Of a DNA stretch of 38,141 nucleotides, positions 1 through 38,141 are shown piece by piece. Source of the stretch: Bacteroidales bacterium (lineage in GTDB: Bacteria; Bacteroidota; Bacteroidia; Bacteroidales; Muribaculaceae). The notes beneath the pieces are model-generated. The model did not search any database. It had not been told where the DNA came from and saw only the letters and a list, made by a program, of their open reading frames with translations. A program made the position numbers and the translations under genes. The stretch covers positions 1-38,141 of the forward strand of contig JAUNGA010000017.1 of the NCBI GenBank assembly GCA_030524765.1, read 5' to 3'. Numbering within the stretch: the stretch's first letter is position 1; each line of letters starts with the position of its first letter.

Positions 1-173
1 CGTCGGGCGAGACTGTGCTGGTAGGCGCGCGGGCGATGGCCCGCGACTGTGGCGTGACCGACACACCCTCGGTCATTATCTGCCGTCCCGACGCTGTCGT
101 GGCCGATGTGATGATCGGCCGGAACAATGATATGGCTTCTGACGTTATACAGAAGGTGGCTATCATCAGATAA
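1..173 (+). CDS. C-terminal end of an unidentified protein (partial)
   Basis: An open frame enters from the left edge (codons in phase from base 3) and stops at TAA 171-173, leaving 56 residues of the C-terminus. The segment TPSVIIC followed by a short strand, a charged turn and a final amphipathic stretch resembles the cis-proline end of a thioredoxin fold. That would fit the thiol peroxidase gene starting 48 nt downstream, but it is only a resemblance; with so little sequence no function can be assigned. No promoter is visible before tpx, so the two may be co-transcribed. Confidence 0.6.
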   Translation, partial: SGETVLVGARAMARDCGVTDTPSVIICRPDAVVADVMIGRNNDMASDVIQKVAIIR

Positions 174-221
174 AAGTCGGCCACATCCCGGTTTATTATT
201 AATTATACACATTAATATTAT

Positions 222-722
222 ATGGAAACAGTTTATTTCAACGGCACACCCTGCCACACCTACGGCTCGATTCCGGCGGTAGGCACCAAAGCACCCTGTT
301 TTAATCTCGTGACAAAAGATCTGGCTGATGTCAGCTGTCAGGATTTTGAGGGCAAGCGGGTGGTGCTCAATATCTTCCCGAGTCTCGACACACCGGTGTG
401 CGCCGCCTCGGTGCGCCGGTTCAACAAAGAGGCCGCCGGTCTCGACGATGTGGCCGTATTGTGCGTGTCGATGGATCTGCCTTTTGCCATGAGCCGTTTC
501 TGCTCGGCCGAGGGCATCGACAATGTGATTGCCGCGTCGGCATTCCGTTCGCCCCTGTTCTCCGAGAAATATGGCCTGCAGATTGTTGACGGACCGCTGG
601 CCGGCCTGCTGGCACGTGCGGTCATCATCCTCGACAAAGACCGCAAGGTGATCTACAGCGAGCTTGTCGACGAGATCACTCACGAGCCCGACTACGAGGG
701 CGCGATGTATGTGCTCAAATGA
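222..722 (+). CDS. tpx: Thiol peroxidase Tpx (atypical 2-Cys peroxiredoxin)
   Basis: Reduces hydrogen peroxide and organic peroxides in the cytoplasm, using electrons from thioredoxin. The 166 residues equal the usual Tpx length and align with the family end to end. The peroxidatic cysteine is C60 in PSLDTPVC, with the conserved Thr57 and Pro58, and the resolving cysteine is C94 in SRFCSAEG. The family signature FRSPLF and the ending [12 protein letters not shown] are also present. The ATG at 222 gives the normal N-terminus. The gene lies 48 nt after the partial gene at the left edge and about 100 nt before the promoter of the signalling operon, so it probably belongs to the upstream transcript. 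No anomaly seen. Confidence 0.96.
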
Positions 723-775
723 GCTCAGCGTCCGTTAATTAAATTTGTTAATAATATTTAACGCGGTGTGAAAAC

Positions 776-808
776 TTTGTTTTTTGCACCGCGTTTGCTG
801 TATCTTTG
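776..808 (+). promoter_or_regulatory. Promoter of the zinc-ribbon/kinase/AAA+ operon
   Basis: A Bacteroidetes-type promoter: TTTG at 776-779, a 21-nt spacer, then TATCTTTG at 801-808, matching TAnnTTTG. Transcription would begin near 812, about 16 nt before the ATG at 828. This promoter excludes the longer in-frame reading from 768, because the -7 element would lie inside it. Confidence 0.8.
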
Positions 809-827
809 TGTAATTGCTATCACACAC

Positions 828-1889
828 ATGGAAAAAGATTTACGCTTACAACAACGTCTGCGGCAACAGGTGCGGCAGACAGCCGCACAGGATGCCGACA
901 CACATCATTGCCACAACTGTGGCGCTCCGGTCGAGGCGGGGGCGCGTTTTTGCGGCGAATGTGGCGCTCCGCAGGGTGGGGGCCACTGTGTGTCGTGCGG
1001 CGCCGAGATCGACGCCGGCCTGGCGATATGCCCCGTATGCGGCCATCCGGCCACGACACGATGCACGTTCTGCGGCTCGGAGATGAGTGCCGGCGAGCGT
1101 TTCTGCCCCGAATGCGGCAACCCGCGCGGCGGCATCGTGTGTCCGCGATGCAACACGCTCAACTATCGCAGCTTCTGCCGTGCGTGCAATCATCCGCTCA
1201 ACCGGATGGCGCTCGACGCTGTCGCCCGTGCGAAGGCCGACCCGCGCTACATACGCGCAAGCGCCATAGCCGAGGAGCTGCAGGATCTCGAAGACGAGAT
1301 CGAGCAGCTGCAGGCCCTGATCGCCCGTGAAACCGGCGACGCCGCCGGCGGTGTGCTCGACACATCGGTCGAGGTGAGCGACGAGACGCGCCGTCTGCTC
1401 GACGAGTTTGAGCGTCTGTCGCAACGCGGGCCCCGCCGCAGCACGCCGCCCGTGCAACCCGAGGTCAAGGCCGACACGACCCGCAAACCGCTGCAGCTCG
1501 GCATCGACGACGCCCCGCGGCCGGCCGGAGCCGATGCCGCCACACCACAGCCGCGCCGACAGTTCAGCGATGCAACGGCCCGGCTCGAGCAGCTCAGAGA
1601 GCAGTATGGCCGTCGGCTTGACGAATTCCGCCGCGAGGTCGACGCGATGATACCCGACCCGGCTCTGCCCCCCGAGATACGGCGCAACGAGGCATGCGCA
1701 CACATGATCATCACCAGGTCAAAGACCACCCGTGTCGAGAAGACCCGTGTCGGCTGGGTGTGCAACCGCTGCCATATATTCCATAATAATCCGAGCGAAT
1801 GCGGCGTGGCTGAGTTCGGCGGAAAATGGATAACCAAAGAATTTACGGTCGAGACAGAGACTATATCGACCGGCACGGTAAATCTTTGA
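828..1889 (+). CDS. Four-zinc-ribbon coiled-coil protein, first gene of the signalling operon
   Basis: A 353-residue cytoplasmic protein of unknown function. Residues 28-120 hold sixteen cysteines as eight CxxC knuckles (28/31, 42/45, 54/57, 68/71, 79/82, 93/96, 105/108, 117/120), enough for four zinc ribbons of the double-zinc-ribbon (DZANK) type. Two charged helical segments follow (about 137-165 and 265-290), probably coiled coils, separated by a Pro/Thr-rich linker. Near the C-terminus, WVCNRCHIFHNN and a third cysteine suggest another metal site. No catalytic motif is visible, so it is more likely a scaffold or adaptor. It lies 45 nt before the kinase gene. The start at 828 is set by the promoter; an in-frame start at 768 would precede the transcription start. 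Confidence 0.8.
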   Translation: MEKDLRLQQRLRQQVRQTAAQDADTHHCHNCGAPVEAGARFCGECGAPQGGGHCVSCGAEIDAGLAICPVCGHPATTRCTFCGSEMSAGERFCPECGNPRGGIVCPRCNTLNYRSFCRACNHPLNRMALDAVARAKADPRYIRASAIAEELQDLEDEIEQLQALIARETGDAAGGVLDTSVEVSDETRRLLDEFERLSQRGPRRSTPPVQPEVKADTTRKPLQLGIDDAPRPAGADAATPQPRRQFSDATARLEQLREQYGRRLDEFRREVDAMIPDPALPPEIRRNEACAHMIITRSKTTRVEKTRVGWVCNRCHIFHNNPSECGVAEFGGKWITKEFTVETETISTGTVNL

Positions 1890-1934
1890 TCGTGCTCATA
1901 TAAATAAACCACACTGCAAAAATATTCTCTTACG

Positions 1935-4900
1935 ATGGAAAGAAAAGACACAGGCACACAGATACCTCCCCCGGCCGACACCGGCACGAAAGTGCCCTCT
2001 CAGCCGGGCACCGGCACGGCTGTCCCGCCCCCGTCAGGTACCGGCACAGCGGTCGCGCCCCCGTCAGGCGGCACCGGCACTGGTGTGCCTCAGGCCGGCG
2101 CGGCCGGTCAGCCGCGTGTAGGCTCGCTATCTATGATTCCCGAATATCCCGAGTATGTGATAAATGGCCGCCGCTATACGGTGTGCAAGGCCGAGACCGC
2201 ACGCACGCTGTCGAAAAACTCGGGCGAATCAAAAATTTTTGTTGTCGAGAACGGCGGCAACAAGTTTGTCATCAAACTGTATATACCGGGACACTCGCCC
2301 AATCATGACATTCTCGACGAGGTGCAGCGCGCCGGTGGCGGATTCATGATCAATCTGCGCGACCACGGCCGCTGGGCCGACCCGTCGCATCCCGGTCTGA
2401 TGCTCGACTACGAGATCATGGACTATGCCCCCTATGGCTCGCTGGCCGACATGCGTTTCGGCGGCGACGAGCGGTTGCTGCGCGATGTGGCATGGCGCAT
2501 GGCATTCTGCATCAAGCAGTGCCACGACCATCACATACTGCACCGTGATGTCAAGCCCGAAAACTTCCTCTTTATCGATAGCGACCGCAAACAGTTTGTG
2601 ATCAGCGATTTCGGCATCGCACGCAGCCTGTCGGGCAAAGGCCCCGTAAAAGTCGACACGGCCAAATCAAGCTATTTTGTGTCGCCCGAGGGCTCGATGA
2701 GCTCAAAAGACCGCACCACATATGTCGACTGCCCTACCGACTACTACTCGATGGGCATGACGCTGCTGGCCCTGTGGGTCGGCCTCGACAACTTCTACAA
2801 TCTCTTCCCTTACGACAATCTCGAGGAACTCGACCGTCTGAAACTCAACAACAAGGTCATCTCAGAGCTGGGCGACATGCTGCGTATGACCGACTATACC
2901 CGTTCGCTGCTCGAGCGTCTGCTCGAGGCCGGCGATCAGAACCGTGCCGGATTCGACGAGATCAAGCGATGGTATGAGGGCGAGACGCTCAAGACCGGCG
3001 CGGCAGCCGAGGCGGCCGCCTCGAAGAGCGCCTTCCACGTGGTCTTCGACGAGACCAAAGGCAAGGTGGCACGGTCGCGCGAGGAACTCGCCGCCATGAT
3101 GATGGCCGACATCGAGTTTGCAAAATCGTTTATATACCGTGGCATGGCCAAGAACGCGCTGCAGGCGTCATTCCCGCGTCTTGCCGCCGAGATCGACGAC
3201 ATACCCCAGCGGCTCTATCCGCGTCCCGACGAGCAGTCGACCGGTGTATATGCCGCTTGCCTGGTGCTCGACGAGTCGATGGCTTTTATCGACCGCAAGG
3301 GACACAGCCACTCTACCGCCCGGGATATTGCCGCCGCCCTGTGGGCCGACCGCACATACTATGCCGTCGAACTCAAGAAGAAAGCCTCGTGGCTGTGGGC
3401 GTTCCTGAGCCTGCGCGGCGGCAAGTTGCGCGACGAGGTCGACAGCCTGCAGGCCGTCTGCGCGCGCAGCGGCATGCATGGCCTGTATGCCCTGTGCCGG
3501 CGTCTCGACCCGACGATGGGGCTCGACGACTCCAAAGGCCGCCCGCTCAAAGATCATGCCGCCCTGGCCGGCATGCTGTGGGGCGGCAAGGGCACTTATG
3601 CGCTCGAGCTCGCCAACCCCGACCACAGCGTGTGGGTGCACCTGCGTGGCGACGGCTCGAAAGACGGCCCTACGCTGGCCCGCACATATCCCGAACGCAT
3701 ACGCAAACAGGGCGAAGCGGCTCTGTATGCCCTGTGCCTCGAGCTCGACCCGCAGATGCCCTACTACGGCAAAAGCGCCAACGCATGCAAGACCGAGAAG
3801 GAAGTCGCCGACGAGCTGTGGGCACATTTCGACAAATACTGCAAAGAACTGTCTGACCCGCAGCACCTGCTGTGGCAATACATGCGCACCTGGAACGCCT
3901 CGTGGCGCAAGGTGGCCGACAGCTATCCCTCGCTGATCGCATCGCGTGGCGACGAGCACACATTCGACCTCATCTACCGTCTCGACAACACAAAGCCGTT
4001 CACGGTGCAGTATATCAGCGACAAGAAGTGGCATTCGGTCACGTGCTTTGACGATATCTGCGAGGCGATCTCAAAGCATGGCCTGACGCCTTTCTCGCTC
4101 GAGACCATGACACGCCGCCACTTTATCACATGGCTCACCGTGAGCCGCCGCGACGAAGACCGCAAGCGCGGCGTGATGCTCGACGACATGGTCAAGCGTG
4201 CCGGTTCGGCGGCCAAAGACCGCGCATGGTATTTCATTTACACACTCGTGCCCGACAGGGGGCTCCTGTTTGAGCAGCCCGGCAGTGGCATACAGTCAAA
4301 GACGGCCTCAGAGATCGGCTATTGCATCAATGCCGAGCTCAACGGGCAGAGCAAGTGGAATGTCAGTCTGGTCGATATGCTCAAGTCTGACGTGCTGCGT
4401 TCGTCGCGTCTGGCTCAGTATCTCGAGGCCCGCAAAATGTCAAATTATGTCGACGGTATAGCCAAGATACTTGACATACAGTCAAATATCAATGCCCACA
4501 AGTCGGCACCCTACGATCTGGCGATCGCACAATGGAAGGTGGTGGCCTACATGGGCTGGTGTCCGACCTACTTTTTCCCGCGCAGCCGCAAGCACGCCGA
4601 CTCGGTGACCGCGGTGTCTGCCATGCCTCTCGCCGAGCGCAACGAGCAGGCCGACAAGGGACTGACGGCATTCCTCACCACATTATTCCATGAGCGTAAA
4701 GGCCGGCCGTTCACATTCGACAAGCTCGCCGAGTATTACGACTGGCTCAAGGTCAACGTGCCCGGCTGTCAGCCCGTCAAACGTGCGGCCGCGGTCGAGC
4801 AGCGCAACAGCGCGGCCATCAGAGACCGCGACAAGGCATGGCGCTCGCTGCGGCGCACACGCCTGTGGGTGATGCTGCTGTGTCTGCTGCCGATGTTGTT

Positions 4901-5792
4901 CATAGTCGCCTGTCTGGTGGGTATGGCATTCTCAGACGGCAAGGTGATACTCGAGCAGGCATTCGTGAGCATAGGCACCGTACTCGCCGTGATTATATGC
5001 GTGATCGCCGCGCTCGGCGGTCTGGCCGAGGGCGGCCTGATAGGTGGCGTCGTGGCCGGTCTGCTGGGCTACTGGATACCGTTCTGGCTGTTCAAATGGC
5101 TCAGTCCGGCGGCTCCGTGGCTGTTGTCGGCCCTCATGCTCGGTTCGGCGGCATACTTCGCCTACAGGCTCAACAAAAAGACAACCGACCGCTATATACG
5201 CAACCGCCAGGCCTACAAGACTCTGGTCGACCAGGCACGCATGGATGTCGTGTGCACCGCATTCGGCACCAAGAGCCGCACATTCGGCTCGGCGTCTGTA
5301 AGCCCCGAATCATCGTTTAACGGCAGCCGCGACGTTGCCAGGAGCTGTCGCAAAAACGTGCGCAAGGCCGCGATCGGCATGATAGTCGTGACACTGGTCT
5401 CGATAGCCATAGGTGTCGTGCTCGCCGATAAGGTGAGATCTATCGAGACCGACGGATACGGGACTACGGCCGCAGCTGTGCTCGCCTCTGACGTCGCGGG
5501 CGATTACTCGGGCACGTTCCACGGCCGCGATGCCACCATGACTGTCACAAGAATGTCCGGCGGTCTCTACGGCGAATTCGAGGGCTCGGTCAAGATCATG
5601 TATTCGACGCCAATGACCCAGCAGGTCACGGGCCGGTATAACGACGGCACACTCGAGCTCAGCGTCAAAGGCAACCCGTCGGCATCATATACCGGACGTC
5701 TCGACCGTGTCGACGGCACTGTCACCTATGACGGCACATATACCAATCGCGCGAAGGGCACTTCGCACACATTCAGTTTCAAGAAAATATGA
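1935..5792 (+). CDS. Membrane Ser/Thr protein kinase with internal ~80-residue repeats
   Basis: A 1285-residue Hanks-type kinase. Residues 6-53 are a low-complexity tail of TGT-x-VPPPSG repeats. The kinase domain spans about 70-345, with ATP-binding Lys114 in FVIK, catalytic loop HRDVKPEN (Asp205, Lys207, Asn210), DFG at 225-227, SPEG in place of APE near 251, and DYYSMG after it. The glycine loop is weak (KNSGES). Catalytic residues are intact, so activity is expected. Residues about 400-850 form tandem repeats of roughly 80 residues that I cannot assign to a family. Hydrophobic segments at about 976-998, 1010-1027, 1033-1053, 1059-1077 and 1145-1164 are membrane spans. An approximately 100-residue beta-rich domain follows and may lie outside the cytoplasm. 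The stop overlaps the AAA+ gene start by 4 nt (ATGA). Confidence 0.92.
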   Translation: MERKDTGTQIPPPADTGTKVPSQPGTGTAVPPPSGTGTAVAPPSGGTGTGVPQAGAAGQPRVGSLSMIPEYPEYVINGRRYTVCKAETARTLSKNSGESKIFVVENGGNKFVIKLYIPGHSPNHDILDEVQRAGGGFMINLRDHGRWADPSHPGLMLDYEIMDYAPYGSLADMRFGGDERLLRDVAWRMAFCIKQCHDHHILHRDVKPENFLFIDSDRKQFVISDFGIARSLSGKGPVKVDTAKSSYFVSPEGSMSSKDRTTYVDCPTDYYSMGMTLLALWVGLDNFYNLFPYDNLEELDRLKLNNKVISELGDMLRMTDYTRSLLERLLEAGDQNRAGFDEIKRWYEGETLKTGAAAEAAASKSAFHVVFDETKGKVARSREELAAMMMADIEFAKSFIYRGMAKNALQASFPRLAAEIDDIPQRLYPRPDEQSTGVYAACLVLDESMAFIDRKGHSHSTARDIAAALWADRTYYAVELKKKASWLWAFLSLRGGKLRDEVDSLQAVCARSGMHGLYALCRRLDPTMGLDDSKGRPLKDHAALAGMLWGGKGTYALELANPDHSVWVHLRGDGSKDGPTLARTYPERIRKQGEAALYALCLELDPQMPYYGKSANACKTEKEVADELWAHFDKYCKELSDPQHLLWQYMRTWNASWRKVADSYPSLIASRGDEHTFDLIYRLDNTKPFTVQYISDKKWHSVTCFDDICEAISKHGLTPFSLETMTRRHFITWLTVSRRDEDRKRGVMLDDMVKRAGSAAKDRAWYFIYTLVPDRGLLFEQPGSGIQSKTASEIGYCINAELNGQSKWNVSLVDMLKSDVLRSSRLAQYLEARKMSNYVDGIAKILDIQSNINAHKSAPYDLAIAQWKVVAYMGWCPTYFFPRSRKHADSVTAVSAMPLAERNEQADKGLTAFLTTLFHERKGRPFTFDKLAEYYDWLKVNVPGCQPVKRAAAVEQRNSAAIRDRDKAWRSLRRTRLWVMLLCLLPMLFIVACLVGMAFSDGKVILEQAFVSIGTVLAVIICVIAALGGLAEGGLIGGVVAGLLGYWIPFWLFKWLSPAAPWLLSALMLGSAAYFAYRLNKKTTDRYIRNRQAYKTLVDQARMDVVCTAFGTKSRTFGSASVSPESSFNGSRDVARSCRKNVRKAAIGMIVVTLVSIAIGVVLADKVRSIETDGYGTTAAAVLASDVAGDYSGTFHGRDATMTVTRMSGGLYGEFEGSVKIMYSTPMTQQVTGRYNDGTLELSVKGNPSASYTGRLDRVDGTVTYDGTYTNRAKGTSHTFSFKKI
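1953..2091 (+). repeat. Coding tandem repeat in the kinase N-terminal tail
   Basis: Imperfect direct repeats of about 30 bp built on ACCGGCAC...GCCCCCGTCAGG. They encode five variants of a decapeptide with the pattern TGT-x-V-PPPSG. The units differ at third positions and keep the reading frame, so they are maintained as protein sequence. The tail is rich in Thr and Pro, has no predicted fold, and directly precedes the kinase domain. Confidence 0.75.
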
Positions 5793-8700
5793 AATGTCAG
5801 AAATGCGGGCACGACAACCGTGCCATAGCCAGATACTGCAAATGGTGCGGTCAGGCGCTGGCGGCTGCCGCCGGCGCCGCCAAGAGTGATGACCGGGCGT
5901 CGGTGCTCGACCGTATGGTGGGCAAGGACAGCGTGGCCGACACGATACGCCGTGTGCTTACGAGCGCGTCAAACATTGCCGCGCAGGGCCGCAACGGCGG
6001 TGTCGATATGCGCCTCGACATGTGTTTTGCCATAACCGGCGCGACAGGCGTGGGCAAAAACTTCGTCGCCGATGTGATAGCGGCCGCTCTGCACGAGACC
6101 GGCATAATCGCCAGACCTACCCCCCATGTGGTGAAATCGATCGATTTCAAAAGCTTTGCCGACAAACTGCGCGACAACGTGAAACCGATCGGCGGAAATG
6201 TGCTCGTCATCGACGATGCCCACACCCATTGCCCCTCTGAGCGGGCCGACACGATCTGCGAGCTCGATCGCATACTGCAGTATTGTGCCGAGTGGGGGCC
6301 CGACCCCGACCGCCCCGTGGTGGTGTTTGTCGGCGACGATGATCTGCTTAAATTCTTTGAGAACAATGCTTCGGCACGCGCACGCATCAAAGAGATGATA
6401 CGTGTGCCGGCGCCCACGATCGAAGACCTCACCGAGATCTGTTGCCGACGGCTCGAGCGTGAGTACGGCCGTCAGGTGCAGCCCGAGGCCCGGGCCAAGA
6501 TCTCGCGTGTCATCACTGCAGCCAAGCGCGACAATGTCGACCGGTTCACATATGGCCACTATGCCGTTGACCTGGCCTATCGCATATACCTCAATTTCTG
6601 CGCCGTGCCCGGGGCTGTCGACATCACTCCCGATATGGTGCAGGGACGCGAGTGGGTGCCCAAGACTTTCGACGACGTCATGCGCGAGTTCGACAGATAT
6701 GTCGGCGTCGACGACATCAAGGAGGCCATACGCAACATTGCCCTTACGGTCGACGAGGCACGCAGGCGGGGCGGCGACTCGGCTGCCTGCGGATCGGTGC
6801 AGAGCCACTTCCTGTTTATCGGCAATCCGGGCACGGGCAAGACCACTATGGCACGCCTCTTTGCCGAGGCCCTCAACGCCATGGGTGCTCTGCCCAGCGG
6901 ACATCTTGTAGAGGTCGACCGCGGGAAACTTGTGTCGCAATACGTCGGCGAGACGCCCAAACTGGTGCGCAAGGCTGTCAACGAGGCGATGGGCGGTGTG
7001 CTGTTTATCGACGAGGCCTACCAGCTGTGGCAGGGCAAAAACGATCACGACGGCGAACAGGCGATCACGACTCTGCTGGCCGATTGCGAGAACCTGCGTG
7101 GCAAATTCGTGTGTCTCATGGCCGGATATCCGGTCGAGATGCAACGCCTGATGGGAGCGAATGCCGGCCTGGCACGACGATTCAACAAGACAATCGAATT
7201 CCGCGACTACACGGGCCCCGAGCTGACCCGGATATTCCGCAACATGGCCGCCGCATCTGACACCGGGGTAAAGCTCGGCGACGATGTCGAGGCTCAGATA
7301 GGCTCGTTCTTCGACAAGATGTATGCCAAGCGCGGTTCGCGCTTCGGTAATGCCGGCACTGTGCGCAATGTGCTCGAGGAAGCCCTCGGCCGCATGCGTG
7401 TGCGTGTCGACCGTGCACGTGCGGCCGGATCGCTCGTGCCGGGCACCGAGCATACGCTCATAATGGCCGATCTGCACGACAACGGCGGCGGAAAAGCTGT
7501 TGACGACATCCTCGCTACTTTTGACGACCTGGTGGGAATGTCTGACGTAAAGCGCCAGATCGAGACAATCGCCAAACGTGTGCGCCTCAATCAGCGACGC
7601 CTCGAGTCGGGACGCGGCAAGGCTCAGGTCGAGAATTTCCACATTGTCATAACCGGTAATCCCGGCACGGGCAAGACCACTGTGGCCAAGCGTCTCGGAC
7701 AGGTGTTCAAGGCCATAGGTGTGCTGCCGACCGACAAGGTCATTGTCAAGAAAAAAGAAGACCTGCTCGACCAGTATGCCAATTCGGCCGGCATAAACAT
7801 GCGACAGGCCGTCGAAGACGCCATGGGAGGCATCCTGTTTATCGACGAGGCATACACGCTGCTGCCCACAGGCACGCCGGGCACGGTCAATCAAGACGGT
7901 GCCGAGGCCGTGCAGGCTCTGATGACGTGCATGAGCGAACGTGAGGGACAGTTCATCACGGTCATGGCCGGATACAAGAGCGAGATGGACGAGTTTATAC
8001 GTAACGCCAACGACGGTCTGGCTCGCCGGTTCACGCACAGCATACACATCGACGACTATTCGGCCGAAGATCTCTTTAAGATTTACATGCAGCAGGCCGA
8101 GCGTGGCGGGTTCTCGCTCACCGAGGCCGCAAAAGAAAAGCTGCGGCTCAAGATCGAGGAGATGGTGACGGTCAAGGACGAGAAATTCGGCAACGCCGGC
8201 ACGATGATAAAACTCTTTGAGCAGACCACCGACCGACAGGCCGACCGTGTCGACCCCGACGCCGACGATGACGCGCTGTTCACCATCGAGGCCGACGACA
8301 TTCCGTATGACGCTCCGAAGAAACTCGATGTCGACCAGATAATGGCCCGGCTCGACCATCTGACCGGTCTGCAGTCGGTCAAAAACGCCGTGCATGACCT
8401 TGCCGACCGGCTCACCATCGAGATGGCCAGGACGGCCCCGTCGGGCCAGAAACCTCAGGTCAATCTGAGCCACTATCTCTTCCTTGGCAATCCGGGTACA
8501 GGCAAGACTACCGTGGCACGCATCATGGGCGACATTTTCTATTCGCTGGGCCTGCTGCCGTCTAACAAGGTCATCGAGCTGTCGGCAAAAGACCTTAAGT
8601 CAGAGTTCATGGGACAGACCTCGCCCAAGGCACACGCGGCTATGATGCGTGGAATGGGCGGCGTGGTATTTATCGACGAGGCATACAGTATCACCGAGGG

Positions 8701-9145
8701 TGACGGTCAGGGCGGTTACGGCAAAGAGGCCGTAGCCGAGATATTGCAGGTGATGGAGAACTATCGCAACCGTTTTATCACCATCGCAGCTGGATATCCG
8801 CGCGAGATGCAGCAGTTTCTCGACTCGAACTCGGGTCTGCAGTCGCGGTTTGCAAAACCGATCATGTTTGACGACTATTCGGCCGAAGAATTGTCGACGA
8901 TCGCTCTCGGCATGTTTGAGAAACGCAATCTGTCTCTCACGCAGGTGGCACGTGATGCCATGCTGCGTCACTTTACGCGCCTGGTGAATGCCCGCAGTAA
9001 AAATTTTGCGAATGCACGCGAGGCTCGCAATTATGTCGACGAGGTACTGCTCAACCAGGGACGACGTCTGCGCGAGGAGAGCGCACGGCCGGGATTCGAC
9101 AACGACCGGCTGTATGTGATCGAGGCCTCTGATATGAATGTTTAA
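5789..9145 (+). CDS. Zinc-ribbon protein with four tandem AAA+ modules (three CbbX/SpoVK-like)
   Basis: An 1118-residue cytoplasmic ATPase. An N-terminal zinc ribbon uses C3, C6, C17 and C20. Four P-loop modules follow at regular spacing. Module 1 has GATGVGKN at 84-91 and a Walker B ending IDDAH near 145. Modules 2, 3 and 4 have the CbbX-type Walker A GNPGTGKTT (near 345, 623 and 900) and Walker B FIDEAY (near 406, 684 and 961). Each of these three also has the family's (L/Q)xRF ... DY(S/T)xxEL region. CbbX, SpoVK and EccA relatives are ring-forming remodelling ATPases; three such modules in one chain is long for the family. Module 1 is divergent and may not hydrolyse ATP. Translation is coupled to the kinase by ATGA, and the FHA gene follows after 11 nt. 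Confidence 0.93.
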   Translation: MKCQKCGHDNRAIARYCKWCGQALAAAAGAAKSDDRASVLDRMVGKDSVADTIRRVLTSASNIAAQGRNGGVDMRLDMCFAITGATGVGKNFVADVIAAALHETGIIARPTPHVVKSIDFKSFADKLRDNVKPIGGNVLVIDDAHTHCPSERADTICELDRILQYCAEWGPDPDRPVVVFVGDDDLLKFFENNASARARIKEMIRVPAPTIEDLTEICCRRLEREYGRQVQPEARAKISRVITAAKRDNVDRFTYGHYAVDLAYRIYLNFCAVPGAVDITPDMVQGREWVPKTFDDVMREFDRYVGVDDIKEAIRNIALTVDEARRRGGDSAACGSVQSHFLFIGNPGTGKTTMARLFAEALNAMGALPSGHLVEVDRGKLVSQYVGETPKLVRKAVNEAMGGVLFIDEAYQLWQGKNDHDGEQAITTLLADCENLRGKFVCLMAGYPVEMQRLMGANAGLARRFNKTIEFRDYTGPELTRIFRNMAAASDTGVKLGDDVEAQIGSFFDKMYAKRGSRFGNAGTVRNVLEEALGRMRVRVDRARAAGSLVPGTEHTLIMADLHDNGGGKAVDDILATFDDLVGMSDVKRQIETIAKRVRLNQRRLESGRGKAQVENFHIVITGNPGTGKTTVAKRLGQVFKAIGVLPTDKVIVKKKEDLLDQYANSAGINMRQAVEDAMGGILFIDEAYTLLPTGTPGTVNQDGAEAVQALMTCMSEREGQFITVMAGYKSEMDEFIRNANDGLARRFTHSIHIDDYSAEDLFKIYMQQAERGGFSLTEAAKEKLRLKIEEMVTVKDEKFGNAGTMIKLFEQTTDRQADRVDPDADDDALFTIEADDIPYDAPKKLDVDQIMARLDHLTGLQSVKNAVHDLADRLTIEMARTAPSGQKPQVNLSHYLFLGNPGTGKTTVARIMGDIFYSLGLLPSNKVIELSAKDLKSEFMGQTSPKAHAAMMRGMGGVVFIDEAYSITEGDGQGGYGKEAVAEILQVMENYRNRFITIAAGYPREMQQFLDSNSGLQSRFAKPIMFDDYSAEELSTIALGMFEKRNLSLTQVARDAMLRHFTRLVNARSKNFANAREARNYVDEVLLNQGRRLREESARPGFDNDRLYVIEASDMNV

Positions 9146-9156
9146 GCGAGAATTCA

Positions 9157-9678
9157 ATGGATAGCAAGATACAATGCCCCTCGTGCGGGGCCGATATAGA
9201 CGGCGACAGCCGATTCTGCGACCAATGCGGTATCGAACTCATGGTGTGCCCGTCGTGCCGCAGCGTGTGCAAGAGCAAATTCTGCTCGAAATGCGGTAAA
9301 CCGAGTGTTAAGGCCTCGGAACTCACCGACGTGAGCGTCCCCGCCGGCCCTGCCGGTGGCCCGGCTCCGGTCGGGCAGCCAAAACCTGCCGGGCAGCTGC
9401 AGGCGATCACATGTGCGGCGATGGGAGTGAGACTGCCGTTGCGTGCCGGTGCGGTGATAGGACGTGTCAACGGCGACTACAAAGACCTGCTTGCGCGTTT
9501 TGATTACATATCGGGCACGCATGCGCGTCTTGACTGCAACGGAGGCGAATGGACCATCACTGATCTTGGCTCGCGCAACGGTACGGCCGTAAACGGTGTG
9601 CCATGCTCGGGTGCGGTGCCTCTGCACAAAGGCGATGTCGTGCGTTTTGCAAGATTCTATGACTTTATGGTAGAGTGA
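9157..9678 (+). CDS. Zinc-ribbon/FHA phosphothreonine-binding protein
   Basis: A 173-residue protein. Residues 7-46 contain CxxC pairs (7/10, 21/24, 31/34, 43/46), giving two zinc ribbons. A Gly/Pro/Ala-rich linker follows, then an FHA domain at about 85-173 with Gly102-Arg103, SGTH at 119-122 and NGT at 141-143. These are the residues FHA domains use to hold phosphothreonine peptides. It is probably the reader of marks placed by the kinase two genes upstream. It has no catalytic domain and no signal peptide. It lies 11 nt after the AAA+ gene and 2 nt before the phosphatase, clearly in the same operon. Confidence 0.92.
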   Translation: MDSKIQCPSCGADIDGDSRFCDQCGIELMVCPSCRSVCKSKFCSKCGKPSVKASELTDVSVPAGPAGGPAPVGQPKPAGQLQAITCAAMGVRLPLRAGAVIGRVNGDYKDLLARFDYISGTHARLDCNGGEWTITDLGSRNGTAVNGVPCSGAVPLHKGDVVRFARFYDFMVE

Positions 9679-9680
9679 CT

Positions 9681-10799
9681 ATGAAGATACGTTACGAATC
9701 AATCAGCGATGTTGGTCGCGAGCGGTCAAACAACGAAGATATGGCTCTGGTTTTCGGCGCGTTTATACGCGACGACGCACAGAGCAGCATGGTGCCGATG
9801 CAGAGCCGGCCGCGCTTCACCGCTCTCGTGGCCGACGGCATGGGCGGCTATGGCGGGGGTGAGATCGCTTCGGCTATGGTGCTGGCCTCTTTCAACGAAT
9901 TTCTGGCAGATCTGCCCGACGGTCTGTCACCGCGCGAGACTGCACGCGCCGTGAGAGAATGGCTGCGCGGCATACAGCAGGCCGTGCTCGACAAGGCGTC
10001 GGCCGACCGCGAGCTCGCCAACATGGGCACGACACTCACCGGAATATTTACCTACGGCCAATCTGATTTCATGATCAATGCCGGCGATAGCCGTGTGTAC
10101 CGATGGCGATATGACACATTGCGCCGGCTGACGGTCGACCATTCCGAACGCGAGCGCACCGGCGATCCTCTTGTGCCGTCAAATCTCATCTATAATGCGA
10201 TAGGTGTGCCGGGCGCGTTCATTGATGTCATCTGCCTGACCGACGAGATGCCGATGATCGACGGCGACGTTTATGTGATATGTTCCGACGGCCTTTGCGA
10301 CATGATCGATGACGACACGATCGCGTCGATACTCGCTTCGGGCGGTGGGGCACGCGGGCTGGTCGATGCGGCTCTCGATGCCGGTGGCCGCGACAACTGC
10401 ACCGTTATCGTGCTTTACGTATCCATGCCTGACAACGGAGTTGCGGAGTCGCTTAGCCATGATATCGGTGAGGGTACGACGGCCGAACTTGAACCAGAAC
10501 CAGAGCCTGAACCTGAAGTCGAAAAAACTGTCGAGACCGTTGACAGCCGCGTCGACCTGGCGCCGGCACAGGGCGGGTTCGAGATCGACGAGCCGGTCAG
10601 TGATGAGCCCGGGCCCCCGGCTTTCATCGGTTTTGATGATTCCGTGCCATCACCTGCACCTCAGATAAAGGTTATCGGCGAGGATGTGGCCGTAGACCGC
10701 AGCGATGCCGACAGTGTACAGCCCGCCGCCGAGCGTGCCCGGCAAGCGGCCGGTCTTGTCAGAGAGGCATGGAACATATTGTTCGGTAAAAAGAAATAA
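9681..10799 (+). CDS. PP2C-family Ser/Thr phosphatase
   Basis: A 372-residue metal-dependent phosphatase, expected to reverse the kinase in this operon. The PP2C core spans about 1-250: RSNNED with Asp20, ADGMGG with Asp52 and Gly53, NMGTTLT, NAGDSRVY, CSDGLCDM with Asp203, and GGRDNC with Asp238. All metal ligands are present. A roughly 120-residue acidic tail follows, starting with an EP repeat near 270 and ending in a basic helix. I chose the ATG at 9681, two bases after the FHA stop; a GTG at 9675 would add two residues and overlap that stop. The operon ends 8 nt from a convergent gene, with no terminator hairpin visible between them. Confidence 0.93.
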   Translation: MKIRYESISDVGRERSNNEDMALVFGAFIRDDAQSSMVPMQSRPRFTALVADGMGGYGGGEIASAMVLASFNEFLADLPDGLSPRETARAVREWLRGIQQAVLDKASADRELANMGTTLTGIFTYGQSDFMINAGDSRVYRWRYDTLRRLTVDHSERERTGDPLVPSNLIYNAIGVPGAFIDVICLTDEMPMIDGDVYVICSDGLCDMIDDDTIASILASGGGARGLVDAALDAGGRDNCTVIVLYVSMPDNGVAESLSHDIGEGTTAELEPEPEPEPEVEKTVETVDSRVDLAPAQGGFEIDEPVSDEPGPPAFIGFDDSVPSPAPQIKVIGEDVAVDRSDADSVQPAAERARQAAGLVREAWNILFGKKK

Positions 10800-10807
10800 G
10801 AGTCCGT

Positions 10808-11752
10808 TCAGTCGCTCACCGACCCGTCGGGGCCCGGCTCTTCGCCGTTATATGGCTCGATATGGGTGGTGACAAGCGTCTGCTGGGCCAGCGACCGGCT
10901 GATTGCCCTTTCGACGCGTGTGGCTATGCTGTGTGCTTCGATGACCGGCAGATACGGATCGACCTTGATGTGTACGTCGACTATCGCCATCGGGCCGTTG
11001 CGCCGTGTGCGCAGATGGTGATAGGCCTTGACTCCCTCGGTCGACGCGATCGCCTCGCGTATGGTGATCTCCTCGGCATGCGACAGCGACACCTCGAGCA
11101 GCTCGAGCAGGGCAGGGCGCGCGGTGCGTATGCCTACAATGGCGATAAAGACCGACACGAGCATTTCGGCGATGGGGTCGAGGATGCGGCATCCCTCGCC
11201 AAGAAACATCGCTCCGGCCACGCCGAGTACCGTGGCGATCGACGACAGAGAGTCGCTGCGGTGGTGCCATGCGTTGGCTATGACCACTTGCGAGCCTATG
11301 CGTCGGCCGGCTCGCACGGTATATTGATAGAGCCATTCCTTGACAGCTATTGACACCAGGCCGGCCCATAAGGCGATCATTCTTGGTTTCGGCAGATCCT
11401 CGCCGTGCAATGTGGCGATTACCTTTTCAAGTCCTTCGACAAACAGAAATATACCCACCGCGACCAATGCCACTGCCACAAGCAGTGTGCCCATGGTCTC
11501 GTATTTGCCGTGTCCGTATTCATATCGTCTGTTGGCCTTGCGTCGGCCCAGCGTGACTGACACGAGGACAATGAAGTCGGTGACAAAGTCCGAGAAAGAG
11601 TGTATGCCGTCGGCCACCATGGCGCCCGAACGCCCTATGACGCCTGCGGCGACTTTGGCTGCACCGAGCACGGCATTGCACCAGAATCCGACCCATGTCA
11701 CATGGCGGGCGATGCGTACGGTGGCATCGTTGTCAGTCGCTGTTTGTGTCAT
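10808..11752 (-). CDS. Cation diffusion facilitator (CDF) metal exporter
   Basis: A 314-residue inner-membrane divalent metal/proton antiporter of the CDF (FieF/ZitB) family. The two intramembrane metal-site motifs are DGIHSFSDFVTD in helix 2 and HHRSDSLSS in helix 5. About six hydrophobic helices occupy residues 15-200. The C-terminal cytoplasmic domain (about 205-295) carries the usual histidines, including SLSHAEE and DVHIKVDP. The exported metal (Zn, Fe or Mn) cannot be read from sequence alone. It starts 3 nt after the S41 protease stop, so it is the last gene of the parE-coaD-protease operon. Confidence 0.93.
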   Translation of the reverse strand: MTQTATDNDATVRIARHVTWVGFWCNAVLGAAKVAAGVIGRSGAMVADGIHSFSDFVTDFIVLVSVTLGRRKANRRYEYGHGKYETMGTLLVAVALVAVGIFLFVEGLEKVIATLHGEDLPKPRMIALWAGLVSIAVKEWLYQYTVRAGRRIGSQVVIANAWHHRSDSLSSIATVLGVAGAMFLGEGCRILDPIAEMLVSVFIAIVGIRTARPALLELLEVSLSHAEEITIREAIASTEGVKAYHHLRTRRNGPMAIVDVHIKVDPYLPVIEAHSIATRVERAISRSLAQQTLVTTHIEPYNGEEPGPDGSVSD

Positions 11753-11755
11753 GGA

Positions 11756-13357
11756 CTACTTGCCTTTGAGCAGCCGGTAATAGCGCTCGGGATCGTTTAT
11801 AAGGTCAACGGCCTCTCTGAAGTCGGGACTGAGCGGATTGGTCGAGCGCACATAGATGCCGTTCTCGTAAAGGTCGCGGGTCATCAGACCCTTGAGCACG
11901 GCCAGTATGAGCTCGCGTGAAGTCTGCCATTGCTCTTCGTTGAACTCTACGCCGTTGGCTTTGCCGGCCTCGATGAGTCCGTTGATAATCTCTTGCGAGG
12001 GCTCGAAACGTGCCACGAACGATTCCTCGTCGGGATATTCGGCCACAAGGGCCTTGCGGTTATGGTCGATATAGTTGAGCGTATATTTGATGATCACGCC
12101 TTTTGCCACGAGGTCGCGGTAGTAGCTTGAGTAGCGCGACGTGTCGGCCGGCACGAAAACATCGGGCATTATGCCGCCGCCGCCATATACCACGCGACGG
12201 TTGCGCAGGGTATAGTAGGGGGTCGACTTGTCGAGATGTATGCTGTCGGCGTGCCACAACTCGCCGCTGTTGTAGCGGTTGAGCATGTCGAGCTGGTATT
12301 CCTCGCCTTTGCCTTTCTCATAAGGCTTCTGTATGCATCGGCCCGACGGGGTGTAGTAGCGCGACGTGGTGAGACGTATCATCGATCCGTCGGGGAACGG
12401 GAACGGACGCTGCACCAGGCCCTTGCCGAATGTGCGGCGCCCTACGATCAGGCCGCGGTCGTTCTCTTGTATCGCTCCTGACAGGATCTCTGACGCCGAT
12501 GCCGAATATTGGTCGACCATGATCACAAGCCGGTCGATAGGGATTGTGCCCGTGCGCTCGACATTGAAATAATTGGGAGGTGTGTTGAGGCCTTTGGTGA
12601 ATACTACCGGGTCGCCTTCATCAAGAAATTCTGACGCGAGCTCGAATGCGGCCCCGAGATAACCGCCGCCGTTGCTCGACAGATCGAGGATGAGGTTGCG
12701 CATGCCCAGACGGGCAAGCGAGTCGGCGGCCTGCCGCACCTCGCGGGCTGTGGCCTCGGCAAATCTGGTGACAGATACAAAGCCGGTCGAGTCATTTACC
12801 ATATAGGCCGCGTCGACGCTGTAGATGGGTATATCGTCGCGTTCGAGAATGAAGTCGATCAGATCGGGCACTCCCGAGCGTTTGACCTTGAGATGCACCC
12901 GTGATCCTTTGGGGCCGCGCAGCACCTTGATGATGCCCGGGTTGTTGAGTTTCTTGCCTGCGATGACAGTGTCGTTGGCGCTGACAATGCGGTCGCCGGG
13001 ACGTATGCCCACCTTCTCTGACGGGCCGCCCGCTGTGGTCTGGATCACATAGACGGTATCCTCGACCATGTTGAACTGTATGCCGATGCCGCTGAATTTG
13101 CCTTCGAGCGGCTGATTGAGCTCTTTTGTCTCCTCGGGTGTCGAATAGGCCGAGTGGGGGTCGAGGGTGCGCAGCATGGCTATGATGGCCTCGTCGACCA
13201 ACGTGTCGCTGTTGACTTCCTCTACGTAATAGTTTTCGATCACGGCGGCGGCCAGACGCAGCTTCTGGTCGGGTGTCATGACGTCGTTGTTGCGGGCGCT
13301 GACAGCCATGCACACCAATGTGCCGAGTATGATGAATGACAATGCAAATTTTTTCAT
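11756..13357 (-). CDS. S41 C-terminal processing peptidase with PDZ domain
   Basis: A 533-residue exported serine protease of the CtpA/Prc family. Residues 1-21 ([12 protein letters not shown]...VSA) form a signal peptide. A PDZ domain at about 85-165 is followed by the tail-specific protease core. The Ser-Lys dyad lies in SASASEILSG and in TFGKG 23-25 residues later. Length and order match Bacteroidetes periplasmic CTPs, which trim other envelope proteins from their C-termini. Its start overlaps the coaD stop by 4 nt (ATGA), and the CDF gene begins 3 nt after its stop, so the three genes are almost certainly one transcript. The substrate is unknown. Confidence 0.95.
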   Translation of the reverse strand: MKKFALSFIILGTLVCMAVSARNNDVMTPDQKLRLAAAVIENYYVEEVNSDTLVDEAIIAMLRTLDPHSAYSTPEETKELNQPLEGKFSGIGIQFNMVEDTVYVIQTTAGGPSEKVGIRPGDRIVSANDTVIAGKKLNNPGIIKVLRGPKGSRVHLKVKRSGVPDLIDFILERDDIPIYSVDAAYMVNDSTGFVSVTRFAEATAREVRQAADSLARLGMRNLILDLSSNGGGYLGAAFELASEFLDEGDPVVFTKGLNTPPNYFNVERTGTIPIDRLVIMVDQYSASASEILSGAIQENDRGLIVGRRTFGKGLVQRPFPFPDGSMIRLTTSRYYTPSGRCIQKPYEKGKGEEYQLDMLNRYNSGELWHADSIHLDKSTPYYTLRNRRVVYGGGGIMPDVFVPADTSRYSSYYRDLVAKGVIIKYTLNYIDHNRKALVAEYPDEESFVARFEPSQEIINGLIEAGKANGVEFNEEQWQTSRELILAVLKGLMTRDLYENGIYVRSTNPLSPDFREAVDLINDPERYYRLLKGK

Positions 13358-13839
13358 TTGTGTAAAGCTTTGGGTAAAAAATCGGTGACATCGCGACCAT
13401 AGGCGATCAGCTCGCGCACGACACTCGACGATACGGCCGCATATTGCGGCTCTGTATATAATAAAATGGTTTCGAGACCGGAAAGTTTACGGTTGATGTC
13501 GGCCAGATCACGCTCGTACTCAAAGTCCTTGACCGAGCGTACGCCGCGCAGCAGCCACCGCGCACCGGTGCGGGCGGCCACATCGACCGTCAGTTCTCCC
13601 TCGTAGGCGATCACCTCGATACGGCCGGCGGGCTGAGAGGCATAGACGCGCCTGATGGCATCGACACGGTCATCGGCTGATGTGAGGCCGGGCTTGGCGG
13701 CGTTGACACCCACGGCGATGATTATTTTGTCAAACAGTGGCATCGCACGCTCGACTATCGACGCATGACCGATTGTGAACGGGTCAAATGAACCTGCAAA
13801 TAGGGCTGTGCGCACCTCGTCAGGAGATCTGTGTGTCAT
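13354..13839 (-). CDS. coaD: Phosphopantetheine adenylyltransferase
   Basis: Joins ATP and 4'-phosphopantetheine to give dephospho-CoA, the penultimate step of CoA synthesis. The 161-residue length is normal. The nucleotidyltransferase motif TIGH sits at 22-25 after FAGSFDPF, the substrate loop is [14 protein letters not shown], and SSSVVRE corresponds to the ISSTxxR motif. The ATG at 13839 lies 20 nt inside the end of parE; a GTG at 13815 would remove the overlap and cannot be excluded. It is coupled by ATGA to the downstream S41 protease. Grouping with a topoisomerase and a protease probably reflects shared growth-linked expression, not a shared pathway. Confidence 0.96.
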
Positions 13840-15742
13840 CCTCGATTACAAGATTGTCAATGATAAAGTTCTGGCGCTCGGGCGTGTTCTTGCCCATGTA
13901 GAATTCAAGCAGCGAGTCAACGCCGTCTTCTTTGCGCAGGGTCACACGGTCAAGACGCATGTCGGGGCCGATAAATCCGCGGAATTCCTCGGGCGAGATC
14001 TCGCCGAGACCTTTGAATCGGGTTATCTCGGCTTTTGAGCCCATTTTTTCGATAGCGGCTACGCGTTCCTCATCGCTGTAGCAATAGATGGTGTCTTCGT
14101 CGGCGCCGTCTTTCTTCTTGCCTTTCGAACGTTTGGTCGTGATGCTGTTGCGCACACGGAATAGCGGTGTCTGCAACACGTAGACATGACCTTTTTTGAT
14201 CAGATCAGGGAAGAATTGCAGGAAGAACGTTATCAGCAGCAGTCTGATATGCATGCCGTCGACGTCGGCATCTGTGGCGATGATGACGTTGTTGTAGCGC
14301 AGTCCGTCGATTCCGTCCTCGAGATTGAGGGCGGCCTGCAGCAGATTGAACTCCTCGTTCTCGTAGAGCACCTTCTGTGTCACGCCATAGGTGTTGAGCG
14401 GTTTGCCTCGCAGCATGAACACCGCCTGGGTGTCGACATCGCGTATCTTGGTGATCGAGCCGCCGGCCGAGTCGCCCTCGGTGAGAAATATCGACGAAGC
14501 GAGTTTTTTCTCCTCGCTGCCGCGGGCATCGCTCAGATGCACATTGCAGTCGATGAGTTTGCGGTTGTGCAGACTCACCTTTTTTGCTTTTTCGCGGGCG
14601 AGCTTGGTCACGCCGGCCATAGCCTTGCGGTCGCGCTCGCTCTGTTGTATCTTTTTCAGTATCACCTCGGCCACGGGCAACTCGCGGTGCAGATAGTTGT
14701 CGAGCTCTTTCTTGAGAAAATCACTGACAAACTTGGCTACGGTGGGACCGTCGGGGCCGATGTCGCGCGAACCCAGACGGGTCTTGGTCTGCGACTCGAA
14801 CACCGGTTCCTCGACCTTGATGGCCACTGCGGCCACCATGCCGTTGCGTATGTCTGAATACTCGAAATTGCGTCCGAAGAAATCTTTGAGCGTGCGCGAG
14901 ACGGCTTCTTTGAAAGCAGTCAGGTGTGTGCCGCCCTGTGTGGTGTGCTGGCCGTTGACAAACGAGTAGTATTCCTCGCCATATTGGTTGGCGTGGGTGA
15001 TGGCCACCTCGATGTCATCGCCTTTGAGATGTATGATGGGATACAAGGGCTCCTGGGTCATGTTTTGCGTCAGCAGATCGAGCAGACCGTTGCGTGATAC
15101 AAACGGTTTGCCGTTGTAGACCATCTTCAGGCCCGTGTTGAGGAACGTGTAGTTCTTCAGCAACGGCTCTATGAACTCTGACCGGTAGGCATAGTCGCGG
15201 AATATGCCGGCATCGGGCACAAATCGCACATAGGTGCCGTTGGCTTCTTCGGTAGGCAGTATCTCGGATTCCTCGATCAGCTCGCCGCACGAGAAGCGGG
15301 CTGTCTTGGCCATGCCGTCGCGCACCGAGCGTATCTCGAATTCGGTCGACAGGGCATTGACGGCCTTGATGCCGACGCCGTTCAGGCCGACGGATTTCTT
15401 GAATGCCTTGCTGTCGTATTTGCCGCCTGTGTTCATCTTCGATGCCACATCGATGAGTTTGCCCAGAGGCACGCCGCGGCCGAAGTCGCGCACCGACACG
15501 GAATGCTCGTCGACGTTGACGATAATCTGTCGGCCGAAGCCCATCATGTATTCGTCGACGGCGTTGTCAAGCACCTCTTTGAGCAGCACATATATGCCGT
15601 CGTCGCTGCCGGTGCCGTCGCCGAGTTTGCCTATGTACATACCCGGGCGCCTGCGGATATGTTCTTTCCAGTCAAGCGTCCGTATCTCGTTTTCAGTATA
15701 AATAGCCTCGGTTTCGGGCTGATATTCCGTTTCCTCGTTCAT
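13820..15742 (-). CDS. parE: DNA topoisomerase IV subunit B (ParE)
   Basis: ATPase subunit of the type IIA topoisomerase that unlinks daughter chromosomes. The 640 residues contain the GHKL ATPase motifs ([29 protein letters not shown]), the transducer domain, and the TOPRIM motifs EGDSAGG and [10 protein letters not shown]. The short length and the N-terminal segment [19 protein letters not shown] are typical of Bacteroidetes ParE and not GyrB, though parC is not in the window to confirm this. The ATG at 15742 is preferred to a TTG at 15751, because a -7 promoter element covers 15749-15756. The resulting mRNA would have almost no leader. First gene of parE-coaD-S41-CDF. Confidence 0.92.
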
Positions 15743-15748
15743 AACGAG

Positions 15749-15756
15749 CAAAGATA
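15749..15756 (-). promoter_or_regulatory. parE promoter, -7 element
   Basis: On the - strand, TATCTTTG reads from 15756 to 15749, a perfect TAnnTTTG. A matching -33 TTTG is not obvious; TTG trinucleotides occur at off-consensus spacings of 14 and 23 nt. The predicted transcription start is about 15745, only a few bases from the ATG at 15742. Confidence 0.6.
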
Positions 15757-15854
15757 CAAAAAATAATTGACAAGACGGTCAAGCCGAAGATTTTTTAGAT
15801 TTTAGTCTTAGGCCCTGTTAACAGGCATCGGGGACCGTGGGTTAGAACCGGCCC

Positions 15855-16871
15855 TTATAGGTCGCTGAACTTTTTACGTCTCCTGATATAAAAGTCTGTC
15901 AGGATGTTGCGCCGCCCCCTGAGCAGGTCGCGGTCGGGGTGCTCGTTGTAGTCGCGCCGCATGCGTGCGAAATCGCGGTGTGCCCTGATTATGGCCCCGG
16001 CATTGCCCCAGTCGAATGTAACGACGAATTTTGCCCATGCGATTGTGTCGAGCAGACGCCGTCGCAGCAATTTGCCGCGCCGGGTCGCGTCAGGCAGATT
16101 TTTATGCAGCATGAGCAGATTGTTGCGAAAGTTGAGATAGGTCTTGCGCGGATCTGATGCGGGCAATGAGCCGCCGCCCAGATGATATACGGTTGCACCG
16201 GGTACGGCCATGATCTTGCTGCCCGTCAGCAATATGCGCCAGCACAGGTCAATCTCTTCCATATGGGCGAAAAATCGTGGATCGAGACCGCCGCACCGCA
16301 GATATAGCTCGGTGCGCACCATCAGCGCCGCGCCTGTGGCCCAGAAAATCTCGGCCGGCTCGTCGTATTGTCCGTGGTCGGTCTCGCATATATCGAAGAT
16401 GCGGCCACGGCAATACGGGTATCCGTTGCGGTCGATATATCCGCCCGATGCGCCGGCATATTCAAAGCGGTCGCGCTCGCGATAGCTCAGAATCTTGGGC
16501 TGGCAGGCTCCGGCCTCGGGATGCGCCTCCATGTATTTATATAATGTGTCTATCCAGCCTTTGGCCGGTGCTACGTCAGAGTTGAGCAGCACTGTGTATG
16601 GATACCGTGTGGCGGCCAGGGCGCGGTTGTATCCGTCGGCAAAGCCGTAGTTCTCGTCAAAGAATATGGTCTCGACTTCGGGAAACCGTTCGGCAAGCAC
16701 GCGGCGTGAGCCGTCGGTCGAACCGTTGTCGGCGACAATCACGCGGGCGACTTTGCGGTCGGTGTTCGCGATGACCTGGGGCAGATATTCCTGCAGCAGT
16801 TTTTCACCGTTCCAGTTGAGTATGATGACGGCCACGGGCTGACAGCCGGGCCGGTAGAGGTTATCGTTCAT
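15855..16871 (-). CDS. Family 2 glycosyltransferase
   Basis: A 338-residue GT-A-fold inverting transferase, rhamnosyltransferase-like, which would add a sugar from a nucleotide donor to an envelope glycan. The N-terminus VAVIILNWNGEKLL is the family entry, followed by IVADNGSTDGS and the acidic motif LLNSDVAP that binds donor and metal. A later RTELYLRCGGLDPRFF ... EEIDLCWR segment is characteristic of this subfamily. The C-terminal 60 residues are basic and may contact membrane. The ATG at 16871 forms an ATGA overlap with the acyltransferase stop and is preferred to the in-frame ATGs upstream (16922). It is the last of six coupled genes starting with rmlB. Donor and acceptor are unknown. Confidence 0.92.
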   Translation of the reverse strand: MNDNLYRPGCQPVAVIILNWNGEKLLQEYLPQVIANTDRKVARVIVADNGSTDGSRRVLAERFPEVETIFFDENYGFADGYNRALAATRYPYTVLLNSDVAPAKGWIDTLYKYMEAHPEAGACQPKILSYRERDRFEYAGASGGYIDRNGYPYCRGRIFDICETDHGQYDEPAEIFWATGAALMVRTELYLRCGGLDPRFFAHMEEIDLCWRILLTGSKIMAVPGATVYHLGGGSLPASDPRKTYLNFRNNLLMLHKNLPDATRRGKLLRRRLLDTIAWAKFVVTFDWGNAGAIIRAHRDFARMRRDYNEHPDRDLLRGRRNILTDFYIRRRKKFSDL

Positions 16872-17761
16872 TTTTGCTGAGGTGTTACAGGATGTTTCCA
16901 GCGTTTGTGGCTCCATAGCCACAGCGATGGATCTCGGCGGATTGTCTTTTCAAGCAGTCGTGTGTATGTCTCGGTGATCGAGCCGTCCGGCTCGTCGGCC
17001 GGATGGTCGGTGATGAGCCTGGTGGTGATATGGTAGTGGCCGCGCGACGGGCGTGATATGTCCCAGTACATGACGGTCATGTCGAGTTTGCGTGCCAGGG
17101 TCTCTGTGCCGCTTATCATCAGGGTGGGACGGCCGAGCAGTGTCGTCAGATATCCGGGGTCGCCGTGGCTCGGGTGTTGGTCGCTCATGAATCCGGTGAC
17201 TGATGCCGCACCGTCGCGTCGCAGTCGCAGCAGATCGCGCAATGTCGATGATTTTGGAAAACTGCGCGAGCCGAACCGGCTGCGTATGTCGAGCATCAGA
17301 CGGTCAAAGGCCGCGTCGCGCAGCGGACGGTAGACCTGGGCGAAAACATGCTTGTCATCGGGTTTGACAGCGGTGTGCAGCGTGACCGACGGAGCCCACT
17401 CCCAGTTGAATGTGTGGGCAAAGTATATCACGATGCTGCGTCCCGACGATAATCTTTTGTCGATCAGCCCGTCGTTGTCGAATTTCATGCGGCGCCGCAT
17501 CTCGTCGTCGCTGATATGCAGCAGCTTGATCGTCTCGACTATATTGTCGGCAAAGTTGCGGAAAAACTGCCGCTCGATATCGAGCCGTTCCCGGTCGGTC
17601 TTGTCAGGAAAACATCGGGCGAGATTGTCACGCACCACACCTTTGCGATATCCCGCGATACGGTAGATCAACAGATAGATGAGGTCAGACAGCGCATACA
17701 GCACGCCGAACGGCATCCATGCCAGAGGCATTACGAGTGCTTTTATCAGACGGTACTTCAT
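16868..17761 (-). CDS. LpxL/HtrB-like lysophospholipid or lipid A acyltransferase
   Basis: A 297-residue inner-membrane acyltransferase. An N-terminal hydrophobic anchor (about residues 8-35) precedes the catalytic HX4E motif in HTFNWEW. The later segment GFMSDQHPS ... TTLLGRPTLMISGTETLA matches the LpxL/LpxM family pattern. It probably adds a secondary acyl chain to lipid A or a related lipid; LpxL and LpxM roles cannot be separated here. It is joined by ATGA overlaps to mtaB upstream and to the glycosyltransferase downstream. Its place beside a glycosyltransferase and 6-deoxysugar genes suggests an outer-membrane glycolipid programme. Confidence 0.9.
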   Translation of the reverse strand: MKYRLIKALVMPLAWMPFGVLYALSDLIYLLIYRIAGYRKGVVRDNLARCFPDKTDRERLDIERQFFRNFADNIVETIKLLHISDDEMRRRMKFDNDGLIDKRLSSGRSIVIYFAHTFNWEWAPSVTLHTAVKPDDKHVFAQVYRPLRDAAFDRLMLDIRSRFGSRSFPKSSTLRDLLRLRRDGAASVTGFMSDQHPSHGDPGYLTTLLGRPTLMISGTETLARKLDMTVMYWDISRPSRGHYHITTRLITDHPADEPDGSITETYTRLLEKTIRRDPSLWLWSHKRWKHPVTPQQK

Positions 17762-19080
17762 GCCGGTGTGCCTGTGAGAGTTTCAGAGGCCGCGTCGACG
17801 CTGTCGATGCGCACGTCTATTATCTTGTTGTCGAGCGATGCGTCGGCGCCGTCAACCTCGACCCGCAGATAATTGTCGGTGAATCCGGCCATCGGCCTGC
17901 CTTCGCCGCGTGGATGCTCGAGCAGCACGGGTCGCACAGTGCCTACAAAGCGTCCGGCAAAACCGGCCCACTTGGCTTCGCTCAGCGCCAGCATCACCGA
18001 CGTGCGGGCATGCTTGTCGTGCTGCGTGACGATCTGGTCGAGCTGCAGTGCCTTGGTGCCGGGGCGCTCAGAGTAGGGGAAGACATGCAGACGCGATATG
18101 TCAAGCGAGTCGACAAACGCACGCGATGACTCAAACCGTTCGGGCGTCTCGCCGCGTGTGCCGACCATGAGGTCTACGCCGATAAACGCGTGGGGCATAG
18201 CCTCGCGCACATGCGCTATCCGTCGGGCAAACAGGGCTGTGTCGTAGTGGCGGTGCATCAGCCGCAGCACATCGTCGTTGCCCGACTGCAAGGGGATGTG
18301 GAAGTGAGGCATGAAAGCCCGCGATGAGGCCACAAAGTCGATTATCTCGTCGGTGAGCAGGTTTGGCTCTATCGACGAGATGCGGTACCGGTCGATTCCC
18401 TCCACCCGGTCGAGCTCGCGGATAAGGTCGAGAAAACAGTCGTCGCGTCCTTTGCCGAAATCACCTATGTTCACACCTGTGATTACAATCTCGCGGCCCC
18501 CCTCGGCAGCGGCGCGGGCGGCCTGGGCGACCAGCGAGTCGATTGTGCCCGAGCGCGACCGGCCTCTTGCCATAGGTATCGTGCAGTAGGTGCACCAATA
18601 GTCGCATCCGTCCTGCACCTTGAGGAAGTAGCGTGTGCGGTCGCCACGCGAGCATGACGGCCTGAAATCGCGTATATCTTTGCTCGGGCCGACCTCGGTG
18701 ATCGGCCGGCGGTCGGCTATGTATCGGTCAAGAAAGTCGGCCAGGTCCATTTTGCGGTCTGCGCCGGCCACGATGGCCACGCCGGGCAGCGATGCCACCT
18801 CGTCGCTCTTCAGCTGGGCATAGCAGCCTGTTACGAGTATGGCCGCATCGGGATACCGTTTGTGAAACGATCGTATGGTCTGGCGGCATTTTTTGTCGGC
18901 TTCCTCGGTTACGCTGCATGTGTTGACGACCACGATGTCGGGCGTCTCGCCGCCCGACACACGACGGATGCCGCGCTCGGCCAGAGTGCGGGCTATCGTG
19001 GATGTCTCGGCAAAATTGAGTTTGCAGCCAAAGGTATGGTAGAGTGCCTTGAGATTGTCAAAAGAGTCTGCGTCGGTCAT
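17758..19080 (-). CDS. mtaB: tRNA t6A37 methylthiotransferase MtaB
   Basis: A 440-residue radical SAM enzyme that converts t6A37 to ms2t6A37 in ANN-decoding tRNAs. The N-terminal UPF0004 domain begins YHTFGCKLNFAET and carries the three cluster cysteines (CKLN, NTCSVT, GCYAQ). The radical SAM cluster motif is CDYWCTYC, with the MtaB-typical TIPMARGRSRS. A TRAM domain occupies about the last 60 residues. CKLN, in place of the CQMN typical of MiaB, supports MtaB. The gene is embedded in a glycan operon through 4-nt ATGA overlaps on both sides, an odd setting for a tRNA-modification gene. Confidence 0.94.
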   Translation of the reverse strand: MTDADSFDNLKALYHTFGCKLNFAETSTIARTLAERGIRRVSGGETPDIVVVNTCSVTEEADKKCRQTIRSFHKRYPDAAILVTGCYAQLKSDEVASLPGVAIVAGADRKMDLADFLDRYIADRRPITEVGPSKDIRDFRPSCSRGDRTRYFLKVQDGCDYWCTYCTIPMARGRSRSGTIDSLVAQAARAAAEGGREIVITGVNIGDFGKGRDDCFLDLIRELDRVEGIDRYRISSIEPNLLTDEIIDFVASSRAFMPHFHIPLQSGNDDVLRLMHRHYDTALFARRIAHVREAMPHAFIGVDLMVGTRGETPERFESSRAFVDSLDISRLHVFPYSERPGTKALQLDQIVTQHDKHARTSVMLALSEAKWAGFAGRFVGTVRPVLLEHPRGEGRPMAGFTDNYLRVEVDGADASLDNKIIDVRIDSVDAASETLTGTPA

Positions 19081-19520
19081 AATTTCCTTTTTGGAGCGGT
19101 GAGACGGAGAAATTCGTCGTAGTCGCGCACATAATCATCCTCGCTGTATCGTTGAGACGTGAGCACCATGCACACGGCGCCGCCTGAGAATTCAGACAGG
19201 GTGCTCCATATTCCGGCGGGGACGTACAGAGCCTTGTACGGACGGTTGAGTGTGATAGTCTTTTTGCTTTTACCGTCGTCGACAGTTACATCAAAACTGC
19301 CTGTCAAGGCTATGATCAGGGCCAGGTCACTGTAATGGGAGTGTCCTCCGCGGTCGGCGTCGGCCGGCACGTCGTAGATGTAAAATACCCGGCGGGTCTT
19401 GAACGGCATGGCTTGGTCGATGTTGTCGGCTACGGTGAGCGAGCCGTTGGCATGTCGCACTCGCGGCAGTTCGATTATGCGGCAGTCGTCTGTGCTTGAT
19501 GTTGAATGCGGATCGGTCAT
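19077..19520 (-). CDS. WxcM/FdtA-like dTDP-sugar 3,4-ketoisomerase (cupin)
   Basis: A 147-residue single-domain cupin of the FdtA/QdtA/WxcM family. These enzymes turn the RmlB product dTDP-4-keto-6-deoxyglucose into a 3-keto-6-deoxyhexose. The pair of catalytic histidines is present in RGGHSH, after the family segment VFYIYDVPA, and the C-terminal pattern SEDDYVRDYDEFL also matches. The ATG at 19520 overlaps the stop of the paralogue upstream as ATGA; longer in-frame readings run through that gene. The next step would normally be an FdtB-type aminotransferase, which is not in this window. Galacto or gluco stereochemistry cannot be decided from sequence. Confidence 0.88.
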   Translation of the reverse strand: MTDPHSTSSTDDCRIIELPRVRHANGSLTVADNIDQAMPFKTRRVFYIYDVPADADRGGHSHYSDLALIIALTGSFDVTVDDGKSKKTITLNRPYKALYVPAGIWSTLSEFSGGAVCMVLTSQRYSEDDYVRDYDEFLRLTAPKRKL

Positions 19521-19927
19521 AGTCTGCTGTCGGTGAATTGTCGGTAGTCTTCGATATACTCGTCGGCGTCGTATGGCGCCGAGGCCAGGACCATAGCTAC
19601 CGAATTGGTCGAGAAATCTGTCAGCTCGCGCCATGTACCCGGCTCTACCACTACGCCTGTGTCGCTTCGGGTGAGATTTACAGTCTGCCGGTTGCCGCGG
19701 CCGTCGTCGAGGCGCACCACAAAGCTGCCGCTCATGGCCACGATCATCTCGCGGGTGTTGCAGAGTGCACGCCCGTGGCGCACACGTCCGGCCGGCACAT
19801 CGTAGACCCAGTAGACACGTTCGATCTCAAACGGGCATCGTCCGCCCGGACCATATTCTATAAAAGACAGGTTTCCGCGCGGGTCTTCGACCTTGGGCAG
19901 TGATATGATCTGTGCAATTTCGCTCAT
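19517..19927 (-). CDS. WxcM/FdtA-like cupin lacking the catalytic histidine pair
   Basis: A 136-residue paralogue of its downstream neighbour with the same scaffold: VYWVYDVPAG, a MSGSFVV strand and the ending DADEYIEDYRQF. Without gaps, the neighbour's RGGHSH aligns with RHGRAL here, so both catalytic histidines are replaced by Arg and Leu. A histidine two positions earlier may be a shifted substitute. It may be a non-catalytic partner forming mixed dimers, a binding protein, or an isomerase with altered chemistry. The ATG at 19927 overlaps the rmlB stop as ATGA. The frame is intact and similarly long, so it does not look like a decaying pseudogene. Confidence 0.85.
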   Translation of the reverse strand: MSEIAQIISLPKVEDPRGNLSFIEYGPGGRCPFEIERVYWVYDVPAGRVRHGRALCNTREMIVAMSGSFVVRLDDGRGNRQTVNLTRSDTGVVVEPGTWRELTDFSTNSVAMVLASAPYDADEYIEDYRQFTDSRL

Positions 19928-21105
19928 CGCCGTGAATACATTTCGTCGTAATACTGCATATAATCGCCCGATGTGACACCATCGACCCAGCTGCGATTGT
20001 CGAGATACCAGCGCACCGTGCGTTCGATTCCCTCGGCAAATGGCGTGCGTGGCGCCCATCCCAGCTCGGTGGCTATCTTTGTAGGATCGATCGCATAGCG
20101 CATGTCGTGGCCGGGACGGTCGGTGACAAATGTGATGAGATCGTAATTGATGTCGTCTACACTGCCCGAGAGCAGATCGCGGTAAGCCGGCTCGTCGGTC
20201 ATGATGCGGTGCATGATGTCGATTATCAGACGCACTATGCCGAGATTGGTCTGTTCGTTGAATCCGCCTATGTTGTAGACCTCGCCCACGCGGCCGTCGC
20301 GCAGCACCGTGTCGATGGCCGCGGCATGGTCTTCGACATAAAGCCAGTCGCGCACGTTCATTCCGTCGCCGTAGACAGGCAGTTTGCGGCCTTGCAATAT
20401 ATTGTTTATAATCAGCGGTATGAGTTTCTCGGGGAAGTGATAAGGCCCGTAATTGTTGCTGCATCGTGTCACGAGCACCGGCAGCCCGTATGTGTCGTGG
20501 TAGGCCCGGGCAATCATGTCGGCCGACGCTTTGGCGGCAGAGTATGGCGAGTGCGGGCAGAGCGGCGTCTGCTCGGTAAACATCGCGGTGCCGTAGGTCA
20601 CAGGCTTTATGCGGCCGTCGGTCAGAGCGTGCATTTCAGGCGACACATCGAGCGGCCTGCCGTCGGGCACATCCTTGACAAGCGCGCCATAGACCTCGTC
20701 GGTGCTGATCTGCAGAAAACGGCGCCCTTCCTTGACGCCGTCGGCGCTTATCCATGCCAGACGTGCCTGCTCGAGCATGTTCTGGGCGCCGAGGATATTG
20801 GTCTCCATAAATACCCGCGGACCCGTGATGCTGCGGTCGACATGGCTCTCCGCAGCAAAATTGACCACATAGTGAGGGTCGAATTCTCGCATCAGAGTGG
20901 CCACCAGCGCGGCATCCCCTATGTCGCCGCGCACAAAACGCACGTTGCTGCGTGCGATGTCGTCGGCTATAGTGGCCAGATTGCCGGCATAGGTGAGCGC
21001 GTCGAGCACGACGATCTCGACATCGTCGCCATAGCGCCCAAGCAGATATTTTACAAAATTGGCGCCTATGAAACCTGCGCCTCCGGTGACTAAATATCTC
21101 TTCAT
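19924..21105 (-). CDS. rmlB: dTDP-glucose 4,6-dehydratase
   Basis: An extended short-chain dehydrogenase of 393 residues that makes dTDP-4-keto-6-deoxyglucose. The NAD-binding motif TGGAGFIG is at 7-14, NFAAESHVDRSI follows, the catalytic region is STDEVYG with YSAAK, and RCSNNYGPYHFPEKLIP is the RmlB signature. The protein is longer than the usual 350 residues through an insertion near 150-185 (KDVPDGRPLDVSPEMHALT). It heads six genes joined by ATGA overlaps. rmlA, rmlC and rmlD are absent, and the two cupins behind it suggest a 3-keto-6-deoxyhexose product, not rhamnose. A TAACTTCG near 21129-21136 is only a weak -7 candidate. Confidence 0.96.
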   Translation of the reverse strand: MKRYLVTGGAGFIGANFVKYLLGRYGDDVEIVVLDALTYAGNLATIADDIARSNVRFVRGDIGDAALVATLMREFDPHYVVNFAAESHVDRSITGPRVFMETNILGAQNMLEQARLAWISADGVKEGRRFLQISTDEVYGALVKDVPDGRPLDVSPEMHALTDGRIKPVTYGTAMFTEQTPLCPHSPYSAAKASADMIARAYHDTYGLPVLVTRCSNNYGPYHFPEKLIPLIINNILQGRKLPVYGDGMNVRDWLYVEDHAAAIDTVLRDGRVGEVYNIGGFNEQTNLGIVRLIIDIMHRIMTDEPAYRDLLSGSVDDINYDLITFVTDRPGHDMRYAIDPTKIATELGWAPRTPFAEGIERTVRWYLDNRSWVDGVTSGDYMQYYDEMYSRR

Positions 21106-21196
21106 GTCATCGTCTGATTATAATCATGCGAAGTTACGAAAAAAAATACAAAAAAGCGAGATTCGCGCGACTGATGCGAAAAATTGGACGATTTGC

Positions 21197-21227
21197 TTGG
21201 CGGTTTCACCGGAAGTTGCTAAATTTG
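21197..21227 (+). promoter_or_regulatory. tRNA-Gln promoter
   Basis: TTG at 21197-21199, a 20-nt spacer and TAAATTTG at 21220-21227. Transcription would start near 21231, about 16 nt before the mature tRNA. Confidence 0.7.
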
Positions 21228-21246
21228 CACCGCCTTAGAGGCAGAT

Positions 21247-21317
21247 AGTCTTATGGTGTAATGGTAGCACTACAGGTTTTGGTTCTGTCTGTCCAGGTTC
21301 GAATCCTGGTAAGACTA
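21247..21317 (+). tRNA. tRNA-Gln (anticodon TTG)
   Basis: A 71-nt cloverleaf. The acceptor stem AGTCTTA pairs with TAAGACT, and the D-arm contains GGTGTAATGGTAGCAC. The anticodon stem ACAGG pairs with TCTGT around loop TTTTGGT, placing TTG at positions 34-36. The T-arm is CAGGTTCGAATCCTG and the discriminator base is A. No CCA is encoded. It reads glutamine CAA codons and CAG by wobble. Confidence 0.95.
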
Positions 21318-21324
21318 CTCTGAT

Positions 21325-21364
21325 GAAACAGCGGTCGCCCCGACGTCGGGATGGCCGCTGTTTC
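21325..21364 (+). terminator. Hairpin terminator after tRNA-Gln
   Basis: A 10-bp stem (21325-21334 with 21355-21364) encloses an inner palindrome, CCCGACGTCGGG, giving a very stable hairpin a few bases after the tRNA. The following sequence is A/T-rich (ATTATATATTT) without a strong T run, so termination may be imperfect. Confidence 0.7.
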
Positions 21365-21518
21365 ATTATATATTTCCCGGATTTCTTTGAGAAAGGAGTC
21401 GAGATTTAGGCTGGGTGGACATTTTTCAGTTGCAAAATAAATCTATGATATAGAAAGTTCTGATATGAGTTGTAAAAGGTGCTCAAATGTGCCACCAATA
21501 GCTAAGAGCCCGTTTCCG

Positions 21519-21578
21519 CAACTTTTGGTCGGAATCGCCAAAAGTTGAATTATGCCGTGAAATGCATGCTAACTTTGT
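21519..21578 (+). promoter_or_regulatory. Promoter with adjoining inverted repeat, upstream of the DUF6291-like gene
   Basis: TAACTTTG at 21571-21578 matches the -7 consensus, with TTG at 21546-21548 (22-nt spacer, slightly long). Immediately upstream, CAACTTTTGG (21519-21528) and CCAAAAAGTTG (21538-21548) form an inverted repeat with one extra A in the right arm. The right arm covers the -33 region, so a protein bound there could control the promoter. A weak terminator hairpin is the alternative. Confidence 0.5.
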
Positions 21579-21603
21579 GGCATAATCAAAACCACTTGTT
21601 AAA

Positions 21604-22050
21604 ATGCAACTCTCAAAATTTAATCTTCCAGTCGAGATAATCGATCTGATCTCGACTCTCGAACCCGAAAACCAGGGTGTCGTCTACTCGCATTTGTTTG
21701 CATATATCTATCACGGCACCGAAATCAGCGATGACATCGATCCCCGTTGCAGGCTTATCCTCAGACTCATAATCGATAAGATCGGCACCCGCATAAATCG
21801 GGCACGTCAGTCGCAGGCACGCAAGGACGCAAGACAACAGTCCGCTAAACAGCCGGCTGACAAATCTTTACAAAAGTCAGAACCCGAAAGATCGTCTGTC
21901 GCCGACCGCATACTGCAGAACGGGCAGGCCGTGCACGACCGTATCAGTCCGCTCGGTCAGGCTCTATACGATGCTCAGGTAAAAGCCGATTCTGCAGGCC
22001 GTAAACGACCGCGGCAACGGTTTGACGGCAGATGCCGACGACAGTCATAG
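21604..22050 (+). CDS. DUF6291-like protein of unknown function
   Basis: A 148-residue protein. Residues 1-75 (LISTLEPENQGVVYSHLFAYIYHG ... DPRCRLILRLIIDKI) resemble the DUF6291 helical domain, frequent in phage and conjugative elements of Bacteroidetes. After it comes a basic, Lys/Gln/Ser-rich tail that looks disordered and contains two similar segments (near bases 21923 and 21993). Its function is unknown. It stands alone: own promoter, tRNA-Gln upstream, a convergent protease downstream with a 6-nt overlap at the stops. Its 5' half is more A/T-rich than the surroundings, which together with the tRNA hints at a relic of an integrated element. No integrase is present. Confidence 0.65.
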   Translation: MQLSKFNLPVEIIDLISTLEPENQGVVYSHLFAYIYHGTEISDDIDPRCRLILRLIIDKIGTRINRARQSQARKDARQQSAKQPADKSLQKSEPERSSVADRILQNGQAVHDRISPLGQALYDAQVKADSAGRKRPRQRFDGRCRRQS

Positions 22051-24099
22051 CTTACGGATTATCACGCCGGCCCTGGTGGTGACACGGACGATCACGGGTG
22101 TGGCGGGCAGATTCTCTGACGACACATGTCGCCCGGTCACGTCATACACGTCGACATCGGGTTGAGAGCCGTTGAGTGTCTCGACATCGAGCCGGTTGCC
22201 CGAGCGGCGTATTACCACCGGGTCGAGCTCGGGCGACGACACTCCGCCACGTTTGATGATATATCGCAGTCCGGCCAGGGCATCGATGCATCCGGCTCCC
22301 TCGCGGACGGCCCCGTCGGCAATAGGCGTGGCGGTGGTCATGGCAATGTCGCGTATCTCGCCTGGGGTGAGCGTGGGGTCGGCCTCAAGCCACAGAGCGA
22401 ATATGCCTGCGGCATGTGGCGCGGCCATCGATGTGCCGCTCAGCGGCAGATATGCGTCGCCGCCGGGGGTGCGGTAGGCGAGATCGGCCACTTCGTCGGG
22501 ATGGGCGTCGAAATAGAGGCCTGAGGCCGCGGCTATGATTGCGGCGCCGGGAGCGCAGATGTGAGGCAGCGAACGGCCGTCGGCGAGTACGCCGTATGAC
22601 GATGTGATCGACATCGGTCCGTCGCCGATGTAGGTCCAGGTCTCGGAGTGTCCGTCGAGATATGTCACATTGTGGCGGGTATTGGTCGAGCCTACGGTGA
22701 TGGTGTTGTGTCCGCAGGCGAGATTGCTGATCGAGCCGTCGGCGTTGCCTCTGCGCTGTCCCGGCAGATTGTATGACCCGAGCAGGCATCGCGTCGTTTC
22801 GGCATAAATATCGGCGGTCACGCCCGGTGCGGCCGTTATGTCAATCTCGAGATGGTGCAGTGCCCACGGTCCAAGGGGCGATGTCTGCAGGGCGTCGATG
22901 TTGAAAGCCACCTGAACATTGTAGCGTCTGTTGTCGGGGTTCACCTCGCCCGCAAGCTTGATGGAGCCGTTGAAATATTGGGCGAGATCAGGCCTGTCGG
23001 CAGTGTTTATCTCGGTTAGATCTTCGCCTGCGGTTATCCATTCGCTTGCCCATACATACTGTCGGGTGTGGCTGTTGAAGGTCCGTATGCGTATGCTGAG
23101 GGGCCGATTGTCGCGGCTCCAGCAGTCATAGAAACTGTCGAGGTGATAGAAATCGCCGTAATAGCGCTGAGTGACCAGCGAGGCGAGTTCCGGGTCGTTT
23201 TCTGTGAATGTGTGCGACAGGCTCATATCTTTGTTGCCATCGTTGCCGGCCGACAGGACGATGACCGCCTCGTCGGCGCACATGTCGAGATAGCGGCAGA
23301 ACGGGTCGGTGCCGTCATGAGGGCCGATGGTCGAGCCGAGCGACAGGTTGATCACAGCGGGCTCGCGTGCCTCTTTGGCCCGTGCGATCACGTCCTCGAC
23401 GCAGGCGAGGATGCCGGCGTCATAGAGCTGCGATGTCGCCGCTACGAGATCGGCCCCGGTGGCAATGCCGCGATAGGGCGACGGGCCGCCGCCGCAGAGT
23501 ATTCCTCCGACATGTGTCGCATGGTACATCTCGGGTTCGTCGGTGGTCCAGGCTGCGATGTCGGCCGGTGTCTCGGCACGCAGAATCTTGGCTTCGGAGT
23601 CGATAAAGTGTGTGACAGACACTATACGGCCGTCGAAAACCTCGTGAGAGGGATCAAAACCGCTGTCGGCAAATCCGACGGTCACACCCCGGCCGGTGAG
23701 CCCGGCCAGACCGTCGGCTCCGGCATGCACATCGGTCACCCGGGTTGCCTTGCATGCCAGATCGAGGCTGGCGTCGAGCCGGCGGCTGAGAGTCATGCGT
23801 GCCACGTAGTTGCCGCTTGAGATATCGTCGATCTTGTCGGCGGGGACACATCCGAGTACGAGATTGTCGCGTCGTCCCCACACGACCACGCCGTCGGCTA
23901 TGAGGTCGTCGGTGTCGGCGCCGTCGGTGAGCTCGATGATCATCGAGATATACCGGGGCTTGTCTGCCGCTGACTTGTGCCTGGGCTCTGACTGTGACAG
24001 TGCTATGCGTGCTGCCGGATCGAGCACGGCGGCTTCGGTCGTAAGCGTCGCCATGGAAAGTGTGGCTGCCGCGATTATGCTGAGTATAGATGTGTCCAT
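22045..24099 (-). CDS. Secreted subtilisin-like (S8) serine protease
   Basis: A 684-residue exported protease. The N-terminus is a hydrophobic signal-like segment (residues 4-24) that unusually lacks early Lys/Arg. The catalytic triad is Asp145 in ADSGFDP, His196 in ATHVGG and Ser557 in SGTSMAAPHAAG. Residues 290-480 are an insertion with beta-rich character between His and Ser. The last 60 residues (VDVYDVTGRHVSS ... VIIRKL) resemble a type A sorting domain of the type IX secretion system, suggesting surface display or secretion. The ATG at 24099 lies about 4 nt after a -7 promoter element, so its mRNA would be nearly leaderless. Its 3' end overlaps the convergent DUF6291-like gene. Confidence 0.93.
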   Translation of the reverse strand: MDTSILSIIAAATLSMATLTTEAAVLDPAARIALSQSEPRHKSAADKPRYISMIIELTDGADTDDLIADGVVVWGRRDNLVLGCVPADKIDDISSGNYVARMTLSRRLDASLDLACKATRVTDVHAGADGLAGLTGRGVTVGFADSGFDPSHEVFDGRIVSVTHFIDSEAKILRAETPADIAAWTTDEPEMYHATHVGGILCGGGPSPYRGIATGADLVAATSQLYDAGILACVEDVIARAKEAREPAVINLSLGSTIGPHDGTDPFCRYLDMCADEAVIVLSAGNDGNKDMSLSHTFTENDPELASLVTQRYYGDFYHLDSFYDCWSRDNRPLSIRIRTFNSHTRQYVWASEWITAGEDLTEINTADRPDLAQYFNGSIKLAGEVNPDNRRYNVQVAFNIDALQTSPLGPWALHHLEIDITAAPGVTADIYAETTRCLLGSYNLPGQRRGNADGSISNLACGHNTITVGSTNTRHNVTYLDGHSETWTYIGDGPMSITSSYGVLADGRSLPHICAPGAAIIAAASGLYFDAHPDEVADLAYRTPGGDAYLPLSGTSMAAPHAAGIFALWLEADPTLTPGEIRDIAMTTATPIADGAVREGAGCIDALAGLRYIIKRGGVSSPELDPVVIRRSGNRLDVETLNGSQPDVDVYDVTGRHVSSENLPATPVIVRVTTRAGVIIRKL

Positions 24100-24103
24100 A
24101 CCA

Positions 24104-24111
24104 CAAAGGTA
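24104..24111 (-). promoter_or_regulatory. S8 protease promoter, -7 element
   Basis: TACCTTTG on the - strand (24111 to 24104) fits TAnnTTTG. No -33 TTTG is visible, because that position falls inside the neighbouring hairpin. The predicted start near 24100 leaves about one base before the ATG. Confidence 0.55.
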
Positions 24112-24116
24112 AAAAA

Positions 24117-24152
24117 AATCCCCGATTCTTCGCGAGTCGGGGGATCTTTTTA
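24117..24152. terminator. Bidirectional hairpin between divergent genes
   Basis: ATCCCCGA and TCGGGGGAT form a stem around a short loop (TTCTTCGCGAG). The right side is followed by CTTTTTATTT on the + strand; the left side by a run of eight T on the - strand. It can therefore act as an intrinsic terminator in both directions, although no gene ends here. It may insulate the protease gene from the divergent glycan operon. The rest of 24153-24306 is A/T-rich and shows nothing recognisable. Confidence 0.6.
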
Positions 24153-24306
24153 TTTAATCAAAAGTCAGTCAAATACTATAGCTGTATCAGTTCTTTCGGG
24201 TAAATGAAAATGTTGTTCTTTCTTACTTGTATCTTATTGACTGAGCCGGCAGGTGATGGTTTAATCGGTAAATTATCTAAAATATTGTTTTTAACATGTA
24301 TTAACG

Positions 24307-24338
24307 TTTGCGCGATTGTAAAAAAATGTTTACTTTTG
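24307..24338 (+). promoter_or_regulatory. Promoter of the nonulosonate/surface-glycan operon
   Basis: TTTG at 24307-24310, a 20-nt spacer and TACTTTTG at 24331-24338: a near-ideal Bacteroidetes promoter. The predicted start near 24342 leaves a leader of about 80 nt before the GTG at 24425. The leader is A/T-rich and shows no recognised riboswitch. Confidence 0.8.
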
Positions 24339-24424
24339 CGGTAGTAAGCAGTCTTTGCGAAAAAACGTTTTTGACAGCTTGACCTCAGAGATTATTAACA
24401 ACCTCTTAATAAATTGAAAGCATA

Positions 24425-25150
24425 GTGAACTACGCAATACTGGCAGGCGGTCACGGCTCGCGGTTTCAGCGCGAGGGCGTGTCGACGCCTAAACCGATGG
24501 TCGAGGTGGCCGGCCAACCGATGATTGGCCGTCTGGTCGATGTGCTGCAACTTTGTGGGGCCGACACCATTGCCATAGCCGCTAATCCTCGTCTCGAGGG
24601 ATTCATACCTTATCTCAGCGACCTCGCCGCCCGGCATCCCAACCTGTCGGTACGTGAGATTGTCACCGAGAATTCCTATGAGAGTCTGCTGGCCGCGACC
24701 GACGGGCTCGACGACCGTTTTGTGGCCATGACCTGCGATACGATATTCCCGACCGACGAGTTCGTGGCATATTCGCGTCGGGTGGCCGGGATGTCGTCGG
24801 CCGAGGCCGTGATGGGGCTTACCCGTTATATCGATGACGCCAGCCCGCTTTATGCACGTATAGACACATGCGGCGAGATCATCGACTACCGCTATGGCGG
24901 TGAGCCCTTTGCCGAGGGCGCGATAGTGTCGGCCGGTCTTTACGGGCTGTCGCGCGATGCTATGGATGCCGTGAGAGAGTCGGGGCACTATCCCGTCTCG
25001 CTGAGCGATTTTCAGCGCACTCTGGCCACAATGACCGACATTAAGGTGCTGCCGTTTGAATTCAGCAAGGCTTTTGATGTCGATAACTGCCACGACAGGG
25101 CCGAGGCCGATATATTTTTGGATCAACTCGCAAAACAAGGCAAGGCATGA
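24425..25150 (+). CDS. Sugar-phosphate nucleotidyltransferase
   Basis: A 241-residue NTP_transferase-family protein that should activate a sugar phosphate with a nucleotide. It has AILAGGHGSRF (nucleotide loop), the conserved lysine in STPKPMVEV, and CDTIF as the metal-binding acidic motif. It is a single Rossmann-like domain without a hexapeptide or CBS domain and lacks the NeuA signature, so it is not an obvious CMP-nonulosonate synthetase. In legionaminate pathways a PtmE-type enzyme makes GDP-GlcNAc for LegB; this gene could fill that role, but that is inference. Translation starts at GTG 24425. The stop overlaps the Wzi-like gene as ATGA. Confidence 0.85.
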   Translation: MNYAILAGGHGSRFQREGVSTPKPMVEVAGQPMIGRLVDVLQLCGADTIAIAANPRLEGFIPYLSDLAARHPNLSVREIVTENSYESLLAATDGLDDRFVAMTCDTIFPTDEFVAYSRRVAGMSSAEAVMGLTRYIDDASPLYARIDTCGEIIDYRYGGEPFAEGAIVSAGLYGLSRDAMDAVRESGHYPVSLSDFQRTLATMTDIKVLPFEFSKAFDVDNCHDRAEADIFLDQLAKQGKA

Positions 25151-26673
25151 GAGCGGTTAATCTGACATTGCTGGCGGTACTGGCTACATTATGGTGCCCG
25201 GCCATGGCGCAGTCGAGTGTCGACTATGATGCCACGGTCATGGTCAATGCCTCGACAGGCGATTTCGCCCCATACTTTATCAGATCGCTCAACGGTGGCA
25301 AGGTCGTCAGGGCTTCGGGTGCCGCACTCGATCTGAGCGCCGGCATATCGGTCGACCGCAGCCGGCGTTTCAGCTGGGGCGCCGGCGCCGAGGTGATATT
25401 CGACGCATCCACCGCCAACAGATATGACCTCTATGACGGTGCGACCCGGTCGTGGACGACGCAGACCAACCGGCCGTCGGCTGCATGGATCCAGCAGCTT
25501 TACGGCGAAATCAAATATCGCGGTGTGCTGCTCACCGTCGGTCAGAAAAGCCGCGGATCGGCTCTGCTCGACGAGCGTCTCAGCTCGGGCGATCTGACGC
25601 GCAGCTGCAACGCCCGCCCTATACCGGGTGTGTCGTTGGGCTTCATCGACTTTCAGGATATACCTTTTACAGACGGCTGGGTGCAGATTGACGGTACGGT
25701 CGAGTATGGCCGCATGACCGACGACGGTTTCAAACGTCATCAGTACAACCGCTACAACTATCTCACCACTCAGGACATATGGTACACCTACAAGCGATGC
25801 TACTTCCGCACCAAGCCTTCCGAACGGCTGTCGGTGACCATAGGCATGCAGACTGCCGGCCAGTTTGCCGGCTCGAGCTATTTCTACAGCCGTGGCGAGA
25901 TTGTGCGCGAGGATATACGCGGTTTCCGTCTCAAGGACGTGTGGAAGATGTTTCTGCCCACCGAGGGCAACGGCAATAAGTTCTATGAAGGCAACACTCT
26001 CGGCTCGTGGGACGTAAAGGCCCGCTATCGTCTGGATAACGGCGATGAACTGAGTGTGGCCTTCGAGGGACCGTGGGAAGATGGCTCGGGCATCGCACGC
26101 CGTAACGGCACCGACGGGCTGTGGGGTATCTACTATCATTCGCAGCGTCGCGGGCTTGTCACAGGCGCCGGCCTCGAGTATCTTGACTTCCACAATCAGA
26201 GCGGCCCGCTGCACTGGGCGCCATCCGACCGTCCCGGCACAACACTCACCGAGCACCTGTCGGGCGGCGACGATTATTACAACAACGACACTTATGGCGC
26301 CTATGCCAACTATGGCATGGCCATAGCCACCCCGTGGCTGCTCGCGCCGATCTACAATCTCGACGGTTTTCCGGCGTTCGCGCATACACGTGCCCGCGGT
26401 TTTCATGCTGCCGTCAAGGGCTATGTGGCCCCTGACTGGCAATATGCGGTCAAATACAGCTATCAGCATGCCCTGGGACGCGGTCGTGTGCCGTCGGCGC
26501 ATGCCCTGACCGACAATTCGATGATGGTGCGTATGGCATGGGACGCCCGCTCGTGGGCCCCCGGTCTCAAGTTCAACGCCACGGTGGCTTTTGATGCCGG
26601 ATCGTTGCGCGGCGACAACTTCGGAGCGCTTGTTTCGGTCAGCTACAGCGGCGACTTTAACTTCAAGAAATGA
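25147..26673 (+). CDS. Wzi-family capsule assembly outer-membrane protein
   Basis: A 508-residue outer-membrane beta-barrel. A signal peptide (residues 1-21, ending AMAQS) is followed by alternating amphipathic strands rich in Tyr, Trp and Gly, with barrel-type segments such as FSWGAGAEVIF, AVKYSYQHALGRG and ALVSVSYSGDFNFKK, ending in a terminal strand. The LYGEIKYRGVLLTVGQKSRGS region resembles the Wzi capsule-attachment family. It would help anchor or assemble the glycan made by this operon at the cell surface. It is coupled by ATGA to the nucleotidyltransferase upstream and to the lipoprotein downstream. Family assignment rests on overall pattern, without a catalytic signature. Confidence 0.82.
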   Translation: MRAVNLTLLAVLATLWCPAMAQSSVDYDATVMVNASTGDFAPYFIRSLNGGKVVRASGAALDLSAGISVDRSRRFSWGAGAEVIFDASTANRYDLYDGATRSWTTQTNRPSAAWIQQLYGEIKYRGVLLTVGQKSRGSALLDERLSSGDLTRSCNARPIPGVSLGFIDFQDIPFTDGWVQIDGTVEYGRMTDDGFKRHQYNRYNYLTTQDIWYTYKRCYFRTKPSERLSVTIGMQTAGQFAGSSYFYSRGEIVREDIRGFRLKDVWKMFLPTEGNGNKFYEGNTLGSWDVKARYRLDNGDELSVAFEGPWEDGSGIARRNGTDGLWGIYYHSQRRGLVTGAGLEYLDFHNQSGPLHWAPSDRPGTTLTEHLSGGDDYYNNDTYGAYANYGMAIATPWLLAPIYNLDGFPAFAHTRARGFHAAVKGYVAPDWQYAVKYSYQHALGRGRVPSAHALTDNSMMVRMAWDARSWAPGLKFNATVAFDAGSLRGDNFGALVSVSYSGDFNFKK

Positions 26674-27137
26674 TTATGAGACAACATATTCTGAGATATT
26701 TGCTGCCGCTGTTGATTTTAGCGGCGCTTGCCGGCTGCCAGAACGACGGGCAGATAGGTTTTCTCTTCGGCACGTGGCGTGTCGACTCATATGAGTGCGA
26801 CGGCCGGCCGGTCGTGCAGCCTGAGGGGCAGAGCACCTTTTTCAGTTTCCAGGGTGCGGTCGTATGCGCCACCGTCGTCAGCGACAGCCATGGCAGTCAC
26901 ACCCGCGAATATGGCACATGGACCGACGACGGCAATCGCCTCACTCTCAACTTCACACACAGCGACGACTCGACTCCGCAGGGCGGTGCCGGATATGCGC
27001 CGCCGGCGTGGATGGGCATGACGGCGGACTATCCCATGGAAATCGAGATGACCGGCCGCGACACCGACGATATGACCTGGCGGTGGATTAGTGGCGACGG
27101 TCGCACTCATGTTTACAAACTGCACAAAACCTGGTGA
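26670..27137 (+). CDS. Lipocalin-like lipoprotein
   Basis: A 155-residue lipoprotein. The signal peptide ends in lipobox LAGC with Cys23 as the lipidated residue. The mature part starts GFLFGTWRVDSYECDG and continues as short beta strands, the pattern of small lipocalin-like Bacteroidetes proteins. No catalytic motif is visible and the ligand is unknown. The ATG at 26670 overlaps the Wzi-like stop (ATGA) and gives a complete signal peptide. Its position between an outer-membrane barrel and LegB suggests an outer-membrane accessory role in glycan display. Confidence 0.85.
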   Translation: MIMRQHILRYLLPLLILAALAGCQNDGQIGFLFGTWRVDSYECDGRPVVQPEGQSTFFSFQGAVVCATVVSDSHGSHTREYGTWTDDGNRLTLNFTHSDDSTPQGGAGYAPPAWMGMTADYPMEIEMTGRDTDDMTWRWISGDGRTHVYKLHKTW

Positions 27138-27139
27138 CA

Positions 27140-28144
27140 ATGATAGATAAAAACAAGCCCGTGGCGGTGACCGGAGCCGATGGATTTATCGGCTCGCATC
27201 TGACGCAGATGCTGCTCGCGCAGGGCTATAAGGTGCGCGCATTGGCGCAATACAATTCGTTCAACAACTGGGGCTGGCTCGAGGAAGTGCGCCGCATCAC
27301 CGATGCCCCCGATCGGCTCGAGGTGGTCAGCGGCGATGTGCGCGACCCCAATTTCTGCCGCGAACTGGTGCGCGGCTGCGGCACGGTCTTCCATCTGGCC
27401 GCCCTCATCGCCATTCCCTACAGCTATATCGCGCCCGACAGTTATGTCGACACCAATGTCAAGGGCACGCTCAACATGTGTCAGGCCGCCCGCGATGCCG
27501 GTGTTGACCGGCTTATCGTGACATCGACCAGCGAGGTCTACGGCACGGCTCAGTATGTACCCATCCCCGAGACGCATCCGCGCCAGCCGCAGTCGCCGTA
27601 TTCGGCCACCAAAATCGGTGCCGACGCTATTGCGCTGAGTTTTTACAATGCGTTCGAGCTGCCGGTTGTGGTAGCCCGTCCGTTCAACACTTACGGTCCG
27701 CGACAGAGTGCCCGGGCATTCATCCCGACAGTGATCTCGCAGATTGCCGCCGGCATGACACGCATCAAGGTAGGCGACCTTACACCGACGCGCGATTTCA
27801 ACTTTGTCACCGACACGTGTCGCGGATTCATCGCGTTGGCGTCGGCCGACGGCATCGAGGGCCGAGAGATCAACATTGCCACAGGCACCGAGATCTCGAT
27901 GGGCGACACCCTGCGCACAATCGCAAAGGTGATGGGCCGCGACGTCGAATTTGTGGTCGATCCGGCCCGCCTGCGCCCGTCAAAGAGCGAGGTGCGCCGC
28001 CTGTGCGGCGACAACAGCGTCATCACGTCGCTGACCGACTGGCGTCCCGAGGTGTCGCTTGAGGAAGGCCTGCGCCGCACCGTCGAGTGGTTTACATCAG
28101 ACGGCCATAGCGAGGGCTATAAGGCCGATATATATAATGTCTGA
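27140..28144 (+). CDS. legB: NDP-GlcNAc 4,6-dehydratase LegB
   Basis: A 334-residue extended SDR that begins legionaminic acid synthesis by 4,6-dehydration of GDP- or UDP-GlcNAc. The NAD motif is TGADGFIGSH at 11-20. LegB-typical segments are ALAQYNSFNNWGWLEE, ALIAIPYSYIAPDSYVDTNVKGT, STSEVYGTAQYVPI, the catalytic YSATK, and RPFNTYGPRQSARA. These match the LegB subfamily closely from end to end. The ATG at 27140 lies 2 nt after the lipoprotein stop; a GTG at 27134 would add two residues. Its 3' end overlaps the ATP-grasp gene by 8 nt. The expected partners LegC and LegG are not in the window. Confidence 0.92.
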   Translation: MIDKNKPVAVTGADGFIGSHLTQMLLAQGYKVRALAQYNSFNNWGWLEEVRRITDAPDRLEVVSGDVRDPNFCRELVRGCGTVFHLAALIAIPYSYIAPDSYVDTNVKGTLNMCQAARDAGVDRLIVTSTSEVYGTAQYVPIPETHPRQPQSPYSATKIGADAIALSFYNAFELPVVVARPFNTYGPRQSARAFIPTVISQIAAGMTRIKVGDLTPTRDFNFVTDTCRGFIALASADGIEGREINIATGTEISMGDTLRTIAKVMGRDVEFVVDPARLRPSKSEVRRLCGDNSVITSLTDWRPEVSLEEGLRRTVEWFTSDGHSEGYKADIYNV

Positions 28145-29084
28145 GCCAATGCCGACAGTCAATCTGCTTTTTCTCGGCGGTGCCAAGCGCGTGTCTATGG
28201 CGCGGCATTTCAAGGCCGCGGCGGCGGCGCTTGGCTATGAGTGCGGCATTTACAGCTACGAGATGTCGCTGCGCGAGCCTATCGCCTGTGAGGGTACGGT
28301 GATCGAGGGGCTGCGGTGGTCAGACCCCGCGGTGCTCGATGATCTGCGCCGCGTGTGTGACGAGCACGGCATACGTGTCATAGTGCCGTTTGTCGACGGT
28401 GCGGTGCGCGTGGCCGCCATGCTTGCCGACGAGTACTCTGTGCCGGCCTGCTCGCCTGATATGGCCGACACGATGTTCGACAAGGTCGCCGCCGCCCGGC
28501 TCTTCGAGAAACTCGGGCTTGACATTCCGGCCACATGGCACGAAGGTGTCCCTGTCGAATGCCTGATAGCCAAGCCACGCCGTGGATCGGCCTCGAAAGG
28601 TATCGTCGCGATAGACTGTGAGGCCGACCTTTATGCGATTGCCGATCGTGACGCTTACCTGATACAAAGACGCATCGACCGACGCATCGAATACACCTGC
28701 GACTGCTATGTCGATACGTCGACAGGCGAGGTGCTTGTCGTGAGTCCGCGCGTACGGCTCGACGTCGCAGGCGGCGAGGTGACACGCACCCGCACGGTAG
28801 CCGACGGCGATGTCGCCGATCTGGCCGTGCGTACGCTTGTCGCGACAGGCCTGCGCGGCGCGGTGACAGTGCAGATAATGCGCGATCTCGACACCGGCCG
28901 GGTGGTGCTTATGGAGATCAATCCGCGTCTTGGTGGCGGATGCGTGTGCAGTGTGGCCGCCGGAGCCGATATTCCCGGCATGATATTGCGACAGGCTCTC
29001 GGGATGCCCTTGTCGCGCGCCACGGTATCGCCGGGCGTAGAGATTGCCCGATACCCACAGGAAGTTGTTTTTTATGACCGCTGA
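28137..29084 (+). CDS. ATP-grasp ligase in a nonulosonate operon
   Basis: A 315-residue carbamoyl-phosphate-synthase-like ATP-grasp protein. An N-terminal Rossmann-like domain (LLFLGGAKRVSMARHF) is followed by the ATP-grasp fold: IAKPRRGSASKG near 145-155, DCYVDTSTGEVLVVSPR in the middle, and the metal-binding VLMEINPRLGGG near 255-267. Such enzymes join a carboxylate to an amine, or carboxylate/carbamate groups to another nucleophile, through an acyl phosphate. The substrate is unknown. Between LegB and NeuB it may modify the sugar, for example by adding an amino acid, but that is inference. ATG 28137 overlaps legB; ATG 28149 is an alternative start. Its 3' end overlaps neuB by 11 nt. Confidence 0.85.
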   Translation: MSEPMPTVNLLFLGGAKRVSMARHFKAAAAALGYECGIYSYEMSLREPIACEGTVIEGLRWSDPAVLDDLRRVCDEHGIRVIVPFVDGAVRVAAMLADEYSVPACSPDMADTMFDKVAAARLFEKLGLDIPATWHEGVPVECLIAKPRRGSASKGIVAIDCEADLYAIADRDAYLIQRRIDRRIEYTCDCYVDTSTGEVLVVSPRVRLDVAGGEVTRTRTVADGDVADLAVRTLVATGLRGAVTVQIMRDLDTGRVVLMEINPRLGGGCVCSVAAGADIPGMILRQALGMPLSRATVSPGVEIARYPQEVVFYDR

Positions 29085-30087
29085 CAATCATATAATAATT
29101 ATAGCCGAGGCCGGCGTAAACCACAACGGTGACCTCGATATAGCGCGCCGTATGGTGCGGGCCGCCCGCGAGGCGGGTGCCGACTATGTAAAATTTCAGA
29201 CGGCGGTGCCCGAGCTGGTGATATCGGCTTTTGCACCCAAGGCCGAGTATCAGAAAGAGACGACGGGCGCGGCCGAGTCGCAGCTCGACATGTGCCGGGC
29301 CATACATCTGCCGCTTACCGATTATGCCGGTCTGGCCGAGCTGTGCCGCCTTGAGGGCATCGGTTTCATGAGCACGCCGTTTGATCTGGTCTCGATCGAC
29401 TGTCTCGACGCACTCGGGATGGACTGGTGGAAGATACCATCGGGCGAGATAACCAATCTGCCGTATCTGCGCAAAATAGCTTCGAAAGGCGGCCGTGTGA
29501 TACTGTCTACCGGCATGTCGACTCTCGATGAGGTCGAGGAGGCTGTGGCCGTGCTCGAGCGCGGTGGCATACCGCGCCATGATATCATATTGCTGCACTG
29601 CACCACACAGTATCCCACGCCAATGAAAGATGTCAATCTGCGGGCCATGCTCGCCCTCACGGCTGTGGGTTGCGGCGCCGTTGGCTACAGCGACCATACG
29701 CAGGGGATCACAGTGCCCGTTGCCGCGGCGGCGCTTGGCGCACGTGTCATTGAGAAACATTTCACTCTCGACCGCAACATGCCCGGGCCCGACCACAAGG
29801 CATCGCTCGAGCCCGACGAGCTGGCGGCGATGGTGAGGGCCGTGCGTGATGTCGAGCAGGCGCTCGGCAGTGGCGAGAAGGTCGTGGCCGAATCAGAGCG
29901 GCCCAACATCGAGGTCGCCCGCAAGTCGATAGTCGCCGCCCGCGATATCCGTGCCGGAGAGACTCTCACACCCGAGAATATAACCGTAAAGCGCCCGGGC
30001 AACGGCATCTCGCCGATGCTGTGGGATGAGGTAGTGGGCCGCACGGCACCGCGTGATTTCGGTTATGACGAACTAATCGAGCTCTGA
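29074..30087 (+). CDS. N-acetylneuraminate/legionaminate synthase (NeuB/LegI family)
   Basis: Condenses phosphoenolpyruvate with an N-acetylated six-carbon sugar to make a nine-carbon nonulosonic acid. The 337 residues contain the TIM-barrel motifs IIAEAGVNHNGD, YVKFQT, FMSTPFDL, KIPSGEITNLPYL, LSTGMSTLDEVEEAV, LHCTTQYPTP, GYSDHTQG and EKHFTLDRNMPGPDH. A C-terminal SAF (antifreeze-like) domain lies at about 275-337. LegB in the same operon favours legionaminate over sialate or pseudaminate, but the sequence alone does not decide. The ATG at 29074 lies 11 nt inside the ATP-grasp gene; longer readings go deeper into it. Pyruvate kinase follows after 40 nt. Confidence 0.92.
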   Translation: MTADNHIIIIAEAGVNHNGDLDIARRMVRAAREAGADYVKFQTAVPELVISAFAPKAEYQKETTGAAESQLDMCRAIHLPLTDYAGLAELCRLEGIGFMSTPFDLVSIDCLDALGMDWWKIPSGEITNLPYLRKIASKGGRVILSTGMSTLDEVEEAVAVLERGGIPRHDIILLHCTTQYPTPMKDVNLRAMLALTAVGCGAVGYSDHTQGITVPVAAAALGARVIEKHFTLDRNMPGPDHKASLEPDELAAMVRAVRDVEQALGSGEKVVAESERPNIEVARKSIVAARDIRAGETLTPENITVKRPGNGISPMLWDEVVGRTAPRDFGYDELIEL

Positions 30088-30113
30088 TGTGTTATCAAGA
30101 TAGCATCACATCA
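30086..30113 (+). other. Imperfect inverted repeat between NeuB and pyruvate kinase genes
   Basis: TGATGTG and CACATCA form the outer arms, with TATC-AA-GATA nested inside. The left arm begins at the neuB stop codon. No T run follows, so it is a poor intrinsic terminator; it could be an mRNA processing site or an operator for pyk. Confidence 0.4.
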
Positions 30114-30127
30114 ATATCGTCTGTCTT

Positions 30128-31534
30128 ATGAAAAAATTTACAAAAATCGTCGCCACAGTATCAGACAAACGCTGCGACGTGGATTTCTTGCGTGATCTCG
30201 CTGATGCGGGAATGGACGTCGTGCGCATGAATTCGGCGCATCTCGATTTCGACGGATTCAGCAAGATCGTTGCAAATGTGCGTCAGGTATCTGACAGTCT
30301 CGCTATCATAATGGATACGAAAGGACCCGAGATACGCACTACGCCCAATGTCGACGATGCCCCTGTTGCCTTTGAGACCGGCGATGAGGTGACAATCGAG
30401 GGACGGCCCGGCGAACGCACATCGCGCGAGCGCATCTATGTGACTTACCCCGATATCGCTGCCGATGTGCCGGTCGGGGCGCACCTGCTCATCGATGACG
30501 GCGAACTCGACTTTGAGGTTGTGGCCGTAGAGACTGATGTGTTGCTGGCCCGAGCCTGCAATTCGGGGACGCTCGGCTCGCGCAAGAGCGTCAATGTGCC
30601 GGGCGTGTCTATCGCTTTACCTGCCGTGAGCGATCGTGACAGGCGCAACATCGCCTATGCCGAGCGCCTTGATGTAGATTTCATAGCGCATTCGTTTGTG
30701 AGATCGGCGGCCGATGTGGCCGAGGTGCAGTCGGTGCTCGATACTCTGGGCAGCAGCATCAAGATCATATCAAAAATCGAGAATCAGGAAGGTGTCGATA
30801 ATTTCGATGAGATCCTTGAGGCGTCATACGGCATCATGATCGCCCGCGGCGACCTCGGCATCGAGGTGGCTGCCGAGCGTATTCCCGGCATACAGACCAT
30901 GATGATCAAAAAATGTATCGCGGCCCACAAGCCCGTAATTGTGGCCACCCAGATGCTGCATACCATGATCGAGCATCCGAGACCGACACGTGCCGAGGTC
31001 AGCGATGTGGCCAATGCCGTATATCAGCGTGCCGATGCGATGATGCTTAGCGGCGAGACGGCTTATGGCATCTATCCGGTTGAGGCGGTCGGCACCATGG
31101 CCCGTGTGGCCCGTGAGGTCGAGGCATCGCTGCGCCACAATGTCGAGGTGCCACAGATGCAGGACCGGCGCGTCACTTCGTTTCTCTCGCGTCAGGCCGT
31201 GTTGTCAGAACATTCGGTCGGCACAAAAGCCATACTCACCGATTCGTACCGTGGTGTGACGGCTCGCTTTATCGCATCGTTCCGAGGCAATATACCTACG
31301 ATTGCCATATGCTTCAACCGCCACGTCAACCGCTGGCTGTCTCTGAGCTACGGTGTGAGCGCCTACTATTATTCCGATGCCACCCATGCCGGATTCCGTC
31401 ATCCCGTCCAGGCCATAAAACGTCTTGTGGCCGACGGCATGCTTTCGCCTCTCGACCGGGTTGCCTATCTGAGCGGTACCGACAATGGCGCGACCTCGCT
31501 CGAGATTGACAGTCTGTCGAATCTGTGCAACTGA
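30128..31534 (+). CDS. pyk: Pyruvate kinase
   Basis: Transfers phosphate from phosphoenolpyruvate to ADP at the end of glycolysis. The 468 residues show the core motifs KIVATVSDKR, MDTKGPEIRT, the B domain (about 70-165), SKIENQEGVDNFDEI, the catalytic MIARGDLGIEVAAERIP, ATQMLHTMIEHPRPTRAEVSDVAN and MLSGETAYGIYPVEAV. The C-terminal regulatory domain is present but short. It follows neuB by 40 nt without an evident TAnnTTTG promoter, so it may be co-transcribed with the glycan operon. That is unusual, since NeuB also consumes phosphoenolpyruvate. A convergent gene begins 22 nt beyond its stop. Confidence 0.96.
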   Translation: MKKFTKIVATVSDKRCDVDFLRDLADAGMDVVRMNSAHLDFDGFSKIVANVRQVSDSLAIIMDTKGPEIRTTPNVDDAPVAFETGDEVTIEGRPGERTSRERIYVTYPDIAADVPVGAHLLIDDGELDFEVVAVETDVLLARACNSGTLGSRKSVNVPGVSIALPAVSDRDRRNIAYAERLDVDFIAHSFVRSAADVAEVQSVLDTLGSSIKIISKIENQEGVDNFDEILEASYGIMIARGDLGIEVAAERIPGIQTMMIKKCIAAHKPVIVATQMLHTMIEHPRPTRAEVSDVANAVYQRADAMMLSGETAYGIYPVEAVGTMARVAREVEASLRHNVEVPQMQDRRVTSFLSRQAVLSEHSVGTKAILTDSYRGVTARFIASFRGNIPTIAICFNRHVNRWLSLSYGVSAYYYSDATHAGFRHPVQAIKRLVADGMLSPLDRVAYLSGTDNGATSLEIDSLSNLCN

Positions 31535-31556
31535 TCGCGCCATGTGGTCGATATGG

Positions 31557-32717
31557 TCAGCGTATGGCTATGCGGGCTGTTGTGTTGCCGGCGTTGACGA
31601 TGTAGACGCCCGGTGACAATGGCAGCCGTGCGGTGGTGATTGTGCCGTCGGTGAGCAGGCTGTGTGCCTGACGACCGGCGATGGTGTAGATATTGACGGT
31701 CGTGCCGTCGGCAAAACCGAGCAGGCGCAGCTCATGTCCGTCGCAGATGACGGCCTGCGTATTGTCGGCGCTGATGTCGTTGATGCCCGATGCGTCGGGA
31801 TGCAGGTCTACGGCGCCGCAGATTTCGGTAGAGGTCTCGCCTAATGCGCCGCATTGCTGGTTGAGGGCGGTGTAGACACGCACAAAGTCGATGCCGTCGA
31901 GATCGGCCGGTCGGCCGTCGTTGTCGACAGCCCACTCAAGGTTGATGGCGGCGCGGCTGTCATCGTTCGGCATATTGTCGGCATATCCATAGGCAAAGGG
32001 GTATAGAACCCATTCTTTGATGCGTGATCCCTCGAGCACGGCATTGCCCGGCAGACGGGTGCCGCTGAATGTCAGGGTTGTCTCGTCGAGCCATTCGGGA
32101 TAATAGTTGTTGGCGTTGACGACGAGATGGCCGAGATAGCCCGACGCGCCCTGATTGTCGGTCCATGCGATGTATTGCTCGTCATCGTAGGCTCCCTTGG
32201 GATCGGTGACAACAGGCTGATGGCCGTCGGCCGGCCGTGTATATGTGATCGAATAATCCTTTATTGTGGCGACGTCGTGGTGGGCGCTGCCTGCGATCTC
32301 GTACCATGGGTCATCGGGCAGGCCGTTGCCGTTTATGTCGCGGCTTACCAGTATGACGCCCGACTCGCTGCTGCCTCCCTCGGGTTTGAGCGAACGGCCG
32401 CTGAAAAATGAGTTGCCCAGTATCGTGAAGTCGCATTGTCCCTTTACGTTTGCGACAGTGTGGTCAAATCCGAACGTGATGTAGCCGCCGAAGGCTCCGA
32501 GCGAGACCGTGCCGCCGGCGGTGCCGCCGATGGCTTCGAGGGCTTTGCCCCTCATGGCCTCGGCATCATCGCCCTCGGCATACAGCGGGCTGATGTTGAC
32601 AAACTGGCCGGGGGCGGGGCAATAGTCATAGACCTCGGTGATATAGGGCGAGACAGCCGCTGCCTGCAGGGTGCAGAGTGATGCGGCCGCGATAAGAGTC
32701 GAATGGAGATGTTTCAT
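31557..32717 (-). CDS. Secreted surface protein with type IX-like C-terminal domain
   Basis: A 386-residue exported protein of unknown function. A signal peptide (residues 1-21) is followed by a segment beginning SPYITEVYDYCPAPGQFVN that is shared by a group of Bacteroidetes cell-surface proteins. It contains SRDINGNGLPDDPWYEIAGS, which resembles a calcium-binding DxNxNGxxDD loop. The last 75 residues (VNIYTIAGRQAHS ... GVYIVNAGNTTARIAIR) resemble a type A type IX sorting domain. The ATG at 32717 gives the signal peptide; longer readings would run through a terminator. The gene lies just behind the DUF4465 gene and its terminator, so it is probably controlled by read-through of the B12-riboswitch transcript. 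Confidence 0.75.
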   Translation of the reverse strand: MKHLHSTLIAAASLCTLQAAAVSPYITEVYDYCPAPGQFVNISPLYAEGDDAEAMRGKALEAIGGTAGGTVSLGAFGGYITFGFDHTVANVKGQCDFTILGNSFFSGRSLKPEGGSSESGVILVSRDINGNGLPDDPWYEIAGSAHHDVATIKDYSITYTRPADGHQPVVTDPKGAYDDEQYIAWTDNQGASGYLGHLVVNANNYYPEWLDETTLTFSGTRLPGNAVLEGSRIKEWVLYPFAYGYADNMPNDDSRAAINLEWAVDNDGRPADLDGIDFVRVYTALNQQCGALGETSTEICGAVDLHPDASGINDISADNTQAVICDGHELRLLGFADGTTVNIYTIAGRQAHSLLTDGTITTARLPLSPGVYIVNAGNTTARIAIR

Positions 32718-32729
32718 TGTCGGTTTTAT

Positions 32730-32763
32730 AAAAAAGAAGACCCCGTCTCGCGACGGGGTCTTC
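32730..32763 (-). terminator. Intrinsic terminator between the two surface-protein genes
   Basis: GAAGACCCCGTC (32736-32747) and GACGGGGTCTTC (32752-32763) form a perfect 12-bp stem with a 4-nt loop. On the - strand it is followed by six T (32735-32730). It ends the DUF4465 gene transcript and stands only 12 nt before the ATG of the next gene. Confidence 0.9.
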
Positions 32764-32788
32764 GCGATGTTATATGACTGAAAATTGT

Positions 32789-35700
32789 TTATTTCACGAT
32801 AGTTTTTGATACGCTCACGCTGCCGTCGGCCATGGTTGTCTCGACCAGATATATGCCGGGGACAAGGGTGGCCTTGACTGCGCCGGCATTGTCGGCACGG
32901 CATTCGGCTGCCATGCGGCCGTCGGTGGTGAGATAGCGCACCGACACGGCGTCGGTCATGCTGTCGGCTATGGCGTCGGCGGCTCCGTCGGCGTCTTTGT
33001 AGCACAGATCGTCAAAGACAAAGTAGGTGGGTACGTTGAAGTTTGACGCGCTCAGGTTTACAGACACGTTCTTGACTTTGCCCAGCGGTGACAGATCGAC
33101 TCGCTGCCAATCGGTGAGGATGGTGTGCTCGGCTGCGTTTTCAGAGCGGTAGTCGGCAAGGTAGACTTCGACAGGAGTGCCCTCGGGGTTGTCGCCCGTG
33201 AAGCTTATCATCAGGTAGTCGCCGGTCGTGAATGGCTCGCAGAATCCGTCTCCGACTGTCATGCTACGGTAAGAGTAGGCGGCGTTGCTCACATAGATGT
33301 GGTCGAGCTCGGCGCCCTCACGGTCTTTGAGAATATGGATCTGCATCGGACTCCACAGGAACGATATGCCGTACTGCGAGCCCTCGTGCGCGCCGCCCAT
33401 GACTGTGTTGAACTGGTCGTCGAGCGTCACGAATTTGTCAGATGTCGAATTCGAATATGCAAATCCGCTCCATGAGTTGTAAGCCGCCCAATACATATTG
33501 TCAAATGCAAATGCGCCGCTGTACCAGGGGAATACCATGTAGTCGCGGTCTTCATAGCCCGGCCACGAGCTCTCGGGAGCGAGCAGGTTGTCTTCCATTG
33601 TCGCGTTGCCCTCGCTGCCGTAGACGGTCAGCAGGGTGTAGGCCGATGCGGTCTGTCCGTCGGCCGAAGTGACAGTGATCGTGTAGATCTCAGACTGTGA
33701 CAGGGTGGTCGAGAGAGCCTCGTCGGTGCCGACCTTCTCGCCTGCGCGGTTTGTCCAGCTGTAGGTATAAGGTTTGTCGCCGCCTTCGATTACAGGATAG
33801 ATGGTCAGAGTCTGTCCTGCGTCATAATCGGTGTCTTCTTCATATTCCTCGGGATCTATGGTCACGGTGAGCGGAGCTATGTATCGTACAGTCGTGGCCT
33901 GTGCGGTGGCTACGGCTGATTGGGCATCGAGTGCCGAAACCATCATTATGTAGGCAGTAAATGCGGTGTTGTCGGCGAGGCCGGTGAGTTTTACATCACA
34001 ATCTGTGCCGGCTGTTGCGTCAGCCGATGTGCCTTCGGTCGTGATACGGTCGACATCGGGTGCGGCGGCGTCGGCCTCGACGGCGAGAACATAGACTTTT
34101 CCGCTCTCGCTCCAGCGGGTCTTGACAGTGAAGCCGTCGGTGGTGACGTCACTTACCACGGGATACCCTTCGGCCAGTTCGGGGATGGCGATGATTACCG
34201 GTGCAAACTCATATGCGCCTGCAGTGGGTGTCTCGGGCCGCATTTTGCCCTCGATATCGTCGGCCACGTGGTTGACCTTGACACCGCATTGCAGCGAACC
34301 GGCGTCGGTCAGATGCAGATCGGCCGCAGTCAGGAATTCGGCCCGCTCTTCGACGGGCGTGCTGCCCGTAAGCGCGGTCCAGTCGGCCACAGTCGCGGCT
34401 ACATTAGAGAATGATCCGCTCTCGGCATATACGGCGTTTCCGCCCCAGGTATAGCCTGCGAGATTGTTTGTGTTGGTCATGTAGAGCACCTCGCCGGCAT
34501 CGGCAAGATTCTGCAGCAGATTGTTGCGCACGCTGATGCGGTTGTCGGCGCCTACTTTCGCTCCGTCGAAACCGATGGCGCGTCCGTTCTTGCCATTGAT
34601 GGCTACGGTGTTGTGGGCCAGGTCGATGTCGCACACGTTTGATGTCACTTTGATGCCGTATGATGTTGCCTCGGGCGATGCTGTCATGGCGATGGCATTG
34701 TTGTAGACGAGCATCGGAGCCGATGTGGCGCGGTCGGTGCGTATGAAGATCGCCTGTGCGCGTTTGTCGTGCGACAGGGTGAAGAGGTTGTGGCTTACGG
34801 TCATGTTGCCGTTCACACGCGACAGGTCGATGGCATTGTAATCATTTTTTGTTACTGCCGGGCTTGTCGTGAACGTATTGCCGCTTATGACGGCGTCGCT
34901 CACCTGGTTGAGATAGACCGACTTCGAGCAGTTGTCGGCAAATGTATTACCTCTGACAGTCAGGCCCGTGACAGGCTCATATGCTACATATCCCTGCGAG
35001 CCCTGCACAAACATTGCGATGTATCCGCCCTTGACGGTGCAGCCCTCGACTGTGAGGAAGTCGGCATTGGCTCCCGACACATTTGTGGGTGATTCGGTCA
35101 GTATGGCATAGCGTGTGTTGCCCTTGCTCTCGTTGCACAACTCGGTATCGATCATGCAGTCGCGCAGTGTCACGTGGTGAGACGCACCGTACAGGCAGAT
35201 GACACGGGGGTAGGGCGTCGACGGGTTGAACGTGATACCCTGAAAAACGACATAAGGACTGCCTGAGATCTGCACTACCGCAGTCTTGGGCGAGCTGTAC
35301 GAAGTAGGATCGGCCTTGTAACCGGCGCCGGTCACGAATACGTCGCCGTCCTCGGCCACGAATGTCACCGTGCGTTCGGCTCCGGTTCCCTGCAGATCGG
35401 CGATCATGACATCTTCAGCATAGGTGCCGGGCATTATGCGGAATGTCACCGCTCCCTCGACTGCGCCGCCCATAGCTTTCACGGCCTCGCCGATGGTTGC
35501 ATAGTCGGCGCCTTCGGCACCGATGGTGTACGTTCCTGCTGCGAAGCCTGCCGTGATTTCAGTCTTAGTCTCGCCATCGGCTTTGATGCCGGCGGCAGTC
35601 ACTTCGCTGATGGTCACGTCTGAGCCGACGGCAGCATCGGGCTCGATGTCGGCTGTGACATATATATAATAAGAGCCTTGTACGTCAAATGTCAGTGTCC

Positions 35701-36412
35701 GGTCAAACTGTATGTCAAAAGCGCCGTCGGTCACTGTGGCCGAACCGATGCAGTCGGTGGCGGCAAAACCGTCGTGCACACCGGTGTACCATGCCTTGAC
35801 AGCTGTGACAGCGCCATCGGCGCGTCCGCTCAGTGAGGCGAGCGATGTGGTCAGTCGGTCACCCTCAACACCAAGAGCCAAGCGGGCTACCGGCACGTCG
35901 GATGCACCACGCACGGCCTTGCCGTTGCCGGCAGCGGCAAGGCCCACAGATGCGATCTCGAGGTCTTTGAGGGCGTAAGTCTCGGCTTTGGCAGCAAATC
36001 CTTCGTTGTTGGTGTGATGGCTTGCGGCTGTCTTGAACACTACGGTCAGTGAGCCGTCTGTCGCTGTCGATATGATCTGAGCCGGTTTGGTCGAGCCTTT
36101 ATATGTGCCTATCAGGGCCTCGCCGACAGCCTCGCGGCCGTTATATACATAAAGATAATCAGTATAGGCCATCTTGAAAGCCGAGAATGTCAGCTTGACC
36201 ATTCCACCATCGGTCGCGGGTTCGAATACAACACGCGAGTCGATGCCGTCGCCCAACGGGCCTTCGGCACCGCCGTCGTCATAAAGATCGACCGGTTCGG
36301 TAAGAGTCACCGTGCCATGGTCGCCCGATGTCATGCACAATTCGACAGCCGATGCACCTGAAGGCATCAGAGCCATTGCGCTTGCAAAGATAACAGAGTA
36401 GATCGTCTTCAT
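32789..36412 (-). CDS. Large multidomain surface protein with DUF4465, under a B12 riboswitch
   Basis: A 1207-residue exported protein. Order: signal peptide (1-22, ending GASA); CUB-like domain (about 30-145, with DYLYVYNG and SLTVVFKT); Ig-like region with a threefold-repeated motif; right-handed beta-helix (about 295-690, recurring V.GN.F units); a fibronectin-type segment (770-850); a PKD-like domain (850-930); DUF4465 (about 935-1140, with AFDNMYWAAYNSWSGFAYSN, YVSNAAY and YFVFDDLCY); and a C-terminal type IX-like sorting domain. DUF4465 proteins often sit in cobalamin-regulated loci of Bacteroidetes, so corrinoid capture at the surface is a reasonable hypothesis. The beta-helix would instead suggest glycan binding. 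No BtuB, BtuG or BtuF homologue is in the window. Confidence 0.85.
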   Translation of the reverse strand: MKTIYSVIFASAMALMPSGASAVELCMTSGDHGTVTLTEPVDLYDDGGAEGPLGDGIDSRVVFEPATDGGMVKLTFSAFKMAYTDYLYVYNGREAVGEALIGTYKGSTKPAQIISTATDGSLTVVFKTAASHHTNNEGFAAKAETYALKDLEIASVGLAAAGNGKAVRGASDVPVARLALGVEGDRLTTSLASLSGRADGAVTAVKAWYTGVHDGFAATDCIGSATVTDGAFDIQFDRTLTFDVQGSYYIYVTADIEPDAAVGSDVTISEVTAAGIKADGETKTEITAGFAAGTYTIGAEGADYATIGEAVKAMGGAVEGAVTFRIMPGTYAEDVMIADLQGTGAERTVTFVAEDGDVFVTGAGYKADPTSYSSPKTAVVQISGSPYVVFQGITFNPSTPYPRVICLYGASHHVTLRDCMIDTELCNESKGNTRYAILTESPTNVSGANADFLTVEGCTVKGGYIAMFVQGSQGYVAYEPVTGLTVRGNTFADNCSKSVYLNQVSDAVISGNTFTTSPAVTKNDYNAIDLSRVNGNMTVSHNLFTLSHDKRAQAIFIRTDRATSAPMLVYNNAIAMTASPEATSYGIKVTSNVCDIDLAHNTVAINGKNGRAIGFDGAKVGADNRISVRNNLLQNLADAGEVLYMTNTNNLAGYTWGGNAVYAESGSFSNVAATVADWTALTGSTPVEERAEFLTAADLHLTDAGSLQCGVKVNHVADDIEGKMRPETPTAGAYEFAPVIIAIPELAEGYPVVSDVTTDGFTVKTRWSESGKVYVLAVEADAAAPDVDRITTEGTSADATAGTDCDVKLTGLADNTAFTAYIMMVSALDAQSAVATAQATTVRYIAPLTVTIDPEEYEEDTDYDAGQTLTIYPVIEGGDKPYTYSWTNRAGEKVGTDEALSTTLSQSEIYTITVTSADGQTASAYTLLTVYGSEGNATMEDNLLAPESSWPGYEDRDYMVFPWYSGAFAFDNMYWAAYNSWSGFAYSNSTSDKFVTLDDQFNTVMGGAHEGSQYGISFLWSPMQIHILKDREGAELDHIYVSNAAYSYRSMTVGDGFCEPFTTGDYLMISFTGDNPEGTPVEVYLADYRSENAAEHTILTDWQRVDLSPLGKVKNVSVNLSASNFNVPTYFVFDDLCYKDADGAADAIADSMTDAVSVRYLTTDGRMAAECRADNAGAVKATLVPGIYLVETTMADGSVSVSKTIVK

Positions 36413-36473
36413 TTTTTGCGTAAAAAGCAGTTAATAATTGGTTATTCTTCGATAGCTTTTTACCACAAAAGAT

Positions 36474-36506
36474 GCCCGACGGCCGAGGGTATGTTGACGG
36501 CCGGGC
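36474..36506 (-). terminator. Hairpin after the riboswitch (candidate expression platform)
   Basis: On the - strand, GCCCGGCCG pairs with CGGCCGTCGGGC through a small bulge, followed by ATCTTTTG. It lies between the B12 box and the start codon, where a conditional terminator is expected. The T run is short, so a translational mechanism further down cannot be excluded. Confidence 0.5.
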
Positions 36507-36534
36507 GCATACAAGTCGCCGGCCCTCGCAAACT

Positions 36535-36742
36535 CCCATCCTCGCAGGAGCATCATTCGCGGTAAACGGCTTTGGCAGGTCTTCTGACTCGTCATAACCG
36601 GCAACACCTTCCCGGCCCGTGAGGGCCAGTGGCTGTCGTTGTCGGTCGCCGGTTTGCACCGGCAATTGACTCACAGCAGCGGGACTGTACGGGAGTCGCA
36701 CCCGTTTCCCTTTTAACCGTGCCTGAGAGCACGGAACCAAAG
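36535..36742 (-). promoter_or_regulatory. Cobalamin (vitamin B12) riboswitch
   Basis: On the - strand the core elements appear in order: the 5' stem with GGTTAAAAGGGAA, GTGCGACTCCCGT, the GCTGTGAGTC segment, the GCCACTGG ... GGGAAGG arms, and a B12 box AGTCAGAAGACCTGCC at 36589-36574. A stem-loop with CCTGCGAGG follows the box and could be the kissing-loop partner. It precedes the DUF4465 gene by about 120 nt. Riboswitches of this class normally lower expression when adenosyl- or methylcobalamin is plentiful. Confidence 0.95.
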
Positions 36743-36748
36743 TCGCTG

Positions 36749-36779
36749 CAAAATTAACAATTATTTTTCATCATACAAA
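36749..36779 (-). promoter_or_regulatory. Promoter of the riboswitch-controlled operon
   Basis: On the - strand, TTTG (36779-36776), a 19-nt spacer and TAATTTTG (36756-36749) give a strong Bacteroidetes promoter. The start near 36745 places the riboswitch at the very 5' end of the RNA. It is divergent from the tRNA-Arg promoter; the roughly 85 nt between them are A/T-rich. Confidence 0.85.
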
Positions 36780-36864
36780 GGATAATCTGATGAAATATCA
36801 ATTCTGTTGAAATCGTTGTAAGTTAACCCGTTATCAAAATGTGAAAAAATAATTCAAAAAACAT

Positions 36865-36895
36865 TTTGCAAATTCGGAATTATGTCGTAACTTTG
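36865..36895 (+). promoter_or_regulatory. tRNA-Arg promoter
   Basis: TTTG at 36865-36868, a 19-nt spacer and TAACTTTG at 36888-36895. Transcription would begin near 36899, about 19 nt before the first tRNA. No second promoter lies in front of the second copy. Confidence 0.85.
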
Positions 36896-36917
36896 CAACC
36901 GCAAACGCGATAAAAAC

Positions 36918-36991
36918 GGTTCGCTAGCTCAACTGAATAGAGCATCTGACTACGGATCAGAAGGTTACAGGTTTGAATCCTGTGCGAATCA
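36918..36991 (+). tRNA. tRNA-Arg (anticodon ACG), copy 1
   Basis: A 74-nt cloverleaf. The acceptor GGTTCGC pairs with GCGAATC (one G-U), the D-arm is GCTCAACTGAATAGAGC, the anticodon stem CTGA/TCAG encloses ACG at positions 34-36, the T-arm is ACAGGTTTGAATCCTGT, and the discriminator is A. Without an encoded CCA. A34 should be deaminated to inosine by TadA to read CGU, CGC and CGA. Confidence 0.95.
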
Positions 36992-37019
36992 CAAGTTTTA
37001 TTAGTTCTTTCATAGTTTC

Positions 37020-37093
37020 GGTTCGCTAGCTCAACTGAATAGAGCATCTGACTACGGATCAGAAGGTTACAGGTTTGAATCCTGTGCGAATCA
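37020..37093 (+). tRNA. tRNA-Arg (anticodon ACG), copy 2
   Basis: Identical to copy 1 over all 74 nt; the identity continues four bases past the end (CAAG) and one before. The copies are separated by 28 nt of unrelated A/T-rich sequence and share one promoter, so they form a dicistronic tRNA transcript. Confidence 0.95.
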
Positions 37094-37094
37094 C

Positions 37095-37124
37095 AAGCCG
37101 GCAATTTTAAGCCGGCTTTTTTAT
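37095..37124 (+). terminator. Intrinsic terminator of the tRNA-Arg transcript
   Basis: AAGCCGGC (37095-37102) pairs with GCCGGCTT (37111-37118) around an 8-nt A/T-rich loop, followed by TTTTTA. It begins two bases after the second tRNA. Confidence 0.9.
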
Positions 37125-37208
37125 TTTGCGGCGGAGAGCAATGTTTCCCGGACATCGGGGTCAGGGGTCAGCGGATTTTGGGTCATGTCCTAAGGTGGTA
37201 GTCTTGGG

Positions 37209-38069
37209 TCAGTCATTAACCTTCCAATGGCCTCCTTTGTCGGGACCGATGCGGTGTAGGATGCCTTCTGCCTTTAGGTTGGCGAGATGGCGTTGGATGC
37301 CTTTGGCTGAGATGCCTATTTCAGTGGCGAGGGCGGTTGCACTCAGTTTTGGATTCCGGCGTAACAGATCCACGATTTTGTCGCGGGTTTTCTTTATTTT
37401 TGCAGGAGTGTCGACCTTTTCTATTATCGGTCCGCTTTCTCCGATTGATTCTGTATATGTCACTATGTCATGCAACAGGTGTGCAATCATTGTTTCGGTC
37501 ATGAAGTTGCGGAAGATTGTCAAATCCTCTTCTTCGCGTGTCGCGACCAATGCCTTGATGTATTCCTCCCTGTCATCGCTGAATATTCGTGATGGTATCA
37601 GACTGTACTCAAATTGCAACCAGTTCATGAGCAGGCGCGCCATGCGTCCGTTGCCATCGGCCCACGGATGGATTGTCACCAGATTATAGTGCGCGTCAAA
37701 GCTCAGTTCATAAAGCTGCTGTAAGGTCATTGCTTTTGAATTTTTACGGGCAGTATTCAAAGCATCGCAAAATTCTTTCAATTTCTGCGGCACCTTGTTG
37801 AATGCCATATAAGATTTACCCCCGACACCGGCAGTCGCATTCAACAGTCGCAAATCACCGTTTGCTGACGAGAAATCGCTCAATGCTGTATGATATTCAG
37901 CCCCGGTGTTTTTCATTGTCAGCGCCGACAGTTCTTTGAGCCGGTCAACAGTAATATCTGAATGGTTTCGGGCATATACCAACATGCGCTCGTATGCGGC
38001 TTTGAGGTCAAGGTTCATGTTCTGCTCAACAATGCTTTTGCCCTTTAGGGCAATGCCGTTGTCAAACAT
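37209..38069 (-). CDS. Fic-family protein with C-terminal winged helix (5' end uncertain)
   Basis: A Fic protein that probably transfers AMP or another nucleotide part to a target hydroxyl. The active motif HPWADGNGRMAR starts at His134 and has all catalytic and phosphate-binding residues. The C-terminal domain (about 225-280, LSATALATEIGISAKGIQRHLANLKAEGILHRIG) is a winged helix, as in Fic proteins that also bind DNA. The first ATG in frame is at 38069, but the frame stays open upstream to a TGA at 38133 and encodes a protein-like segment (REYYTELENQ), so the gene may be 5'-truncated or frameshifted. No canonical (S/T)xxxE(G/N) inhibitory motif is obvious. Its base composition is visibly more A/T-rich than its neighbours, suggesting transfer. 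Confidence 0.85.
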   Translation of the reverse strand: MFDNGIALKGKSIVEQNMNLDLKAAYERMLVYARNHSDITVDRLKELSALTMKNTGAEYHTALSDFSSANGDLRLLNATAGVGGKSYMAFNKVPQKLKEFCDALNTARKNSKAMTLQQLYELSFDAHYNLVTIHPWADGNGRMARLLMNWLQFEYSLIPSRIFSDDREEYIKALVATREEEDLTIFRNFMTETMIAHLLHDIVTYTESIGESGPIIEKVDTPAKIKKTRDKIVDLLRRNPKLSATALATEIGISAKGIQRHLANLKAEGILHRIGPDKGGHWKVND

Positions 38070-38141
38070 GATCTGATTTTCAAGTTCAGTATAGTACTCC
38101 CGTTTTTCAGACCGGCGGAGTGCGGTTTTAAGTCAAGGATA

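Follow-up and report, generated by a model that had tools for sequence, protein, structure and literature searches.

The window, meaning the whole stretch of 38,141 nucleotides that was analysed, contains five closely spaced ORFs, all on the + strand, in the order Zn4, PK, AAA, FHA and PP2C. The ORF check gave intergenic gaps of 45, -4, 11 and 2 nt, the same packed operon that the first-pass annotation had described, and the gene types named there (zinc ribbons, Pkinase, AAA, FHA and PP2C) were all matched by the Pfam/NCBIfam models used for the domain calls on the five proteins. Judging from the spacing, the five genes are probably carried on one transcript. The start of Zn4 was taken as ATG 828, the mechanical ORF opening at GTG 768, and GTG 9675 is a possible alternative start of PP2C. 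The features are as follows.

776..808, + strand: promoter motif TTTG-N21-TAnnTTTG, Bacteroidetes-type (pattern match)
828..1889, + strand: Zn4, with four zinc ribbons, a middle region, a C-terminal CxxCxxxH..C site and a GGxW motif
1935..5792, + strand: PK, membrane Ser/Thr kinase, 1285 aa
1935..2156, + strand: PK N-terminal threonine array of TGTxxPPP-like units, candidate phosphothreonine docking tail
2157..2969, + strand: PK kinase domain, with HRDVKPEN, DFG and SPE present
2970..4853, + strand: PK middle region, family-specific, without Pfam match
4854..5423, + strand: PK transmembrane block, four segments in the window kinase (hydropathy)
5424..5789, + strand: PK C-terminal domain, probably periplasmic
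5789..9145, + strand: AAA, with an N-terminal zinc ribbon, an irregular N-terminal AAA module and three CbbX/SpoVK-type AAA+ modules
9157..9678, + strand: FHA, with a double zinc ribbon and an FHA domain with G102-R103, S119, H122 and N141
9681..10799, + strand: PP2C, phosphatase with an acidic C-terminal extension

The promoter pattern, in the form TTTG-N17..23-TAnnTTTG, had 5 matches in the window versus 0.16 expected. The operon is flanked by a cation-efflux gene and a peroxiredoxin gene; when an empty site was sought in 24 same-genus loci of the cation-efflux gene, the peroxiredoxin gene was not found near it, save for a weak match at L159 (23% identity), so that this comparison does not support an insertion here.

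Domain content of the five proteins

Zn4 is the marker protein of the system, and its profile was used for the locus search. Besides the four ribbons, the CxxCxxxH...C site near its C-terminus is invariant in 34 rows. In PK, the kinase domain was recognized by Pkinase (1.3e-19), and the Hanks-type catalytic loop Asp/Lys/Asn and DFG are present in the window kinase. A strict HRD pattern was matched in 33 of 75 kinase ORFs and missed in the other 42, most of which are HKD or HCD with DFG. According to hydropathy, 41 of 78 kinase ORFs have five hydrophobic segments and 25, including the window kinase, have four; in the four-segment kinases the C-terminus would fall inside, which argues against a periplasmic C-terminus. 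In two relatives this C-terminal end is FKBP or SH3_3.

The AAA protein has three stretches each of PF00004 and AAA_lid_6, the modules having Walker A and Walker B together with AAA_lid_6, as in the CbbX/SpoVK family, plus an N-terminal AAA_16/Torsin-like stretch. Its summed score lies above the cut-offs that the SpoVK, EccA and CbbX models set for whole proteins. The description 'four-module', given in the first-pass annotation, holds when the N-terminal module, whose Walker A is irregular across homologues, is counted as the fourth, but not otherwise, and some homologues are shorter and some longer than the window protein.

In the window FHA protein, an FHA domain (1.9e-14) and a zinc ribbon were found, and all pocket residues (Gly-Arg, Ser, His and Asn) are kept. 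Among 69 FHA domains, the phosphopeptide pocket residues G102, R103 and S119 are present in all 69, H122 in 68 and N141 in 60, the last being altered in nine. PP2C was matched by PF13672 (1.3e-7) and by a Stp1-type model (4e-38, under that model's cut-off).

Conservation and surroundings of the operon

The Zn4 profile, with search patterns built from members within the taxonomic order, gave 75 loci from 144 stretches. The full five-gene order was found in 57 of these, and also in four loci outside the class, so that the kinase and the AAA+ protein, whose rare co-occurrence would have spoken against the first-pass proposal, are found together regularly. The remaining 18 loci comprise nine halted by the contig end, eight that end in FHA (three of them at or within 1 kb of the contig end) and one permuted. 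PP2C was not called in seven loci having the FHA protein and DNA beyond it (L077, L085, L117-L120 and L125); in L077 and L118 only about 0.9 kb of DNA is left past FHA, and five of the seven, L117-L120 and L125, have divergent kinases. For all ten protein pairs, distance correlations were 0.46-0.74 (62 loci), and the permutation maxima were at most 0.20. The five genes are a real, conserved and co-inherited unit. The view that the system is undescribed also stands, in that no published description of the five-gene system was found in the open-licence PMC literature.

The distribution of this unit is patchy. The kinase family is present in 9 of 61 relatives, and when the search was reversed, starting from the region peculiar to the kinase, it recovered the five genomes already found and a sixth (6 of 393 genomes of the order), which also speaks for a unit; a contig scan with the kinase alone found no loci, and in G048 the Zn4 end lies at the contig edge. 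Such patchiness favors a biological-conflict (defence-type) system, in which the phospho-switch would sense attack and release effector action of the AAA+ protein or of accessory genes. This reading, which is compatible with the threonine switch proposed below and differs from it in the output, also draws on the flanks. In a domain scan of one representative per cluster, DUF4062+STAND-like NTPase genes flank 9 of 75 loci (9/9 genes within 1.5 kb of the core), M48 peptidase genes nine (6/9), TerB/Sel1 genes ten (9/11) and DUF1963 genes seven (3/7), and SUKH-like ORFs, named by eye, occur at loci outside the class. On the other hand, DUF4062 genes are confined to two arrangements (downstream in L101-L114, upstream in L117-L120), and the core is bounded on both sides by opposite-strand genes in 8 of 75 loci. 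Moreover, a nuclease or toxin domain was not found in the core among the matches listed (for AAA, the best 25 of 67), PADLOC matches showed domain-level kinase/AAA similarity only, with no full-protein match to a defence family, and neither a scan of viral contigs nor a tblastn search of phage records with Zn4 gave a relative. We consider a defence role possible but somewhat unlikely.

Among flank clusters shared by five or more of the 75 loci, the sole housekeeping one was an mnmG-like gene (by eye), found in five loci on the other strand. Carriage by a mobile element or phage was rejected: plasmid tblastn with the kinase gave six records, all kinase-domain-only, and the Zn4 searches of phage and viral records were empty.

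Threonine arrays and the FHA linker

An N-terminal tandem array is present in 71 of 82 kinases; its units nearly always contain threonine, and its sequence varies by lineage. Repeated 3-mers were found in 71 of 82 tails, compared with a mean of 10.7 and a maximum of 17 in shuffles, and the Thr content was 10.7% in 77 tails (two later-dropped ones included) versus 5.2% downstream of the kinase domain. FHA domains favor phosphothreonine (pThr), yet one tail, that of L090, is made of Ser units. The short tail motif comes back in the FHA protein's linker, in a form that fits the kinase of the same locus: the cognate tail-FHA-linker score was 17.6 versus 13.7 when permuted, and none of 5000 permutations reached the observed value. 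For the control proteins no significant match was obtained, the observed value being reached in 132 of 2000 permutations for Zn4 (a weak excess), 1267 of 2000 for AAA and 585 of 2000 for PP2C. For the FHA linker after clustering, the observed value was reached in 0 of 10000 permutations with 45 clusters and in 79 of 10000 with 13 clusters.

Nevertheless, a score of 24 was reached by only 21 of 69 cognate pairs, versus 5.9% of non-cognate pairs, and the cognate linker had no advantage over the linker of the nearest relative (31 better, 33 worse, 5 ties), indicating that the tail-linker match is a clade-level signal. Differences in the FHA pocket residues between tail classes were likewise present and confounded with clade. 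The first-pass proposal that phosphothreonine recruits the FHA protein is thus borne out in part, by the kinase Thr arrays and by the motif in many FHA linkers, but no copy of that motif stands in the linker of the FHA protein in the window (score 7).

Alternatively, the array may be a flexible low-complexity spacer whose likeness to the FHA linker comes from shared composition. FHA linkers in many loci are Pro/Ala/Gln-rich, tandem arrays mutate fast, and the negative nearest-neighbor comparison fits as well. However, Thr is doubled though the units change completely, strong matching was seen for the FHA protein only, and in L090, where the tail is built of Ser units instead of Thr, the same Ser unit occurs in its own FHA linker. 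These points make a mere spacer quite improbable.

A proposed phosphorylation switch and known systems

We consider it fairly probable that these genes specify a membrane-anchored switch by which threonine phosphorylation controls an AAA+ machine. The analysis shows which genes are present, their order and co-inheritance, as well as the active-site motifs, the Thr arrays and the motif matching, whereas phosphorylation, docking, zinc-ribbon contacts and the ATPase as output are inferred. The kinase would cross the inner membrane, with the kinase domain, the Thr array and the middle region predicted inside and a small variable periplasmic domain as the probable sensor. When active, it may phosphorylate threonines of the array at its N-terminus, and across many lineages the matching site in the FHA linker as well. 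Through its pThr pocket the FHA protein would dock on the array, several copies together, and its zinc ribbons, with Zn4 as scaffold, would recruit the multi-module CbbX/SpoVK-like ATPase, which in turn may remodel a target complex; PP2C would erase the phosphate marks. What ties the FHA protein to the ATPase is adjacency and common zinc ribbons, nothing further. A pThr site directly N-terminal of the FHA domain could lead to self-docking, as in GarA/OdhI, or to FHA assembly, as for T6SS Fha.

An alternative is a GarA-like metabolic or envelope-homeostasis switch, in which the FHA protein would bind an enzyme and the CbbX-like ATPase would reactivate or remodel it, as CbbX does with Rubisco. 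In its favor, the solved structures closest to the AAA modules are CbbX (3e-48) and EccA1 (9lur, 2e-40), matches to GarA and OdhI were obtained with the FHA profile, and the matched site lies N-terminal to the FHA domain in many homologues. Against it, no metabolic enzyme was found among the flanking clusters shared by five or more of the 75 loci, and to our knowledge Rubisco is not expected; we regard this alternative as unlikely.

Returning to the threonine switch, we hold more tentatively that it represents an undescribed Bacteroidota signalling machine, in which a kinase with its own multivalent pThr array is read by a zinc-ribbon/FHA adaptor, often sharing the lineage-specific motif, both gating a multi-module CbbX-type AAA+ ATPase. 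If so, each lineage-specific unit would act as a private phospho-code that insulates parallel systems, and these codes may cause FHA protein and kinase to cluster at the membrane. The tandem Thr arrays allow the wiring to be tested directly with peptides, and the match between array and linker supplies a natural library in which kinase, motif and reader come in different combinations. Cultured isolates are among the carriers (Bacteroides cellulosilyticus, B. stercorirosoris, B. timonensis and Segatella copri).

Among known ATPases, CbbX, SpoVK and EccA resemble the AAA protein in module sequence and AAA_lid_6; here, in contrast, several modules are found per chain, with a zinc ribbon, inside a kinase operon. 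As for type VII secretion, an EccA-like AAA+ module is present, and CbbX is nearer. GarA and OdhI, whose target is a metabolic enzyme, show FHA similarity and have a pThr site just N-terminal of their own FHA domain, for which many homologues of the present protein, though not the one in the window, have a candidate; unlike the FHA protein here, they have no zinc ribbon. Autoinhibition is treated in PMC9769921. The TerY-P triad is defined by a vWA (TerY) protein with a kinase and PP2C; the Pfam/NCBIfam list of families for the five proteins contains no vWA. In the ArnA-ArnB archaellum repressor module of Sulfolobus, ArnA combines a zinc finger with FHA, as does the FHA protein here, whereas ArnB is a vWA protein (passages of PMC6509490), a family missing from the same list. 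Kaur et al. (2020) describe NTP-dependent conflict systems in which zinc ribbons, a kinase together with PP2C, and AAA+ components likewise occur, but the systems described are vWA/MoxR- and GTPase-centred, one having kinase, PP2C and vWA; CbbX and SpoVK have 0 occurrences there (PMC7159879).

A regulatory arm of T6SS or of a TerY-type triad in degenerate surroundings is highly improbable, even though the T6SS-type trio of membrane kinase, FHA protein and PP2C is present together in the operon, with logic as in PpkA/Fha/PppA (sections of PMC3953482 and PMC12607579). Genome-wide, TssC/VipB (PF05943, a model that may miss Bacteroidetes-type T6SS) was found in 0 of 14 carriers and 0 of the 12 at least 90% complete; TerD was absent from the window's genome and present in 1 of 14 carriers. 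A T6SS or ter context is thus not supported genome-wide, in agreement with the first-pass annotation, and the AAA protein is of the CbbX/SpoVK type, not ClpV. T6SS is the best-known case of machine control by kinase, FHA protein and PP2C. Binding of phosphothreonine by T6SS Fha is described in PMC3953482, and the formation of condensates by PpkA and Fha in PMC12607579. The PpkA-Fha-PppA pathway with ClpV resembles the present operon in having a membrane Ser/Thr kinase, an FHA protein with a pThr pocket, PP2C and an AAA+ machine. The operon here differs in its zinc-ribbon proteins, its kinase Thr arrays and its CbbX/SpoVK-type AAA+. A motor unlike that of T6SS appears to come under the same logic here.

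Composition and conservation of the five-gene operon

The five genes encode, in order, a zinc-ribbon protein (Zn4), a membrane kinase (PK), an ATPase (AAA), an FHA protein and a phosphatase (PP2C).

222-722, same strand as the operon: upstream neighbour, a peroxiredoxin ORF (named by eye) ending 105 nt ahead of the first gene
776-808: match to the Bacteroidetes-type promoter motif, ahead of the five genes
828-10799, + strand: the five genes, with gaps of 45, -4, 11 and 2 nt
Beyond the operon: downstream neighbour on the opposite strand

Pfam and NCBIfam models identified zinc ribbons in Zn4, a Ser/Thr kinase in PK (1285 aa), a zinc ribbon with three CbbX/SpoVK-type modules carrying AAA_lid_6 and an irregular N-terminal module in AAA, a double zinc ribbon and an FHA domain in the FHA protein, and a Stp1-like phosphatase in PP2C, scoring under that model's cut-off. 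C111, the contig that forms the window, belongs to a 2.36-Mb genome (127 contigs, 91% complete).

The five genes are a conserved unit. Among 61 relatives, the window genome included, kinase matches at E 0.001 were found in 25, and the family beyond the kinase domain in 9, the matches outside these 9 being other kinases. All five genes occurred in identical order at five loci of these relatives; a sixth (L034) has the last four genes and is cut ahead of Zn4, and L036 and L041 are also cut. Across 393 genomes sampled evenly from the order, the Zn4 profile matched over its length in 5 and in the ribbons only in 8. The profile of the PK region following the kinase domain matched six genomes of this sample, namely the 5 full-length Zn4 genomes and G048, whose contig edge holds the end of a Zn4 frame (45 bits). 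Against a collection of 84,980 species, the Zn4 profile recovered 75 loci, all titled Bacteroidales or other Bacteroidota, several of which come from the same genomes sampled here. In a sample of the phylum, 7 of 395 genomes matched, 5 of them outside the class, with four full operons and one cut.

When a run of one family was counted once, the full order was present in 57 of the 75 loci and a permuted order in one (L099). Zn4-PK (5 loci) and Zn4-PK-AAA (4 loci) were all at contig ends. Zn4-PK-AAA-FHA was found in 8 loci: one reaches a contig end (L064), two have about 0.9 kb left (L077 and L118), and L085, L117, L119, L120 and L125 have 2.4-4.6 kb beyond with no PP2C called. The distance matrices of the five proteins correlated pairwise at 0.46-0.74 (62 loci), with permutation maxima of at most 0.20.

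AAA was 1090-1150 aa long in 46 of the 75 loci and 780-900 aa in 19; one was longer, four had other lengths (931 aa in L090, three cut by contig ends) and five loci had no AAA. AAA proteins of about 1380-1390 aa, exceeding that of the window, were seen in L136 (3615-7760; four PF00004 stretches), L171, L172 and L174. An additional AAA gene precedes Zn4 in L117-L120.

Opposite-strand genes flank the core on both sides in 8 of the 75 loci, and therefore the five genes can stand alone. Flanking families were an approximately 245-aa protein that matches no Pfam family (21/75), TerB/Sel1 (10), DUF4062 with a STAND-like NTPase (9), M48 peptidase (9) and DUF1963 (7). The DUF4062/NTPase gene adjoins the core downstream in L101, L107, L110, L111 and L114, and upstream in L117-L120. 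Among the 14 carrier genomes, TssC was absent in all and TerD in 13. In L074 (Segatella copri), a C10 peptidase/Spi inhibitor gene lies downstream of the core and a relative of it upstream, and SUKH/SMI1-like ORFs (by eye) lie within or after the operon at three loci outside the class (L173:4665-5198, L174:9288-10082, L171:10445-10966). The window's genome has a second kinase/FHA/PP2C cluster (L004, C94:30001-44657), encoding a kinase (437 aa), an FHA-like protein (519 aa), a secreted protein, PP2C (523 aa), an FHA-like protein (204 aa) and kinases of 1224 and 441 aa, the FHA-like proteins being named by eye; kinase/PP2C clusters also occur in L042 and L043 of the same genus.

Kinase and FHA residues and membrane topology

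The window kinase has the HRD, DFG and SPE motifs, and the FHA pocket residues G102, R103 and S119 (window numbering) were present in 69 of 69 proteins, H122 in 68 and N141 in 60. L117-L120 and L125 have divergent kinase domains (HAD/HGD, DYD/DFD) and also no PP2C called, which is consistent with coupled loss but may represent one or two events. The tails of these kinases are acidic, such as DEPTPMD, and in L117 Sel1 repeats are fused to the FHA protein.

Hydropathy analysis of 78 kinase ORFs gave five segments in 41, four in 25 (window included) and other numbers in 12. A small domain follows the membrane segments; in two relatives it is FKBP (L034) or bacterial SH3 (L059). We infer a sensor end of PK on the outside.

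L034:15364-19638: kinase whose C-terminus, past the membrane segments, is an FKBP-type prolyl isomerase domain

Threonine units in the kinase tail and the FHA linker

Most PK tails, ahead of the kinase domain, are tandem arrays of short threonine units, TGTxxPPP-like in the window, GTGTAIPS, SGTAVAP, DKTLRP, GGTIRPGSG, QKTAVAP or SDTA/SNTG in other loci, and DKT[IV]R outside the class. Tails were scored for 3-mers found three or more times that cover at least 9 residues. After one second kinase and one wrong start had been removed from 84 tails, 71 of the remaining 82 passed this threshold, compared with a mean of 10.7 and a maximum of 17 in 200 shuffles. At least three Thr fell inside repeated 3-mers in 66 tails; among the remaining 16 are the Ser-unit tail of L090, weak cases (L131, L136, L061) and arrays that were too short or too variable to pass.

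In many loci, the kinase's own unit also occurs in the linker ahead of the FHA domain of the cognate protein, as with DKTVRPG (L078), GGTSIAG (L066) and the Ser unit AGSSLKP (L090). Using 69 of the 71 loci with an FHA protein (L086 was excluded because of its tail and L130 because of its linker), the cognate score was 17.6 versus 13.7 (sd 0.54) after permutation and was reached in 0 of 5000 permutations, and the cognate linker ranked best of all linkers for 12 of the 69 tails (expected, 1.8). For control proteins, the observed value was reached in 132 (Zn4), 1267 (AAA) and 585 (PP2C) of 2000 permutations. When each AAA cluster contributed a single locus, the cognate tail-to-linker value was reached in 0 of 10000 permutations at 70% (n = 45) and in 79 of 10000 at 50% (n = 13). 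The cognate linker had no advantage over the nearest relative's linker (31 better, 33 worse, 5 ties; 69 loci), so the signal sits between clades. A cognate score of 24 was reached by only 21 of the 69 loci, and the window linker does not match its kinase tail (score 7).

Proposed working and comparison with known systems

We interpret the unit as a threonine-phosphorylation switch acting on an AAA+ machine, in which the ATPase would be the output, zinc ribbons may mediate contacts between the proteins, and a cue presumably sets the switch. In lineages with the linker motif, GarA/OdhI-like self-docking or Fha-like assembly would be possible.

No published account of this gene set was found in the titles and abstracts returned by searches of the open-licence PMC literature; the systems described in the passages considered from the closest paper (PMC7159879) are other ones. 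The unit is taken to work like PpkA-Fha-PppA (PMC3953482, PMC12607579), a likeness that does not establish membership, and the FHA protein is similar in make-up to ArnA (PMC6509490).
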